Shown here one piece after another: positions 1 through 64,000 of a stretch of DNA of 64,000 nt. Both the position numbers and the translations under genes were made by a program. The stretch's first letter is position 1. Each line of letters begins with the position of its first letter. The notes beneath the pieces are model-generated. The model had not been told where the DNA came from. It searched no databases and saw only the letters and a program-made list of their open reading frames with translations. This DNA comes from Streptomyces sp. NRRL F-2580 (GTDB taxonomy: Bacteria > Actinomycetota > Actinomycetes > Streptomycetales > Streptomycetaceae): NCBI RefSeq assembly GCF_000720115.1, contig NZ_JOIR01000011.1:385573-449572 (forward strand). The letters run 5' to 3'.

Positions 1-807
1 TTCTGCCTGCTGCTGACGCAGCGGCGCGGAGTGCTGGGACCGGTGCTGCGCCGCAAGGCCCTGTGGCTCTGGACGGCCCTGCTGGGCCTGGCGACGGCCG
101 GCGCGCTGCTCTGGGCGGCGAGGCACCCGGACCGTTCGAGGATAGACATCCCCGACTCGCTCACCGCGGGCGTGGCCGCCAAGCGCACCCTCGGCAACAC
201 CGACTGGTACATCAAGCAGATGGTCGGCTTCTTCGGCTGGCTGGACACCCCGGGCCCGGCCCTGCTGTACCTGGTGTGGATGGGGGTGCTCGCGACGCTC
301 GTCGTGCTGGCGCTGGTCTACGGCCACAAGCGCGACCTGGTGGCGGTGCTCGGCATGCTGGTGGCCGTCGTGATGGTGCCGGTGGCCGCGCAGGCCTCGG
401 AGGCCGAGCGGATCGGCATGGTGTGGCAGGGCCGCTACCTGCTGCCCTTCGCCGTCGGCCTGCCACTCATGGCCGTACTGATCTGCGCCACCCGGGTCCC
501 CGAGGGCGGGTTCCCCCTGCGACGGCTCGTCGGTCTCTCCGCCGGCGGCTTCGCGCTGGCCGACGTCGCGGCCTTCTACTGGACGCTGCGCCGGTTCGCC
601 GTCGGCAACAAGGCCCCGTGGGTGCCGACCTCGGCGCACTGGGCCCCGCCCGGCGGCTGGGTCTTCTGGACCGGCGTGTACGCGGTGGCGGCCCTCGCCA
701 TCGTGGTGCCCGCCCTGGTCTCGGACCGCAAGGCCGCCGCGCCGCGGCGCCCGGACCTCGACACCCCGCGGTCGGACCGCCCCGCGCGCGTGCCCGAGCC
801 CGCCTGA
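1..807 (+). CDS. DUF2142-type membrane protein, C-terminal part
   Basis: The reading frame is open from the first base, so the N-terminus lies outside the window. The visible part has at least five hydrophobic segments and the pattern of DUF2142 proteins: an exposed segment with NTDWYIKQMVGFFGWLD, then membrane helices, then a conserved WQGRYLLPF stretch near position 430. The C-terminal tail is charged and rich in Pro and Arg (cytoplasmic, disordered). DUF2142 proteins are polytopic and often sit near cell-surface glycan genes; the function here is not known. The next gene is convergent and starts its stop codon 38 nt away. Confidence 0.75.
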   Translation, partial: FCLLLTQRRGVLGPVLRRKALWLWTALLGLATAGALLWAARHPDRSRIDIPDSLTAGVAAKRTLGNTDWYIKQMVGFFGWLDTPGPALLYLVWMGVLATLVVLALVYGHKRDLVAVLGMLVAVVMVPVAAQASEAERIGMVWQGRYLLPFAVGLPLMAVLICATRVPEGGFPLRRLVGLSAGGFALADVAAFYWTLRRFAVGNKAPWVPTSAHWAPPGGWVFWTGVYAVAALAIVVPALVSDRKAAAPRRPDLDTPRSDRPARVPEPA

Positions 808-845
808 CACACCCCCGCCCGACGCGCCCCGCCCGACGCACCCCG

Positions 846-1562
846 TCAGACGGCCGGGCCGATCTCGGCGGTCACCACCGACGGCGTACGGTCGTCCGCC
901 TCGGCGAGCAGGGCGCCGCCCGGGGCCCACACGGCCGCCCGGCCGCAGCCGGTCCACGGGCCTGCCGGGCCGACGTGGTTGGCGAGGACGACGTACAGGC
1001 CGTGGTCCCTCGCGATGCCCGGGTATACGGTGGCGCGCTCGCCGATGCCGTCGCCCGTCCCGTACAGGGAGCTCGCCAGGTGCACCCGGCAGCCGTCGGC
1101 GGCGCCCCGGCCGGGCAGTTCGGGGAAGTGGTTGTCGTAGCAGACGCCCAGGGAGAAGCGGATCCCGCCGAGTTCGAAGCGCCCGTCGGCCGTGCCGGGC
1201 GCGAAGAGGTCCCGCTCGTGCCGGAAGAGGTGCTGCTTCGCGTACGTCGTCACGTGCGCGCCGTCCGCGTCGTGGACCAGCGTCGCGATGGCGGGGCGCG
1301 GCCCGGCGGTGGGCAGCGCGACGTTGACGGCGGTGGCGATCCCGGCGGAGCGCAGCGGGTCCAGGCGCGGGTCGTCGGCGGCGGTCCACAGGCCGGGATC
1401 GGCCGCCAGCGCGTCCGGTTCGTATCCGGTGAGCGTGAACTCGGGGAACACCACCAGCTCGGCGCCCTGTGCGCGGGCCGCGGCGGCGAGCGCGGCGGCC
1501 CGCGCGGCGTTGGCGTGGACGTCGGCGGGGACGCAGGTCATCTGGGCTGCGGCGATCTTCAC
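846..1562 (-). CDS. carbon-nitrogen hydrolase family protein
   Basis: A 238-aa nitrilase-superfamily enzyme, expected to be a cytoplasmic amidase or nitrilase-like hydrolase of an unknown small amide. The Glu-Lys-Cys triad is visible: E41 in VVFPEFTLTGYE, K109 in TTYAKQHLF and C141 in LGVCYDNHFPE. The GTG start at 1562 (VKIAAAQMTC) was chosen because this is the family's usual first beta strand. The frame stays open further upstream but that extension is Pro/Arg-rich and has no family similarity. The upstream gene is a TetR regulator on the same strand, about 280 nt away. Substrate cannot be told from sequence. Confidence 0.85.
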   Translation of the reverse strand: MKIAAAQMTCVPADVHANAARAAALAAAARAQGAELVVFPEFTLTGYEPDALAADPGLWTAADDPRLDPLRSAGIATAVNVALPTAGPRPAIATLVHDADGAHVTTYAKQHLFRHERDLFAPGTADGRFELGGIRFSLGVCYDNHFPELPGRGAADGCRVHLASSLYGTGDGIGERATVYPGIARDHGLYVVLANHVGPAGPWTGCGRAAVWAPGGALLAEADDRTPSVVTAEIGPAV

Positions 1563-1839
1563 GTGTCCGAGGATGCCGGACCGGGTGGAGTCCGGGGCAT
1601 CCGGGGGGGTCGACCCTGCCCGTTCTGCCTGGTGGAGGATCAGATACGGGGCTCCCTCGGGGCGGTTGACCCGCTGGCCTGGTACCGCAGGCACCTGCGG
1701 GCGGGCAGGAGCCGCCACCTCCTCGTCAGGCGGCCGCCCACCGCGCGGCCCTGGACGGGCCGGCTCCGCGACAGGGCGTACTACCGGGTGGCGCGCCGCC
1801 GGCCCTCGTGCCCGGCGCACGACCCGCTGCTCGGCGCCC

Positions 1840-2418
1840 CTAGGCGTCGGCGGGGCCCCGCAGCAGGATCAGGAAGGAGCGGAAGGCGGCGGGCATGTCC
1901 ACCGACTCGGGGGCGAGCAGCCACTGGTACTGAAGGCCGTCCATGACGGCCGTCAGCAGGGGGGCGGCCTGTTCCGGGGTGAGGCCCGAGGGCAGGCGGT
2001 CGCCGAACTCGGCGCGGAGCACCGCCGCCATCTCCGCGCGGACCTGGGCGTAGCGCTCGGTGAAGAACTCCCGCGCGGGGTGCCCGTCGGTGACGCTCTC
2101 GCCCAGCAGCGCCGAGAAGGTCTGCACGATGCCCGGGCGCATCGCGTTGTACTCCACCAGCGAGGCCAGCAGGTCCAGGCGCCAGGTGTCGGCCGAGGCG
2201 CGCGAGCCGCCGCCGGTGTCCCAGCGGTCGCGCTCCTCCAGCACCGCGACCAGCAGCGCCTCCTTGGTCGGGAAGTAGTGCAGCAGCCCCTGCTGGGTCA
2301 GGCCCACGCGTTCGGCGACCGCGCCCAGGGACGCCCCCCGGTAGCCGCGCTCCGCGATCACCTCGACGGCCGCGCGGACGATCTCCCCGCGGCGCTCCTC
2401 GCTCCTCGCCCTGACCAT
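1840..2418 (-). CDS. TetR/AcrR family transcriptional regulator
   Basis: A 192-aa repressor-type protein. The N-terminal helix-turn-helix is clear (RRGEIVRAAVEVIAERGYRG, then LGAVAERVGLTQQGLLHYFP, about residues 8-52) and is followed by a helical ligand-binding domain. The ATG at 2418 has a GGGAAGGGG element upstream. It is divergent from the GH3 beta-glucosidase at 2580, with a 161-nt shared control region that holds a small palindrome. The simplest inference is that it controls the glycosidase in response to a sugar or glycoside, but TetR ligands cannot be predicted from sequence. Confidence 0.9.
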   Translation of the reverse strand: MVRARSEERRGEIVRAAVEVIAERGYRGASLGAVAERVGLTQQGLLHYFPTKEALLVAVLEERDRWDTGGGSRASADTWRLDLLASLVEYNAMRPGIVQTFSALLGESVTDGHPAREFFTERYAQVRAEMAAVLRAEFGDRLPSGLTPEQAAPLLTAVMDGLQYQWLLAPESVDMPAAFRSFLILLRGPADA

Positions 2419-2477
2419 CGCCCCGGCACCCCTTCCCGTCCGATTCCTGCCAGCAGGACCGTACGGCATCCACGAGA

Positions 2478-2497
2478 TTACGAACAGGTTACGAACC
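2478..2497. promoter_or_regulatory. candidate operator between TetR and GH3 genes
   Basis: TTACGAAC occurs twice in direct orientation (2478-2485 and 2489-2496). The second copy lies inside the palindrome GGTTACGAACC (2487-2497). It sits in the divergent region where an autoregulating TetR protein would bind. Assignment is by position and symmetry only. Confidence 0.4.
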
Positions 2498-2531
2498 CTA
2501 CCGTTCAACAGGCAACAGGTCCACGATGGGG

Positions 2532-2560
2532 GCACCGCACCGCACCGCACCGCACCGCAC
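2532..2560 (+). repeat. GCACC pentanucleotide tandem repeat in GH3 leader
   Basis: Five copies of GCACC plus GCAC lie just before the GAGGAGG ribosome binding site of the GH3 gene. The array is in the presumed 5' leader and could vary in length by slippage. Confidence 0.85.
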
Positions 2561-2579
2561 TCACTGAGGAGGCACGGCC

Positions 2580-5039
2580 GTGACCGATGCCGAGCAGGTC
2601 CGCACCAGCGTCGTCGAGGTGGCGCTCGGGAAGCTCGATCTCGACACTAAGGCCCGGCTGCTGGCCGGGCAGGACATGTGGTCGCTGCCCGCGATCCCCG
2701 AGATCGGGCTGCAGTCCCTGGTCATGTCCGACGGCCCCATCGGGGTCCGCGGCGTGCGCTGGACCGCCGACGACCCGTCCATCGCCCTGCCCTCCCCGAC
2801 CGCGCTCGCCGCCGCCTGGGACCCCGAGCTCGCCCGCCGCGCCGGTCGGCTCCTCGCCCAGGAGGCCCGCCGCAAGGGCGTCCACGTCCTGCTCGCGCCC
2901 ACCGTCAACCTGCACCGCTCCCCGCTCGGCGGCCGGCACTTCGAGTGCTACTCCGAGGACCCGTACCTCACCGGCGTCATCGGCAGCGGCTACGTGAACG
3001 GCGTCCAGGACGGCGGGGTCGGCACCACCGTCAAGCACTTCGTCGGCAACGACGCCGAGACCGAGCGGTTCACCGTCGACTCCGTCATCGCCCCGCGCCC
3101 GCTGCGCGAGCTGTACCTGGCGCCCTTCGAGGCCATCGTCGAGGGCGCCCGCCCGTGGGGCATCATGACCGCCTACAACCAGGTCAACGGCACGACGATG
3201 ACCGAGCACCGGTACCTCGTGAACGAGGTCCTGCGCGGCGAGTGGGGCTTCGACGGCTGCAACGTCTCCGACTGGATGGCCGCCCGCTCCACCACCGGCG
3301 GCATCGAGGGCGGCATGGACGTGGCCATGCCCGGCCCCACCACCGTCTACGGGCCCGCCCTCACCGAGGCCGTCCGCGCCGGGGAGGTCCCCGAGGCCGC
3401 CGTGGACGACGCCGTGCGCAACGTCCTGCGCCTCGCCGCCCGCGTCGGCGCCCTGGAGGGCGCGCCCGCCGTCGTCGAGACCGCCCCGGCCCCCGTCGAC
3501 GGCCAGGCGCTGGCCCGCGAGGTCGCCGCCCGCGGCTTCGTCCTCGTGCGCAACGAGGCCGCGCCCGATGGCAGGGCGGCCCTGCCCCTCGACGCCTCCG
3601 CCGGCCGCACCGTCGCCCTCTCCGGCGCCGCCGCCCGCGACGCCCGCGTCCTCGGCGGCGGCAGCGCCACCGTCTTCCCCGAGCGGATCGTCTCCCCGCT
3701 CGACGGCCTCACCGCCGCCCTCCCGGAGGGGGCCCTGACCTTCACCGTCGGCGCCGACCCCTCCGACGAACTGGTCCCCGCCGACAAGGGCTTCGAGCTC
3801 CGCGCCGTCTGCCGCGACGCCTGCGGCGCCGTCATCGGCGAGGGCACCCTGCCGACCGGCCAGGTCCAGTGGATCGGCGACGACCTGCCCGCCGGCGCCA
3901 CGTACGAGACCATGGCGAGCATCGAGGTCCGCGGTACGTTCCTCCCGCGCGAGAGCGGCGAGCACGCCTTCGGCACCCGGGGACTGGGCGCCTTCAGCCT
4001 CGCGGTCGACGGGCGCACCCTCTGGGAGGGCGTCCAGGAGATGGGCAACGAGGCCGACCCCTTCGAGGCCTTCTTCGGCGCCCCCAGCGAGCGCGCCCGT
4101 GTCACCGTCACCGCGGGCGAGCCCGTCGAGGTGTCGCTGACCTACCAGGTCCCCGACGTGACCGCGCTGCCGCTCAAGGCGATCATGTTCTCGCTGCTCC
4201 ACCTCGGCCCGCGGCGCGACGCCGATGAGCTGATCGCCGAGGCCGTGGCCGCGGCCCGCGCCGCCGACACCGCCGTCGTGGTCGTCGCCACCACCGAGCG
4301 CGTGGAGTCGGAGGGCTTCGACCGGCGGGACCTCGCCCTTCCCGGCCGTCAGGACGACCTGGTGCGCGCCGTCGCCGCCGTCAACCCGAACACCGTGGTC
4401 GTCGTCAACGCCGGCTCCCCGGTGGAGCTCCCGTGGCGCGAGGAGGTCGCCGCCGTGCTGCTGGCCTGGTTCCCCGGGCAGGAGGGCGGGGCCGCTCTGG
4501 CCGACGTGCTCCTCGGCGACGCGGAGCCCGGCGGGCGGCTGCCCACCACGTGGCCCGCGCGGTTCGCGGACGCGCCCGTCACCGAGGTCGTCCCCACCGA
4601 GGGGCGCCTGGAGTACGGCGAGGGGCTCTTCATCGGCTACCGGGCCTACGAGAAGCACGGCGTGGCCCCCGCCTTCCCCTTCGGGCACGGCCTCGGCTAC
4701 ACCGACTGGGCGTACGAGTCCCTGGAGGCCACCGCCGACACGGTCCGGGTCCGCCTCACCAACACCGGTGGCCGGCCCGGCCGCGAGGTCGTCCAGGTCT
4801 ACCTCGCCCCCGTCGGCGAGGACACCGTGGAGCGCCCGGCGAGCTGGCTGGCGGCCTTCGCCGGCGTCTCGGCGGGCCCCGGCGAGACCGTCGAGGCCGT
4901 GATCGCCCTGCCCGCCCGGGCCTTCGAGATCTGGGACCAGGAGGCCTCCGGCTGGCAGCGGATCGGCGGCGCCTACGAGGTCCGCGCGAGCCACTCGCAC
5001 GGTGACACGCGGCTGACGGCCACGCTCGACATCGCGTAA
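2580..5039 (+). CDS. glycoside hydrolase family 3 beta-glucosidase with PA14 insertion
   Basis: An 819-aa GH3 enzyme expected to hydrolyse terminal beta-glucosidic bonds. The (beta/alpha)8 domain occupies about residues 1-290 and carries the nucleophile D231 in CNVSDWMAAR. The alpha/beta sandwich follows, with a PA14-like domain inserted at about 423-545. The likely acid/base glutamate lies in RVESEGFDRRD near 573. A fibronectin III-like domain closes the protein (about 700-780, LTNTGGRPGREVVQVYLAP). The GTG at 2580 follows a strong GAGGAGG site. No signal peptide is seen, so it is probably intracellular and acts on imported oligosaccharides. The TetR gene is divergent. Confidence 0.93.
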   Translation: MTDAEQVRTSVVEVALGKLDLDTKARLLAGQDMWSLPAIPEIGLQSLVMSDGPIGVRGVRWTADDPSIALPSPTALAAAWDPELARRAGRLLAQEARRKGVHVLLAPTVNLHRSPLGGRHFECYSEDPYLTGVIGSGYVNGVQDGGVGTTVKHFVGNDAETERFTVDSVIAPRPLRELYLAPFEAIVEGARPWGIMTAYNQVNGTTMTEHRYLVNEVLRGEWGFDGCNVSDWMAARSTTGGIEGGMDVAMPGPTTVYGPALTEAVRAGEVPEAAVDDAVRNVLRLAARVGALEGAPAVVETAPAPVDGQALAREVAARGFVLVRNEAAPDGRAALPLDASAGRTVALSGAAARDARVLGGGSATVFPERIVSPLDGLTAALPEGALTFTVGADPSDELVPADKGFELRAVCRDACGAVIGEGTLPTGQVQWIGDDLPAGATYETMASIEVRGTFLPRESGEHAFGTRGLGAFSLAVDGRTLWEGVQEMGNEADPFEAFFGAPSERARVTVTAGEPVEVSLTYQVPDVTALPLKAIMFSLLHLGPRRDADELIAEAVAAARAADTAVVVVATTERVESEGFDRRDLALPGRQDDLVRAVAAVNPNTVVVVNAGSPVELPWREEVAAVLLAWFPGQEGGAALADVLLGDAEPGGRLPTTWPARFADAPVTEVVPTEGRLEYGEGLFIGYRAYEKHGVAPAFPFGHGLGYTDWAYESLEATADTVRVRLTNTGGRPGREVVQVYLAPVGEDTVERPASWLAAFAGVSAGPGETVEAVIALPARAFEIWDQEASGWQRIGGAYEVRASHSHGDTRLTATLDIA

Positions 5040-5095
5040 CACACCGTAACCATCGGAAATGGCCGGAAATCACCCCTGAAACACCCCTGAAAGCC

Positions 5096-5131
5096 GGTCC
5101 GGGGGCGAGACCTGACGCTCGCCCCCGGACC
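5096..5131. terminator. bidirectional terminator between GH3 and SGNH genes
   Basis: A perfect 14-bp stem (5096-5109 with 5118-5131, arm GGTCCGGGGGCGAG) and an 8-nt loop lie between two convergent genes, with no clear T-tract, as is usual in streptomycetes. Confidence 0.85.
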
Positions 5132-5148
5132 CTCCGTGCACACCGGCG

Positions 5149-6042
5149 TCAACGCGGCGGTTCGGCGGCCGTCACCTGGCGGTGCGCCAGTTCCGCCAGC
5201 CGTGCCTGCCCGTCCTTGCCCGGGTGGAACCAGTCCCAGCGGCTCAACTGGTCCGCCGCGAAGGGGTACTGGAACACGGCCCCGCCGTCGTAGCGGCACA
5301 GCTCGTCCTTCGCGCAGACCTCGCGCAGCACCTCGTTGTACTCGACCACCCGCGCCCGGACCTGCTCACGCCGGGCGGTCGCCCCCGTCGCCGCCGACAG
5401 CGGATCGGCGAGCATCGACTGACAGATCCCCAGCTTCCAGACCTGCCGCACCATCGGGAGGTCCTTGCCCTGCTCCCACAGCCGTTGGAGGTCCGGCACG
5501 CTGGAGACGTACACCTGGGAGGTGGGGGACGCGGCCCGGAGCCCGGCGAGGGCCTTCTCGAATCCGTCCCGGAACTCCGCCACCGGCGTCATCGACGAAG
5601 CCGTGGGCCGGCAGGCGTCGTTCGAGCCCACCATGACCGTGACCAGGTCGGGCTTGTGCGCGGCGGCCCCCGCCAGCTGCCCCGGCAGGTCCGCCATCCG
5701 GGCGCCGGTCACCGCGTAGTTCCAGCTGCGGGTGGGCACCTGGGCGTCCCCGAGCAGCCGGGCGGCGAGGGAGCGGACCGCCGGGTCGTTCCCGGTGGCC
5801 CAGGAGACCTCCGGGCAGTCGGCCAGCACGGAACAGGCGTCGAAACCACGTGTGATGGAGTCGCCCACGGCCGCGACCGAGGCGGGCGCCGTGTTCCAGC
5901 GCGGAGCGGCCCGCGCCCGCTCGCCCCCGTCGCCCGACCCGCCCGAGCTGCACCCCGTCGTCGCGCCGGCCAGCAGCACGGCCGCCGCGCCCGCTGCCGC
6001 GAGGACCCGGCGCGCGCGGGGGCGCGGAGCGGTGGGGCGCAT
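5149..6042 (-). CDS. SGNH/GDSL hydrolase lipoprotein
   Basis: A 297-aa secreted esterase or lipase-like protein. The N-terminus has a positive region, a hydrophobic core and the lipobox LLAGATTGC ending at C31, so it is probably a lipoprotein. Block I is AAVGDSITRGF (nucleophile S62), the block III-like element is VGSNDAC, and the catalytic Asp/His pair is in WDWFHPGKDG near the C-terminus. Six or more cysteines outside the lipobox suggest disulfides outside the cell. The ATG at 6042 has AAGGAGGAGCCC upstream. The substrate, either acyl esters or acetylated glycans, is unknown. Confidence 0.9.
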   Translation of the reverse strand: MRPTAPRPRARRVLAAAGAAAVLLAGATTGCSSGGSGDGGERARAAPRWNTAPASVAAVGDSITRGFDACSVLADCPEVSWATGNDPAVRSLAARLLGDAQVPTRSWNYAVTGARMADLPGQLAGAAAHKPDLVTVMVGSNDACRPTASSMTPVAEFRDGFEKALAGLRAASPTSQVYVSSVPDLQRLWEQGKDLPMVRQVWKLGICQSMLADPLSAATGATARREQVRARVVEYNEVLREVCAKDELCRYDGGAVFQYPFAADQLSRWDWFHPGKDGQARLAELAHRQVTAAEPPR

Positions 6043-6291
6043 GGGAAGGGCTCCTCCTTGTCACCCCCTCATCGTTCGGGGGGTCCTGCTGAGTGAAAGC
6101 TCTGTGTTTACGGGCCTCGGAGCGACCGTACGTCACACCATGACCCCTGGCGCACGGTAGCTTTTTCCCGTGGCGTTTCGGCCGCAGGTCCCGTTGCGCA
6201 ATGTCAAATAATTTCCGTTACATTACATCACGTCACATACTGTCCGTTTTCTGGAGTTTATTCCCGACCTCGTCCACCACTGGAGGTCCCG

Positions 6292-6786
6292 GTGACGACA
6301 CGTGGAGTTCTGTACGTGCATTCCGCACCGCGCGCGCTCTGCCCGCATGTGGAATGGGCTGTTGCGGGCGTGCTCGGGGTGCGGGTGAACCTCGACTGGA
6401 TCAGGCAGCCCGCCTCCCCGGGCACCTGGAGAGCCGAGTTCTCCTGGCAGGCCGAAGCGGGCACCGCCTCGAAACTCGCCTCCGCGCTGCGCGGCTGGCA
6501 CCTGCTGCGCTTCGAGGTGACCGCGGAGCCCTGTCCGAACGCCGAGGGCGAGCGCTACAGCTCCACCCCGGAACTCGGCATCTTCCACGCCGTCACCGGC
6601 ATCCACGGCGACATCCTGATCCCGGAGGACCGGCTGCGCGCCGCCCTCGCCCGCTCCGCGCGCGGCGAGACCGACCTGGAGGCGGAGATCTCCAAACTGC
6701 TCGGCAAGCCCTGGGACGACGAACTGGAGCCCTTCCGCTACGCGGGCGAGGGCGCACCCGTCCGCTGGCTCCACCAGGTGGTCTGA
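6292..6786 (+). CDS. DUF3145 family protein
   Basis: A 164-aa protein that I recognise as the actinobacterial DUF3145 family, which is commonly found beside the FAS II operon. It begins MTTRGVLYVHSAPRALCPH and contains an LxWxxQPASPGTWRAEFSW segment. No catalytic motif or membrane segment is apparent, and the function is unknown. The GTG at 6292 has GGAGG six bases upstream. It is convergent with fabF, and two hairpins lie between them. Confidence 0.85.
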   Translation: MTTRGVLYVHSAPRALCPHVEWAVAGVLGVRVNLDWIRQPASPGTWRAEFSWQAEAGTASKLASALRGWHLLRFEVTAEPCPNAEGERYSSTPELGIFHAVTGIHGDILIPEDRLRAALARSARGETDLEAEISKLLGKPWDDELEPFRYAGEGAPVRWLHQVV

Positions 6787-6858
6787 GCCCCTTTTTGCGC
6801 CTGAGCCGGCGCCGCTCTCGCGGAGCTGGTTGCTCGCCGTCGGGGTTCCTCAATTGAT

Positions 6859-6892
6859 GGTTGCGGTGTTCGTGGGTTCGGACACCGCAACC
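6859..6892. terminator. terminator hairpin after DUF3145 gene
   Basis: An 11-bp perfect stem (GGTTGCGGTGT 6859-6869 with 6882-6892) with a 12-nt loop, 72 nt after the DUF3145 stop codon. Confidence 0.6.
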
Positions 6893-6901
6893 GATACGCC
6901 G

Positions 6902-6931
6902 AAGGCCCACCCGGATCGCCGGGTGGGCCTT
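6902..6931. terminator. terminator hairpin after fabF
   Basis: A 13-bp perfect stem (AAGGCCCACCCGG 6902-6914 with 6919-6931) with loop ATCG, 17 nt past the fabF stop codon. It probably ends the FAS II transcript on the minus strand. Confidence 0.85.
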
Positions 6932-6947
6932 CCGCGCGGAGCGGGGA

Positions 6948-8213
6948 TCAGACAGTGCGGAACGCGAGCGTCACGTTGTGGCCGCCGAAGCCGAAGGAGT
7001 TGTTGATCGCGGAGATCGGGCCGTCGGCCGGCAGCTTGCGGGGCTCGCCGCGCACGATGTCCGCGTCGATGTCCTCGTCGAGGTCGTCGACGTTGATCGT
7101 CGGCGGCGCCAGCCGGTTGTAGAGCGCCAGCACGGTCGCGACGGTCTCGATACCGCCCGCGCCGCCCAGCAGGTGACCGGTCATCGACTTGGTCGCGGAG
7201 ATCGCGATGTGGTCGAGGTCGTCGCCCAGCACCTTGCGCAGGGCCTTCAGCTCGGCCGTGTCACCCTGCGGGGTCGACGTGGCGTGCGCGTTCAGGTGGA
7301 CCAGCTCGGCCGGGTCGAGACCCGTGTTGTCGAGCAGGTTCTGCACCGCGGCCGCGACGCCGCGGCCGGTCGGCTCCGGCTGCGCGATGTGGTGGCTGTC
7401 CGCGGACAGACCCTGGCCCAGCACCTCGCAGTAGACCCGGGCGCCGCGCGCGGCGGCGTGCTCGGCGGACTCCAGGATGACGACGCCGGCGCCCTCGCCC
7501 AGTACGAAGCCGTCACGGGCCTTGTCGTACGGACGGGAGGCCTGCTCGGGGTTCTCGTTGTTCTTGGACATCGCCATCATGTTGGCGAACGCGGCGATGG
7601 GCAGCGGGTGGATCGCCGCCTCGGTGCCGCCCGCGAGGACCACGTCGGCACGGCCGGTACGGATCATCTCGACGGCGTAGCCGATGGCCTCGGCCCCGGA
7701 GGCGCAGGCGCTGACCGGAGTGTGCACGCCCGCCTGGGCGTTGACCTCCAGGCCGACGTTGGCCGACGGGCCGTTCGGCATGAGCATGGGGACGGTGTGC
7801 GGGGAGACCCGGCGCACACCCTTTTCCTTCAGTACGTCGTACTGGTCGAGCAGCGTGGTGACACCGCCGATACCGGAGGCGATCACCGTGCCCAGGCGCT
7901 CGGGCGCGATCTGCGCGTCCTCGCCGGCCGGGGCGGTGTAGCCGGCGTCGGCCCACGCCTCGCGCGCCGCGATGACGGCGAACTGCGCCGAGCGGTCGAG
8001 CTTGCGGGCCAGCGGCCGGGGCAGGACCTCGCTCGGGTCCACGGCGGCACGGGCGGCGATGCGTACCGGGAGTTCGGCGAAGCGCTCGCCCTCCAGGGGC
8101 GTCACGCCGGAACGGCCGGCAAGCAGACCTTCCCAGGTCGAAGCGCTGTCGCCACCCAGCGGAGTGGTTGCGCCGATACCGGTGACGACCACGGTGCGAT
8201 TGGTCGGGCTCAC
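6948..8213 (-). CDS. fabF: beta-ketoacyl-ACP synthase II
   Basis: A 421-aa condensing enzyme of type II fatty acid synthesis that elongates acyl-ACP with malonyl-ACP. The Cys-His-His set and the conserved lysine are all present: C170 in VSACASGAEA, H310 in NAHATSTPQGD, K342 in TKSMTGHLLG and H347. The GTG at 8213 (MSPTNRTVVVTGIG) gives the standard N-terminus; the longer open frame upstream runs into the acpP-fabF spacer. It is the last gene of fasR-fabD-fabH-acpP-fabF, 79 nt after acpP, and a terminator follows. Confidence 0.97.
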   Translation of the reverse strand: MSPTNRTVVVTGIGATTPLGGDSASTWEGLLAGRSGVTPLEGERFAELPVRIAARAAVDPSEVLPRPLARKLDRSAQFAVIAAREAWADAGYTAPAGEDAQIAPERLGTVIASGIGGVTTLLDQYDVLKEKGVRRVSPHTVPMLMPNGPSANVGLEVNAQAGVHTPVSACASGAEAIGYAVEMIRTGRADVVLAGGTEAAIHPLPIAAFANMMAMSKNNENPEQASRPYDKARDGFVLGEGAGVVILESAEHAAARGARVYCEVLGQGLSADSHHIAQPEPTGRGVAAAVQNLLDNTGLDPAELVHLNAHATSTPQGDTAELKALRKVLGDDLDHIAISATKSMTGHLLGGAGGIETVATVLALYNRLAPPTINVDDLDEDIDADIVRGEPRKLPADGPISAINNSFGFGGHNVTLAFRTV

Positions 8214-8292
8214 AGGAATTCTTTCTCCACGTCTCAGGGGGTGCTGAATTGTCACGGCGCCACCGCCAGGTGGCGACAAACGCTCGTCAGGC

Positions 8293-8541
8293 TCAGGCCT
8301 GGTGCTTCGCGATGTACTCCGCGGCGTCGCCGACCGTCTTGAGGTTCTTGACGTCCTCGTCCGGGATCTTGACGTCGAAGCGCTCTTCGGCGGCGACGAC
8401 GACCTCGACCATGGACAGCGAGTCGACGTCCAGGTCGTCGGTGAAGGACTTGTCGACCTCGACGTCCTCGACCGGGATGCCCGCGATCTCGTTGACGATC
8501 TCCGCGAGACCCGCGACGATCTCTTCCTGCGTGGCGGCCAT
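8293..8541 (-). CDS. acpP: acyl carrier protein
   Basis: An 82-aa acidic ACP. The phosphopantetheine attachment serine is S41 in DVDSLSMVEVVV. It carries growing acyl chains between FabD, FabH, FabF and the reductases. ATG at 8541 with AGGAGCG upstream. It lies between fabH (56-nt gap) and fabF (79-nt gap) in the FAS II operon. Confidence 0.97.
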   Translation of the reverse strand: MAATQEEIVAGLAEIVNEIAGIPVEDVEVDKSFTDDLDVDSLSMVEVVVAAEERFDVKIPDEDVKNLKTVGDAAEYIAKHQA

Positions 8542-8597
8542 GTGGCGCTCCTTCTCTGGGTAACTGGGTAGAACGGACCGGGATGTGGATCCCGGCC

Positions 8598-9602
<1,005 letters not shown>

Positions 9603-9621
9603 GCTGTGTGGGCTCCTTCTC

Positions 9622-10539
9622 TCAGGCCGTCAGTTCGGCGACGAGCGCCGCGGCCTTGTCGAGATCGTCCGGGGTCTTCAGCGCCACGCTCGGTACGCCC
9701 TTCAGCGCGCGCTTGGCCAGACCCGTCAGGGTGCCACCGGGGCAGAGCTCGATGATCCCCGTGACGCCCAGTTCGGCGAACGTCTCCATGCACAGGTCCC
9801 AGCGGACCGGGTTCGCGACCTGGCCGACCAGGCGGGCGACGACGTCGGCGCCCGTGGTGATGACAAGGCCGTCCTTGTTCGAGACGTACTTCAGCACCGG
9901 GTCCGCCGGGGAGAGGGCCTCGGCGGCCTTCGCCAGCGTGGCCACCGCGGGGGCCATGTGGTGCGTGTGGAAGGCGCCCGCGACCTTGAGGGCGACGACC
10001 TTCATGGAGCCTTCGGGCTTATCGGCCTGCAGGGCTTCGATCTGCTCCATCGTGCCGGCGGCCACGATCTGGCCCGCGCCGTTGATGTTGGCCGGGGTCA
10101 GCCCCAGCTTCTCCAGGTGGGCGACGACAACGGCCTGGTCGCCCCCGAGCACCGCGGCCATGCCGGTCTCGGTGACGGCGGCGGCCTCGGCCATGCCGAG
10201 ACCGCGGGTCCGGACGAACGACAGCGCGTCGGCCTCGGACAGGACGCCGGCGTAGGCGGCGGCGGTGATCTCACCGACGCTGTGGCCCGCGACGGCACCG
10301 AAGGTCAGGGAAGCGGGCAGCGCCGAGGCGGACAGCAGGCCCGCGGCGACCAGCAGGGGCTGGGCCACGGCCGTGTCGCGGATCTCTTCGGCGTCTGCGT
10401 TCGTGCCGTAGTGGGCAAGGTCCAGCCCGATGGCGTCCGACCAGGCGGCGACGCGGTCAGCGGCACCGGGGAGGTCGAGCCAGGGGGTCAGGAAGCCGGG
10501 CGTCTGAGCGCCTTGGCCGGGAGCGACGAGTACGAGCAC
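9622..10539 (-). CDS. fabD: malonyl-CoA:ACP transacylase
   Basis: A 305-aa enzyme that loads malonate from CoA onto ACP for FAS II, and in streptomycetes can also serve type II polyketide synthases. The active-site serine is S87 in GHSVGEITAAAY; the N-terminal APGQGAQTPGF motif is present. I chose the GTG at 10539 (MLVLVAPGQG) with GAGAGAG seven bases upstream; a GTG two codons earlier (10545) is possible. It is the first enzyme gene after fasR; the 89-nt gap between them should hold the FasR-controlled promoter. Confidence 0.95.
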   Translation of the reverse strand: MLVLVAPGQGAQTPGFLTPWLDLPGAADRVAAWSDAIGLDLAHYGTNADAEEIRDTAVAQPLLVAAGLLSASALPASLTFGAVAGHSVGEITAAAYAGVLSEADALSFVRTRGLGMAEAAAVTETGMAAVLGGDQAVVVAHLEKLGLTPANINGAGQIVAAGTMEQIEALQADKPEGSMKVVALKVAGAFHTHHMAPAVATLAKAAEALSPADPVLKYVSNKDGLVITTGADVVARLVGQVANPVRWDLCMETFAELGVTGIIELCPGGTLTGLAKRALKGVPSVALKTPDDLDKAAALVAELTA

Positions 10540-10628
10540 CCTCACACTCTCTCTTGTGGATGGTCCCCGCCGCCCGTGGGGACAGGGACGAAGAACCGTC
10601 GGGGTAATTGTTGATGTCCGACAAAAGT

Positions 10629-11846
10629 CTAGGACTGGAGATCGCCGTCGGCCAGACGCCCCAGAATCAGGGCGATTCGCAGGGTGAACGCCGAGCGGAC
10701 ATCCGAAGGCGACCATCCGGTGACGTCGGTCACACGTCGCAGCCGGTAGCGCACCGTGTTGGGGTGCACGAACAGCATCCGCGCCGCCCCTTCGAGGCTG
10801 CTCGCCTGCTCCAGGTACACGCTCAGTGTCTCCAGCAGCGCCGACCCGGCCTCTTCCAGCGGTCTGTAGATCTCCTCCACCAGCTGTTCCCTGGCAGCGG
10901 GATCGGAGGCGATCGCGCGTTCCGGCAGGAGATCATCCGCCAGGACCGGCCGTGGGGCATCCTGCCACGCCGTACAGGCCTTCAGCCCGGCCGCCGCGGC
11001 CTGCGCCGACTTCGTCGCGTTCAGCAGGTCGGACACTACCGGGCCCGCCACCACCGGCCCGGCCGCGAACGGCCCGATCAGCGACTTCGCCACCTGCATC
11101 GGGTTGTCGCTGCCGCCCGCGATGACGACCAGCCGGTCACCGAGCACCCCGGTGAGGACCTGCAGCTTGTGGTGGCGGGCCGCGCGGCGGATCGCCTCCA
11201 CCGTCAGCTCGCTGTCCCCCTCCGGCGCGGTGCCGAGCACCACGCACACGTGCTCGGGGGAGTTCCAGCCCAGCGCCGCCGCCCGGGACAGCGCCCCCTC
11301 GTCGGCCTCGCCGGACAGCACCGCGTTGACGACCAGGGACTCCAGCCGGGCGTCCCACGCCCCGCGCGCCTCGGCGGCCTGCGCGTACACCTGGGCCGTC
11401 GCGAAGGCGATCTCCCGGGCGTACACGAGCAGCGCCTCGCGCAGGATCTGCTCGTCGCCCGGCGCCGCCACCTCCTCGATCGCGGTCTCCATGACCTCGA
11501 TCGTGGTGCGGACCATCTCGACGGTCTGGCGCAGGGTGATCGCCCGGGTCAGCTCGCGCGGAGCCGTCCCGAACACGTCGGTCGAGATCGCCTGCGGGGT
11601 CTCCGGGTGCCGGAACCACTCGGTGAACGCGGCGATGCCGGCCTGCGCCACCAGGCCGATCCAGGACCGGTTCTCGGGTGGCATCGCCCGGTACCACGGC
11701 AGGGTCTCGTCCATGCGCGCGATCGCATTGGCGGCGAGCCGGCCGGAGGACTTCTCCAGTCGCCGCAGCGTCGCGGTGTGCGGATGGGCGGGAGCGGGAT
11801 GCGCGGGGTGTGTGGCGGGCGAATGCTCACGTTCGGGTTGAGGCAC
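10629..11846 (-). CDS. fasR: PucR-type regulator of fatty acid synthesis
   Basis: A 405-aa protein. The C-terminus holds the PucR-type helix-turn-helix (EGAARMLFVHPNTVRYRLRR), and the middle region matches the activator known as FasR upstream of fabD in S. coelicolor, where it activates the fabDHPF operon (recalled knowledge). The conserved N-terminal stretch LRRLEKSSGRLAANAIARMDE is present. The GTG at 11846 is the likeliest start, though no good ribosome site precedes it. The frame remains open far upstream through the antisense of the pirin gene, which I do not count. Confidence 0.88.
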   Translation of the reverse strand: MPQPEREHSPATHPAHPAPAHPHTATLRRLEKSSGRLAANAIARMDETLPWYRAMPPENRSWIGLVAQAGIAAFTEWFRHPETPQAISTDVFGTAPRELTRAITLRQTVEMVRTTIEVMETAIEEVAAPGDEQILREALLVYAREIAFATAQVYAQAAEARGAWDARLESLVVNAVLSGEADEGALSRAAALGWNSPEHVCVVLGTAPEGDSELTVEAIRRAARHHKLQVLTGVLGDRLVVIAGGSDNPMQVAKSLIGPFAAGPVVAGPVVSDLLNATKSAQAAAAGLKACTAWQDAPRPVLADDLLPERAIASDPAAREQLVEEIYRPLEEAGSALLETLSVYLEQASSLEGAARMLFVHPNTVRYRLRRVTDVTGWSPSDVRSAFTLRIALILGRLADGDLQS

Positions 11847-11939
11847 GTGACAAGACTGCCTTATCGGGACGGCTGCGCCGAGTCCGGTCCCGCCCCGTGA
11901 CCGCGCCCCCGTCCCGTGATCGGGTCTACCGTGGCCCCC

Positions 11940-12593
11940 ATGATTGATGTACGCCGCGGCTCCGACCGGCACGAGGGCGGGGACCCGGCCGCCGGGATCA
12001 CCACCCGGCACGCCTTCTCCTTCGGGTCCTTCTACGACCCGGACAACCTGCGCTTCGGCCCCGTCCTGGCCTGCAACGAGGAGGTCCTCGCCGCGGGCGC
12101 CGGATTCGACGAGCACCCGCACAGTCACACCGAGATCGTGACCTGGGTCGTCGAGGGCGAGCTCACCCACCAGGACAGCACCGGCGAGAAGGGCCTGGTC
12201 CGGGCCGGGGACGTACAGCGGCTGAGCGCCGGATCCGGCGCGCGGCACGTGGAGCGCAACGACGGCGACGGGCGGCTGCGCTTCGTGCAGATGTGGCTCG
12301 CCCCCCTCGCCGCGGGCGGCGAACCCTCGTACGAGGTGGTCCGGGGCATCGCCGACGGAACGCCCTACGAGGTCCCCGCGGCCGGCGCCGTACTGCACGT
12401 GCGACGGCCCGGCGCGGGCGAGCGGGTGGCCGTGCCGGCGGCGGAGCGGGTGTACCTGCACGTCGTGCGCGGCGACCTGCGCCTGGACGGCGAGGAGCTG
12501 GGCCCCGGGGACTCGGTGCGGATCACCGCGGAGCGGGACCTGGAGATCACCGCCGGGTCCCCGGGGGAACTGCTGATCTGGGAACTGCCCTAA
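11940..12593 (+). CDS. pirin family protein
   Basis: A 217-aa bicupin. The N-terminal cupin has the pirin metal signature (FDEHPHSHTEIVTWVVEGEL, with a glutamate after GARHVERN), so a metal-dependent dioxygenase (quercetinase-type) or redox-sensor role is possible. The second cupin is degenerate. The likely -10 box TACCGT (11927-11932) lies 7 nt before the ATG, which suggests a leaderless mRNA. It is convergent with the serine hydrolase gene and overlaps it by 4 nt, so both stop codons lie within CTAA. Confidence 0.88.
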   Translation: MIDVRRGSDRHEGGDPAAGITTRHAFSFGSFYDPDNLRFGPVLACNEEVLAAGAGFDEHPHSHTEIVTWVVEGELTHQDSTGEKGLVRAGDVQRLSAGSGARHVERNDGDGRLRFVQMWLAPLAAGGEPSYEVVRGIADGTPYEVPAAGAVLHVRRPGAGERVAVPAAERVYLHVVRGDLRLDGEELGPGDSVRITAERDLEITAGSPGELLIWELP

Positions 12594-13405
12594 GGGCGCA
12601 GTTCGGCCAGGACCGCGTCCGTGAACGGGGTCCAGGCGGCCACGGCCCACGGGCCGAAGGCGCGGTCCGCCAGCGCCACGCACGCGGCGCGCGCGTCCGG
12701 GTCCACCCACAGGAAGGTGCCGGCCTGGCCGAAGTGGCCGAACGTGCGGGGCGAGGAGGACAGCCCCGTCCAGTGCGGGGACTTGCCGTCGCGGATCTCC
12801 ATGCCCAGGCCCCAGTCGTTGGGGGACTGGTGCCCGTACCCCGGCAGGACGCCCTTGAGCCCGGGGTGCACGACGGAGGTGGCCGCGGCGACCGTACGGA
12901 CGTCGAGCAGCCGGGGCGCCTGCAGCTCGGCGGCGAAGCGCACCAGGTCGGACACGGTGGAGACGCCGTCCTTGGCGGGCGAGCCCTCCAGGGTGGTCCG
13001 CGCCATGCCCAGCGGCTCGAAGACCGCCTGGTGCACGTACTCCGCGAAGGGGATGCCGGTGGCCTTGGCGATGTGGTCGCCGAGCACCTCGAAACCGGCG
13101 TTGGAGTACAGCCGGCGCTCCCCGGGCGGGGCCGACACCCGGTGCTCGTCGAAGGCCAGGCCGCTGGTGTGCGCGAGGAGGTGACGGACCGTCGACCCCT
13201 CGGGCCCGGCCGGCTCGTCCAGCTCGATCGCCCCTTCCTCGTACGCGACGAGGGCGGCGTACGCGGCGAGCGGCTTGGTCACGGAGGCCAGCGCGAAACG
13301 GTGGTCGACGGGCCCGTGGGCGCCGGCGATGCTCCCGTCGGCGCGTACGACGGCCGCCGCGGCCGTGTCCACCGGCCAGGTGTCGATGATCCGCAGGCTT
13401 TCCAT
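12590..13405 (-). CDS. serine hydrolase, class C beta-lactamase fold
   Basis: A 271-aa protein of the beta-lactamase/DD-peptidase superfamily. The SxxK motif is S41-VT-K44 (ALASVTKPLAAYA), the YxN motif is Y100-S-N102, and the third box is HFG in FGHFGQAGT. It is much shorter than true AmpC enzymes and has no signal peptide, so a cytoplasmic esterase or peptidase is more likely than a lactamase. ATG at 13405 is preferred, with GGAGG ten bases upstream; 13423 and 13432 are in-frame alternatives. It is divergent from the MerR regulator. Confidence 0.85.
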   Translation of the reverse strand: MESLRIIDTWPVDTAAAAVVRADGSIAGAHGPVDHRFALASVTKPLAAYAALVAYEEGAIELDEPAGPEGSTVRHLLAHTSGLAFDEHRVSAPPGERRLYSNAGFEVLGDHIAKATGIPFAEYVHQAVFEPLGMARTTLEGSPAKDGVSTVSDLVRFAAELQAPRLLDVRTVAAATSVVHPGLKGVLPGYGHQSPNDWGLGMEIRDGKSPHWTGLSSSPRTFGHFGQAGTFLWVDPDARAACVALADRAFGPWAVAAWTPFTDAVLAELRP

Positions 13406-13446
13406 GCCGTTGACGGCCTCCATGCTCTCCATGCGACCGAGCCTAC

Positions 13447-13477
13447 TTGCTTGGAGTGCACTCCAGGGTTTTAGCGT
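13447..13477 (+). promoter_or_regulatory. MerR-type promoter/operator with 19-bp spacer
   Basis: The perfect palindrome TGGAGTGCACTCCA (13452-13465), part of a longer CTTGGAGTG/CACTCCAGG dyad at 13450-13467, lies between a -35-like TTGCTT (13447-13452) and a -10 TAGCGT (13472-13477). The spacer is 19 bp, the overlong spacing typical of promoters remodelled by MerR proteins. The -10 ends 6 nt before the merR-type start codon. Confidence 0.75.
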
Positions 13478-13483
13478 GGAGCC

Positions 13484-13867
13484 ATGAGCCAGAGCCTGAC
13501 GCAGACGCGGTACACGATCAGCGAGGTCGAGGCCCGGACCGGTCTGACCCAGCACACCCTGCGCTGGTACGAGCGGATCGGCCTGATGCCGCACGTGGAC
13601 CGCTCCCACTCGGGACAGCGGCGCTTCACCGACAAGGACCTCGACTGGCTGGCCTTCGTGGGCAAGCTGCGCACCACGGGGATGTCGGTGGCGGACATGG
13701 TCCGGTACGCCGAACTGGTCCGCGAGGGCGGACACACCGTCGGGGAGCGCCGCGAACTGCTGGAGCGGACGCGGCACGAGGTGCGGGAACGCATCTCGGA
13801 GCTCACGGACGCGCTGGGCGTACTGGACTACAAGATCGGCATCTACTCGGGGAAGGCACAGCCATGA
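13484..13867 (+). CDS. MerR family transcriptional regulator
   Basis: A 127-aa protein with the MerR winged helix at the N-terminus (YTISEVEARTGLTQHTLRWYE) followed by a dimerising coiled coil. It has no cysteine, so a metal- or thiol-sensing mode is unlikely. The dyad CTTGGAGTG...CACTCC in its promoter resembles the operators of the NmlR/AdhR branch, which respond to aldehydes or electrophiles (recalled knowledge). Its stop overlaps the start of the aldo/keto reductase (ATGA), so the two are translationally coupled and the reductase is its probable target. Confidence 0.92.
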   Translation: MSQSLTQTRYTISEVEARTGLTQHTLRWYERIGLMPHVDRSHSGQRRFTDKDLDWLAFVGKLRTTGMSVADMVRYAELVREGGHTVGERRELLERTRHEVRERISELTDALGVLDYKIGIYSGKAQP

Positions 13868-14901
13868 CGGAAGCCACGAAGATCGACCAGGTCGAGCTCG
13901 GCAAGGGCGGCCCGCTGGTCGGCGTCCAGGGCCTCGGCTGCATGGGCATGAGCGAGTTCTACGGGGACACCGACGAGGGGGCCGCCCGCGAGACCCTGGA
14001 CGCGGCGCTTGCCGCCGGGGTCACCCTCTTCGACACCGCGGACGTCTACGGGCGGGGGAAGAACGAGGAGTTCCTCGCCCCCTTCGTGGCCGCGCACCGC
14101 GACGAGATCACCCTGGCCACGAAGTTCGCCATAGAGCGCACCGACGACCCCGCCTACCGGGGCGTGCGCAACGACCGCCCCTACCTCCGCCGGGCCGTCG
14201 AGGACAGCCTGCGCCGCCTCGGCGTGGACGTCATCGACCTCTACTACATGCACCGGCGCGACCCCGCCGTGCCGTTCGCCGAGTCGGTCGGCGCCATGGC
14301 GGAGCTGGTGCAGGAGGGGAAGGTGCGCCACCTCGGGCTCAGCGAGGTCACCGGCCCCGAACTGCGCGAGGCGCACGCCGTGCACCCCATCACGGCGCTC
14401 CAGTCGGAGTGGTCGCTCTTCAGCCGGAACGTGGAGCACAGCGCGGTGGGCGCGGCGGCGGAGCTGGGCGTGGCGCTGGTGCCGTACTCCCCGCTGGGCC
14501 GGGGCTTCCTGACCGGGTCCTTCGCGGACGCCGCCGCGGAGCTGTCGCAGGACGACTTCCGCCGCCACCAGCCGCGGTTCAGCGGCGAGAACGCGAAGAC
14601 GAACGCGGCGCTGCTGACCCCGGTCCGGGAGATCGCCGAGGAGCTGGGGGCGACCCCGGCGCAGATCGCCCTGGCCTGGGTGCAGCAGCGCGCGGCGGTG
14701 CACGGGCTGACCGTGGTCCCCATCCCGGGGACCCGCAAGCCGGGCCGCCTGCGCGAGAACACCGCCGCGACCCGGATCACGCTCACGCCGGCGCAGCTGA
14801 CCCGTCTGGAGCCCATCGCCGCCCAGGTCGCGGGCGACCGCTACCCCGACATGAGCACGACCTCGGAAGCCCGCGAGGGCCGGGGCGTGTTCGAAAAGTA
14901 G
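13864..14901 (+). CDS. aldo/keto reductase
   Basis: A 345-aa NADPH-dependent reductase of the AKR superfamily. The tetrad is D57 (LFDTADVYG), Y62, K87 (LATKFAI) and H130 (YYMHRRDP), and the NADP-binding IPGTRKPGRLREN is near the C-terminus. It likely reduces aldehydes or ketones, possibly in detoxification, since it is coupled to a MerR regulator by an ATGA overlap. The natural substrate is unknown. Confidence 0.93.
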   Translation: MTEATKIDQVELGKGGPLVGVQGLGCMGMSEFYGDTDEGAARETLDAALAAGVTLFDTADVYGRGKNEEFLAPFVAAHRDEITLATKFAIERTDDPAYRGVRNDRPYLRRAVEDSLRRLGVDVIDLYYMHRRDPAVPFAESVGAMAELVQEGKVRHLGLSEVTGPELREAHAVHPITALQSEWSLFSRNVEHSAVGAAAELGVALVPYSPLGRGFLTGSFADAAAELSQDDFRRHQPRFSGENAKTNAALLTPVREIAEELGATPAQIALAWVQQRAAVHGLTVVPIPGTRKPGRLRENTAATRITLTPAQLTRLEPIAAQVAGDRYPDMSTTSEAREGRGVFEK

Positions 14902-14959
14902 CGCCGGGCGCCCGCAGGCCGGGCGGGACCTTCTCAAACACGCCCGAGGCGGCCCCCCC

Positions 14960-15877
14960 TCAGCGGTGCCGGGTGCGCAGGACCGCGAAGGCCGCCCGGA
15001 GGGCGAGGGCGGCCAGGGCCAGGACCACCGCCGTCTCGATGGACTGGGTCGGCCAGTAGTGCGCGGCCGGGTGGTAGTCGAGGTACCACCCGGTCACGTC
15101 CAGGTCTTCGGGACACACGCCGAGGCGGCCGGAGCGTGCGAAGCAGGTCCACTCGGGCAGGCGCTCGCCCGAGGCAGTGACGAGTCCGGTGTCCATCATG
15201 AGGAAGTCCCCCGAAGGCATCGGCACCCCGCGCTCGACCACCGACGTGGTGAGGGTGCGTACGGGCAGGAAGGACCACCGCACCGCGCCCAGCACCGCCA
15301 TCACCAGGCCGGTGACGAGCCCGGTGACCGCCATGGCGGCGAGCGTGCGCCGTACGAGCTGGCCGACGAGGGCTCCGACGGCCACACCCAGGAGGCAGTA
15401 CGCGACGAGTACGGTGCCGAGCGCTTCGTACGGCCCCCGGTCCGCCCAGGAGAACTGGTGCGTGCCGGCCAGCGGGAGCCGGCCGACGCGGTAGACCCCG
15501 GCCAGGGCGGCCGAGGAGGCCACCGCGGCCGCGGCGGCCAGCGTGATCTTCGCCGAGAGCCAGGCCCGGGGTGTCGACGACTGGGTCAGGGCGAGGCGGT
15601 AGGTGCCGCTCTCCAGTTCGCGGGCGATCATCGGGCCGGCGACGAAGGCCCCCAGCAGCAGGGGCAGCAACAGCAGCCCTGTGCCGGCGTGGTCCATCGC
15701 CGAGCGCAGCGCGCCGTCCGGGTTGGCCGAGCGCAGCCCGGACGGGCTGCTCGCCCACCAGCGCAGCGCGAGGACGACGGCGAGGCTCGCGGCGACGGCG
15801 GCGGGCAGCGCCCACAGGGCGCGCCGGTGCTGGCGGACCGTGACCCAGCGCGGGCCCTTCAGGGTCAGGACGCTCAT
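14960..15877 (-). CDS. ABC transporter permease
   Basis: A 305-aa integral membrane protein with about six hydrophobic segments (first near residues 22-40). It follows the ATP-binding gene with a 4-nt ATGA overlap, so it forms an ABC-2-type transporter with it. The region around residues 63-100 (GTGLLLLPLLLGAFVAGPMIARELESGTYRLALTQ region) has the fold of ABC-2 permeases. A large loop with two Cys (about 240-255) is probably extracellular. The substrate is unknown; YtrA-regulated operons often respond to cell-envelope antibiotics. Confidence 0.85.
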   Translation of the reverse strand: MSVLTLKGPRWVTVRQHRRALWALPAAVAASLAVVLALRWWASSPSGLRSANPDGALRSAMDHAGTGLLLLPLLLGAFVAGPMIARELESGTYRLALTQSSTPRAWLSAKITLAAAAAVASSAALAGVYRVGRLPLAGTHQFSWADRGPYEALGTVLVAYCLLGVAVGALVGQLVRRTLAAMAVTGLVTGLVMAVLGAVRWSFLPVRTLTTSVVERGVPMPSGDFLMMDTGLVTASGERLPEWTCFARSGRLGVCPEDLDVTGWYLDYHPAAHYWPTQSIETAVVLALAALALRAAFAVLRTRHR

Positions 15878-16761
15878 GCCGGCGCCCCCTCGGTCGCGAA
15901 GGGTCCGACGGTGAGGTCCGGGGCGTCGGGGGAGCGCAGGTGGGCGAGCAGGACCTCCTCCAGGGACGGGCGGGCCGTCTGCCAGGTGTCCGTGTCGATC
16001 GGACCGCGGGGCCTAGCGAGCGCGGTGAGCTGGCGGCCCGCCGTGCGGGACTCGACGACGGTGTGCTCGGCGAGGCCGGTGAGGGCCGTGGCGGGCCCCG
16101 TGAGCAGGCGGTGGGCCGCGACGATCTCGTCCGCCGGGCCGGAGAGGCGGATCCGGCCGCCGTCGACGAGCAGCAGGTGGTCGCAGGCGCCGTCCAGTTC
16201 GGTCAGGATGTGCGAGGACATCACCACGGTGGTGCCGTTCTCGGCGGCGTCGGCCATCAGCGTCCCCATGAGCCGGTGCCGGGCGAGCGGGTCGAGATCG
16301 GCCATCGGCTCGTCCAGCAGGAGCAGCCCGGGGCGCTTGCCGAGGGCGAGGGCCAGGGCGAGCCGGGTGCGCTGGCCGCCCGAGAGGGTGCGCACCTTGG
16401 CGGAGCGATCGATTCCGCCCTCCCCTACGATCCGCTCCGCGCACCGCGCGTCCCAGCGCCCCGGGTTGAGCTCGCGGCCCATGCGCAGGGTCTCGTCGAC
16501 GGTCAGCTGCGGGTAGAGGGGTTTGTCCTGGCCCACGTAGGCCGTCTCCTCGCGCGGCGGCGCGTCGATGGTTCCCTCGGTCGGCCGCAGCAGTCCCGCC
16601 GCGAGCGCCAGCAGGGTGGACTTGCCCGCCCCGTTGGGGCCGACGAGCGCGCAGACCCGCCGGGCGGGTAACCGGAAGGAGCAGTCGCGCAGGGCCCACC
16701 CGCGCCGCCGTCCGTAGCGCACGCCGAGTCCCGAGGCCTCGATCACCGGATCGTCCGTCAC
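15874..16761 (-). CDS. ABC transporter ATP-binding protein
   Basis: A 295-aa ATPase. Walker A is GPNGAGKS (41-48), the signature is LSGGQ, Walker B is LLLLDEP followed by the D-loop, and the switch histidine is in VVMSSHIL. It is coupled on both sides by 4-nt overlaps, to the GntR regulator before it and the permease after it. Confidence 0.95.
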   Translation of the reverse strand: MTDDPVIEASGLGVRYGRRRGWALRDCSFRLPARRVCALVGPNGAGKSTLLALAAGLLRPTEGTIDAPPREETAYVGQDKPLYPQLTVDETLRMGRELNPGRWDARCAERIVGEGGIDRSAKVRTLSGGQRTRLALALALGKRPGLLLLDEPMADLDPLARHRLMGTLMADAAENGTTVVMSSHILTELDGACDHLLLVDGGRIRLSGPADEIVAAHRLLTGPATALTGLAEHTVVESRTAGRQLTALARPRGPIDTDTWQTARPSLEEVLLAHLRSPDAPDLTVGPFATEGAPA

Positions 16762-17144
16762 GCGTCTTCCCCCTTGAAGTGTTGGTCCAGTACGGATGTG
16801 AAGAGCGCGGCCACGTCGTCCCGTTCCAGCCCGGCGGCGTGCGCGCGCCGCGTCCAGTCGGCGAGTTCCACCCGGAGGGGCGAGTCGGCCGGTGCGCCGC
16901 CCAGGGACCTCCGTACGAAGGTGCCCATGCCCCGCCGCGCCTCCACGAGGCCCTCGCGCTCCAGCTCCCGGTAGGCCTTGAGCACCGTATTCGGGTTGAT
17001 GGCCGTCGCCTCGACGACCTCCCGTGCGGTGGGCAGCTGGTCGCCGGGTTCGAGCAGTCCCAGGCGGAGGGCCTGCTTCGTCTGGTGGACGATCTGCAGA
17101 TAGGTGGCCATGCCGCTGCGCCGGTCGATGCGGTACTCCAGCAC
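16758..17144 (-). CDS. GntR family regulator, YtrA subfamily
   Basis: A 128-aa protein with the GntR winged helix (QLPTAREVVEATAINPNTVL) and the short all-helical tail of the YtrA subgroup, whose genes usually control the ABC operon they head. I prefer the GTG at 17144 (MLEYRIDRRSG) because AAAGGG lies 8 nt upstream. A GTG at 17153 has no room for a ribosome site. The start region lies under a 44-nt palindrome that must be its operator. Its stop overlaps the ABC ATPase start. Confidence 0.9.
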   Translation of the reverse strand: MLEYRIDRRSGMATYLQIVHQTKQALRLGLLEPGDQLPTAREVVEATAINPNTVLKAYRELEREGLVEARRGMGTFVRRSLGGAPADSPLRVELADWTRRAHAAGLERDDVAALFTSVLDQHFKGEDA

Positions 17145-17188
17145 GTGCAGCACCCTTTCACTAGTTAAGTAGTGAAAGGGTGCTGCAC
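17145..17188. promoter_or_regulatory. 44-nt palindromic operator at gntR-ABC promoter
   Basis: Two perfect 19-nt arms (17145-17163 and 17170-17188) flank the 6-nt centre GTTAAG. It covers the ribosome site and runs up to the preferred start codon. On the minus strand a consensus -35 TTGACA lies at 17205-17200, with the -10-like CACCCT 17 bp away at 17182-17177 inside the palindrome. Confidence 0.85.
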
Positions 17189-17247
17189 GCGACGGATCAT
17201 GTCAACGGCCCCAGCTGCCCCCCCCTGGTGGAGCGGTCGGTCGTCTC

Positions 17248-18093
17248 CTACGCCCGGAAGCGGTCCAGCAGGGCCACGTACTCGGCGTCCGTGAGGAGTC
17301 CGGCGCTGTGCAGCTCGTCCAGGTGCCGCAGGCGCTCGCCGCCGGTGCGCGCCGCCGGGACGGAGCTCACGGCGGCGACCCGGGCGCGGCCGCGCACCGC
17401 GGCCAGGACCGCGGCCGCGAACGGCAGCGACTCGTGCACCGCCCCGTAGCCCACGCCGAAGACGGCCGCCGCCAGGTCGTGGTCCGGGCGCGGATCGGCG
17501 GGCGTGTCCCGTACGAGGAGCCGCAGGTGGCCGCCCGGGCCCGCCGGGGAGCACCACTCGACACCGGTGAGGGAGGCCAGCGGGACGTGCTGGTCGCCCG
17601 CCTTCCACTTGGTGCTCGTGGCGCCGGTGCGGGACCAGTGGAAGGTGACCGCCGAGCCGTCGAAGCCCACCCGGGCGTCGTACGCCTTCAGGTGGACCGG
17701 CGGCGGTGGTACGTCGACCAGGAAGTGGTCGGCCGGCTCCCCGGCGTCCGGCCCCAGCCGGGAGCGCAGGGCGTCCGCGAACGCGGCCGCGTGCGGCGCC
17801 CGGTCACCCGGCAGCACCAGCCGGTACGGGTCGCAGCTCTCCTTGAGCTGCCCGGCGGCGGCCTCCATCAGCGGATCCGCGCCCGGCCGCGGCACGGCAC
17901 GCAGCACCACCGTGTCCCGCTTCCCGGCGCTCACGGTCACCTCGGAGACCGCTTCGAGGGGGATCCGGCGCGAGCCGAGGGCGTGCAGGAGTCTCGGCAC
18001 CCTCGGCGTTCTGATCCCCCGTGAGAAGCGGATGAGCACCGAGTCCGAGTCGAACTCCCAGACGGCATGATTTCCGGCCAGTACGTCACCCAT
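17248..18093 (-). CDS. DUF4429 and SHOCT domain protein
   Basis: A 281-aa protein. Two DUF4429 units are visible: one from about residue 8 (GNHAVWEFDSDSVLIRF) and one from about 140 (VHLKAYDARVGFDGSAVTFHW). The C-terminal 27 residues form a SHOCT domain (LRHLDELHSAGLLTDAEYVALL), a short helical hairpin that often mediates oligomerisation. The function is unknown. The ATG at 18093 lies 7 nt after a TACGAT box, so it is probably leaderless. Confidence 0.85.
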   Translation of the reverse strand: MGDVLAGNHAVWEFDSDSVLIRFSRGIRTPRVPRLLHALGSRRIPLEAVSEVTVSAGKRDTVVLRAVPRPGADPLMEAAAGQLKESCDPYRLVLPGDRAPHAAAFADALRSRLGPDAGEPADHFLVDVPPPPVHLKAYDARVGFDGSAVTFHWSRTGATSTKWKAGDQHVPLASLTGVEWCSPAGPGGHLRLLVRDTPADPRPDHDLAAAVFGVGYGAVHESLPFAAAVLAAVRGRARVAAVSSVPAARTGGERLRHLDELHSAGLLTDAEYVALLDRFRA

Positions 18094-18169
18094 GCGGCAC
18101 ATCGTAAAGGGCGGCGCCCCCGCGCGTCCCCCCTCGGTGCGGAGCCCGTTTTCCGCCCCTCTACGCGCG

Positions 18170-19405
18170 TCAGTCCGCCTCTGTACCGGAAATTCCACGC
18201 CGACAGGCGTCGTCCCCGCTCGCGCACACAACGGAACCGAACGCGCCGGTTCCGATCTTCGCGAAGTTCTCCACCGAGTCCGTTCCTGGCGCGAAATAGC
18301 CGGTGTGGGTCCTGGCCCGGGCCGAGGACAGCAGCCGCGCCCCGAACTCCGGCGACACCGGATCGGCGCCGTGGCCCAGCCCGCCCACCTCCAGGTGCGG
18401 CACGTCCGCGATCCAGTCGCCCTCGTCCCGCGTCGCCCAGACCCGCGCCGAGGTGTGCAGGCCCTCGACGTTCTCCGTGCGCATCCCGGGGCTGCCCGCC
18501 ACCACCACGTCCGTCACCCGCTCCGGCAGCTCGTGCGCGGCGACCCCGCACACCACCGAGCCGTAGCTGTGGCAGAACAGCGCCACGCCCGAGTTCCCGG
18601 GCAGGGAGGTGGTCAGCGCCTTCAACCGGACCGCGCCGTCGATGGCCATGCGGCCCGTGGCGGCGTCCACGCCGACCCCGGTGGGCGCGGTGTAGCCGGC
18701 CCAGGCGATGACCGCCGTCCGGCCGCCCGGCGCGGTCGCGCGCTGGCTCTCGTACAAGGACTCCGCCATGCCGACGGGGGAGGTCAGGCGGCGCTGGGTG
18801 CGCTCGAAGGTGAGGGCGTCGGTGTCCACACCGGGCACGATCACCGAGACCCGGCGGGCCCTGTCGAGGTCACCGAAGACCTCGGCGACGCGGCCGCCGC
18901 CGCTGGGATCGAAGGTCAGGATCTGCCGGCCGGGGTCGGCGAGCGAGGCGAAGCGGTGGGAGCGCCGGCCGGCCTCCGCCCGGTCGGCCGGGGTCAGGGC
19001 CACATCGAGGCTGCGGGCCTCCTCGACCCGGCGCGCCTGCTCCAGGCCGTGCAGGTTGGCCCGGTAGCGGGTGGCGGCGGGGACCCCGTCGAGATTGCCG
19101 ACGACGAAGGGGTAGCCGTCGGCGAGCCGGGCCCGCTGGGCCCCGTCCAGGCCCGCGAAGAAGCGCGCCACCGTCCGCACGGGGGCGTCGGCGGGCGGCA
19201 CGGGACGGCCGTCGATCCGGGCCTTGGCCCAGGCCTGGAGCGCGGCGGCCCGCAGCGGGGTGCCCCCCTCCGGCCGGTGCACGGCCGTCCAGCCGGTGGT
19301 CGCCAGCATGATGAAGACCACCGCCAGCGCGAGCAGGGCGCGCAGGGCGGCAGGGCGCGGGTCGGCGCCGGGAACGGGGGAGTGGGCGAGGCCGGACAGA
19401 TTCAC
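18170..19405 (-). CDS. alpha/beta hydrolase, DUF1023 family
   Basis: A 411-aa protein with one membrane anchor at about residues 20-38 (ALLALAVVFIMLATTGW). The catalytic domain has the nucleophile elbow CHSYGSV, and a downstream histidine in VGGLGHGADPVSPEFG fits a Ser-Asp-His triad. It is expected at the outer membrane face as an esterase of unknown substrate. The GTG at 19405 lies 7 nt after a TACGCT box, so I take it as a leaderless start. An ORF continues upstream but only as the antisense of the TetR gene region. Confidence 0.85.
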   Translation of the reverse strand: MNLSGLAHSPVPGADPRPAALRALLALAVVFIMLATTGWTAVHRPEGGTPLRAAALQAWAKARIDGRPVPPADAPVRTVARFFAGLDGAQRARLADGYPFVVGNLDGVPAATRYRANLHGLEQARRVEEARSLDVALTPADRAEAGRRSHRFASLADPGRQILTFDPSGGGRVAEVFGDLDRARRVSVIVPGVDTDALTFERTQRRLTSPVGMAESLYESQRATAPGGRTAVIAWAGYTAPTGVGVDAATGRMAIDGAVRLKALTTSLPGNSGVALFCHSYGSVVCGVAAHELPERVTDVVVAGSPGMRTENVEGLHTSARVWATRDEGDWIADVPHLEVGGLGHGADPVSPEFGARLLSSARARTHTGYFAPGTDSVENFAKIGTGAFGSVVCASGDDACRRGISGTEAD

Positions 19406-19527
19406 TGGGACCAGCGTAGGAGACCTCCACCGGCCGCGGCGCCCCGGGTGACAGGACTCACGGCCAAGCGTGGGACCCCTTACGGAACGCGGGTGATCCG
19501 CTACAACTCCCCGGAGTGTCCTGCCGA

Positions 19528-20199
19528 TCAGGCTCCCGCCGCCCGCATGCGCCAGCTCGCGGCCAGGGACGGTCCGATGCGGTCGAGGTAGGTCTCCGTC
19601 AGCCGCCGGATCGCGTCCACGCTGGTGTCCCCGCCCTGCCCCCAGAGCCGCCCGGTGAGCCGCATCACACCACAGAACGCGGCGACGGCCACCCTTGGCC
19701 GCGGATCGGCGTCCACGTCCAGGCCCTCGCGGGCGGCGATCAGCCGGGAGATCCGTTCCTCCAGCTCGGTGGAGCGCCGCAGGTGAACGGCGAGCAGGGC
19801 CGGGGTGCACTCGATCAGCCGGTAGCTGCGCATGTAGAGGTCGACGGGGACCACGTCGGCGAGGGCCTCCTCGACGGTGTCCCATGCGGCGAGCACCGCG
19901 CCCCGCATCGCCTCGAGGGGTCCCTCGGCGGCCGGCCGGGCGCGCAGGGAGGCGACGAAGTGCGCCTCGGTCAGGTCCTGGACGGCGAAGACGACCTCTT
20001 CCTTGTTGGCGAAGTAGCGGAAGAAGGTGCGCTGGGACACGTTCACGGCGTCGGTGATCTCGTCGACGGTGGTGCGCTCGTACCCCTGGGAGAGGAAGAG
20101 CAGGAGCGCGGCGCGCAGCAGCGCGTCCCGGGTGCGGCGCTTCTTGCGCTCGCGCAGTCCGGGCACCGGCGCGGCCGGCGCCGACCGCTCGTCGATCAT
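19528..20199 (-). CDS. TetR family transcriptional regulator
   Basis: A 223-aa protein with a TetR helix-turn-helix (ALLRAALLLFLSQGYERTTV, then ITDAVNVSQRTFFRYFANKE, about residues 26-70) and a helical ligand domain. The ATG at 20199 has GGAGAG just upstream. It is not adjacent to an obvious target; the gene at 20586 is divergent but 386 nt away. Ligand and regulon are unknown. Confidence 0.9.
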   Translation of the reverse strand: MIDERSAPAAPVPGLRERKKRRTRDALLRAALLLFLSQGYERTTVDEITDAVNVSQRTFFRYFANKEEVVFAVQDLTEAHFVASLRARPAAEGPLEAMRGAVLAAWDTVEEALADVVPVDLYMRSYRLIECTPALLAVHLRRSTELEERISRLIAAREGLDVDADPRPRVAVAAFCGVMRLTGRLWGQGGDTSVDAIRRLTETYLDRIGPSLAASWRMRAAGA

Positions 20200-20585
20200 C
20201 TCTCCGGGGCTCCCTTCCGACGCCGAGTGGGCGGTCAGAGTACCGGTGACGGGCGGGGCGGCGGCGGTCGCGTTAAGCCGTTTGCGAAGGCCCCCCCGCC
20301 CTCCCGGGCCGGGGTGCGCGAGCGGCCGCGCATGACACGTTCGGGTCGGCCACAGCCGGGGTGCCCGACCCCGCCGGGGCGGGCGCGGGCCCGCGCCGAC
20401 GGCCCCCGGAGGCGTCAACTCCGTACGTACGACGGCCCTGCCGGACGGTTCCGGCGGGGCCGTCGCCTATCCGGGTGGACCCGCCCGCGGCCCCTTCCGT
20501 CCGCCCGTCACCGCAGGTCAGCGTGGTGTCAGTGAGGCCCCGGAATCGGTCCGGGCGCCCGCCGTCCACAAGGAGTTGACCCGTC
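20200..20585. other. 386-nt intergenic region between TetR and I36 genes
   Basis: No coding potential was found. A stem with one wobble pair (GGCCCTGCCGGA with TCCGGCGGGGCC) occurs around 20432-20461. The last 30 nt hold the AAGGAG ribosome site of the next gene. No other convincing signal is seen. Confidence 0.5.
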
Positions 20586-20981
20586 ATGCGTACGTGTGGA
20601 ACCACGCGCGTCACCACCGTCCTCGCCGCGACCGTCCTGGCCCTCACCGCCCTCATCCCGAGTACGGCCACCACGGCCCAGGCCGCCGGCCCGCCGGCCC
20701 TCGCGGTCTGCGCGCCGGGGCAGCTGTGCCTGTGGGCGAAACCGGAGTTCAAGGGCACCAAGCGGACCCACGAGCTGAGCACCCTGGACGTCGACAGCTG
20801 CACCGCGCTGCCGGCCGGGACCAGCGCCCAGTCGCTCTCCAACCGCACCGGGCGGCCGGTGACCACGTACCAGTCGGCGGAGTGCGCGGAGACCGGCGAG
20901 TTCCAGACCTATCCGGGCGACGGGGTCTGGCTGCCCCAGTCGCCCTACCAGGTGCGGGCGTTCAAGGTGTGGGAGAGGTAG
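20586..20981 (+). CDS. secreted peptidase inhibitor I36-like protein
   Basis: A 131-aa exported protein. A signal peptide with cleavage after TTAQA (about residue 33) precedes a small beta-rich domain that begins CAPGQLCLWAKPEFKG, the hallmark of the streptomycete metalloproteinase inhibitor (SMPI) family I36. Four cysteines can form two disulfides. It probably inhibits a protease or acts as a crystallin-like surface protein. AAGGAG lies ten bases before the ATG. Its 3' end overlaps the convergent potassium channel gene by 20 nt. Confidence 0.8.
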   Translation: MRTCGTTRVTTVLAATVLALTALIPSTATTAQAAGPPALAVCAPGQLCLWAKPEFKGTKRTHELSTLDVDSCTALPAGTSAQSLSNRTGRPVTTYQSAECAETGEFQTYPGDGVWLPQSPYQVRAFKVWER

Positions 20982-21867
20982 CTTCCCGCCGCGCCGGGGC
21001 GTTCGGCCGGCCGGCTGCGGGCGTGGCCGCGCCCTCCGGTGCGGCGGCGGCCGCGCCCTCGGCTGCGGGCGTGGCCGCGTCCCCGGGTGCGGCCGCGTGC
21101 GCGGGCGGGGCCGTGTTTCCGGCCGGGTCCCCGCCCGTGGCCGCCGCGCCGCCCAGCCGGGCGACCTCGCCGCGCAGCGCCCGCACCTCCTCCCGCAGTT
21201 CCCGCAGGGCCGCCAGCTGCAGCCGCTCCGCCTGGTCGTCGCGCTCGAAACGGGAGATGAACCAGGCGGCGATGTTGGCGGTCACCACACCAAGCAGGGC
21301 GATCCCCGACAGCATCAGGCCCACGGCCAGGACCCGGCCGAGGCCGGTGGTCGGCGAGTGGTCCCCGTACCCGACCGTCGTCATCGTGGTGAAGGACCAC
21401 CACACGGCGTCGCCCAGGTTCTTGATGTTCCCGTCGGGGGCGTCCCGCTCCACGCTCAGCACCGCGAGCGAGCCGAACATCAGCAGCCCCACCACCGCCC
21501 CGGCCACGTACGTCGTCAGCTGGATCTGCGGGGCCATCCGGGCCCGCCGCCCCACCAGCATCAACGTGGCGACCAGCCGCAGCAGCCGCAGCGGCTGCAC
21601 CAGCGGCAGCACCACGGCGGCCAGGTCCAGCCAGTGGGTCCGGACGAAGTGCCGGCGGTCCGCCGAGAGGCCCAGCCGCACCACGTAGTCGACGGCGAAC
21701 GCACCCCACACCAGCCACTCCACGTGGGTGCAGGCCCGGTGCACGTCCGCGGTCGCGTCGGGGGCCACGATTGGCACGGCGTACGCCACGGCGAAGGCCA
21801 GGGCGAGCACGAGCAGCGGGGTCTGGCTCCGCCGCTCCCACACCTGCTGACGGGAGGGTTCCTTCAT
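20962..21867 (-). CDS. voltage-gated-like potassium channel
   Basis: A 301-aa ion channel. Hydrophobic segments at about 17-35, 48-66, 79-105, 119-140 and 175-200 fit a six-helix Kv-like layout, with an S4-like LRLLRLVATLMLVGRRAR (93-110). The pore loop carries the selectivity filter TTVGYGD (163-169). After the last helix come a short coiled coil (about 205-235) and an Ala-rich low-complexity tail. The ATG at 21867 lies 7 nt after TACGAT, so it is probably leaderless. The stop overlaps the 3' end of the I36 gene. Confidence 0.92.
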   Translation of the reverse strand: MKEPSRQQVWERRSQTPLLVLALAFAVAYAVPIVAPDATADVHRACTHVEWLVWGAFAVDYVVRLGLSADRRHFVRTHWLDLAAVVLPLVQPLRLLRLVATLMLVGRRARMAPQIQLTTYVAGAVVGLLMFGSLAVLSVERDAPDGNIKNLGDAVWWSFTTMTTVGYGDHSPTTGLGRVLAVGLMLSGIALLGVVTANIAAWFISRFERDDQAERLQLAALRELREEVRALRGEVARLGGAAATGGDPAGNTAPPAHAAAPGDAATPAAEGAAAAAPEGAATPAAGRPNAPARREATSPTP

Positions 21868-21892
21868 ACGGAGCATCGTAAAGAACGCGTAA

Positions 21893-21922
21893 GGGGCGCT
21901 GGGACAGGTGTCCCAGCGCCCC
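21893..21922. terminator. terminator hairpin downstream of aceE
   Basis: A 14-nt perfect inverted repeat (GGGGCGCTGGGACA 21893-21906 with 21909-21922), which in practice folds as a 12-bp stem with a 6-nt loop, 25 nt after the aceE stop. It also sits where the -35 of the channel gene would lie. Confidence 0.8.
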
Positions 21923-21946
21923 CACGGAAGAGTGACGGCCTGACGG

Positions 21947-24679
21947 CTAGGCGTCCCCGCCCGCCGCGCCCGGGTCGGCCGCCGCCACGTCCAGCAGCTG
22001 GTACCGGTCCACGGCCTGCTTCAGCACCGAACGGTCGACCTGACCGGTCTTCGCGAGCTCGGTGAGCGTCGCCAGGACCACCGACTGCGCGTCGATGTGG
22101 AAGAAGCGCCGCGCCGCACCGCGCGTGTCCGCGAAGCCGAAGCCGTCCGCGCCCAGCGAGGTGTACGGGCCGGGCACCCACCGCGAGATCTGGTCCGGGA
22201 CCGCCCGCATCCAGTCCGAGACCGCCACGAACGGCCCCTCCGCCCCCGACAGCTTCCGCGTCACGTACGGAACGCGCTGCTCCTCCTCCGGGTGGAGCAG
22301 GTTGTGCTCCTCCACCTCGACGGCCTCGCGGCGCAGCTCGTTCCAGGAGGTCGCCGACCAGACGTCCGCCCGGACGTTCCACTCCGCGGCCAGGATCCGC
22401 TGCGCCTCCAGCGCCCACGGCACCGCCACGCCCGAGGCCATGAGCTGCGCCCCGACGGTGCCCGAGGTTCCCCGGGACACCCGGTGGATGCCCTTGAGGA
22501 TGCCGTCCACGTCGACGTCCGCCGGCTCGGCCGGGTGCTGGATCGGCTCGTTGTAGACGGTCAGGTAATAGAAGACGTCCTCCGCCTCCGGCCCGTACAT
22601 GCGCCGCAGACCGTCCTTGACGATGTGCGCGATCTCGTAGCCGTAGGCCGGGTCGTACGCCACGCAGCCCGGGTTCGTCGAGGCCAGCAGCTGGGAGTGG
22701 CCGTCGGCGTGCTGGAGGCCCTCACCCGTCAGGGTGGTCCGCCCGGCGGTCGCGCCGAGGACGAAACCGCGCGCCAGCTGGTCGGCCATCTGCCAGAACT
22801 GGTCACCCGTGCGCTGGAAACCGAACATCGAGTAGAAGACGTAGACCGGGATCAGCGGCTCGCCGTGCGTCGCGTACGCCGAACCCGCGGCGATCAGCGA
22901 GGCCGTGCAGCCCGCCTCCGAGATGCCGTCGTGCAGCATCTGCCCGGTCGGCGACTCCTTGTACGCGAGCAGCAGGTCGCGGTCGACCGCCTCGTACTGC
23001 TGGCCCAGCGGGTTGTAGATCTTGGCGCTCGGGAAGAAGGCGTCCATGCCGAAGGTGCGGTACTCGTCGGGCGCGATCAGCACGAACCGCTTGCCGATCT
23101 CCTTGTCCCGCATCAGGTCCTTCAGGATGCGGACGAAGGCCATCGTGGTGGCGATCGACTGCTGGCCCGAGCCCTTCTTGGCGGCCGCGTACGCCGCGTC
23201 GCCCGGCAGCTGCAGCGGCTTGGCGCGCACCACACGGGTCGGCACGTAACCGCCCAGCGAGCTGCGCTGGTCGTGCATGTACTGGATCTCGGGGGAGTTG
23301 CGGCCCGGGTGGTAGTACGGCGGCGCCCCGCCCTCCAGCTGCTGGTCGGTGATCGGGATGCGCAGGCGGTCGCGGAAGCGCTTGAGGTCGTCGACCGTCA
23401 GCTTCTTCATCTGGTGCGTCGCGTTGCGGCCCTCGAAGTTCGGACCCAGCGTCCAGCCCTTGACCGTCTGCGCCAGGATCACCGTCGGCTGGCCCTTGTG
23501 CGCCTTGGCCGCCGCGTACGCCGCGTACACCTTCTTGTGGTCGTGCCCGCCGCGGCCCAGGTGCTGGATCTGGTAGTCGGTCATGTTCTCGACCATCGCG
23601 CGCAGCCGCTGGTCGCCGCCGAAGAAGTGCTCGCGGATGTACGCGCCCGACTCGGTGGCGTACGTCTGGAACTGCCCGTCCGGCGTCGAGTTCATCTTGT
23701 TGACCAGGATGCCGTCGCGGTCCTGGGCCAGCAGCGGGTCCCAGGACCGGTCCCAGATCAGCTTGATGACGTTCCAGCCGGCCCCGCGGAACTGCGACTC
23801 CAGCTCCTGGATGATCTTGCCGTTGCCGCGCACCGGGCCGTCGAGCCGCTGCAGGTTGCAGTTGACGACGAAGGTCAGGTTGTCCAGGCCCTCGCGGGCG
23901 GCGATCGACAGCTGGCCGAGCGACTCCGGCTCGTCCATCTCGCCGTCACCGAGATACGCCCAAACGTGGGACTTGGAGGTGTCCGCGATCCCGCGCGCCT
24001 CCATGTACCGGTTCATCCGCGCCTGGTAGATCGCACCGAGCGGGCCGAGGCCCATCGAGACGGTCGGGAACTCCCAGAAGTCCGGCATCAGCCGCGGGTG
24101 CGGGTAGCTGGACAGGCCGTACGGGGCCTTCGACTTCTCCTGGCGGAACGCGTCGAGCTGCTGCTCGGAGAGCCGGTCCAGGAGGTAGGCACGGGCGTAG
24201 ATGCCGGGGGAGGCGTGCCCCTGGAAGAAGATCTGGTCGCCGCCGTCACCCTCGTCCTTGCCCCGGAAGAAGTGGTTGAAGCCCACGTCGTAGAGGGAGG
24301 CGGAGGAGGCGAAGGTCGCGATGTGGCCGCCCACGCCGATCCCGGGACGCTGGGCGCGCGAGACCATCACGGCCGCGTTCCACCGGGTGGCGTTGAGGAC
24401 CTTGCGCTCGATCTCCTCGTTGCCGGGGAAGAACGGCTCGTCCTTGGTGGCGATCGTGTTGACGTAGTCCGTGCTGCGCATCTCGGGCACGGCCACGCGC
24501 TTCTCGCGGGCCCGCTCGATCAGCCGCAGCATCAGGTAGCGGGCGCGCTCACGGCCCCGCTCGTCGACCGCTGCGTCCAGGGAGTCGAGCCACTCCTGCG
24601 TCTCCTCCGGATCGAAGTCCGGGACCTGACTCGGCAGGCCGCCAATGATGATCGGATTGCGATCGGATGCGGAAGCCAC
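21947..24679 (-). CDS. aceE: pyruvate dehydrogenase E1, homodimeric type
   Basis: A 910-aa thiamine-diphosphate enzyme that decarboxylates pyruvate and acetylates the lipoyl E2 component, feeding acetyl-CoA to the TCA cycle and fatty acid synthesis. The ThDP motif runs from [14 protein letters not shown] to [15 protein letters not shown]. Length and the [15 protein letters not shown]-terminus match the AceE type rather than the alpha/beta type. The GTG at 24679 follows AAGGAACAGC; the longer open frame upstream is not conserved. It is divergent from DUF3052. Confidence 0.97.
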
Positions 24680-25115
24680 GCTGTTCCTTCGCTGTCGGGG
24701 GGAGTCGTGCTGAAGCCGTATCTGGGGGGCGCCGCCTCCCATGCTCTTACGCTCGACCGAAATCGTCATCTTTACCACCGGGTAATGGCCGGAAGATCGG
24801 TGGCGCGTCCGGACAGACCGCGATCTTACGCCCGAGCCGGGCACTCGCTTCGGGCGGCCGTTCGTCGCTCAATCAGGTAGGAAAGACGTCGAGGGTCGCC
24901 GATGATGCCGAATGAGCTGGAATGGTGTGGGATGAGTCACCAGAGGCCCGCACGGGAAGGCTGAAAGTTGCGGCGAGACGGCCGCAATCGTCACCGTTTC
25001 GACGGTCTCGGCGGCCGGGTACTTGCGCGATCCGCCGCGCCCGTGTGGACTACGCCCAATGCTGCGCGTACGCGCGCCGCCAAGACATTCACCGAACATG
25101 AGCAGGAGGCACCCC
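24680..25115. promoter_or_regulatory. aceE/DUF3052 divergent control region (436 nt)
   Basis: No gene was found. A dyad TTACC-ACCG-GGTAA lies at 24772-24785, about 95 nt before aceE, and could be an operator. The TTACC/GGTAA arms are the only clear symmetry. The right end holds the AGGAGG site of the DUF3052 gene. Confidence 0.4.
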
Positions 25116-25547
25116 GTGAGCGCGACCGCGGACCACGCGGAGAGCCTGGCCGCCCGGCTGGGTTTCCAGTCCGAACAGGTGGTCCAGGAGATCGGCTACG
25201 ACGACGACGTCGATCAGGAATTCCGTGAGTCCATTCAGGACCACATCAGCAACGACCTCGTCGACGAGGAGTACGACGACGTTGCCGATGCGGTGCTGCT
25301 GTGGTTCCGGGAGGAAGACGGCGATCTGACTGACACGCTGGTCGACGCCACAGAGCTGGTCGAGGACGGCGCACTGATCCTGCTGCTGACCCCCAAGACG
25401 GGCCGCCCCGGCTACGTCGAGGCCAGCGACATCAGCGAGGCCGCCGAGACCGCCGGCCTTTCGCAGACCAGGAGCATCAGTGTCGGCAAGGAGTGGGCCG
25501 CCACCAAGCTGGTGACGCCCAAGACCGCCGCCAAGTCCAAGCGCTGA
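25116..25547 (+). CDS. DUF3052 family protein
   Basis: A 143-aa acidic protein of the actinobacterial DUF3052 family. It contains AARLGFQSEQVVQEIGYDDD, a long acidic centre, and LLLTPKTGRPGYVEASDISE. No catalytic residues are evident and the function is unknown, but it lies next to aceE in many streptomycetes (recalled gene order). The GTG at 25116 has AGGAGG with a 6-nt gap. A stem-loop follows at 25579. Confidence 0.88.
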   Translation: MSATADHAESLAARLGFQSEQVVQEIGYDDDVDQEFRESIQDHISNDLVDEEYDDVADAVLLWFREEDGDLTDTLVDATELVEDGALILLLTPKTGRPGYVEASDISEAAETAGLSQTRSISVGKEWAATKLVTPKTAAKSKR

Positions 25548-25578
25548 GCCGCGCCCGCTGCCGAGCGGACACGCTTCC

Positions 25579-25616
25579 ACACCCCGCCTGCCAGGTGACC
25601 CCGGTCGGCGGGGTGT
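25579..25616. terminator. stem-loop after DUF3052 gene
   Basis: A 10-bp perfect stem (ACACCCCGCC 25579-25588 with 25607-25616) with an 18-nt loop, 31 nt after the stop codon. Confidence 0.55.
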
Positions 25617-25708
25617 GTGCGTTCACGGCCCGGGGCCACCGGAGGCCCTAGGCTTTGCCTCACCCGAACAGCCCAACGCAGGGATGCGGGAACGAAGGGA
25701 TGCGACAG

Positions 25709-26167
25709 ATGGCGATCGAGGTCGGCGACAAGGCCCCGGACTTCGAGCTCAAGGACAACCACGGCGCCACCGTGCGGCTCTCCGACTTCCGCGGGGAGAA
25801 GGCCGTGGTGCTGCTCTTCTACCCGTTCGCCTTCACCGGCGTCTGCACCGGCGAACTCTGCGAGCTGCGCGACCAGCTGCCGCGCTTCCAGAACGACGAC
25901 GTCCAGCTCCTCGCCGTCTCCAACGACTCCGTGCCGACCCTGCGGGTCTTCGGGGAGCAGGAGAGCCTGGAGTACCCGCTGCTGTCGGACTTCTGGCCGC
26001 ACGGGGAGACCTCCCGCGCGTACGGCGTCTTCGACGAGGCGAAGGGCTGCGCGGTCCGCGGCACCTTCGTCATCGACAAGGACGGCGTGGTGCGCTGGAG
26101 CGTGATCAACGGACTGCCCGACGCACGTGACCTGAACGAGTACATCAAGGCGCTCGACAGCCTCTGA
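25709..26167 (+). CDS. AhpE-type peroxiredoxin
   Basis: A 152-aa thiol peroxidase that reduces hydrogen peroxide and organic peroxides. The PxxxTxxC motif is intact (PFAFTGVC, peroxidatic C46). A further cysteine at C51 and one in AKGCAVRG may resolve the sulfenate. The N-terminus [16 protein letters not shown] is typical. ATG at 25709 is preferred; an ATG at 25700 is in frame but leaves no space after GAAGGG. It stands just ahead of the Ter stress genes. Confidence 0.93.
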
Positions 26168-26305
26168 GCGAGTCTGCACGGGCCGTATGCGCAGTTCCCT
26201 GCGAAAACCGCTTACGGGCGGGAACCCGTCACTAGGATCGAAACGTTGATCCGGTAGCAACCGCAAGACGGGGCACCGCCCCACACAGAACCCTATGGAG
26301 GACCC

Positions 26306-26881
26306 GTGGGAGTCAGCCTCAGCAAGGGCGGCAACGTCTCGCTGACCAAGGCCGCGCCTAACCTGACGGCGGTCATCGTCGGTCTGGGCTGGGATGCTCG
26401 CACCACCACCGGTGTCGACTTCGACCTCGACGCCAGCGCGATCCTGACCAACGACCAGGGCAAGGTCGCCAGCGACGCGAACTTCGTGTTCTTCAACAAC
26501 CTGAAGAGCCCCGACGGCTCGGTGGAGCACACCGGTGACAACACCACCGGTGAGGGCGAGGGCGACGACGAGGCGATCAAGGTCAACCTCGCCGGCGTCC
26601 CGGCCGATGTGGCCAAGATCGTCTTCCCGGTCTCGATCTACGAGGCCGAGAGCCGCCAGCAGAGCTTCGGCCAGGTCCGCAACGCCTACATCCGCGTCGT
26701 GAACCAGGCCGACAACAGCGAGCTCGCCCGCTACGACCTCTCCGAGGACGCCTCGACCGAGACCGCCATGGTCTTCGGCGAGCTCTACCGCAACGGTGCG
26801 GAGTGGAAGTTCCGCGCCATCGGCCAGGGCTACGCCTCCGGCCTGCGCGGCATCGCGCAGGACTTCGGCGTCAACGTCTGA
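26306..26881 (+). CDS. terD: TerD family calcium-binding stress protein, copy 1
   Basis: A 191-aa TerD domain protein. The two calcium-site segments are present: [17 protein letters not shown] (about 37-53) and [17 protein letters not shown] (about 74-90). TerD proteins are tied to tellurite resistance, phage inhibition and envelope or metal stress; the molecular role is unsettled. The GTG at 26306 has GGAGGA four bases upstream. It is the first of two close paralogues; the second starts 212 nt downstream. Confidence 0.93.
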
Positions 26882-26960
26882 GCCCGAGCAGTCCATCCGT
26901 CCGGCGCCGTGCACTGTGTGTACGGCGCCGGACGCGGTTCACCGCACCACCCGCACCAGC

Positions 26961-27054
26961 GCTTCAGCCGCATCGCACGGCCGCTTCACCGCCGCAGCGC
27001 ACCACCGCTCCACCGCCGCAGCGCACGGCGGCTTCACCGCCGCTTCGCCACACC
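26961..27054 (+). repeat. 24-nt imperfect tandem repeats between terD copies
   Basis: Three units of 24 nt (26983-27006, 27007-27030, 27031-27054), each beginning GCT(T/C)CACCGCCGC, are preceded by a shorter degenerate copy at 26961-26982. They fill much of the spacer between the two terD genes. The period is a multiple of three and one frame is open, but it has no start or ribosome site of its own. Confidence 0.8.
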
Positions 27055-27092
27055 GGAACACCGCCACACCGTCGTCCGGGGAGGACCACAAC

Positions 27093-27668
27093 ATGGGCGT
27101 CACACTCGCCAAGGGGGGCAATGTCTCCCTGTCCAAGGCCGCACCGAACCTCACCAGGGTGCTGATCGGTCTCGGATGGGACGCGCGCTCGACCACGGGA
27201 GCCGACTTCGACCTCGACGCCAGCGCGCTGCTGTGCAACAGCGGCCGGGTGCTGGGGGACGAGTACTTCGTCTTCTACAACAACCTGAAGAGCCCCGACG
27301 GCTCCGTCGAACACACGGGCGACAACCTCACCGGCGAGGGTGAAGGCGACGACGAGTCGATCCTCATCGACCTCACCAAGGTGCCGGCCCAGGTGGACAA
27401 GATCGTCTTCCCGGTCTCCATCCACGAGGCGGACAGCCGCCGGCAGAGCTTCGGCCAGGTGAGCAACGCCTTCATCCGCGTGGTGAACCAGGCCGACGGC
27501 CAGGAACTGGCCCGCTACGACCTCTCCGAGGACGCCTCCAGCGAGACCGCGATGATCTTCGGCGAGGTCTATCGGTACGGGGGCGAATGGAAGTTCCGTG
27601 CGGTGGGGCAGGGGTACGCGTCAGGGCTCAGGGGCATCGCTCTAGACTTCGGGGTCAACGTTTCGTAA
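27093..27668 (+). CDS. terD: TerD family calcium-binding stress protein, copy 2
   Basis: A 191-aa TerD protein very similar to the one at 26306. The same calcium-site segments appear ([19 protein letters not shown] and [17 protein letters not shown]). The ATG at 27093 has GGGGAGGA upstream. The DUF475 membrane gene starts 19 nt after its stop, so they are probably cotranscribed and may form a membrane-linked TerC/TerD complex, as proposed for Ter systems. Confidence 0.93.
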
Positions 27669-27687
27669 AGCCGTACAAGACGATGGG

Positions 27688-28809
27688 GTGCCAGTGCTTC
27701 TCAAAACCTTCGGCTGGTCGTTCGCAATCACTGCGCTCGGTCTGGTCGCAGCGGTGTTCTACGGGGGGTGGCAAGCCTTCGGGATCGTGGCGATCCTGTC
27801 GGTCCTCGAGATCTCGCTGTCTTTCGACAACGCGGTGGTCAACGCCGGAATCCTGAAGAAGATGAATGCCTTCTGGCAGAAGATCTTCCTCACCGTCGGC
27901 GTACTCATCGCGGTCTTCGGTATGCGACTGGTCTTCCCCGTTGTGATCGTCGCGATCAGCGCCAAGATCGGGCCCATTGAGGCCGTGCAACTGGCCCTCA
28001 ACGACAAGGAGATGTACGAGCAGCTCGTCACGGACGCTCACCCGTCCATCGCCGCGTTCGGTGGCATGTTCCTGCTGATGATCTTCCTCGACTTCATCTT
28101 CGAGGACCGTGACATCAAGTGGCTCGCCTGGCTGGAGCGTCCCCTCGCCAAGCTCGGCAAGGTCGACATGCTGTCCGCCTGCATCGCGCTGATCGTCCTG
28201 CTCATCGCCTCGATGACCGTCGGGGCCCACGCCCACCAGCACGGTGGCGTCCACGTGGACAAGGCGCAGACCGTCCTGATCTCCGGCATCCTCGGCCTCA
28301 TCACCTACATGGTCGTCGGCGGCCTCTCCGGCTACTTCGAGAACAAACTGGAGGAAGAGGAGGAGGCCGAACACGAGGCGGAGGAAGAGGCCAAGCGGAC
28401 CGGCAAGCCCGTCACGGCCGTCGCCATGGCCGGCAAGGCCGCCTTCTTCATGTTCCTCTACCTCGAAGTCCTCGACGCCTCGTTCTCCTTCGACGGGGTC
28501 ATCGGCGCCTTCGCCATCACCAACGACATCGTGCTCATGGCCCTCGGCCTCGGCATCGGTGCCATGTACGTCCGTTCGCTGACGGTCTACCTGGTCCGCC
28601 AGGGCACCCTCGACGACTACGTCTACCTGGAGCACGGCGCGCACTACGCCATCGGCGCCCTCGCCGTGATCCTGCTCGTCACCATCCAGTACGAGATCAA
28701 CGAGATCATCACCGGTCTCGTCGGCGTGCTGCTCATCGGATGGTCCTTCTGGTCCTCGGTGCGCCGCAACAAGCGCCTGGAACTGGAGGGTTCCACCGCC
28801 GAGGCATGA
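27688..28809 (+). CDS. DUF475 TerC-like integral membrane protein
   Basis: A 373-aa polytopic membrane protein of the TerC superfamily (DUF475/YkoY branch). About eight hydrophobic helices are visible. Two conserved acidic membrane motifs, LEISLSFDNAVVNA (about 40-53) and LEVLDASFSFDGVIGAF (about 260-276), are the TerC signature and are thought to bind divalent metal. Between them lies a very acidic loop (LEEEEEAEHEAEEEAKR). GTG at 27688 is used; 27694 is an alternative. It follows terD copy 2 by 19 nt. Confidence 0.9.
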   Translation: MPVLLKTFGWSFAITALGLVAAVFYGGWQAFGIVAILSVLEISLSFDNAVVNAGILKKMNAFWQKIFLTVGVLIAVFGMRLVFPVVIVAISAKIGPIEAVQLALNDKEMYEQLVTDAHPSIAAFGGMFLLMIFLDFIFEDRDIKWLAWLERPLAKLGKVDMLSACIALIVLLIASMTVGAHAHQHGGVHVDKAQTVLISGILGLITYMVVGGLSGYFENKLEEEEEAEHEAEEEAKRTGKPVTAVAMAGKAAFFMFLYLEVLDASFSFDGVIGAFAITNDIVLMALGLGIGAMYVRSLTVYLVRQGTLDDYVYLEHGAHYAIGALAVILLVTIQYEINEIITGLVGVLLIGWSFWSSVRRNKRLELEGSTAEA

Positions 28810-28838
28810 CGGCGGCGGTAATGCGGAACGCTCAACTG

Positions 28839-28880
28839 CGGGGCGGTCCACCGGGTCCACGGACCCGGCGGGCCGCCCCG
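28839..28880. terminator. terminator hairpin after DUF475 gene
   Basis: Nested inverted repeats: outer CGGGGCGG (28839-28846) with 28873-28880, inner CCGGGTCC (28851-28858) with 28861-28868. It lies 30 nt after the DUF475 stop and before the next Ter gene. Confidence 0.75.
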
Positions 28881-28932
28881 CTTCCGTAGGCTCCACAGCA
28901 ACCAGGGGACCAGGGGATCAGGGGGGTAGGGG

Positions 28933-29673
28933 ATGGGCTTCTTCGACGGCATCTTGGGCAGCCGCGCCGTGCAGTTCCAGTCGGGCAGCGCCTCGTCGAA
29001 CGCGATCGAGCTGACCAAGCGGCACTCGACGGTGTCGCTCACCAAACAGGGGGCCGTCCACGGCAACCTGCGCGTCAATCTGTCCTGGCGCATGCGCACC
29101 TCGGACATCGGCGGCCGCTCGGGCCAGAGCGGCCAGCTCTTCCGGCACCCGTTCAAGCTGTTCAAGCCGGACATGGTGCAGGCGCACACCCAGGGCATGG
29201 TCAACGTCGACCTCGACATGGGCTGCCTGTACGAGCTGACCGACGGCACCCGCGGCGCCGTACAGCCGCTGGGGAACCTGCTGGGCGACCTCAACGACCC
29301 GCCGTTCGTCAAGCTCAGCGGGGACGACCGGTTCGGTTCGGCCTCGGGGGAGACCCTCTACGTCAACCTCGACCACGCCGACGAGATCAAGCGGCTGCTG
29401 GTCTTCGTCTACATCTACGACCAGACCCCGGCCTTCGACCGGACGCACGCGATGGTGACGCTCTTCCCCGTGACGGGGCCGCGGATCGAGATCCCGCTGG
29501 ACGAGCGGCACCCGCAGGCCCGCTCCTGCGCGGTGGTCTCCCTGGAGAAGGTCAAGGGCGAGCTGGTCGTGCGGCGCGAGGTGAAGTTCGTGTACGGGTT
29601 CCAGGCCGAGCTGGACCGGCTCTACGGCTGGGGGCTCCAGTGGGGGCGGGGCTACAAGAGCACCAAGAGCTGA
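28933..29673 (+). CDS. TerA/TerF-like Ter-family protein
   Basis: A 246-aa protein that looks like the TerD-related domain of TerA/TerF proteins. Features are the N-terminal GFFDGILGSRAVQFQSG, GAVHGNLRVNLSWRM, MVNVDLDMGCLYELTDGTRG and FVYIYDQTPAFDRTHAMVTL. No membrane segment is seen. It lies in the same orientation as terD-DUF475 but after a terminator, so it may have its own promoter. The function is presumed to be within the Ter stress system; the exact biochemical role is unknown. Confidence 0.82.
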   Translation: MGFFDGILGSRAVQFQSGSASSNAIELTKRHSTVSLTKQGAVHGNLRVNLSWRMRTSDIGGRSGQSGQLFRHPFKLFKPDMVQAHTQGMVNVDLDMGCLYELTDGTRGAVQPLGNLLGDLNDPPFVKLSGDDRFGSASGETLYVNLDHADEIKRLLVFVYIYDQTPAFDRTHAMVTLFPVTGPRIEIPLDERHPQARSCAVVSLEKVKGELVVRREVKFVYGFQAELDRLYGWGLQWGRGYKSTKS

Positions 29674-29709
29674 CCGGAGCCCCGGCGGCGTCACCGCCGG
29701 GGCGCTGGC

Positions 29710-30459
29710 TCAGCGGCGGATGAACTGCGGACCCTGCACCGGCAGCCGGAAGGACGGGTCGCCGCCCGGCACCGGCACCGGGGACACCGGCTGCGGGTAC
29801 CCGTAGGCGGGCTGGGCGGCCGGCGGGGCCTGCGTGAGCGGGGCCGGCGGGGCCATCGCCGTCGTCTGCTCGGAGGTGGGGCCCGCCGTCGGGCTCGCGG
29901 CGGGCTCGGCGGCGTTCTCGTCGACCGAGATCCCGTGGTCGGTGGCCAGGCCCACCAGTCCGTCGGAGTAGCCCTCGCCCAGGGCGCGGAACTTCCACCC
30001 CTCGCCCCGGCGGTACAGCTCCCCGCAGATCAGCGCCGTCTCGGCGCCGGTCTCGGGCCGTACGTCGAAGTAGGCCAGCGGTTCGGAGCCGCCGGTCGCG
30101 GTGGCGTCGTAGAGGAGGATCCGCAGGTCGTGGACCCGCTCGAAGGGGACGTCCTCGGCGGAGGCGACCACCAGGATCCGGTCCACCGTCGGCGTCACCG
30201 TCCGCAGGTCCGCCTGGACGGCGTCGGTGATCGCGTCGCCGAGCTGCTTCTTGCCCAGCCGCCACACGGCCCCCGACGGGTGCCGGGGCTGGTTGTAGAA
30301 GACGAAGTCCTCGTCCGAACGCACCCGGCCGTCCGGGCCCACGAGCAGCGCGGAGGCGTCCACGTCCGGCACCTCGGGGCCGCTGGTCCAGCGCAGCACC
30401 GCCCGGACCGCCACGGCGGCCACCGGGATGTTCGAGCCCTTCTGCATCGCGTGCGTCAT
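29710..30459 (-). CDS. TerD family protein with low-complexity tail
   Basis: A 249-aa protein. The N-terminal 175 residues form a TerD domain (MTHAMQKGSN start, VDASALLVGPDGRVRSDEDF, CGELYRRGEGWKFRALGEGY). The C-terminal 70 residues are rich in Pro, Ala, Gln and Tyr and are probably disordered. The second calcium segment ([11 protein letters not shown] in the other copies) is missing, so this paralogue may not bind two ions. ATG at 30459 is preferred over 30468. It is divergent from the biosynthetic operon at 30655. Confidence 0.85.
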   Translation of the reverse strand: MTHAMQKGSNIPVAAVAVRAVLRWTSGPEVPDVDASALLVGPDGRVRSDEDFVFYNQPRHPSGAVWRLGKKQLGDAITDAVQADLRTVTPTVDRILVVASAEDVPFERVHDLRILLYDATATGGSEPLAYFDVRPETGAETALICGELYRRGEGWKFRALGEGYSDGLVGLATDHGISVDENAAEPAASPTAGPTSEQTTAMAPPAPLTQAPPAAQPAYGYPQPVSPVPVPGGDPSFRLPVQGPQFIRR

Positions 30460-30654
30460 GCACGTCATCCTGCCCTCCCGGGGTGGAGCGGGACAATGCG
30501 GCCCCCCGTAGGGCCTTGTCTCGAACGCGAGAACCTGGGCATGGTGCAAGAGGGTTACCTGAACTTCATGTGCTTGAGGAACTCTTGACTCACGTTCGTA
30601 CGTACTATTACCGGCCATGCCAGTTGGGCCGCCGAGGCAGTACGGGGGAAGCAC

Positions 30655-31821
30655 ATGCGTCACTTTGGGCACATATCGCCCACCGTCCGTAAGGACCTCT
30701 TCCACCAGGAACCGGCGGAATTCACCGGAGCCTCGCCCTCCCGTGTCCTCGCCGCCGCGCTCGGAGCCACGCTCTACAGCCCGGCCACCCGCCCCGCACT
30801 CGCCGCGGACATCCGCAAGCAGGCCGGCCGCGGAGTCGTCTCCATGGTCCTCTGCCTGGAGGATTCCATCAGCGACACCGACGTCTGCGGAGCCGAGGAC
30901 AACCTCGTACGACAGTTCGCCGATCTCGACGCCGACGAAGCGGAGCTCCCGCTCCTCTTCATCCGCGTCCGCACGCCCGAGCAGATACCCGACCTGGTGC
31001 GCCGCCTGGGCGGCTCCGTACAGCGTTTGGCCGGATTCGTACTCCCCAAATTCAACGAGAGCCGGGGCGTCGCCTTCCTCGAAGCCGTCGCCCAGGCGGA
31101 GGCCGCCGGCGGACAGCACCGCCTGTATGCCATGCCCGTCCTGGAGACCCCCGACCTCCTGCACCTGGAAACCCGCGTCGAAGCCCTCGCCGGCATCTCC
31201 CGCACGGTCAACAGCCACCGCGAGCGGGTCCTGGCGCTGCGGCTCGGCGTGACCGACTTCTGCTCCGCCTACGGCCTGCGCCGCACCCCCGACATGACCG
31301 CCTACGACGTCCAGATCGTGGCCGGCGTGATCGCGGACGTCGTGAACGTCCTCAGCCGAGCCGACGGCACCGGCTTCACCGTCACCGGCCCCGTCTGGGA
31401 GTACTTCCGCAGCCAGCAGCGCCTCTTCAAGCCCCAGCTGCGCCGCAGCCCCTTCCTGGAGGAGGGCGTGGAGGAACTGCGCACCGCCCTCATCGAGCAC
31501 GACCTGGACGGGCTGCTGCGCGAGATCGAACTCGACCGGGCCAACGGACTGCTCGGCAAGACCTGCATCCACCCCGCCCACGTCACCCCCGTGCACGCGC
31601 TGTCGGTGGTCTCGCACGAGGAGTTCTGCGACGCCCAGGACATCCTGCGCCCGGAGCGCGGCGGCGGCGGAGTCATGCGTTCCGCCTACACGAACAAGAT
31701 GAACGAGGTGAAGCCCCACCGGGCCTGGGCCGAGCGCACCATGCTCCGCGCCGAGGTCTTCGGCGTGGCGAAGGAGGAGGTCGGCTTCGTCGACCTCCTC
31801 ACGGCCGGACTCCAGGTGTGA
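30655..31821 (+). CDS. HpcH/HpaI aldolase/citrate lyase-like protein, Ter-linked
   Basis: A 388-aa TIM-barrel lyase. CitE-like elements are MVLCLEDSISDTD, FIRVRTPEQIPDLV, GFVLPKFNESRG and the acid MPVLETPDLLHLE. It ends with GTGA, so the stop overlaps the start of the next gene. Enzymes of this family form or split C-C bonds near a carboxylate. In Ter loci this family is proposed to work with PRTases and a HAD phosphatase to make a nucleoside-like metabolite (Anantharaman, Iyer and Aravind, recalled). GGGGGAA precedes the ATG. Confidence 0.9.
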   Translation: MRHFGHISPTVRKDLFHQEPAEFTGASPSRVLAAALGATLYSPATRPALAADIRKQAGRGVVSMVLCLEDSISDTDVCGAEDNLVRQFADLDADEAELPLLFIRVRTPEQIPDLVRRLGGSVQRLAGFVLPKFNESRGVAFLEAVAQAEAAGGQHRLYAMPVLETPDLLHLETRVEALAGISRTVNSHRERVLALRLGVTDFCSAYGLRRTPDMTAYDVQIVAGVIADVVNVLSRADGTGFTVTGPVWEYFRSQQRLFKPQLRRSPFLEEGVEELRTALIEHDLDGLLREIELDRANGLLGKTCIHPAHVTPVHALSVVSHEEFCDAQDILRPERGGGGVMRSAYTNKMNEVKPHRAWAERTMLRAEVFGVAKEEVGFVDLLTAGLQV

Positions 31822-34694
31822 GCAGGCCCCGGGAGCGGGACGCGCGGCCGCCGACGGACGTGCGGACGACGAGGAAAGGCAAGACGATCGAAGCAGTGTG
31901 GTCGGGTACCTGGGTCGCGGAGCGGCTGGGCGTCAGCCTGGAGGACTCCGAAGGCGGTCCGCGGCTGACGGAGCTGCTCGGACTGGCCCTGCGCCGCAAC
32001 CCCAAGCGGGCGCACCTGCTGGTCTCGCAGGTGCTGGGCAAGCACGTCCCGCAGTCCCCGCGGACGGTGTACGCCGCCGGGTACGGGCTCGGCGAACGCG
32101 TCCGGGCCCTGCTCGGCGAGGACGGGGCCGCCGCGGCCGTGGTCCTCGGCTACGCCGAGACCGCCACAGGTCTCGGCCACTGCGTGGCCGACGGCCTGGG
32201 CAGCGCCCCCTACCTGCACTCCACCCGCCGGCCCGTCCCGGGCGTGGAGCCCGCGGGCGGCTTCGAGGAGGCGCACTCGCACGCCACCTCGCACCTGCTG
32301 CTGCCCGAGGACCCGCAGCTGCTGGCGGGCAGCGGTCCGCTCGTCCTCGTCGACGACGAGTTCTCCACCGGCAACACGGTCCTGAACACCATCCGCGACC
32401 TGCACGCCCGCCATCCCCGCCCGCACTACGTGGTCGTCGCCCTCGTCGACATGCGCTCCCCGGCCGACCGCGACCGGCTCACCGCCTTCGCCGCCGAGCT
32501 GGGCGCGCGGGTGGACCTCATCGCCCTCGCCTCGGGCACGGTCTCCCTCCCGGACGACGTCCTGACCAAGGGCCAGGCCCTGGTGGAGGAACACGAGGCT
32601 CTGACCGAGGCCCTCCCCGCCGCCGCGCAAATCCAGCCCGCACCCCCGGCCGATGCGGAGCCCGCGTCCCCGGCGGAAGCGGGGCCCGTGGCTCCGGCCG
32701 GGCAGATCCAGCCCGCACCCTGGGCCGAATCGGGGGCCGTGGCTCCGGCCGAAGGCGTCACCGCAGCCGGACAAAATCAGGCCGCACCCTGGGCCGAATC
32801 GCGGGCCGTGGCTCCGGCCGAAGACGTCACCGCAGCCGGGCAAATCCAGCCCGCACCCTGGGCTGAATCGGAGCCCGTGGCTCCGGCTCAAGACATCAGC
32901 GCAGCCGGGCAAAATCAGCCGCTCCGGCGTTTGAGGAGCGGGGTCCGGGGCGGAGCCCCGGCGGACGGCCCGCAGCCGGTCACGCGCGTCGAGCTGAACT
33001 GGCCCTCCGGCGTCCCCGACGGCGGCCGCCACGGCTTCACCCCCGCCCACCGCGCCCGCCTGGAGGCGGCCCTGCCGGAACTCGCCGACCGGCTCACCGC
33101 CGCGCTCGGCACCGGCCCCGGCACCGAGCCCGGCCCCGGCACCGAGCCCGGCCCCGGCCGGATCCTCGTCCTCGGCAACGAAGAGCTGATGTACGCCCCG
33201 CTGCGCCTCGCCAAAGCCCTGGAAGAGGCGGGCGCGGCCCGCGAGGTCCGCTTCTCCACCACCACCCGCTCGCCGGTGCTCGCCGTGGACGACCCCGGCT
33301 ACGCCATCCGCACCCGGCTGGTCTTCCCGGCCCACGACGCCCCCGCCGACGGCCCCGGCGACCGCTACGCCTACAACGTCGCGGGCGCCGGCTTCGACGC
33401 CGTCATCGCCGTCGTCGACTCGGCCGGCGACACCCCCGAACTGCACGCCGGGCTGCTCACGGCCCTCGCCCCGCACACCGGACGCGTCGTGCTGGCCGTG
33501 GTCCCCTCGTACGTGCCCGACCCACCCGCCACACCCGACCGGCAGGAGCCGATCATGCCCGAGCCCCTGCGCGGCCCCGCCTTCTCCTCGTACGCCCCCG
33601 AGGACGTCGGCTGGCTGCTCCAGGACTTCTCAGACGTCGAGCTGGAGGCCCCGACCGAGGAGCGCGAGGAGGCCATCCAGGCCGGCGGCGCCCACTACGC
33701 CGAATCCCTGCCCGTCGAGTACCAGCCGTCCCCCCAGTACCAGGAGCTCTACCAGAGCGCCCTCACGGCCTCCGCCGCCCGCATCGCCCGCGCCGTCGGG
33801 ACCGTCACCGAGACCGTCCTCGCCGAGCGCTCCCCCTCCCCGGTCCTGGTCTCCCTGGCCCGCGCCGGCACGCCCGTGGGCGTACTGATGCGCCGCTGGG
33901 CCCAGACCCGGTACGGCCTCGACCTGCCGCACTACGCCGTCTCCATCGTGCGCGGCCGCGGCATCGACGCCAACGCCCTGCGCTGGCTCGCCGCCCACCA
34001 CGACCCCGCCGACGTCGTCTTCGTGGACGGCTGGACGGGCAAGGGCGCCATCACCCGCGAGCTGCGCGACGCCCTCGCCGAGTTCGAGGGCTTCAACCCG
34101 GAGATCGTCGTGCTCGCCGACCCGGGCTCGTGCGTGGACACGTACGGCACCCGCGAGGACTTCCTGATCCCCTCCGCCTGTCTCAATTCCACCGTCTCAG
34201 GTCTCATATCGCGTACGGTTCTGAGGTCCGACCTGGTCGGTCCCGCGGACTTCCACGGCGCGAAGTTCTACCGGGAGCTCGCCGGAGCCGACGTCTCCGT
34301 CGCCTTCGTCGACACCGTCGCCGCCCACTTCGACGAGGTGGCCGACGCCGTCGACGAGGAGGTCAAGGAGCTGCTCGCGGCCGACCGCACCCCCACCTGG
34401 GAAGGCTGGGCGGCGGTCGAGCGGATCAGCGAGGAGCACGGCATCCACGACGTGAACCTCGTCAAGCCCGGCGTCGGCGAGACCACCCGCGTGCTCCTGC
34501 GCCGGGTGCCGTGGAAGATCCTGGCGCAGCGCGGCGCCGGGCCCGACCTGGACCACGTACGGCTGCTCGCCGAGCAGCGCGGGGTCCCGGTGGAAGAGGT
34601 CGACGGGCTCCCCTACACGTGCGTGGGACTCATCCACCCCCGATTCACGCGCGGCGCCACCGGCGCCGACGGAAAGGCTGTGGCCTCGAAGTGA
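31818..34694 (+). CDS. fused phosphoribosyltransferase-TRSP-StiP protein, Ter-linked
   Basis: A 958-aa fusion. Residues 1-285 form a PRTase with the PRPP loop LVLVDDEFSTGNTVL (about 176-190). Residues 295-380 are a repetitive linker. The TRSP domain (about 390-560) shows its namesake motif in TTTRSPVLAVDDPGYA. From about 584 to the end lies a second PRTase of the StiP type (YAPEDVGWLLQDF, GGAHYAESLPVEY, PRPP loop VFVDGWTGKGAI near 732). These parts are usually two separate genes. The GTG overlaps the previous stop (GTGA), and the stop overlaps the HAD gene. It likely links a base-like moiety to ribose phosphate. Confidence 0.88.
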   Translation: MSRPRERDARPPTDVRTTRKGKTIEAVWSGTWVAERLGVSLEDSEGGPRLTELLGLALRRNPKRAHLLVSQVLGKHVPQSPRTVYAAGYGLGERVRALLGEDGAAAAVVLGYAETATGLGHCVADGLGSAPYLHSTRRPVPGVEPAGGFEEAHSHATSHLLLPEDPQLLAGSGPLVLVDDEFSTGNTVLNTIRDLHARHPRPHYVVVALVDMRSPADRDRLTAFAAELGARVDLIALASGTVSLPDDVLTKGQALVEEHEALTEALPAAAQIQPAPPADAEPASPAEAGPVAPAGQIQPAPWAESGAVAPAEGVTAAGQNQAAPWAESRAVAPAEDVTAAGQIQPAPWAESEPVAPAQDISAAGQNQPLRRLRSGVRGGAPADGPQPVTRVELNWPSGVPDGGRHGFTPAHRARLEAALPELADRLTAALGTGPGTEPGPGTEPGPGRILVLGNEELMYAPLRLAKALEEAGAAREVRFSTTTRSPVLAVDDPGYAIRTRLVFPAHDAPADGPGDRYAYNVAGAGFDAVIAVVDSAGDTPELHAGLLTALAPHTGRVVLAVVPSYVPDPPATPDRQEPIMPEPLRGPAFSSYAPEDVGWLLQDFSDVELEAPTEEREEAIQAGGAHYAESLPVEYQPSPQYQELYQSALTASAARIARAVGTVTETVLAERSPSPVLVSLARAGTPVGVLMRRWAQTRYGLDLPHYAVSIVRGRGIDANALRWLAAHHDPADVVFVDGWTGKGAITRELRDALAEFEGFNPEIVVLADPGSCVDTYGTREDFLIPSACLNSTVSGLISRTVLRSDLVGPADFHGAKFYRELAGADVSVAFVDTVAAHFDEVADAVDEEVKELLAADRTPTWEGWAAVERISEEHGIHDVNLVKPGVGETTRVLLRRVPWKILAQRGAGPDLDHVRLLAEQRGVPVEEVDGLPYTCVGLIHPRFTRGATGADGKAVASK
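32700..32906 (+). repeat. three in-frame 69-nt (23-aa) repeats in PRTase linker
   Basis: Units at 32700-32768, 32769-32837 and 32838-32906 each encode G-Q-(I/N)-Q-x-A-P-W-A-E-S followed by AVAPAE-VTAA-like residues. A fourth copy begins at 32907 and runs into a dispersed repeat. Confidence 0.93.
32909..32961 (+). repeat. dispersed Streptomyces repeat inside coding sequence
   Basis: The segment holds CCGGCGTTTGAGGAGCGG and a hairpin CCGGGGC-GGA-GCCCCGG (32945-32961). It closely matches, in inverse orientation, the intergenic copy at 60986-61034. It encodes Arg-rich residues in the linker of the fusion protein. Confidence 0.85.
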
Positions 34695-35521
34695 CTGTCC
34701 TCGTAGCCAGTGATCTCGACCGTACGCTCATCTACTCCACGGCCGCCCTCGGCCTGACCATGCCCGACCCGGTGGCCCCGCGGCTGCTGTGCGTCGAGGT
34801 CCACGAGAGCAAGCCGCTGTCGTACATGACCGAGACGGCGGCGGGGCTGCTGGCGGAGCTGACGGCCGACCCTTCGGTGGTCTTCGTGCCGACGACCACC
34901 CGCACCCGCAAGCAGTACCAGCGCATCCGCTTCCCCGGCCGCCCGGCCGCCTACGCGATCTGCGCCAACGGCGGGCAGCTGCTCGTCGACGGGGTGCCGG
35001 ACCGGGACTGGCGCCGACAGGTCGCGGCGCGCCTGGCGCGCGAGTGCGCCCCGCTGGAGGAGGTCCACCAGCACTTGCTGTCCGCGGCCGACCCGGTGTG
35101 GCTGCGCAAGACGCGCGTGGCGGAGGACCTCTTCGCGTACCTCGTCGTCGAGCGGGCCCTGGTCCCCGACGAATGGCTCAAGGCCCTCACGGAGTGGGCC
35201 GAGAGCCGCGGCTGGACGGTCTCGCTCCAGGGCCGGAAGATCTACGCCGTCCCGCGCCCGCTCACCAAGAGCGCCGCGATGCACGAGGTCGCCCGCCGTA
35301 CGGGAGCGACCACGTCCCTCGCCGCCGGCGACTCGCTGCTCGACGCGGACCTGCTGCTGGCGGCGGACGCCGCCTGGCGGCCGGGCCACGGCGAACTGGC
35401 CGACGCGGCCTGGACGGCGCCGTCGGTGACGGCCCTGACCACGGCGGGCGTCCTGGCCGGGGAGGAAATACTCCGCGCGTTCACGCGTGAGGCGGGCCGG
35501 CTCGGCAGACTGGGCGCATGA
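34691..35521 (+). CDS. HAD family phosphatase, Ter-linked
   Basis: A 276-aa haloacid dehalogenase-fold phosphatase. Motif I is VASDLDRTLIYS, motif II is in VPTTTRTRKQYQRI, and motif IV is LAAGDSLLDADLL. The cap is large. It is coupled by GTGA to the PRTase fusion and by ATGA to the O-methyltransferase. In the proposed Ter pathway it would remove the phosphate from a ribosyl intermediate; this role is inferred from context only. Confidence 0.9.
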   Translation: MTVLVASDLDRTLIYSTAALGLTMPDPVAPRLLCVEVHESKPLSYMTETAAGLLAELTADPSVVFVPTTTRTRKQYQRIRFPGRPAAYAICANGGQLLVDGVPDRDWRRQVAARLARECAPLEEVHQHLLSAADPVWLRKTRVAEDLFAYLVVERALVPDEWLKALTEWAESRGWTVSLQGRKIYAVPRPLTKSAAMHEVARRTGATTSLAAGDSLLDADLLLAADAAWRPGHGELADAAWTAPSVTALTTAGVLAGEEILRAFTREAGRLGRLGA

Positions 35522-36177
35522 CCAAGGGCAACAGCACCAAGATCACGGACGAGCTCTACCAGTACGTGCTCGGCCACAACCCTCCGCTGGACGCGGTCCA
35601 GCGGGGACTGGTGGCGACGACCTACGCGAAGTTCCCCGACGTCGCCGGAATGCAGTCGGCGGAGGAGCAGGGGCCGCTGCTGGCCTTCCTGGTCCGGCTG
35701 ACGGGCGCCCGCCACATCGTCGAGGTCGGCACCTTCACCGGCTTCTCGGCCCTGTCGATGGCGCAGGCACTGCCCGCCGACGGCCGCCTCATCGCCTGTG
35801 ACGTCTCCGAGGAGTGGACGGCGTACGGCAGGGAGGCCTGGGAGCGGGCGGGCGTCGCGGACCGCATCGAGCTGCGGATCGCACCCGCACTGGAGACCCT
35901 GCGGGCCATGCCGGCCGAACCCCACATCGACATGGCCTACGTGGACGCCGACAAGGAGAGCCAGATCGACTACTGGGAGGAGCTGGTGCCGCGGCTGCGT
36001 CCGGGCGGCCTGATCATCACGGACAACACGCTTTACCACGGCGCCGTCCTCGACGAGTCGGCCACCGGCGCGGCCGCGGGCGTCCGCGCCTACAACGAGC
36101 ACGTCGCGGCCGACCCGCGCATGGAGTCCGTCCTGCTGGCGATCTCGGACGGACTCACCCTCTCGCGCAAGCGCTGA
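35518..36177 (+). CDS. class I SAM-dependent O-methyltransferase
   Basis: A 219-aa methyltransferase of the caffeoyl-CoA/catechol O-methyltransferase group. The SAM site is HIVEVGTFTGFSALSMA (about 62-78), the acidic residue after strand 2 is in ACDVSEEW, and the metal ligands are in DMAYVDADKESQ and IITDNTLYHG. It overlaps the HAD gene by 4 nt, so it is the fourth member of the HpcH-PRTase-HAD operon and may methylate the product. It is not part of the canonical Ter set I recall, so this could be a local addition. Confidence 0.9.
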   Translation: MTKGNSTKITDELYQYVLGHNPPLDAVQRGLVATTYAKFPDVAGMQSAEEQGPLLAFLVRLTGARHIVEVGTFTGFSALSMAQALPADGRLIACDVSEEWTAYGREAWERAGVADRIELRIAPALETLRAMPAEPHIDMAYVDADKESQIDYWEELVPRLRPGGLIITDNTLYHGAVLDESATGAAAGVRAYNEHVAADPRMESVLLAISDGLTLSRKR

Positions 36178-36197
36178 CCTTCCCCCCTTGTGCGGGC

Positions 36198-36413
36198 TCA
36201 GCCGCAGCCGCCACCACCGCAGCAGCCGCCCCCGCCGCCGCCCATCGCGGGCGCGGGGGCACTGCTCGTCCCGCCCACGGCCACGGCGGACAGCAGCTTG
36301 ACGGTGTCCGCGTGTCCGGCGGGGCAGTCGGCGGGCGCGGAGGACTCCGCCATGGGCCGGCTGACCTCAAAGGTGTCGTCGCAGGTCCGGCAGCGGTATT
36401 CGTATCGAGGCAT
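36198..36413 (-). CDS. FmdB family zinc ribbon protein
   Basis: A 71-aa small protein. The zinc ribbon is MPRYEYRCRTCDDTFE with a second pair reduced to C-x-x-GH (DCPAGHADT). The C-terminus is Gly-rich and ends in two CC/CG clusters (GGGGGCCGGGGCG), which may add a metal site. The role is unknown and probably regulatory. The ATG at 36413 lies 6 nt after TAGCCT, suggesting a leaderless mRNA. It is convergent with the O-methyltransferase, 20 nt away. Confidence 0.88.
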   Translation of the reverse strand: MPRYEYRCRTCDDTFEVSRPMAESSAPADCPAGHADTVKLLSAVAVGGTSSAPAPAMGGGGGGCCGGGGCG

Positions 36414-36450
36414 GCGCACAGGCTAAGCGCGCCCGGCGTCCGGGCGCTAC

Positions 36451-36510
36451 GTACGGCACGGCCGCGTACGGCACGGCCGCGTACGGCACGGCCGCGTACG
36501 GCACGGCCGC
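36451..36510 (+). repeat. 15-nt perfect tandem repeat, four copies
   Basis: GTACGGCACGGCCGC is repeated exactly four times (36451-36510), followed by decaying GTACGG/CTACGG units to about 36560. It lies between the FmdB and DUF4383 genes. Confidence 0.95.
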
Positions 36511-36567
36511 GTACGGCGCCGCTACGGGTACGGCTACGGGTACAGACAGGTACCGCTACGAGCGCTG

Positions 36568-37302
36568 CTACGGGCAGCGGCCGTGCATGACGGGGGGACG
36601 CCCCTGAACGCGCCGCGCCCGGTCCTCCCGCGCGGCCCGCTCGGGGTGGCGGGCACGCCAGTACGGATTGTCGTGCGGCAGCGCGCTGCCCACCCGCCCG
36701 TACATCCCGAACCACATCAGCATCACGCCGACGACGAAGCTGAACAGCACGTTCTGGATCCGGAAGGCCAGGAAGTTCAGCCCCGTGTCCAGCAGCGCCA
36801 GATTCACGAACCCGCTCGCGATGAACAGCACGCCCAGCACGATGTTCAGGCTCGAGGCGAAGGTGCCGCCCACCACCATCCCGAAGAACAGCAGCGCACC
36901 GATGCAGATCGACAGGACGCTCAGCGCCCCGTTGGTGTTGAGCGCGAGCACCGTGTCCCCGCCGGTGTCGAAGAACCCGATCTGATCGATCAGCCCCAGG
37001 ATCCCGAACGCCACGAGGAGCAGCCCCGTCAGCCCCGCCCCGACCCGGTACACCCGGCTCAGCTTGTGGTCCGTCGGCAGATGGTCGTCGAGCCGCGCGT
37101 TGACCGGATGCAGCGCGCGCCCCATGCGCCGGGACACCGTGTCGGCGAAGCGCGGTGGCGCGGGGGCATCAGGATCGGGCTCGTGGGCCACGTAGGGCGC
37201 GTAGTGCTCATGCGGCTCGGTGCACCCGTACGCCGCGTGGGCCACGTACGGTCCTGGCTCCTCGTTCGTCGCAGGAGGCTTGTGAAAGGTGCGGGCAGCC
37301 AT
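36568..37302 (-). CDS. DUF4383 membrane protein
   Basis: A 244-aa protein. An N-terminal soluble part of about 75 residues with two YVAH repeats and many His/Pro is followed by four membrane helices (about 82-100, 118-138, 145-165, 172-190), which form the DUF4383 domain. A charged tail follows. The function is unknown. ATG at 37302 with GGAGGGCACC upstream. The frame is open upstream through the 21-nt repeat array to the stop codon of the coiled-coil gene, which lies in the same frame. Confidence 0.85.
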   Translation of the reverse strand: MAARTFHKPPATNEEPGPYVAHAAYGCTEPHEHYAPYVAHEPDPDAPAPPRFADTVSRRMGRALHPVNARLDDHLPTDHKLSRVYRVGAGLTGLLLVAFGILGLIDQIGFFDTGGDTVLALNTNGALSVLSICIGALLFFGMVVGGTFASSLNIVLGVLFIASGFVNLALLDTGLNFLAFRIQNVLFSFVVGVMLMWFGMYGRVGSALPHDNPYWRARHPERAAREDRARRVQGRPPVMHGRCP

Positions 37303-37460
37303 GGTGCCCTCCTCTGGTCCGTTCCCGGCACATCCCAGCATCCGTCGCCGAACGCCACGAAACAAACGGGGCCGAATCCGGACCTTTCCGTAGGAGCCTG
37401 GCGAGCCACGACGGCCCCGGAGACCGCGGACCTCCGGCAGCCCGGATCCGAACGAGACGG

Positions 37461-37565
37461 CCTGTCCGTGCCCGCGTTCGGCCCGTCCGTGCCGGCGCTC
37501 GGCCTGTCCGTGCCGGCGTTCGGCCTGTCCGTGCCGGCGCTCGGCCTATCCGTGCCCGCGCTCGG
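37461..37565 (+). repeat. 21-nt tandem repeats, five copies
   Basis: Units at 37461, 37482, 37503, 37524 and 37545 follow the pattern C(C/T)(G/A)TCCGTGCC(G/C)GCG(T/C)TCGG. Read on the minus strand they encode the heptapeptide AERRHGQ. The array straddles the stop codon of the coiled-coil gene. Confidence 0.93.
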
Positions 37566-38790
37566 CCCGGATCCCGCTCACCACCCGGTTCACTGCGGCC
37601 CGCACGTCCTCCATCTCATGGAGGAACGCCCAGTAGTCGGGGTGCCGGCCCTCCAGCCCCTCCACCGCCCGGCCCACCCGCGCCACCGCATCGTCCAGCG
37701 GCCCCGCATGCCGGGGATCCGGCACACTGCGGCCCGCCATCGCCAGCCGCTGCGCGTCCCGGATCGCGAACCGCGTCCGGTCAACCTCCGCCTGCGGATC
37801 CCGCGCCACCGCCTCCAACCGCGTCAGCCGGTCCTGCGCCGCCGACACCGCCTCGTCCGTCGCGTCCAGCGAACCCCGGACCGCCTCGATCAGCGCCCCC
37901 ACGTCCGCCCAGCGCTGCTCGTCCCGCGCCCGGCCGGCCTCCCTCAGCCGGTCCTCCGCCTCCGCGACGTCCCGTACCGCCTGATCCGGCACGTGCTGCA
38001 GGTCCTGCCAGCACGCGGCACTGAACCGCCGGCGCAACTCGCTCAGCACCGGATCCACCCGGTCCGCCCGGTTGCGCAGGGCCTGCGCCCGCGTCCGCAG
38101 GCTCACCAGCCGCCGGTCGATCTCCGCCGCCCGCTCCGGCAACCGCGCCACCTCGGCCCGTATCGCCTCCGCGTCACGCAGGATCCGGTCCGCGCGCTGC
38201 ACCGTCTCCTGCACGCCGTGCTGCGCCGCGCCCTGGTTCAGCTTGGTCAGCTCCGGACCGAGCGCCGCCAGCCGCGCCGCCAGATCATCGGCCCGCATGC
38301 CTTTGGCCCGTACGGCGTCCAGCGCGTCGCTCGCCCCGATCAGCGCGGCCCGTGCCCGCTCCCGGGCCGGTGCGACCCGTGCGAGCTGCGTCTCGGCCTT
38401 GTCCAGCAGCGGCTGCAACCCCTGCGCGAACCGGTCCAGCTCGCCCTTGACCCGCACCAGCTCGTCCCGCGCCCGCGTCAGCTGCTCCCGGGCCCGCGTC
38501 GCCACGGAACCCTCCAGCTCGGGCCGGTCCAGATCATGCGCGTCGACGGCCTCGATGTAGACATGGCTGACCTCGTCGATCCGCTGCCCGAGCGCGGCGA
38601 AACCCTCGGTCGCCTGCCGCGCGGCGGGCGACCCGTCCGCCGCGGCGATCGTCTCGATCGAGATCCGCAGATCCCGCTGTGCCGTATCCAGCTCGTAGAA
38701 CGCGGCTGCGGCGGCATCCTTCGCCGCCTGCGCATCCGCCCGCCGACTCTCGTCCCGCCCACCGAACCACCGCCGGGATGCCGTCGTCAC
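37546..38790 (-). CDS. coiled-coil protein of unknown function
   Basis: A 414-aa almost fully helical protein, rich in Ala, Arg, Glu and Asp, with long predicted coiled coils (for example about 85-175 and 190-300) and no signal peptide or membrane helix. The N-terminus is MTTASRRWFGGRDESRR. I do not recognise a catalytic domain. The GTG at 38790 has GAGAGGG upstream. The upstream extension of this frame is only the antisense of the tRNA-Val gene. The TAG stop lies inside a 21-nt repeat unit. Confidence 0.8.
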   Translation of the reverse strand: MTTASRRWFGGRDESRRADAQAAKDAAAAAFYELDTAQRDLRISIETIAAADGSPAARQATEGFAALGQRIDEVSHVYIEAVDAHDLDRPELEGSVATRAREQLTRARDELVRVKGELDRFAQGLQPLLDKAETQLARVAPARERARAALIGASDALDAVRAKGMRADDLAARLAALGPELTKLNQGAAQHGVQETVQRADRILRDAEAIRAEVARLPERAAEIDRRLVSLRTRAQALRNRADRVDPVLSELRRRFSAACWQDLQHVPDQAVRDVAEAEDRLREAGRARDEQRWADVGALIEAVRGSLDATDEAVSAAQDRLTRLEAVARDPQAEVDRTRFAIRDAQRLAMAGRSVPDPRHAGPLDDAVARVGRAVEGLEGRHPDYWAFLHEMEDVRAAVNRVVSGIRAERGHG

Positions 38791-38895
38791 AATCCCTCTC
38801 CCGTACCGTGTCCGCCATGCCCTGATCCATTCTCCCCCACGGCAACGGGTTTGCGTGGGGGGCATGCACGCCATGTAGGCTGTCCACTCATCCAC

Positions 38896-38970
38896 GGGTG
38901 CGTAGCTCAGGGGTAGAGCGCTGCTCTTACAAAGCAGATGTCGGCGGTTCGAAACCGTCCGCGCCCACCA
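38896..38970 (+). tRNA. tRNA-Val (TAC anticodon)
   Basis: The cloverleaf is complete. Acceptor GGGTGCG pairs with CGCGCCC (38960-38966), the D-loop has GTAGCTCAGGGGTAGAGC, the anticodon stem CTGCT/AGCAG encloses the loop CTTACAA, and the T-loop is TTCGAAA. CCA is encoded (38968-38970). The anticodon TAC reads GTA/GTG valine codons. A strong terminator follows. Confidence 0.97.
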
Positions 38971-38974
38971 GCGA

Positions 38975-39008
38975 AAAGGCCCCCGACCGGTCACGGTCGG
39001 GGGCCTTT
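38975..39008 (+). terminator. terminator of tRNA-Val
   Basis: A perfect 15-bp stem (AAAGGCCCCCGACCG 38975-38989 with 38994-39008) with a 4-nt loop and closing T residues, 5 nt after the encoded CCA. Confidence 0.93.
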
Positions 39009-39088
39009 CGCATGTCCACCCGACGGCAACGGGCCTCTGTGGGACGGCCGGGTGCAGGGGGCTTGGTGGCGTGGGTTACCGTCCCGGC

Positions 39089-39514
39089 ATGGCGGCCCGC
39101 TATCCCGAGATCACCTCCGTCGAGGAGTTCGTACGTCTGCGCCTGAGCGAGGATCCCGCGGAGTGCGAACGCTCGGCGTGGGCGAGCATGCCGCTGAGCG
39201 TGTGGTGGCAACTGGTGCGGGAACATCCGGAGATGCGGTTCTGGGCGGCCCACAACCGGACTTGTCCGCCGGAGGTCCTGGCTGAGCTGGTCAAGGACGA
39301 CGACTGGCGGGTGCGGGAGCGTGTTCTGGGCAGGCGCTCCTGCCCGCCGGAGCTCCTGGAGCAGTTGGCGGACGATCCCCATGACGCGGTCCGCAACACC
39401 GTGGCCACCCACTCGCGTTCGCCGCGGTCCGCAGTCGAGCGGCTCGTCGACGACCCCTGGCCGGTGATCGCGGAAGCGGCCCGAGCCCGCCTGGCCAACG
39501 GGCCGGCACGGTAG
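39089..39514 (+). CDS. LRV (leucine-rich repeat variant) protein
   Basis: A 141-aa protein. Residues about 50-135 hold repeated helical units with the LRV pattern (RTCPPEVLAELVKDDDWRVR, RSCPPELLEQLADDPHDAVR, SPRSAVERLVDDPWPVI), each ending in a charged R-x-R/A turn. Such alpha solenoids mediate protein contacts. The function is unknown. The ATG at 39089 lies 6 nt after TACCGT, so the mRNA is probably leaderless. Confidence 0.82.
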   Translation: MAARYPEITSVEEFVRLRLSEDPAECERSAWASMPLSVWWQLVREHPEMRFWAAHNRTCPPEVLAELVKDDDWRVRERVLGRRSCPPELLEQLADDPHDAVRNTVATHSRSPRSAVERLVDDPWPVIAEAARARLANGPAR

Positions 39515-39735
39515 CCCACGAGAACCTCCAGCACACGTGCCGGTGGCTGCCATGTGTCAAGTCACGGGTTCTCCTGCCACGGGGTTTCGGGGCATGACGG
39601 GATTCGGGCGTCGGGGGCTAATGGCGATATGGCTCAGGCAGAGCCAGTGGCCCGTGTGCGCCGTCCGGAACAGCCCTGGCGATGCGATGTACGGGACACG
39701 TATCCCACTCCCCAGGCAAGAAAGGCCGTGGCAGC

Positions 39736-40425
39736 ATGATTCCCGCTCCCGCCCACCCTCTGTGTGTCGAAGCCACGCTGGATCCCCGGCTCACCCGATG
39801 GAAGTGGCTGGTCAAATGGATCCTCGCCATACCGCACTACATCGTTCTGTTCTTCCTGCAGGTCGCGTCCCTGCTGCTGAGCATCGTCGTGTTCTTCAAC
39901 ATCCTCATCACCGGCCGCTATCCTCGACCACTCTTTGATTTCAATGTCGGCGTCATGCGGTGGAGTACGCGCGTCAACTACTACGCCAACGCGGTGATGG
40001 GGACCGACCAGTACCCGCCGTTCACCCTCAAGGACGCGCCCGGCTACCCGATCCGCGTCGACATCGCCTATCCCGAGAAACTCTCCCGCGGACTGGTCCT
40101 GGTCAAGTGGCTGCTGGTCGTACCGCAGCTGCTGGTGGTGGTCCTGCTGCTCACCAGCGGCTGGAAGGCGTACCGGTACGTCGACGACTACAGTCCGTTC
40201 TCCTCCGGTCTCATCGGCCTGCTCACCCTGGTCGCGATGGGGATCCTGACGTGCACCGGGCGCTATCCGAGAGGTCTGTTCGACCTCCTGATGGGCCTGG
40301 TGCGCTGGACGCTGCGCGTGCTGGTGTACGTGTACCTGATGACCGACAAGTACCCGCCGTTCCGGTTGGACATGGGAGGAAGTGAGCCCGTGGCAGGAGT
40401 CGTGGAGCCGGCCGGCAGCGGATAG
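39736..40425 (+). CDS. DUF4389 membrane protein
   Basis: A 229-aa protein with two tandem DUF4389-like halves. Each has a pair of membrane helices (about 27-60 and 117-160) followed by TGRYPR(P/G)LFDF/LLMGxxRW. The repeat of ITGRYPRPLFDF and CTGRYPRGLFDL shows internal duplication. Conserved YPPF motifs follow each half. The function is unknown. GAAAGG precedes the ATG at 39736. Confidence 0.87.
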   Translation: MIPAPAHPLCVEATLDPRLTRWKWLVKWILAIPHYIVLFFLQVASLLLSIVVFFNILITGRYPRPLFDFNVGVMRWSTRVNYYANAVMGTDQYPPFTLKDAPGYPIRVDIAYPEKLSRGLVLVKWLLVVPQLLVVVLLLTSGWKAYRYVDDYSPFSSGLIGLLTLVAMGILTCTGRYPRGLFDLLMGLVRWTLRVLVYVYLMTDKYPPFRLDMGGSEPVAGVVEPAGSG

Positions 40426-40446
40426 CCGTTCGCGCTCACGTGTGCG

Positions 40447-40477
40447 GAGCCCCCACCGCTTTCGCGGTCGGGGGCTC
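40447..40477 (+). terminator. terminator after DUF4389 gene
   Basis: A near-perfect stem (GAGCCCCCACCGC with GCGGTCGGGGGCTC, one bulge) with loop TTTC, 22 nt after the DUF4389 stop. Confidence 0.8.
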
Positions 40478-40567
40478 TCGTCGTGTCCTGTCGAATGCTG
40501 GCTGCTGGATGCCGGTGGTCGACGGCGATGGTTGTGGTCACGGTCGTGACCGAGCCCATCACATGGG

Positions 40568-40599
40568 AAGGCCCCCGACCATGAGCGGTCGGGGGCCTT
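40568..40599. terminator. terminator now cut off from the gene at 41693 by the IS
   Basis: A perfect 13-bp stem (AAGGCCCCCGACC 40568-40580 with 40587-40599) with a 6-nt loop. Without the insertion sequence it would lie about 20 nt past the stop codon of the secreted-protein gene (41693-42115, minus strand). Confidence 0.8.
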
Positions 40600-40620
40600 C
40601 GCCTGGGAAGCCGGTACTAG

Positions 40621-41692
40621 GGACTGTGTGTTGTCGTGATCAGTTGCTGGGTTCTGCCTTCTTCGTGAGGTGGGACCCGGTAGGACTTTGCTTGTGACGC
40701 GTAGGCAACTCACCCATGCTCAGTGGAAGTTCATCGAGCCGTACCTGCCGATCGGCAGATACGGCCCGTACCCGGAGCGGTTGCGGGAGCAGTTCGAGGG
40801 GGTGATCTGGCGGTTCCGCTCCAGCGGCCAGTGGCGGGAGATGCCTGCCGAGTTCGGTCCCTGGCCCACCGTCTACGGCCGCTTCCGCATCTGGCGGGAC
40901 GCCGGTGTCTTCTCCGCACTGCTGGAAGGCATGGTCGCCGGGGCAGCTCGCGCGGGGAGAACCGACTTGTCGCTGGTCAGCGTGGATTCCACAACAGTCC
41001 GCGCCCACCACGACGCTGCCGGGATGCGCGTCGGCAAGGGCCTCATGGGAGCCCTGGAGGAGGCTGCGCGGGAGCAGGAAGAGGCCCGGAAAAAAGGGGC
41101 GGCCCGCAGGAACAGAACGGACAGGACGAGCGCCGACGAGTCCGGCGCCGACGCAAGCTCCGCCTGAAGGAAGCCCTGCTCGGCAGGTCCCGGGGCGGAC
41201 TCACCAGCAAGATTCACCTCGCCTCGGACCGCAAATGCCGTCCGCTCGCGTTCATCCTGACCGCCGGACAGGCCGCGGACAGCCCGCAATTCATCCCTGT
41301 GCTGGGCCGGGTGCGGGTCCGTCTGCCGGTCGGCCGTCCCCGCACGAAGCCCGGCGCGGTTGCTGCGGACAAGGCTTACTCATCCCGCGGCAACCGCGCC
41401 TACCTGCGCAAACGCGGCATCAAAGCGGTCATCCCGGAGAAGAAGGACCAGGGCGCCACCCGGAAGAGGAAAGGGGCGAGAGGCGGCCGGCCCGTCAGCC
41501 ACGACACCGATCTCTACAAGGAACGGAACACCGTCGAACGACTGATCAACAAGCTGAAGGCCTGGCGCGGCATCGCCACCCGCTACGACAAGACACCCGA
41601 AAGCTACCTCGCGGGCCTCCACCTCCGCGCCGCAATGATCTGGATCGACGACCTCCTCAAACCCGCCGACTGATCACGACATCACACAGTCC
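40621..41692. mobile_element. IS5-family insertion sequence, CTAG target duplication
   Basis: The 1072-bp element is bounded by terminal inverted repeats that begin GGGACTGTGTG and end GTGATCAG, with one mismatch over 23 nt when the two ends are compared (left from 40621, right ending 41692). CTAG flanks it on both sides (40617-40620 and 41693-41696), as a 4-bp target duplication. The single transposase is read through a frameshift. Size, two overlapping frames and the CTAG target fit the IS427 subgroup of IS5. Confidence 0.93.
40694..41673 (+). CDS. IS5-family DDE transposase made by -1 frameshift
   Basis: The first frame (40694-41167) encodes the N-terminal helix-turn-helix part (MTRRQLTHAQWKFIEPYLPI) and the first catalytic Asp (LSLVSVDSTTVRAH). 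The second frame, offset by -1, holds the second Asp (AVAADKAYSSRGNR) and the Glu (NTVERLINKLKAWR) and ends at 41673. The two overlap around the slippery run AAAAAAGGGG (41090-41099), where a -1 slip joins them into about 326 aa. All three DDE residues are intact, so the element may be active. Confidence 0.88.
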
Positions 41693-42115
41693 CTAGTGCA
41701 GGACCTCGGCCGCTCCCATGCCCGCGTCCGTGGCGGGCGGGGTGTCCGTCGCAGGCGGAGTCTCCTTGCCGGGAGCCGGCGGGGTGCCCGGGGCCGGGTG
41801 AGGTTCCGGGGCCGGGTTGGGCTCGGGCTTGTGCTCGCAGTACACCTTGTTCTGGAAGAACTTGCAGCCCGGCATGTTCTCCACGTCGCGGACCCTGTTG
41901 CCCTTGTTCTTCTTTTTCCCTCGTTTGTCGTTCTTGCCCTTGCCCCCGTGGTCGGCCTTTGCGTGGTCGACATGGCCGGCCGCCGCGCTGGTCACATCGG
42001 TGGTGTGCGCTGCCGGGGCGGCGAATGCGCTGGTGGGCAGCAGTGCGCCTCCTCCGACCAGCGCGGCCGAAACGGCGAGCATGGTGAGACGGCGCTTCCG
42101 GGAAGTGCGGATCAC
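41693..42115 (-). CDS. secreted small basic/proline-rich protein
   Basis: A 140-aa exported protein. A signal peptide (RKRR then a hydrophobic core, cleavage near AFAAPA at about 33) is followed by a Lys/Gly-rich section (GGKGKNDKRGKKKNKGN), a short segment with two cysteines (GCKFFQNKVYCEH) and a Pro-rich tail. I do not recognise a domain. The GTG at 42115 has AAGGAG eight bases upstream. Its stop codon TAG is part of the CTAG duplication made by the insertion sequence, so the protein ends normally. Confidence 0.8.
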   Translation of the reverse strand: MIRTSRKRRLTMLAVSAALVGGGALLPTSAFAAPAAHTTDVTSAAAGHVDHAKADHGGKGKNDKRGKKKNKGNRVRDVENMPGCKFFQNKVYCEHKPEPNPAPEPHPAPGTPPAPGKETPPATDTPPATDAGMGAAEVLH

Positions 42116-42344
42116 AAGAGTTCTCCTTCTGTGAGAAAGGTCGAGCGGGAAGATTCAGTAAGCCCGCTGAGTACCTGGCGCGTCATGTCACCCCATTTCG
42201 GGGCTTGACAGACCCCACTGGCCCCCCCGCGGCCTCTACGTGGCGCGCACGACTGGCAAGATCCCTCGACCTTTTGGAACAGGCCGATACCCAGACATGA
42301 GCGGGCGCGGGGCGCGGGGTGCGCAGCAGGGGCCCGTACGTGCG

Positions 42345-42376
42345 AAGACCCCCGGCCGGTGCTGGTCGGGGGTCTT
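42345..42376. terminator. terminator after bL37 gene
   Basis: A 13-bp stem with one wobble pair (AAGACCCCCGGCC 42345-42357 with 42364-42376) and a 6-nt loop. On the minus strand it follows the bL37 stop codon by 14 nt. Confidence 0.82.
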
Positions 42377-42390
42377 TCGTTCGAGCGGTT

Positions 42391-42465
42391 TCAGGCGTTG
42401 GGGCGCTTGCCGTGATTGGCCTTCTTCTTCTTGCGGGCCCGACGCTTGTTGCCTCGTTTGGCCAT
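42391..42465 (-). CDS. 50S ribosomal protein bL37 (24 aa)
   Basis: A 24-codon reading frame starts MAKRGNKRRARK, is very basic in the middle, and ends ANHGKRPNA. This matches what I recall of the actinobacterial large-subunit protein bL37, which sits between 23S rRNA helices in mycobacterial ribosomes. Arg and Lys make up half of the residues. The ATG at 42465 has GGGAGACTCGCACC upstream. A terminator follows directly. It is easily missed because of its size. Confidence 0.88.
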   Translation of the reverse strand: MAKRGNKRRARKKKKANHGKRPNA

Positions 42466-42588
42466 GGTGCGAGTCTCCCTCAATTGGTGACTTTTCATGA
42501 CGTCGTCAGTCTAGATTCGGCCCCGTACCTCCGCATCAGCTCTGCCCCATACGGGGTCGAGCCGCCCCGACAGCGGGATAGTGGGGGT

Positions 42589-42816
42589 ATGTGCCGTTCC
42601 ATTAAGACCCTGCGCCAGCCCGCCATCCCCGAGAAGGCCACGGAGGAGGAGATTCGGGCCGCCGCCCTGCAGTACGTACGGAAGGTGTCCGGCTTCCGGG
42701 TGCCGGCCGCGCACAACCGCGAGGTGTTCGAGGCGGCCGTGGACGCCGTCGCCGAGGCCACCGCGGCGCTGCTCGACGGTGTGCACGTACGGGGACAGGC
42801 CGCCGCCCCGGCGTAA
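42589..42816 (+). CDS. DUF2277 family protein
   Basis: A 75-aa protein of the DUF2277 family: MCRSIKTLRQPAIPEKATEE at the N-terminus and QYVRKVSGFRVPAAHNREVF in the middle, with a helical C-terminus. The function is unknown; in other bacteria members are conserved single-domain proteins. A possible -10 box GATAGT lies 6 nt before the ATG, so the mRNA may be leaderless. Confidence 0.88.
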   Translation: MCRSIKTLRQPAIPEKATEEEIRAAALQYVRKVSGFRVPAAHNREVFEAAVDAVAEATAALLDGVHVRGQAAAPA

Positions 42817-42851
42817 CGCCGACCCCAGCCTTCCCTCCCGGCCTGCGCCGC

Positions 42852-43370
42852 CTACGCCGCCCCGGTCCCCGCGGCGCGGCGACGCAGCACCCAGATCCCG
42901 GCGCCGAGCGCGCCCGCGGCGAGCGCGCCGCCGACAGCGACCTGCCCCGGGCTCATCGAGCCGATGCTGCCGCCCGTACCACCGCGGGCCGCGCCCGAGG
43001 CGACCTGCAGCGAGACGGTGACGCGCTCGCCACCGGGGCCGCCGCACTCGAAGGTGACGCGGTGCGTGCCCGGGTTGGCGTCGCGGAAGACGGTGGCGCT
43101 GCCGAAGAGGTACGTGGCCTCCGAATTGCGGGGGGTCAGCCGGACCTCGCTGAACGCGGTCGACGTGGCCCGGCCGGTCCGGGTCCCGCAGCCGTCGAGG
43201 TTGAGGGCGACGCGGCCGCCGGGGGCGACGGTGGTGGGGGAGACGCCGGCGGAGGGGGCGGCGTACGCGAACGTGGCGGGAGCGGCGGCGGCGACGATGA
43301 GGGTCGCGGCCGCGATGGCCACGAGGCCTCGGGACGTGACGGATGACGTGGCGGGCGGCTTGGCGGGCAT
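42852..43370 (-). CDS. secreted protein with C-terminal membrane anchor
   Basis: A 172-aa protein. A signal peptide (about 1-38, cleavage near FAYAAP) precedes an Ig-like beta domain of about 85 residues with two cysteines (LDGCGTRTG and TFECGGPGGE). A Gly-rich spacer, a membrane helix (GQVAVGGALAAGALGAGIWVL) and a short RRR tail follow. There is no LPxTG motif. It is probably displayed on the cell surface; function unknown. AGGAG lies eight bases before the ATG. Confidence 0.82.
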   Translation of the reverse strand: MPAKPPATSSVTSRGLVAIAAATLIVAAAAPATFAYAAPSAGVSPTTVAPGGRVALNLDGCGTRTGRATSTAFSEVRLTPRNSEATYLFGSATVFRDANPGTHRVTFECGGPGGERVTVSLQVASGAARGGTGGSIGSMSPGQVAVGGALAAGALGAGIWVLRRRAAGTGAA

Positions 43371-43779
43371 GGAGAGAACTCCTCGGCTCCTCGAAACGGC
43401 GCGGCCAGGGCACGGGTGTGACGCGGATTCGGTTGCGCACCGTGCTGTGGACGCTAGGAGCCCGGGCCTGGGGCGGCGATCGGGGCCGGGTGAACGGGTG
43501 AGCCACTGCTCCACCCGAGGGAGCCGACAGACGCCCGAGGGGAGCCGACAGACGTCCGAGGGAGCCGACAGACGCCTGGGAGAGCCGGCAATCGTCCTGC
43601 CCGCGGACGTCCCGCTCGGGGGTGTCGTGGCCGCGGAACGCCGGTCTGCCGGGTGTCGCGTGCGGACGTCGCGCCCCCGGAGGGCGTGTCCGCTGATGTG
43701 CTGTCCGCCGGCCCCCTGCCCGCGGACATCGGGTCTCGCGGACGTCGCCTCCGTCGGCGGGCCGGCCCGAGGACTGCGC
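43371..43779. other. 409-nt intergenic region with short repeats
   Basis: No gene was found. Four near-identical 20-21-nt tandem units (CCCGAGGGAGCCGACAGACG and variants) lie at 43514-43594. Further right GCGGACGTC or a one-base variant recurs four times (about 43610-43745) without regular spacing. Confidence 0.6.
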
Positions 43780-44409
43780 CTACGCCGCGGGAGCCGCCGT
43801 CGTGGGCGGGCGGCGGACGAGGAAGGCCGCCAGGGCGCCCGCGGCGAAAAGGGCGACGAGCGAGAGCGCGGTGCCGAGCCACTGGGTGCCCAGCCACTGG
43901 GTGCCGAAGTAGCCGAGGGCGACGCTGTAGCCGGCCCAGGCCATGCCCGCCAGCACCGACCAGGGCAGGAACTCCACCACCTTGCGCTGCGTCTTGCCCG
44001 CGCCCAGGGACACCACGGAACGCCCGGCCGGCGCGAACCGCGCGATCACCACCAAGGCGCCGCCGCCACGTGCCAGGGCCGTGCCGAGGCGCTCGTGGGC
44101 CCGGGTCAGTCGGCGGGAGCGGGCGATGGCCCGGTCCAGGCGGGCTCCGCCGCGCCGGCCCAGCCGGTACGCGGCCATGTCACCCAGCACCGAGGCCGTC
44201 GTCGCGATGACCAGCAGCAGCAGGATGTCCGGCACCTGCGCGGGTACCGGCACCGGTCCCGCCGCACCTGCGGCCGCTGCGGCCGCCGCCGCGGTGATCA
44301 CCAGCACCCCGCTCGGCAGCACCGGAAGGAAGACGTCGAGCACGACGGACACCGCCACCAGGGCGTAGATCCATGGGCTCGCGGTCAGCGACCCCAGCGT
44401 CTCAAGCAA
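43780..44409 (-). CDS. DedA family membrane protein
   Basis: A 209-aa integral membrane protein. The DedA/SNARE-associated core is visible: AYRLGRRGGARLDRA, a following RLTRAHERLG segment, then VVIARFAPAGRSVVSLGAG with the conserved F-x-P-x-x-R, and a WSVLAGMAWAGYSVALGYFG helix. DedA proteins act as lipid (undecaprenyl phosphate) flippases or affect proton homeostasis. The most probable start is a TTG at 44409 (MLETLGSLTASPW) with GGGGAG seven bases upstream. WLGTQWLGT is a small duplicated peptide. Confidence 0.86.
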   Translation of the reverse strand: MLETLGSLTASPWIYALVAVSVVLDVFLPVLPSGVLVITAAAAAAAAGAAGPVPVPAQVPDILLLLVIATTASVLGDMAAYRLGRRGGARLDRAIARSRRLTRAHERLGTALARGGGALVVIARFAPAGRSVVSLGAGKTQRKVVEFLPWSVLAGMAWAGYSVALGYFGTQWLGTQWLGTALSLVALFAAGALAAFLVRRPPTTAAPAA

Positions 44410-44638
44410 AACGGGACTCCCCAGTCCGGTTGACGTGCTGCGGCATGAAGCGCCGCGACGTCGCGGGGGAGCGGCAGGAGCGGCTTGACAGCCATACAGC
44501 GTACGCCCGGCCCCCGTCCCCCGGGAGCCCGGGGCGGTAGCCACACCGTCGCCACGTCAACTCCGCCACCACCGTGGCCCGCTGCCCGAGCAGCCCCCAC
44601 CCCGGCTGCACTGGTACTCGGCTACTCCGGTGCTCCGG

Positions 44639-46297
<1,659 letters not shown>

Positions 46298-46343
46298 GCA
46301 ACTCCCCCTCCTCCGTAGCCCCTTCGATCACGGTACGACGGGG

Positions 46344-46365
46344 AGGGGGAGCCACGCCTCCCCCT
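46344..46365. terminator. hairpin after HNH nuclease gene
   Basis: An 8-bp perfect stem (AGGGGGAG 46344-46351 with 46358-46365) and a 6-nt loop, 28 nt past the HNH stop codon on the minus strand. Confidence 0.5.
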
Positions 46366-46392
46366 GGCGGGGGAGAGATCGGCGGACTCGGG

Positions 46393-47046
46393 TCAGCAGC
46401 CGTTGAGGATGTTGACCAGGGCCGTCTTCTCACCGGAGTCCATGCTCAGGGCCCAGTACTGCTTCACCTGGACCCACATCCGTGCGTACGTACAACGGTA
46501 GGCCGTCCGCGGGGGCAGCCACTTGCCGGGGTCGAGGTCGCCCTTGGCCTGGTTGACGTTGTCGGTGACCGCGATGAGCTGCGGGCGGGTGCGGTCGTTG
46601 GCGAACTGCTGACGCGTGCTGGTGGTCCAGGAGTTGGCACCGGAACGCCAGGCCTCGGCGAGCGGGACGACGTGGTCGATGTCGAGGTCGGAGGCGGCGG
46701 TCCAGGTGGCTCCGTCGTACTCCGAGTACCAGCTTCCGCTCACCGCGGCGCAGGCCGAGTCCTGGACGACGTTCACGCCGTCCCGCTTGAGGACGGTCTC
46801 GCGGGTGTTGCAGGTGCCGGAGACGGTGCTCCAGTGCGGGAAGAGGTCGCGGCTGTAGCCGCTGGTGGACCCTTCGGCCTTCGGCGTGACCGTGGCCAGG
46901 TACGCGCGGGCGGCCGAGGCGGTGATGGGGGTGGGCGGGGCGGCCTGGGCGGTCGGGGCGTTGAGGAGGGAGGTGAGCGCGGCGAGGGCTGCCGCTGACG
47001 CGAGCACGCCAATTCGACGCGCGTAGACGTTGGGTATGAGTGCCAT
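46393..47046 (-). CDS. secreted HNH/GmrSD-type nuclease
   Basis: A 217-aa exported nuclease. A signal peptide with cleavage near AQAAPP (about residue 35) precedes the DUF1524/HNH domain: DLDIDHVVPLAEAWRSG with the catalytic His, then NDRTRPQLIAVTDNVNQAKGD and YRCTYARMWVQVKQYW. Extracellular members degrade DNA for nutrition or competition. Six cysteines suggest disulfides. ATG at 47046 with GGGAG upstream. Confidence 0.9.
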   Translation of the reverse strand: MALIPNVYARRIGVLASAAALAALTSLLNAPTAQAAPPTPITASAARAYLATVTPKAEGSTSGYSRDLFPHWSTVSGTCNTRETVLKRDGVNVVQDSACAAVSGSWYSEYDGATWTAASDLDIDHVVPLAEAWRSGANSWTTSTRQQFANDRTRPQLIAVTDNVNQAKGDLDPGKWLPPRTAYRCTYARMWVQVKQYWALSMDSGEKTALVNILNGC

Positions 47047-47319
47047 GAGGGGCTCCCTGTGTGCGGGGGGTGTGGCCGTGCGGCCCCGGCGGGGCGTGGC
47101 CATGCTGACGGCGCCGGGTTTCGAGGGGATGGGCGCCAGGTGACAGCGTGGCGACATGAGCACGTCACATCAAGTCCGGCAATGGCCCCGATTTAAATGG
47201 AAGTTGAGATTCCGCACCTGGTGGAGGGTGGGCGGGGCGCCTCGGGGCGCGCCGGAGTGGGGCAGGGCGGGACCAAAGGCCTATTCCGGCCGGCCGCGGG
47301 CGTCGCGTAGTCTGTTCGA

Positions 47320-47435
47320 GCAGAAGGGGAGTAGCTCTTCGCCGGACCGTCGACATACTGCTGGGTCACCCCAGCCGGCGCCCGGAGGCAGGCCACGTAC
47401 AGCGGCCGGCCAGCGAGACCTTCGGCCGCAGTGTC
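47320..47435 (+). promoter_or_regulatory. yybP-ykoY manganese riboswitch
   Basis: The conserved pieces of the Mn2+ riboswitch occur in order: AAGGGGAGTAGC (47324-47335), GTCGACATACTG, a CCCCAGCCGGCGCCCGG stem, and GCGAGACCTTCGGCC (47413-47427). A -10 box TAGTCT (47308-47313) lies just upstream. The gene 130 nt downstream encodes a TMEM165/GDT1 transporter, a common partner of this riboswitch. Confidence 0.88.
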
Positions 47436-47566
47436 CTGTCCATGCGTGGGCGCGTTCCGTACGCGCATACGCACACCAGGGCGCCGCCGAGCCGAAGCGA
47501 CCCCTGAAACACCCAGGTCTCTCGGTACCGATGGCGTCCTGCCCGACCGATTGAGGTTCCACCCCC

Positions 47567-48148
47567 GTGTTCAGCTTCAGCATCACGGCGATCGCCTTCG
47601 GCGTCGTCTTCCTTGCCGAACTCCCCGACAAGACGGCCCTCGCCGGCCTGATGCTCGGCACGCGCTACCGCGCCTCCTACGTCTTCGCGGGCGTCGCCGC
47701 CGCCTTCGCCGTACACGTCGCCCTCGCGATCGCCGCCGGCAGCGTGCTCACCCTGCTCCCGCACCGCCTCGTCCAGGCCGTCGTCGGCATCCTCTTCCTT
47801 CTGGGCGCGGCCATGCTGCTCCTGAAGAAGGACGACGGGGAGGAGGAGGTCAAGCCGCCCGCCGACCAGTCCTTCTGGAAGGTCTCGGGGGCCGGGTTCA
47901 TGCTGATCCTGGTGGCGGAATTCGGTGACCTGACCCAGATCATGACCGCCAACCTCGCCGCACGGTACGACGACCCCGTCTCCGTCGGCATCGGCGCCGT
48001 ACTGGCCCTGTGGGCGGTCGCGGGCATCGGCATCCTGGGCGGGCGCACCCTGATGAAGTACGTGCCGCTGCGACTCATCACCAAGATCGCGGCCGCGGTG
48101 ATGGCGGCGCTGGCCGTCTTCTCGCTGTACGAGGCGATCGCGGGCTGA
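47567..48148 (+). CDS. TMEM165/GDT1 family cation transporter
   Basis: A 193-aa membrane protein with six helices in two halves. Each half carries the GDT1 (UPF0016) signature: FLAELPDKTALAGL (residues 16-29) and LVAEFGDLTQIMTA (about 123-136). These acidic motifs bind Mn2+ or Ca2+; bacterial members export manganese. A yybP-ykoY riboswitch precedes it, so synthesis should rise when Mn2+ is high. The ATG at 47567 is a GTG in the DNA. The last helix ends seven residues before the stop. Confidence 0.92.
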   Translation: MFSFSITAIAFGVVFLAELPDKTALAGLMLGTRYRASYVFAGVAAAFAVHVALAIAAGSVLTLLPHRLVQAVVGILFLLGAAMLLLKKDDGEEEVKPPADQSFWKVSGAGFMLILVAEFGDLTQIMTANLAARYDDPVSVGIGAVLALWAVAGIGILGGRTLMKYVPLRLITKIAAAVMAALAVFSLYEAIAG

Positions 48149-48251
48149 CGTGGCTGACGTGGGCTGATGCGGGCTGACGGGGTGGGTGAGGTGGTAGTGG
48201 TGGTGGGATATCCCGTTGCGGGAAGTGCGTGTACAGGTCACGCTCGTGCGC

Positions 48252-48887
48252 GTGACCGACCCCACCGCCCCCACGGGCCCTTCCAGTCGTCCTGCGCCCC
48301 AGGGTGTACCCGCGTCCTCCTCGGAGCGTCGGTTCGGATGGTCCAACATGTTCGTCCACCCCGACGAGGACACCCGCACCGACGGAGGGTTCCAGGGTGA
48401 ACGGGCCGTGCTTACCGGCTACCTGCGCGATCAGCGGCTGACGCTGGAGCTCAAGTGCGCGGGCCTCGACGCGGAGGCCCTCGCGCGCCGCTCGGTGGAA
48501 CCGTCCAACCTGTCCCTGCTGGGTCTCGTACGCCACCTCGCGGGGGTCGAGCAGTACTGGTTCCGGCAGGTCATGGCGGGCCAGGCCGTACGGCGCCACT
48601 ACCGCTCGGAGGACGAACCCGCGGGCGAGTTCACCGGCGCGGTGGCCGACCCGGCCGTGGTCGCGGACGCGTGGGCGACCTGGCGAGCCGAAGTCACCTT
48701 CGCGGAACAACTCGTCGCGCAGGCCCCCAGCCTGGATGTCACGGGCGACGCGGGAGGTGCGGGGGACGCGGGCGACGAGCCGATGGAGCTCCGCGAGGTC
48801 CTGGTCCACATGATCGAGGAATACGCCCGCCACAACGGCCACGCGGACTTCCTACGGGAACGCATCGACGGGCGAGTCGGCCAGTAG
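48252..48887 (+). CDS. DinB family protein (DUF664)
   Basis: A 211-aa protein. The DinB-like four-helix bundle starts near residue 45 (GYLRDQRLTLELKCAGLDAE). Candidate metal ligands are H in VRHLAGVEQYWFRQ and HxxxH in MIEEYARHNGHADFLRE. Members are thiol S-transferases or unknown enzymes. The N-terminus is uncertain: GTG at 48252 is used, but the ATG at 48348 (MFVHPDEDTR) would also leave a full domain. Its stop is followed after 3 nt by the left inverted repeat of the immunity island. Confidence 0.8.
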   Translation: MTDPTAPTGPSSRPAPQGVPASSSERRFGWSNMFVHPDEDTRTDGGFQGERAVLTGYLRDQRLTLELKCAGLDAEALARRSVEPSNLSLLGLVRHLAGVEQYWFRQVMAGQAVRRHYRSEDEPAGEFTGAVADPAVVADAWATWRAEVTFAEQLVAQAPSLDVTGDAGGAGDAGDEPMELREVLVHMIEEYARHNGHADFLRERIDGRVGQ

Positions 48888-48890
48888 GGC

Positions 48891-49250
48891 GGGGCTTCGG
48901 GGGAGGAAAGAGAGAGCCGGGTCCTAGCGGGGCGGAATCAGAGAAGGGTCGGGGGTTTCCCGGCTGTCTTCGTGTTTCCGTGTCGGGCCGGCCCCTCAAG
49001 GGCGCTCCTTCGTCGCGTCGCTACGCGATGGCCTCCGGCCACCCTTGACCGACCGACCCGACACGGAAACACGAAGACAGCCGGGAAACCCCAAAAGAAC
49101 GGGCCGGGTCCTTCTTTCAGGGACGGCCCCATCACAGATATCCGGGCGAGGTCCCGGTGCGCGCCACATCGCTACGCGCTCCCGACGTCTCAGCGTCTGC
49201 CAACCGTCCTGGGCTGGACATAAGCCGCCAACAATCGCTACGCGCTTCGC
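48891..49250 (+). repeat. left inverted repeat of the immunity island
   Basis: About 360 nt, matched in inverse orientation at 51390-51750. The core at 48976-49174 (199 nt) and its partner 51476-51675 differ by eye in one base substitution and one extra C only. Homology continues outward to the end of the DinB gene at lower identity. The arm itself contains a fold-back: GGCTGTCTTCGTGTTTCCGT (48962-48981) with its complement at about 49062-49081. Confidence 0.93.
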
Positions 49251-49361
49251 TGGTCTCGGCGACTGCCGGCCGTCTGGGGCGATTAATTCTATTCCGACAC
49301 GTCGTTGAACATGCTGTTCCGCCAAGGATTCACTGTTTCCAGAAAGCTGAAGCCAGCGCTG

Positions 49362-49505
49362 TCATCGCGATCGCCGGGTTTGCTGGTCGGCCCCTTTTCG
49401 GATACGGCGATCGTGCGGGTGGTGAAGGCGCCAGAGGATAGTGAGGCCGCCCACGGCCAGCGCGGTCACCGCCGTGAACAGGACGAGACGCCGGGCGCGA
49501 GCCAT
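49362..49505 (-). CDS. small membrane protein inside the island
   Basis: A 47-aa reading frame begins MARARRLVLFTAVTALAVGG and has one membrane helix (about residues 7-25) then a basic His/Arg-rich tail. The ATG at 49505 has a GAGGAGG site with a 6-nt gap, a better ribosome site than most genes here. I do not recognise it. It is divergent from the SUKH gene. It may be a leader, an immunity partner or an unrelated small membrane protein. Confidence 0.6.
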   Translation of the reverse strand: MARARRLVLFTAVTALAVGGLTILWRLHHPHDRRIRKGADQQTRRSR

Positions 49506-49709
49506 GGGGATCCTCCTCGATGAGGAATGGCAGGGCGGCTGGTGAATGGTGATGTGGGCGGGCTAGCCCGTGTCCCCATTGAGCCCGATCGGGCGGACTG
49601 CGTCATGTCGCTGAATGTCGTGGCTTGACAGCTGCCATCTGATGGCGAGGGGCAGTGTCAGGCCGAGCGTCTAGGCTTGCTGATCATCTACTCAAGGGGG
49701 GACTCCGCC

Positions 49710-50342
49710 ATGGGCATTCATCCTGACGTGGCCACATTGCTCGATCTCGTGCCGCCAGACTTCGCCGGTGGCGAGCGGATCGACTGGGACGCTGCCGAAG
49801 CGGCGCTGGGCACCAAGCTGCCGAGTGACTACAAGGCTCTACTGGACACGTACGGCGTCGGTGATATCGGAGAGCTCGTCATTCTGCCCCCGCTCCCGAG
49901 CGACGTGCGCGGGTACGAGAGGTGTCACGTCGGAAGCATGACGGCAGGGCTGCGTGGACTTTGGGATGACGACTCAGGAGTCCCGGGCGTGACGCTTGGT
50001 GCAGATGCCGTTCTGCCCTGGGGTTCTGGGATGAACGCCAACGAGATGGCCTGGCTCATGAACGACCCCGACCCGGACAAGTGGCCTGTCGTGGCCTGGC
50101 GTCGGCACCACTTGTGGAGCGAGTCGCCTTGGGCTTTGTTCGACTGCGGCATGGTCCAGTTCATCACCCGCATGATGCTGGGCCAGTTCGAAGCCTGCCC
50201 ACTCGGCGATGCGTCTCTCTGGACGCAGACGGACACCTTCGTGAGCTGGCGCGAGCAACGCCGACGGGAGCTGGCCGGGCTGGACCCCCAGACCGGCGAG
50301 CCCAATCCCTATGCCTCCATGTACCCCGTCACTGACGACTAG
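49710..50342 (+). CDS. SUKH (SMI1/KNR4) family immunity-type protein
   Basis: A 210-aa protein of the SUKH superfamily. The fold signature is in IDWDAAEAALGTKLPSDYKALLDTYG (about 26-51) followed by hydrophobic strands and WPVVAWRRHHLWSESPW. SUKH proteins commonly neutralise contact-dependent nuclease toxins. No toxin gene is visible in the window, so it looks like an orphan immunity gene. Third-position A/T is more frequent than in neighbours, which suggests transfer. AAGGGGGG lies nine bases before the ATG. Confidence 0.82.
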   Translation: MGIHPDVATLLDLVPPDFAGGERIDWDAAEAALGTKLPSDYKALLDTYGVGDIGELVILPPLPSDVRGYERCHVGSMTAGLRGLWDDDSGVPGVTLGADAVLPWGSGMNANEMAWLMNDPDPDKWPVVAWRRHHLWSESPWALFDCGMVQFITRMMLGQFEACPLGDASLWTQTDTFVSWREQRRRELAGLDPQTGEPNPYASMYPVTDD

Positions 50343-50476
50343 AGGATCCATTCCAAGCGATCAGCGAGGTGCGTCGGTCTCACATAGAGTGCGGTCGCCA
50401 GGGTGTCCAACTCTGTTTTCTTACACGGGTGTTGGGCGCACTCGCCTTATGAGCGCAGCCGACCCTTTGGAACGTC

Positions 50477-50992
50477 ATGATCCTACCTAAAGACCGCGAT
50501 GCCCGCTTCATCACCATCCGCCGTGGGGGGACTCTTACGGACTCCGACCATCGGCTGCTGGCCTTGTGGGCTGCCGCGTGCGCGGAGCACGTTCTGCACC
50601 TCTTCGAGTCGGTGCAACCCTCGGACCCACGGCCCCGCGAGGCGATCGAGCAGATTCGCGCATGGGCGCGCGGCGAGATCAGGATGTCTCAGTCCCGAGC
50701 GGCGGGCGGCCATGCCATGGCTGCGGCAAGAGAACTGAGCGGAGCCGCTCGGCACGCCGCATTCGCTGCCGGTCAGGCGGCGGTGGTGGCGCACGTCGCC
50801 GCACACGAGCTCGGCGCTGCGGCCTACGCGATCAAGGCTGTGCGCGCGGCGGCCCCCAGAGGGGAGGGTGAGAACGCCGGCAGGCTCGAGTGCCGTTGGC
50901 AGCGCGAACAGCTCCCGGATGCGATTCGTGAACTAGTCCTCGATGACCAGCGGTTGCGAAACGACATCTGCTGGTCGGTCTTCGACTGTTGA
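50477..50992 (+). CDS. Imm5-like putative immunity protein
   Basis: A 171-aa Ala-rich helical protein: DHRLLALWAAACAEHVLHLF, DPRPREAIEQIRAWARGEIR, then GGHAMAAARELSGAARHAAF and AVVAHVAAHELGAAAYAIKA. From memory this matches the Imm5 family of polymorphic-toxin immunity proteins. It follows the SUKH gene in the same direction after 134 nt. Like the SUKH gene it has no toxin partner here and lies between the inverted repeats. Confidence 0.72.
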   Translation: MILPKDRDARFITIRRGGTLTDSDHRLLALWAAACAEHVLHLFESVQPSDPRPREAIEQIRAWARGEIRMSQSRAAGGHAMAAARELSGAARHAAFAAGQAAVVAHVAAHELGAAAYAIKAVRAAAPRGEGENAGRLECRWQREQLPDAIRELVLDDQRLRNDICWSVFDC

Positions 50993-51158
50993 CCGGGACG
51001 CCCGCTGTGGTCCGGGCGGTGGACGAGTCAGGTGCCCGGCCGGAGCCGGTCTGTGGGTAGTTCCTTCGAGACAGCTCACAAGCGCCTGATCGGGTGGGCG
51101 CCCGACGGCCCCTAGCCCTCATCAGGTCCCGAGCCAGATCGCGATGGCTGCCGCCATC

Positions 51159-51488
51159 GTGCCTATGTCCAGCCCGGGACGGATCGCAGAGGCTGAGACG
51201 TGCGGAGCGCGTAGCGATCGATGGCGGCTTATGGCCAGCCCGGGACGGATCGCAGACGCTGAGACGTGCGGAGCGCGTAGCGATCGATGGCGGCTTATGT
51301 CCAGCCCGGGACGGCTCGCAGACGCTGAGACGTGGGGAGCGCGTAGCGATTGATCGCGGCTTATGTCCGGCCCAAGACAGCTGGTAGACGCTGTGACGTG
51401 GGGAGCGCGTAGCGATCGATGGCGGCTTATGTCCGGCCCAAGACGGCTGGTAGACGCTGTGACGTGGGGAGGGCTTAGCGATGTGGCG
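51159..51488 (-). repeat. five 66-nt tandem repeats at right end of island
   Basis: Units begin at 51159, 51225, 51291, 51357 and 51423 and read CGGCTTATGTCC, then AGACGCTG(A/T)GACGTG and AGCGCGTAGCGAT. The last unit merges into the right inverted repeat. About one and a half matching units occur at the left end (around 49163-49260) in the opposite orientation. Since 66 is a multiple of three, long open frames run through it, but none has a ribosome site. Confidence 0.93.
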
Positions 51489-51750
51489 CGCACCGGGACC
51501 TCGCCCGGATATCTGTGATGGGGCCGTCCCTGAAAGAAGGACCCGGCCCGTTCTTTTGGGGGTTTCCCGGCTGTCTTCGTGTTTCCGTGGCGGGTCGGTC
51601 GGTCAAGGGTGGCCGGAGGCCATCGCGTAGCGACGCGACGAAGGAGCGCCCTTGAGGGGCCGGCCCGACACGGAAGGACGATGAGACTGACGGGAAACCC
51701 CCAGTCCTTCTCTGATTCCGCCCAGCCGGGACCCGGCTCCCCCCGAAGCC
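51390..51750 (-). repeat. right inverted repeat of the immunity island
   Basis: Inverse partner of 48891-49250; the core is 51476-51675. It ends 5 nt before the stop codon of the convergent HAD gene. Its internal fold-back is more diverged than in the left copy (one arm has TCATCGTCCTTCC in place of the left version). Confidence 0.93.
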
Positions 51751-51755
51751 CAGCC

Positions 51756-52439
51756 TCAGGCCGCCGCGCCCACCGTGAGCTGGATCGAGCCGTCCTTGGC
51801 GGTCGTCACCGTGAGGGTCGTCAGGTCCGGGACGTGGGTCGTCGGGGCGTGGGCGGCTGCTCGGGGGCCGACGCCGATCACCCGCATGCCTGCCGCGCGG
51901 CCGGCCGCGATGCCTGCGGCCGAGTCCTCGAAGACGATGCAGTCGGCCGGGTCCACGCCCAGTGCGGCGGCACCCTTGAGGAAGCCCTCGGGATCGGGCT
52001 TGCTGGCCTGAACGGACTCGGCCGTGACCCGTATCGCGGGCATCGGCAGGGCGGCGGCCGTCATCCGGGCCGTGGCCAGGGCGGCGTCCGCGGAGGTGAC
52101 GAGGGCATGCGGCAGGGCGGTGATCGCCGCCATGAACGCCGGGGCGCCCGCGACCGGGACCACGCCGTCGGTGTCGGCGGTCTCGCGGGCCAGCATCACG
52201 GCGTTCTCGGCGTGGTTGATCTCCATCGGACGGTCCGGCAGGAGGACGGCCATGGTGGCGTAGCCCTGGCGGCCGTGCACCACCTTCAGGGCCGCCTCTG
52301 GGTCCAGACCGTGGGACAGAGCCCAGTCACGCCAGCAGCGCTCGACCACCGCGTCGGAGTTGACGATCGTGCCGTCCATGTCCAGGAGCAGGGCCTTGGC
52401 GGTGAGGACGACGGGGGCGGTGGTGGTGCTGGCCGGCAT
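51756..52439 (-). CDS. HAD family phosphatase, sugar-phosphatase type
   Basis: A 227-aa HAD phosphatase. Motif I is KALLLDMDGTIVNSD (D20, D22), motif II VTSA, motif III K in QASKPDPEGF and motif IV FEDSAAGI. It resembles sugar and glycerol phosphatases (YfbT/GPP-like). ATG at 52439 with GGAG upstream. The 5' leader holds a perfect 14-bp hairpin. The 3' end abuts the island. Confidence 0.92.
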   Translation of the reverse strand: MPASTTTAPVVLTAKALLLDMDGTIVNSDAVVERCWRDWALSHGLDPEAALKVVHGRQGYATMAVLLPDRPMEINHAENAVMLARETADTDGVVPVAGAPAFMAAITALPHALVTSADAALATARMTAAALPMPAIRVTAESVQASKPDPEGFLKGAAALGVDPADCIVFEDSAAGIAAGRAAGMRVIGVGPRAAAHAPTTHVPDLTTLTVTTAKDGSIQLTVGAAA

Positions 52440-52472
52440 CGGCGGGGCTCCAGACGGGCGGGAAAAGAGAAC

Positions 52473-52516
52473 AAGTGGTTCCGTCCACCGGTCAGGGAAT
52501 GAGGACGGAACCACTT
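52473..52516. promoter_or_regulatory. hairpin in 5' leader of HAD gene
   Basis: AAGTGGTTCCGTCC (52473-52486) is perfectly complementary to 52503-52516, with a 16-nt loop; flanking GAACA/TGTTC extends the dyad with a one-base slip. A -10-like TATCGT lies at 52531-52526 on the minus strand, so the dyad would sit at the start of the transcript, as an operator or leader structure. Confidence 0.5.
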
Positions 52517-52820
52517 TGTTCCTACACGATACAAAACAAAGGGCCGTCCGCGCCACCGGCGGGGTGTGACCCCTGTCCATACGGTGTGTTTCCCACGGCT
52601 CCGATCCGCCGACGGATCCGATCCCCCAGCGCGCGCCTATCCCTCCAGCGCCTTGCGGGTCACCGGACCGTAGATGCCCCACTCCTGGTCGTCGATGCCG
52701 TGGGAGTACTGGAACTCCGACAGCGCGTCCTCCACCCGCCCGTCGAACTTCCCGTGGAACTTGCCCCGGTACAGGCCCTGCGCCGACAGCAGACGCTGCA
52801 GCTTCTCCACCTCCGGACCC

Positions 52821-52899
52821 GAGTCGCCGTACCGCAGGATCGGGGCCTGCGAGGGCGGCGGGGCGGACGAGCGGCTCGCGCTGGGCGACGGGCTCGCGG
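52821..52899 (+). repeat. 79-nt inverted repeat, source copy
   Basis: Perfect inverse match to 53221-53299; with one mismatch it extends to 52906/53214. This copy lies in the correct frame and encodes the junction between the Ser/Pro-rich spacer and the peptidoglycan-binding domain. Confidence 0.97.
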
Positions 52900-53220
52900 A
52901 CGGGGGCGCGGACGAACGGGACGCGCTCGGTGACGGGGACGGCGACGCCGACTTCGAGGCGGACGGCGACGGTGAGGCCGAGGCGGACGGGCTGCCCGAG
53001 GCCTGGGTGTGGGTCGGAGTCGTGGACGGCGCGGCCGGGGCGGCACTCACCGCGGGCGACGGCGCCTTCGCGTCGAGCAGGGTGACCTCACTCCCCTCAT
53101 CGCTCGGGAGCACCCAGACCGCCACGGCCGTCCCGCTGAGGGCGACCACTGCCGCGGCCCCGAGGAGCAGCGCCAGCGGGCGGCGTGAACCGGAACCGTT
53201 CCGCTTCTCTGGGCCCCCGC

Positions 53221-53299
53221 CCGCGAGCCCGTCGCCCAGCGCGAGCCGCTCGTCCGCCCCGCCGCCCTCGCAGGCCCCGATCCTGCGGTACGGCGACTC
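53221..53299 (-). repeat. 79-nt inverted repeat, inserted copy
   Basis: Inverse copy of 52821-52899. It replaces the expected region between the zinc ribbon and the membrane helix and coincides with the frame change in the gene. Confidence 0.97.
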
Positions 53300-53530
53300 A
53301 GAGTCACGTACGGACGGATGCGCAAGGGGTTGAAACCCACACCCGGCGCACACCCGCAGCCGGCGCCGACAGCGCCGCAATCTGGACAGTGCTCACTGCT
53401 CACTGGACTCCTTCCCTGGCCGTTGCCTGCGATTATGCAGACCCACCGGAGTACTCCCCATCGGCTCGAGAGGCCATAACCGGACACACCGCTCAGGATG
53501 GAGATGTTGATCCGGCCTGAGGAGGAATCG

Positions 53531-55600
53531 ATGGCTCAGGATGTGACCACGGATGCCGTGGGCCCCGGTCACGGCCCGCCGAAGTCCGGCCCCGCCTCCG
53601 AACACACCTCCCGTGAGGTCCTCGTCTCCATCGGCGCCCTGCTGCTGGGCCTGCTGATCGCCGCGCTCGACCAGACCATCGTCTCCACGGCCCTGCCGAC
53701 CATCGTCAGCGAACTCGGCGGCATGGCGCACCTGTCCTGGGTCGTCACCGCCTACATGCTCGCCTCCACCGCGGCCACCCCCCTGTGGGGGAAGCTCGGC
53801 GACCAGTACGGACGCAAGAAGCTCTTCCAGTACGCCATCGTCATCTTCCTGATCGGGTCGGCGCTGTGCGGGCTCGCCCAGGACATGCCCCAGCTCATCG
53901 GCTTCCGTGCCCTGCAGGGCCTGGGCGGCGGCGGACTGATCGTGCTGTCGATGGCGATCGTCGGCGACATCGTCCCGCCCCGCGAACGCGGCAAGTACCA
54001 GGGTCTCTTCGGCGCCGTCTTCGGCGCGACCAGCGTGCTGGGCCCGCTGCTGGGCGGCCTCTTCGTGGACCACCTGTCCTGGCGCTGGGTCTTCTACATC
54101 AACCTCCCCATCGGTCTCGTCGCGCTCGTCGTCATCGCCGCCGTCCTGCACATCCCGACACGCTCCGCCAAGCACACCATCGACTACGTCGGCACCTTCC
54201 TCATCGCCTGCGTCGCCACCTGCCTCGTCCTCGTCGCCTCCCTCGGCGGCACCTGGGGCTGGGGCTCGGCCCGGATCATCGGCCTCGCCGTCCTCGGCGC
54301 CGCGCTGCTCGCCGTCTTCGTCTTCGTGGAACGCAAGGCCGCCGAACCCGTGCTCCCGCTGGGTCTGTTCCACATCCGCACCTTCACCCTCTGCTCGGCG
54401 ATCAGCTTCGTCGTCGGCTTCGCGATGTTCGGCGCGATGGTCTACCTGCCGACCTTCCTCCAGGTCGTCCAGGGCGTCTCACCGACGATGTCGGGCGTCC
54501 ACATGCTGCCGATGGTCCTCGGCATGCTGATCTCCTCCACCGCCTCCGGCCAGATCGTCAGCCGCACCGGCCGCTGGAAGGTGTTCCCGATCGCCGGCAC
54601 CGGCGTCACCGCCATCGGCCTGCTCCTCCTGCACCAGCTGCACCGCACCAGCTCCACCTGGGAGATGAGCATCTACTTCTTCGTCTTCGGCGCCGGTCTC
54701 GGCCTGGTCATGCAGGTACTCGTCCTGGTGGTGCAGAACGCCGTCAGCTACGCCGACCTCGGCGTCGCCACCTCCGGTGCCACCTTCTTCCGCTCCATCG
54801 GCGCCTCCTTCGGCGTCGCCATCTTCGGCACGGTCTTCACCAACGGGCTCGAGAACAAGCTCGCCGCCTCCCTCGCGGGTGTACAGCTGCCCGCCGGGGC
54901 GGGCGTCGCGCAGCTGGAGGCCGACCCGCGGGCCATCACCGCGCTTCCGTCCGGTATCCGTCCCCGCGTGCTCGACGCCTACGCCGAAGCCATCACGGAC
55001 GTGTTCCTCTACGCCGTGCCGATCGTCCTGGTCGCCTTCGTGATCGCCTGCTTCCTGAAGGAGGACAAGCTCCGCACCTCGGTCACCGCACCCGATGTGA
55101 CCGAGACCCTGGCGTCCAACCCGGTCCATCGCTCCTCCCACGACGAGGTCGCCCGCGCACTGACGGTCCTCGGCACCCGCGAGGGCCGCCGCCACGTCTA
55201 CGAGAAGATCACCGCGAAGGCCGGCTACGACCTGCTGCCCGCCGCCAGCTGGCTGCTGCTGCGGATCAAGAAGTACGGCTCCACCGAGCCCGCGCTGCTC
55301 GCCGAGCGCACCCACGTGCCGCTGAAGGCCGTCACGGACGCCGCCCGGCAGGTCGAGGGGCGCGGGCTCGCCACCCGGGACGGGCTGGCGCTGATCCTGA
55401 CCGACAAGGGGCGCGCGACCGCCGAGAAGCTCGCCGAGGCCCGGGAGGAGTCCCTCGCCGAACTGCTCGGTGACTGGTGGGGCCCGGACCGCCCGACCGA
55501 CCTGATCAAGCTGGTCCAGGAGATCAACGCGGAGCTGTGCGGATCCGACGCCGAGGAGCCCTACGACGCCGCGCCGCGACGGGACCACGCCGCGCACTAG
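53531..55600 (+). CDS. 14-TMS MFS exporter with C-terminal winged helix
   Basis: A 689-aa EmrB/QacA-type drug:proton antiporter. Motif A is [11 protein letters not shown] (about 92-102), motif C-like residues lie in [12 protein letters not shown], and D in [15 protein letters not shown] is the family motif D1. Fourteen hydrophobic segments span residues 32-520. After the last helix come about 165 cytoplasmic residues with a MarR-like winged helix ([58 protein letters not shown]). The exporter may thus sense its drug or bind DNA or another protein. GAGGAGG precedes the ATG. Confidence 0.92.
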
Positions 55601-55648
55601 ACCGGTGCCGCGCGGCGAGCGGTGCCGGGTGTGCGGGACCGTGCGGGC

Positions 55649-56275
55649 TCAGGCCAGGCGCTTCTCGAACCAGTGCTCCGCATACGGGCCCGACTTGTAC
55701 GCGGGTATCTCCGCGTACCCGTGACGCGCGTACAACGCGCGGGCCTCGACGAGATCCGACCGGGTGTCCAGCCGGACCCGCTCCGCGCCCAGCGCACGTC
55801 CTTGCGCCTCCAGCGCCTCGAGCAGCGCCGCCCCGCCGCCGGTACCGCGGGCGCGCGGGTCGACGTACACCTTGGTGAGCTCGGCGGTGGCGTGGTCGAG
55901 CAGGCGCAGACCGCCGCAGGCGAGGGGCTCGCCGCCGCGCCGCCCCACGACGAACCCGCCCGTGGGCGGGAGCAGCCCGTCGTCGGGGAAGTCCAGCAGT
56001 CCCTGGTCGATCTCGGCCTCGGTGACCTGCCGTTTCCAGTACCGGCCGGCGACCTCGGCGTAGTACGCGCGGCGCAGAAGGACGGCGTCGGGGGAGGTGA
56101 CGGGTTCGGGGACGACGGTCCACGAGGCCGAGGCCGAGGCCGAGGCGGAGGCCGCGGAGGCCGCGGGCGCGGTCGCCGTGAGGTGCTCGCCGCCGAGCTC
56201 GTCATCGTGCCTGCCGTGCCTGCCGTGCCTGCCGCGCCTGCCGCGCTGTTCACTGTGCGTGTTGATCGTGTTCAT
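55649..56275 (-). CDS. GNAT family N-acetyltransferase
   Basis: A 208-aa acetyltransferase. The GNAT core runs from about residue 95: GGLRLLDHATAELTKVYVDP, then the acetyl-CoA loop RARGTGGGAALLEALEAQ, and ALYARHGYAEIP at the C-terminal side. The first 55 residues are low complexity, made by in-frame 9-nt and 6-nt DNA repeats (RHG and SA units). The start is uncertain because no ribosome site precedes the ATG at 56275; a shorter protein starting after the repeats is possible. Substrate unknown. Confidence 0.85.
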   Translation of the reverse strand: MNTINTHSEQRGRRGRHGRHGRHDDELGGEHLTATAPAASAASASASASASWTVVPEPVTSPDAVLLRRAYYAEVAGRYWKRQVTEAEIDQGLLDFPDDGLLPPTGGFVVGRRGGEPLACGGLRLLDHATAELTKVYVDPRARGTGGGAALLEALEAQGRALGAERVRLDTRSDLVEARALYARHGYAEIPAYKSGPYAEHWFEKRLA

Positions 56276-56382
56276 GGAGTCATTGTGGAGTTCGCGGCGG
56301 AACTCCCGCGTGGAATATCCACAATGCCGGGCCGATGATAGGAAAAGGATATTTCGCGCGTACCCGGAGGGTGTGAAACGCC

Positions 56383-56778
56383 ATGTCAGAGCATCCCGAC
56401 TGTGCCTTGATCCGCCGCGGCTACGAGGCCTTCGGCAAGGGCGACCTGGAGACGCTTGGCACGCTGCTGACGGCCGACGTCATCCACCACGTGCCCGGCA
56501 GCCACCCCATGTCCGGGCACCACAAGGGCCGCGAGAACGTGCTCGACTTCTACCGCCGGCTCGGCGAGGAGTCGAAGGGCACCTTCCAGGTCCACCTGGA
56601 ATCGGTGCTGGCGGACGGGCGGGGGCACGTGATGAGTTTCCACACGGCACGCGGTGACCGCGGCGACCGCGGCATCGAGATCCGCCAAGGGCTCTTCTTC
56701 ACGATCGTCGGCCACAAGATCACCGACATCGACCAGTGCACCGCGGACATCGACGAGGAAGACACCTTCTGGAGCTGA
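56383..56778 (+). CDS. SnoaL-like/NTF2-fold protein
   Basis: A 131-aa protein with the cone-shaped NTF2/SnoaL fold: ALIRRGYEAFGKGDLETLGTLL, VIHHVPGSHPMSGHHKGREN, then HVMSFHTARGDRG and GHKITDIDQCTADIDEED. Members are isomerases, hydratases or binding proteins. No specific role can be assigned. It is convergent with the monooxygenase-like gene; paired terminators lie between. Confidence 0.87.
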   Translation: MSEHPDCALIRRGYEAFGKGDLETLGTLLTADVIHHVPGSHPMSGHHKGRENVLDFYRRLGEESKGTFQVHLESVLADGRGHVMSFHTARGDRGDRGIEIRQGLFFTIVGHKITDIDQCTADIDEEDTFWS

Positions 56779-56805
56779 CGCCCCCCGCACGTCCGCCAGC
56801 GGTGC

Positions 56806-56866
56806 GGGGTGCGGGGCCCGGACCCCGCACCGTAAGGGGTGCGGGGCCCGGACCCCGCACCCCTTA
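56806..56866. terminator. duplicated terminator hairpins
   Basis: Two hairpins share the loop CCCGGA: GGTGCGGGG (56808-56816) with 56823-56831, and TAAGGGGTGCGGGG (56833-56846) with 56853-56866. They form a direct repeat with a 30-nt step and lie between two convergent genes. Confidence 0.85.
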
Positions 56867-56870
56867 CGGG

Positions 56871-57239
56871 TCAAGCCTTCTTCGGCGCCGCCTGCTGCAC
56901 GACCTCGAACGACCACACCGTCGACGCCGAAGCCGCCGGCTTCGGCCGCTCGCCGCCACCCTCGCCGCCCTCGGAGCCCGCACCGCCGCCCGCGCCGCCC
57001 GCGCCGCCACCCTGGTGAGCGGCCTTCATCGGCCCCTCCATCCACGCCTGGAAGTCCTCCTCCGAACGCCAGCGCGTGTAGACGAGGTACTGGTCGGTGC
57101 CCTCCACCGGGCGCAGCAGCTCGAACCATTCGAACCCGTCCGAACCCTCCACCGCCCCGGCCCGAGAGGCGAAGCGCCGCTCCAGAACTTCCCGCTGCTC
57201 GGCGGGGACCGTCAGTGCGTTGATCTTCACGATGCTCAT
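56871..57239 (-). CDS. antibiotic biosynthesis monooxygenase-like (ABM) protein
   Basis: A 122-aa protein with an ABM/heme-degrading-like ferredoxin fold (MSIVKINALTVPAEQREVLE, GFEWFELLRPVEGTDQYLVY, RWRSEEDFQAWM). The family's usual C-terminal strand is separated by a Gly-rich insert (about 76-100) from VWSFEVVQQAAP. A role in heme or polycyclic oxidation is possible but not shown. The ATG at 57239 lies 7 nt after TAGGAT, so the mRNA may be leaderless. Confidence 0.82.
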   Translation of the reverse strand: MSIVKINALTVPAEQREVLERRFASRAGAVEGSDGFEWFELLRPVEGTDQYLVYTRWRSEEDFQAWMEGPMKAAHQGGGAGGAGGGAGSEGGEGGGERPKPAASASTVWSFEVVQQAAPKKA

Positions 57240-57345
57240 GGGGGCCATCCTAGGTATCCGCGGGAGATATCGTCGTGCGGGTAATGGAGCGCGGCAGCCA
57301 GGCGAAGTCAGGGTTGCGGTCAACAGGGCGGGAGGCCGGCGAGGC

Positions 57346-59358
57346 GTGGCTAACGCGGCAGAGCACAGCGGTGCGAACGGACATGCCGGGGTCATAGGCG
57401 ATAGCGGCAGGCTCGGGGCGGCACGCCTCCTCCTGTGGGCGCTGGCGGGCGCCCTCGCCGTCAGACAGGCGGCCGCGGTGCTGCGGGTGCCACCCGGCGA
57501 GTGGCTCAGCGGCCTGCACCTTCCCGCGGCCCTCCCCGGCTCGCTCTACGACTCCGGCCAGTTCGCCGGCACCCCCTTCGCCGGGCTGGTCCTGAAGCCG
57601 CTCGTCGGTTTCGCCGCCCCCTCCCTGGAGGTGGCCTGGACCTGCGTGACGCTGCTGTTCGTCGCCGCGATCGGGCTCGTCGCCGCGCGCGGCCTGCCCG
57701 ACCCCGTGCCGCGGCGCACCGCGCTGCTCGCCGCGCCCGTGCTGACGGCCCTGATGATGGTCTCGCTGCCCGTCCGCGAGGCCGCCTCACCGGGCCAGAC
57801 CGCCGTCCTGCCGGTGCTGCTGGTGCTCCTGGCGGTCTTCCGGGTGCCCGGAGACCGGCCCGCGGGCTTCCTCGTCGGCCTCGCGGCCGCGCTCCAGCCG
57901 GCGCTGCTGCTCTTTGCCCCGCTGCTGTGGCTGTCCGGGCGCCGGCCCGCCGCCCGCACCGCCGCCGTGACCTTCGCCGGAGCCACCGCGCTGTCCTGGG
58001 CGGCCATGCCGCGCGACTCCTGGACGTACTGGGCCGAGCACCTGGCCGGCACCGGCCTCGGCGGCGCCCCCGACAGCCTCTCCAACCAGTCGCTGCACGG
58101 CGCGCTGCTGCGCCTCGGTCTGAGCGGCCCCGCCGAGATCCTGCTCTACGTGGCCCTCGCGGGCGCCGTCGTCTGGTTCGGTCTGCGCCGCGCGGTCCGC
58201 TACGCCCGCGACGGCCAGCTGCTGCTCGCCGTCGCCGTCACCGGCTGCGTGGCCGTCGCCGTGGCCCCGACCGGCTGGCGCCACCAGCTGCTGTGGGTGC
58301 TGCTCGCCGTCGCCGGCAAGGTGGGCCGGCGCGCCGCCGACCGGCGCGTGTGGCCGGTGGCCGTGGTCCTCGCCATGACGCTGCCGAGCTCGGTGCTGCT
58401 GCCGAACCTGGCCGCACTGGCCCCCGTACGGGACAACGTGCTGCTGCTCGCCGCGCTCGCCGCGGCCTGCGCGGTGCCGTTCCTGCCGCGCTCGTCGCCG
58501 TACTGGCGCGAGCCCGTACCGACCGCCTACGGGCAGCCGGCCGCCGCCCGCTGGCAGCGGGTGCCGCTGCTGCCGTTCTGGCGGCGCGTGCTGTCCCGCC
58601 CGAACCTGCTGCTGGAACTCCTGCTGATACGGGTCGGGTACTCGCTCTACTCGCACATCCGGGCCGCCGCGCCCACCAGCCGCACCCTCGCCGAGGGCAA
58701 CGGCAGCCAGATCCACGGCATCGAGCGGGCGCTCGGCATCGACATCGAGCACGCCGTGAACCACGCCGTCGTGAACACGCCCTGGCTGGAGGCGTTCTTC
58801 AACTTCTACTACACCTCCTTCCACTTCGTGGTCCCGCTGACGATCCTGGCGGTCCTGTACTGGCGGCGCCCCGGCGACTACCGGTGGGCCCGCGCCTCCC
58901 TGGGCCTGGCCACCGTCCTCGCGCTCGTCGGCTTCTGGCTGTACCCGCTCGCGCCGCCGCGCCTGATGCCCGGACTCGACTTCATCGACACCGTGCACGG
59001 ACCGCAGGACCTGGCCAACCCCTCGTACGGGGCCATGACCGCGATCTCCAACCAGTACGCGGCGATGCCCTCGCTGCACTTCGGCTGGTCGCTGTGGTGC
59101 GGGATCGTGATCGTCGTGCTGGCGCCGAAGGGCTGGCAGAAGCTGCTCGGGGCGCTGCACCCGCTGATCACGGTGTGCGCGATCGTCGCCACCGCCAACC
59201 ACTGGGTGCTGGACGCGGTGGGCGGCGCGGTCGTCGTGACCGCCGGCTTCGGGCTCGTGTACGTACTGTCCGGGCCGCGGAAACTGCAGGTGAGCCTCCC
59301 GGGGCAGCGTCGGAGCGACGAGGAACAGCCGGTAGGGGCCGGGGCGCGGAGCGCGTAG
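57346..59358 (+). CDS. bifunctional GT87 glycosyltransferase-PAP2 phosphatase fusion
   Basis: A 670-aa polytopic protein. The N-terminal half (about 1-390) is a GT87/GT-C-type polyprenyl-sugar glycosyltransferase with about ten helices. The C-terminal half (about 430-650) is a PAP2 domain of the inositolphosphotransferase type, with LEGNGSQIHGIERALGI-like start, AMPSLHFGWSLW and ATANHWVLDAVGG carrying the catalytic His/Asp. The fusion suggests transfer of a sugar or inositol-phosphate group on a lipid-linked envelope glycan. The GTG at 57346 is uncertain. Confidence 0.85.
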   Translation: MANAAEHSGANGHAGVIGDSGRLGAARLLLWALAGALAVRQAAAVLRVPPGEWLSGLHLPAALPGSLYDSGQFAGTPFAGLVLKPLVGFAAPSLEVAWTCVTLLFVAAIGLVAARGLPDPVPRRTALLAAPVLTALMMVSLPVREAASPGQTAVLPVLLVLLAVFRVPGDRPAGFLVGLAAALQPALLLFAPLLWLSGRRPAARTAAVTFAGATALSWAAMPRDSWTYWAEHLAGTGLGGAPDSLSNQSLHGALLRLGLSGPAEILLYVALAGAVVWFGLRRAVRYARDGQLLLAVAVTGCVAVAVAPTGWRHQLLWVLLAVAGKVGRRAADRRVWPVAVVLAMTLPSSVLLPNLAALAPVRDNVLLLAALAAACAVPFLPRSSPYWREPVPTAYGQPAAARWQRVPLLPFWRRVLSRPNLLLELLLIRVGYSLYSHIRAAAPTSRTLAEGNGSQIHGIERALGIDIEHAVNHAVVNTPWLEAFFNFYYTSFHFVVPLTILAVLYWRRPGDYRWARASLGLATVLALVGFWLYPLAPPRLMPGLDFIDTVHGPQDLANPSYGAMTAISNQYAAMPSLHFGWSLWCGIVIVVLAPKGWQKLLGALHPLITVCAIVATANHWVLDAVGGAVVVTAGFGLVYVLSGPRKLQVSLPGQRRSDEEQPVGAGARSA

Positions 59359-59406
59359 GCGGACGTCGTGTGCCGGTCCCTCAGCCGTCGGGGTGCGCCG
59401 CGACGG

Positions 59407-60780
59407 TCAGGGTGCCGGCGGGATGTTCTGGTTGAGGCGGAAGAGGTTGCCCGGGTCGTAGCGCCGTTTCAGTTCGCGCAGGCGCCGGTACTTCTGCGCG
59501 CCGTACGCCTGCTCGACGCGCTCCTCGCCCTCCTCCATCAGGAAGTTCGAGTAGACCCCGGTGTGGTGGGGGGCGAGGGCCGACCACAGGCCGCGCGCCC
59601 ACGTCCGTTCGGCCTCGAAGCCGTCGGCGCCCTCCGTCGTCCCGTTGATGTTGAACGTGTGCCCGGCGCCGCGCCCGCCGAAGGCCGTCTCGTCCTCCCC
59701 GACGCGGGCGATGGCCCCGCCGAGCTGGAAGATCGGGAACGCGGTGAGCGGCGACACGATCCGGGCCGCGTGCTCGGCCGTGCGGTCGATGACCTCGTCG
59801 GTGAGCCGGTCGACGTCGCAGGACTTGAAGTAGTACCAGCGGCCGTGCGGGAACGACGGGTCGAACATCGCCTGGTGCTCGGTGAACGGCTTCGGCGCGC
59901 ACAGGTCCAGAACGGGCGCGGAGCCGGTGCCGGACTCGCGCAGCGGCCGCAGCACCTCCTGCCCCTCCTCGACGGGCCCCGCGTAGCAGCAGACCACCAT
60001 CACGACGGGCTTCCCCCGCAGCTCGGACGGCACGTAGTCGACGGAGGGCGCCTTGCGGTGGACGACCGCCGTGGTCAGCTCGTCCGGTACGTCGGTGATC
60101 CACTCGCGGTAGAAGCGCAGCAGCCGCGCCGACTCGGCCATCGGCCAGACGACGGGCCCGGCCAGCACCACCGGCCCCAGCGGATTGAGGCGGAACTCGA
60201 ACTCCGTGACGATCCCGAAGTTCCCGCCGCCACCGCGGATCCCCCAGAAGAGATCGGGGTTCTCGTCCCCGCTCGCCTTCAGGAACGTTCCGTCGGCGGT
60301 CACCAGGTCCACGGACAGCAGCTGGTCGATGGTGAGCCCGTACTTGCGCATCAGCCAGCCGATCCCGCCGCCGAGCGTGAGCCCCGCCAGGCCGGTGTGC
60401 GTGACGATCCCGGCCGGGACGGCCAGGCCGAACGCCTGCGTCTCGCGGTCCAGCTCGCCGAGGAGCACCCCCGCCTGGGCCCTGACGGTACGGGCCTCGG
60501 GGTCCACCCGGATCCCGCGCATCGGGGAGAGGTCGATGACGATGCCGTCGTCGCACACCGACTGGCCGGGGAAGCTGTGGCCGCCGGAGCGCACGGCGAG
60601 GGAGAGACCGGAGGCGGCGGCGAAGCGCACGGCGTCGATGACGTCGGCGACGCCCGTGCAGTAGGCGATCAGGGCGGGGGAGCGGTCGACGGAGCCGTTC
60701 CAGATCCGACGGTCCTCGTCGTAGGAAGGGTCTCCGGGCCGCACCTGCCGTCCCCGGAAGGACTGGCTGAGCATGGCCAT
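59407..60780 (-). CDS. FAD-binding BBE-type oxidoreductase
   Basis: A 457-aa flavoprotein of the berberine bridge enzyme/PCMH family. The covalent FAD histidine is in RSGGHSFPGQS. The Cys used for a second FAD bond in some members is replaced (IVTHTGLAGLTLGGG lacks C), so FAD is probably bound by one link. The BBE tail RYDPGNLFRLNQNIPP is present. Such enzymes oxidise alcohols, sugars or natural-product intermediates. ATG at 60780 is used; 60810 is in frame. Confidence 0.9.
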   Translation of the reverse strand: MAMLSQSFRGRQVRPGDPSYDEDRRIWNGSVDRSPALIAYCTGVADVIDAVRFAAASGLSLAVRSGGHSFPGQSVCDDGIVIDLSPMRGIRVDPEARTVRAQAGVLLGELDRETQAFGLAVPAGIVTHTGLAGLTLGGGIGWLMRKYGLTIDQLLSVDLVTADGTFLKASGDENPDLFWGIRGGGGNFGIVTEFEFRLNPLGPVVLAGPVVWPMAESARLLRFYREWITDVPDELTTAVVHRKAPSVDYVPSELRGKPVVMVVCCYAGPVEEGQEVLRPLRESGTGSAPVLDLCAPKPFTEHQAMFDPSFPHGRWYYFKSCDVDRLTDEVIDRTAEHAARIVSPLTAFPIFQLGGAIARVGEDETAFGGRGAGHTFNINGTTEGADGFEAERTWARGLWSALAPHHTGVYSNFLMEEGEERVEQAYGAQKYRRLRELKRRYDPGNLFRLNQNIPPAP

Positions 60781-60841
60781 GTGTCCAGTCTGGCACCGGG
60801 GAGTCGCCATCGCCCGTGCGCTTGGCCCGGCCGGGTTTGGG

Positions 60842-60886
60842 GCCGAAGGGGCGCCGGGGCACGCGTGGCCCCGGCGCCCCTTCGGC
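60842..60886. terminator. long hairpin between BBE and P450 genes
   Basis: A perfect 18-bp stem (GCCGAAGGGGCGCCGGGG 60842-60859 with 60869-60886) with a 9-nt loop that can close by one more pair. It lies upstream of the BBE gene (start 60780) and past the P450 stop at 61114, so it may end transcription from the P450 gene. Confidence 0.65.
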
Positions 60887-60985
60887 TGGATCGCCGCTGT
60901 CTGTCAGGATCGCCCGGTTCGGGGCGGGCCGCCACTCGGACGGGCGCGGGCATTCCGCGCTTCACACGCCGGCGCGGCTCAAAGA

Positions 60986-61034
60986 TCGGGGCTCCGCCCC
61001 GGACCCCGCGCCTCAAGCGCCGGCGGGGCTGGAT
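60986..61034 (-). repeat. dispersed Streptomyces intergenic repeat
   Basis: Read on the minus strand it is an ATCCAGCCCCGCCGGCG...GAGGCGCGGGG...GGAGCCCCG element with an internal CCGGGGC/GCCCCG hairpin. It closely matches the copy inside the PRTase fusion gene at 32909-32961. I recall such elements as common between streptomycete genes. Confidence 0.85.
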
Positions 61035-61113
61035 GTGGTGCGGCGAGGCCGGAAAGCCAGGGCGGCAGGGGCCGGGGCGTGGGTGGAGGGGGCCCTGCCG
61101 TCCTGGGGCCGGG

Positions 61114-62358
61114 TCAGCCGTGGGTGACCCGGAGTTCCTTGATGCCGTTGAGCCAGGCCGCGCGCAGGCGGCGCGGGTCCTCGCCCGTCAGACGGAGGTC
61201 CGGCAGGGCGTCGGCCAGCGCGTTGAAGATCAGGTCGATCTCCATGACCGCGAGGGACTTGCCGAGGCAGAAGTGCGGGCCGCCGCCGCCGAAGCCCAGG
61301 TGGGGGTTCGGGTCGCGGGTGATGTCGAAGGCGTCCGGGTTCTCGAAGACCTCGGGGTCGTGGTTGGCGGAGGAGTAGAACATCCCCACCCGGTCGCCCG
61401 CCTTGATCTTCTGGCCGCCGAGTTCGGTGTCCTGCGTGGCCGTGCGCTGGAAGGACACCACCGGGGTGGCCCAGCGCACGATCTCCTCCGCGGCGGTGGA
61501 CGGCCGGGTCGCCTTGTAGAGCTCCCACTGGTCGGGGTGGGTGAGGAAGGCGTGCATGCCGTGGCTGATGGCGTTGCGCGTGGTCTCGTTCCCCGCGACC
61601 GCCAGGAGGAGGACGAAGAAGCCGAACTCGTCCGAGCCGAGGTTGCCCTGGCCCTCCGCCGCGACGAGCTGGGTGACGATGTCCTTGGCCGGGCACTCCT
61701 TGCGCTGGGCCGAGAGGTTCATCGCATAGCCGATGAGCTCCATCGCCGCGTTCGAGCCGACCTCCTCGGTGATCGCGTACTCCGGGTCGTCGTACGCGAT
61801 CATCTTGTTCGACCAGTCGAAGATCTTGGCGCGGTCCTTCTGCGGTACGCCGATCAGTTCGGCGATGGCCTGCAGCGGGAGCTCGCACGCCACCTGGGTG
61901 ACGAAGTCGAAGCTGCCGTCGGCGGAGACGGCCAGGGCCTCCTCGGCGATCTTCCGGGCGCGGTCCCGGAGCGCGTCCTCCAGTCCGCGGATGGCCCGCG
62001 GGGTGAAGCCGCGCTGCACGATCTGGCGTACGCGGGTGTGTTCCGGCGGATCCATGTTCAGCATGATCAGTCGCTGGGCATCTATCGCATCACGCTGGAT
62101 GTGTTCGTTGAAGCGGATGATCGCCGTGTTGGTGGTGGAGGAGAAGAGCTCCGGGTGCGTGGAGACGTACTTGACGTCCGCGTGCCGGGTCACGACCCAG
62201 TAGCCCTCGTCGTCGAAGCCGGTGACGCCCCGCCGCTGTGGGCACCACCACACGGGTGCGGTCTGCCGCAGCTGCGCGAACTCCGGGAGGGGGACCCGGC
62301 TCTGGAGCAGGTCGGGGTCGGTGGCGTCGAAGCCTTCGGGCAGCGCGGGACAGGACAT
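61114..62358 (-). CDS. cytochrome P450, CYP125-like
   Basis: A 414-aa monooxygenase. The I-helix is AVAGNETTRNAISHG, the ExxR motif is EEIVRW, and the heme loop is FGGGGPHFCLGKSLA. This heme-loop form and the LMLNMDPPEHTRVRQIVQRGF segment resemble CYP125/CYP124 enzymes, which hydroxylate the terminal carbon of sterol or branched side chains. It is divergent from a steroid-type thiolase, supporting a shared side-chain oxidation role. ATG at 62358 with GGAG eight bases upstream. Confidence 0.9.
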   Translation of the reverse strand: MSCPALPEGFDATDPDLLQSRVPLPEFAQLRQTAPVWWCPQRRGVTGFDDEGYWVVTRHADVKYVSTHPELFSSTTNTAIIRFNEHIQRDAIDAQRLIMLNMDPPEHTRVRQIVQRGFTPRAIRGLEDALRDRARKIAEEALAVSADGSFDFVTQVACELPLQAIAELIGVPQKDRAKIFDWSNKMIAYDDPEYAITEEVGSNAAMELIGYAMNLSAQRKECPAKDIVTQLVAAEGQGNLGSDEFGFFVLLLAVAGNETTRNAISHGMHAFLTHPDQWELYKATRPSTAAEEIVRWATPVVSFQRTATQDTELGGQKIKAGDRVGMFYSSANHDPEVFENPDAFDITRDPNPHLGFGGGGPHFCLGKSLAVMEIDLIFNALADALPDLRLTGEDPRRLRAAWLNGIKELRVTHG

Positions 62359-62406
62359 CGGGGCAACTCCAAAGTCTGACGGCCCATCAGAAGTTGGCTT
62401 GAAGGT

Positions 62407-63770
<1,364 letters not shown>

Positions 63771-63823
63771 CCGTCCGCGAAGCCTGAACGCAGGCGCCTC
63801 TGAACCCCGTGGGATGGGATGCA

Positions 63824-63870
63824 GAAGGCCCCGGAGGCCGGACCTGGGGAGGCCGGCCACCGGGGCCTTC
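63824..63870 (+). terminator. terminator after thiolase gene
   Basis: GAAGGCCCCGG (63824-63834) pairs with 63860-63870 and further inner GGCCGG/CCGGCC pairing is possible. It follows the thiolase stop by 53 nt, before the convergent partial gene. Confidence 0.8.
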
Positions 63871-63904
63871 GTGTGTCTGCTGGGTGCTGCTGGGTGCTGC
63901 CGGT

Positions 63905-64000
63905 TTAGTACCAGTGGTTGGCGGACCAGAAGTTCCAGGCGCCGACGGGGCTGCCGTAGCGCTCGTTCATGTAGTCCAGGCCCCACTTGATCTGGGTGGC
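63905..64000 (-). CDS. lytic transglycosylase-like protein, C-terminal end only
   Basis: Only the last 31 codons are in the window; the gene continues past the right edge. They read WGLDYMNERYGSP then AWNFWSANHWY, which is the typical C-terminus of secreted streptomycete transglycosylase/SLT proteins that cut peptidoglycan. The stop is TAA at 63907-63905. Confidence 0.75.
   Translation of the reverse strand, partial: ATQIKWGLDYMNERYGSPVGAWNFWSANHWY

Follow-up and report, generated by a model that had tools for sequence, protein, structure and literature searches.

Paired inward-facing hairpin repeats of Streptomyces: an apparently undescribed family of putative gene-cassette docks

We analysed a window of 64,000 nucleotides from Streptomyces sp. 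NRRL F-2580 (contig NZ_JOIR01000011.1), to which all coordinates refer. The interval between a DinB-like gene and a HAD hydrolase gene is framed there by the two arms of an inverted repeat (Table 1), which was confirmed as real and far above chance. As a preliminary description had it, the left arm abuts the DinB stop and the right arm the HAD stop (48887 and 51756). The same description gave arms of about 360 nt with a core identical at 199 of 200 positions; the repeat itself stands, with 370 nt matching at 90.5% by BLAST and 352 of 408 columns identical in the whole-arm alignment, and the core count becomes 198 of 200 in the best 200-column window, which starts at 48976. Open reading frames and Pfam searches yielded the SUKH, Imm5-like and 47-aa ORFs alone between the arms, and no transposase. 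Both family assignments held, SUKH_6 with a score of 27.2 bits, barely over the cut-off of 27, and Imm5_like far more strongly. The SUKH gene was given an ATG start at 49710, the mechanical ORF running from 49677, and a Shine-Dalgarno-like GAGGAGG was read by eye upstream of the 47-aa ORF. The third-position GC content (GC3) of these genes is low, as claimed earlier: 0.786 for SUKH, 0.760 for Imm5-like and 0.766 for the 47-aa ORF, against 0.914 ± 0.038 for 30 long ORFs, a reference picked by GC3 > GC1 and therefore leaning to high GC3. The four neighbouring genes gave 0.878 (DinB), 0.910 (HAD), 0.953 and 0.947.

Table 1. Features of the DinB-HAD interval and its flanking genes
Feature	Position	Strand	Basis or remark
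DinB-like mycothiol-S-transferase, flanking gene	48216..48887	+	PF04978, E 1.4e-44
Left arm of inverted repeat	about 48888..49285	+	repeat search, 48888-49280; BLAST to right arm
Left hairpin	48952..49092	+	stem about 36 bp, branched tip; DNA fold
Tip core CTTCGTCGCGTCGCTACGCGATGGCC, left hairpin	49008..49033	+	pattern search
66-nt repeat, left copies	49168..49280	+	direct and inverted repeat search
47-aa ORF, hydrophobic stretch	49362..49505	-	ORF list; no Pfam match
SUKH-family (SMI1/KNR4) protein	49710..50342	+	SUKH_6, E 6.1e-6
Imm5-like protein, 171 aa	50477..50992	+	PF21805 (Imm5_like), E 7.3e-38
Tandem 66-nt repeats in right arm, 4.8 copies	51161..51490	-	repeat search; TRF 51164-51482, period 66
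Right arm of inverted repeat	51370..51755	-	repeat search; BLAST
Right hairpin	51557..51703	-	DNA fold -61.2 kcal/mol
Tip core, right hairpin	51618..51643	-	pattern search
HAD hydrolase, flanking gene	51756..52682	-	PF00702, E 2.4e-18

Each arm is built of a hairpin of about 140 nt, with a long stem and a branched tip, and of 66-nt repeats on its inner side; the left arm runs from its outer part through the hairpin and a linker to about 1.7 units of the repeat. The hairpin nature of the arms and the tandem units were absent from the preliminary description. In the left hairpin, the outer half pairs unusually well with the inner half (92% complementary in the repeat search) and the DNA fold reaches -71.7 kcal/mol (z = -13.2 against shuffles; -11.0 for the right hairpin). 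The tip core lies where the family varies least, as judged from the invariant columns of 62 arms, and a search for the 26-nt tip allowing up to 3 mismatches returned 2 copies in the window, against a mean of 0.00 in 100 shuffles. Compensatory changes on both sides of the stem were found at 7 of 18 predicted pairs (62 arms), as a raw count, and template switching could be a source of such covariation without selection. Five arms of unrelated stem sequence were folded as well, and each gave a single long hairpin.

The arms are a dispersed intergenic repeat family of some Streptomyces. With one genome sampled per species, a strict pattern was found in 15 of 246 genomes of the genus and a looser search in at least 12 of 61 relatives, counts from the multi-genome DNA searches being lower bounds since few candidates were scored per genome. 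Tips lying at most 5 kb apart faced each other in 44 of 44 cases, a sample in which 11 of the 20 regions of one set had been chosen for looking paired. Less biased is the count from three whole genomes, with 9 to 25 tip matches each: pairing by hand gave 10, 11 and 1 pairs, 22 of 22 inward. A flip-flop of the tip, after the likeness of AAV, was rejected, tip orientation being constant in the 44 pairs.

Of the 50 paired elements, the codon score marks 19 as carrying a coding-like ORF and leaves 31, the commonest form, with no scored ORF (median tip spacing 811 nt), a division that overcounts gene-free elements since the score missed the window's own Imm5-like gene. Of 90 loci, nine duplicating other records were dropped, and one more was dropped for the arm comparison below; a single tip was present at 35 of the 81 kept, many of them, not all, at the end of a locus or contig. 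Part of these single tips belong to pairs, L060 and L087 for instance being opposite ends of the L130 element, and the cargo elements L194-L196 of genome G062 have one intact tip each. These single tips, and the 7 unpaired matches among the 9 of NBC_01214, which holds 1 pair, would be expected if two separate terminator- or REP-like hairpins, which could serve as terminators, flanked genes by chance and the pair were no unit. This we regard as highly improbable: pairs face only inward, the pair without a scored ORF is the commonest form, and of 23 sites, drawn from the 37 of 50 elements that could be classed, 15 have tandem flanking genes, 5 convergent, 2 divergent and 1 mixed ones, so that termination between convergent genes is not the whole account.

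The search for arms in other genomes, proposed in the preliminary description, uncovered inverted pairs around quite different genes: besides SUKH/Imm5-like, PIN-like, GNAT, NUDIX and HAD proteins, glycosyltransferase and regulators. The arms were rightly called a host repeat, with recurrent inverted pairs. As for an "immunity-gene cassette", the cassette stands and the immunity specificity falls, immunity genes being one cargo kind of many. The Imm5-like protein has matches in 32 of 392 genomes of the genus, its own included, and its nearest relatives there lie outside arms: at 0 of 29 other loci examined was there an arm within 1.5 kb, nor was a SUKH neighbour present at any of them. Pfam searches on 26 cargo proteins found one transposase, within the cargo of L124, and nothing for the 361-, 185-, 410-, 170-, 97-, 94-, 71- and 47-aa proteins or for the ORF of L042; eight proteins submitted to PADLOC gave no match at E 0.01. 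The L124 transposase was rejected as a mover, since the IS to which it belongs has 20-nt ends of its own. The arm had no match in phages, and a 25-nt exact pattern had none in IMG/VR viral contigs; four plasmid records gave partial arm matches, and on one linear Streptomyces plasmid the arm adjoins a GNAT gene.

Sites were labelled S00-S29 by flank similarity, and 12 of them hold a pair in at least two genomes; this sharing could partly be vertical inheritance. The DinB-HAD interval was compared in seven genomes, our own and 6 of the 24 searched. Three (G066, G293 and G062) are without the element, no arm being found at BLAST E 1e-3, two (G063 and G251) hold a pair without scored ORF, G223 holds the element with an unrelated 361-aa gene, and the SUKH/Imm5-like genes lie between the arms in our own genome. 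The empty site that the preliminary description proposed to look for exists in these relatives, and we found neither the same content in all relatives nor a repeat devoid of any link to cargo. Genome G062 and S. lavendulae form a close pair, with flanks 83-95% identical. Site S07 has a GntR-like sequence in G062 and a PIN-like pair with a GntR-like sequence in S. lavendulae, S08 has a 170-aa ORF in the former and is gene-free in the latter, and S05 has no element in the former and an element with a small ORF and a GntR-like sequence in the latter; at S29 both have a 411- or 412-aa ORF, a glycosyltransferase in S. lavendulae. The family is intergenic, a site may lack the element, an element may lack genes, and cargo differs by species. 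A functional RNA or chromosome-architecture element, with genes fallen into its loop by chance, would explain a fold conserved with compensatory changes and arms similar within a genome, and the absence of an Rfam match at the gathering threshold leaves room for it. Its patchy distribution, the sites without element in close relatives and the coding-like ORFs in at least 19 of 50 elements make this very unlikely.

We then compared arms within and between genomes, leaving out one of the 50 elements whose flank was lacking. Mean identity was 0.844 between arms of the same genome at other sites (404 comparisons), 0.832 within one element (49), 0.758 at the same site in other genomes (108) and 0.615 for the remaining 4192 comparisons. 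Of 98 arms, 52 had their nearest relative beyond their own element in the same genome, 41 in another genome and 5 at the same site; the partner arm was the closest of all for 41 of 98 only. Judged by sequence identity, arms track genome more than site. Two elements of one genome at two sites (L062 and L076) share an arm and a small ORF (649 nt, 87%) and have different main genes, and three S. lavendulae copies at unrelated sites (L059, L096 and L069) are 92.7-96.5% identical over about 1.1 kb. No target-site duplication was detected in 48 elements, whose boundaries are fuzzy: the longest word shared by the two flanks averaged 5.44 nt, against 5.54 in mismatched pairs, and words of at least 8 nt occurred in 5 of 48, with 2.8 expected. 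Insertion into host hairpins was rejected as a rule, since the outer inverted repeat exceeded the 95th percentile of mismatched pairs in only 8 of 47 elements; L086 and L067 do lie within another palindrome.

The dispersed S. lavendulae copies, the sites without element and the hairpin ends that keep their fold are compatible with a non-autonomous transposon with cargo, an enzyme in trans moving the whole unit repeatedly into the same preferred intergenic sites. Movement by such an enzyme had been suggested in the preliminary description, and is not shown by these data: target-site duplications were not detected, and the results also fit recombination between arms. The one transposase among 26 cargo proteins belongs to a separate IS, and mosaic interiors are unexpected of whole-unit movement. 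We hold whole-unit transposition to be possible and rather unlikely. We lean instead towards non-autonomous foldback-type elements that serve as docks whose accessory genes can be exchanged, probably through recombination between arms. This reading draws on the inward orientation, the shared sites with different content, arms that track the genome, the mosaic of L062 and L076, the compensatory stem changes and the Imm5-like relatives without arms elsewhere. It is weakened by the lack of detected target-site duplication, by the single tips and by the nearest-relative counts of the arms, and reinsertion time after time would likewise make the arms of one genome similar.

According to this dock model, an enzyme in trans would first have placed a gene-free element. 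Arms would then have undergone gene conversion or homologous recombination with one another, whether inside one genome or with DNA entering from outside. This would have kept the arms alike and let cargo be exchanged, spread or lost, and the DinB-HAD dock would have picked up the orphan SUKH gene together with the Imm5-like gene and the 47-aa ORF from a general accessory pool. More speculatively, and in our view doubtful, the docks would form a new kind of bacterial cassette system, their opposed hairpins of conserved structure being read in folded single-stranded form by a putative protein of the host or of the element, so that genes are captured, exchanged and copied from dock to dock, concerted arm evolution being a by-product; a 68-84-aa protein encoded next to arms may be an auxiliary component of such a system. 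If docks of this kind operate, they would account for the gain and loss of single accessory genes (immunity, toxin-antitoxin-like, modifying enzymes, regulators) at fixed chromosomal sites of Streptomyces with no integrase or transposase beside them. The 36-nt tip pattern would be a tag for listing cargo across a clade, and the family a natural setting for testing whether gene exchange is driven by folded hairpins or simply by homology.

Literature searches covering titles and the opening of abstracts returned no description of this repeat family, and the paired arms seem to constitute gene-cassette docks of a kind not described before. Integron cassettes carry single accessory genes with folded attC hairpins, and their cargo includes toxin-antitoxin, GNAT and NUDIX genes. 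Folded-hairpin sites and similar cargo types are thus common to both, whereas here there are no arrays and each cassette has two opposed hairpins; by eye, the attC core GTTRRRY / RYYYAAC was absent from the window's left hairpin, the one inspected. In Bacillus and elsewhere, mobile insertion cassettes (MICs) hold passenger genes between inverted repeats that are short IS ends. They have no transposase inside and mobilisation in trans has been proposed, likenesses that our elements share. A MIC is reported in PMC5444012. Our elements differ from MICs by arms of 300-500 nt with hairpins and tandem repeats and by shared sites with different cargo; in L124 the cargo includes an IS. Foldback elements exist in forms with and without cargo. 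The arms found here, long, inverted and with tandem repeats in their interior, resemble those of the Foldback and Galileo elements of Drosophila, of which Galileo has a P-element-like transposase (PMC3573991); these belong to another kingdom and the comparison is one of form, not of sequence. Intergenic palindromes in alternating orientation recall the REPs and BIMEs of REP/RAYT transposase systems, but a genome commonly has more than 100 REPs (PMC2817692), against the 9 to 25 tip matches counted here, and our arms are large and bound cargo. Finally, MITEs/TIMEs and TIME-COMPs are likewise non-autonomous repeats bounding accessory genes; PMC13367494 describes TIME-COMPs as lying mostly on plasmids, between copies in direct or inverse orientation, whereas the present family forms inverse inward pairs only, is mostly chromosomal, and has the gene-free pair itself as the common form.

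A repeat and ORF scan of the window located two inverted arms, with a DinB-like gene on one side and a HAD gene on the other. The near-identical core of 199/200 nt ascribed to them in the preliminary description was recovered with a slightly different count, 198 of 200 columns being identical in the best window of the arm-versus-arm alignment. Folded as single-stranded DNA, the left hairpin reached -71.7 kcal/mol (z -13.2) and the right hairpin -61.2 kcal/mol (z -11.0). The interior genes had been described as less GC-biased at third positions and free of toxin genes: their GC3 is 0.76-0.79 vs 0.88-0.95 in four neighbouring genes, and no toxin gene was recognised between the arms. Elsewhere in the window, the repeat scan returned a tandem array of 3.2 copies, possibly coding since its 69-nt period is a multiple of 3.

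Features of the arms, their cargo and associated repeats (L-numbers, loci fetched around arms)
Feature	Location	Description
Arm layout, outside to inside	window	outer stretch ~60 nt, hairpin ~140 nt, linker, 66-nt repeats
66-nt repeat copies	window	left arm ~1.7 units; right arm 4.8 units
Interior genes	window	SUKH gene and Imm5-like gene; 47-aa ORF on opposite strand
69-nt tandem array	window 32697-32920	
IS inside cargo	L124:4494-6085	DDE_5 transposase, 20-nt inverted ends
361-aa protein in DinB-HAD dock of another species	L107:5221-6306	no Pfam or PADLOC match
Inward arm pair adjoining HAD (G078)	L116:2144-3111	DinB missing from neighbourhood
68-84-aa protein copies	L120:5493-5708, L119:6111-6386, L076:1381-1620, L122:5083-5337, and others	
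Second palindromic repeat	L086:2861-2960 and 5545-5660; flanks of L059, L067, L091, L122	GCCATCTCCCCCTCGACCCC-like

The window's genome contains two more single arms and one decayed copy. A strict pattern of the 36-nt hairpin tip (at most 3 mismatches) matched 15 of 246 genus genomes, its reversed control none of the 246, and a looser DNA search found the arm in 12 of 61 Streptomyces relatives. Exact-pattern matches amounted to 60 stretches, 59 in records named Streptomyces (carriers include S. lavendulae, S. virginiae, S. avidinii, S. xanthophaeus and S. goshikiensis) and one in an unclassified actinobacterium. Searches of phages and viral contigs found no match, and partial matches turned up in four plasmid records. 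Arms lie at or close to the ends of several draft contigs (L024/L041, L036, L050, L089), so short-read genomes probably hold more paired elements than were counted.

The inward pair is the unit of this family. Two tips lay at most 5 kb apart in 44 of 81 loci and faced each other in all 44; a single tip was seen in 35 loci, many cut off by the contig or locus end, and none in 2. Because 11 of these regions had been picked for looking paired, a whole-genome count is fairer: assigned by hand from tip-match rows, the pairs of S. lavendulae CCM 3239 (24 tip matches, 10 pairs), NBC_00249 (25 and 11) and NBC_01214 (9 and 1) were inward in 22 cases out of 22. The intergenic settings were 15 tandem, 5 convergent, 2 divergent and 1 mixed. 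A role solely as terminator of convergent genes does not agree with this spread of settings.

Sites occur both with and without the element, and at 12 sites a pair is present in two or more genomes. DinB and HAD flanks were adjacent in 6 of 24 genomes searched and in the window's own. The comparison of this interval proposed in the preliminary description revealed arm-less sites in three relatives, namely G066 (joined flanks matching as a single stretch), G293 (207 nt with a plain hairpin) and G062, and other content elsewhere: G063 and G251 carry an arm pair without scored ORF, and G223 a pair with a 361-aa gene, vs SUKH/Imm5-like in the window. At a second site, B, no arm was found in G233 and G302, CB00455 and G066 have a pair without scored ORF, and cargo differs in G062 and NBC_00249. 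Between G062 and S. lavendulae, whose flanks are 83-95% identical, contents at sites S05, S07 and S08 differ; those at S29 and S11 agree. With just one intact tip each, the G062 elements at S07, S08 and S29 may be decaying.

A codon-usage score strict enough to miss the window's own Imm5-like gene detected a coding-like ORF in 19 of 50 paired elements and none in 31, with a median tip spacing of 2298 nt and 811 nt, respectively. Listing the genes between inverted pairs yielded many kinds, and a cargo made specifically of immunity genes was not supported: Pfam identified PadR with alpha/beta hydrolase, CYTH, HAD, GNAT, glycosyltransferase, GntR/UTRA, a second HAD, NmrA-like, GDSL/GGACT, NUDIX and a WYL regulator. 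A PIN-like protein with a small upstream partner scored 21.8 bits, under the 23.6 cut-off, and proteins of 185, 361 and 410 aa had no Pfam match. Among 26 cargo proteins searched in Pfam, the only transposase was the DDE transposase of L124. The Imm5-like gene has a sporadic distribution, with matches in 32 of 392 genomes (the window's own among them), and neither arms nor SUKH lay within 1.5 kb of it in any of 29 loci fetched of the 31 others; capture of the window's immunity-like gene pair was thus independent of such arms at other loci. Another protein, of 68-84 aa and with no Pfam match, is a possible member of the element family. Arm sequence lies at most 1.5 kb away in 7 of its 8 matches in NBC_00249 (one of the seven with arm fragments only, the eighth being the weakest match), for the single match in S. 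lavendulae and for neither of the two in S. yangpuensis; in this Streptomyces clade several copies per genome occur among the 120 listed of 397 relatives.

Judged from their sequences, the arms of one genome appear to evolve in concert. Identity averaged 0.844 between different sites of the same genome and 0.758 between genomes at a shared site; the two arms of an element averaged 0.832, all other comparisons 0.615. For just 41 of the 98 arms was the partner arm the closest relative. In L086 the two arms share 99.4% identity across 495 nt. In the window's left hairpin the outer half duplicates the inner one, a state that most other arms do not show and that we interpret as the result of template switching within a folded hairpin. 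Among 62 arms, taken from no more than two elements per genome, the tip hardly varies and the stem varies with compensation, both-sided changes affecting 7 of 18 predicted stem pairs as a raw count. In another subfamily, whose stem sequence is unrelated, all 5 arms that were folded likewise gave a single long hairpin. In the arm alignment the third tip hairpin has two forms, GGCCTNCGGCC and GTCGCTGCGCTCC, and the two arms of one element sometimes carry different ones. A second palindromic repeat encloses or flanks some elements; one foldback can thus sit inside another.

The comparisons establish the arm family, its inward orientation, occupied as well as empty sites, differing cargo, similarity of arms within genomes and a conserved fold. 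We propose that the element would be placed by an enzyme acting in trans and that cargo would be exchanged through recombination between arms. Transposition of arms plus cargo as a whole unit is less favoured than recombination, given the mosaic interiors of L062, L076 and L082, which have the arm and a small ORF in common but a different main gene. Movement by a host repeat or a trans-acting enzyme had been suggested at the outset: the arms are indeed a dispersed family, whereas placement in trans is an inference, and no target duplication was found at the 48 elements compared, whose boundaries are fuzzy. A literature search, mostly outside subscription papers, returned no description of this arm family. 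In the way they work, the paired arms resemble mobile insertion cassettes or elements of the Foldback type, but we claim membership of neither. TIME-COMPs are contradicted by the inward-only orientation rule of the arm pairs, and the system differs from integrons in that integron core sites are absent from the window hairpin read.
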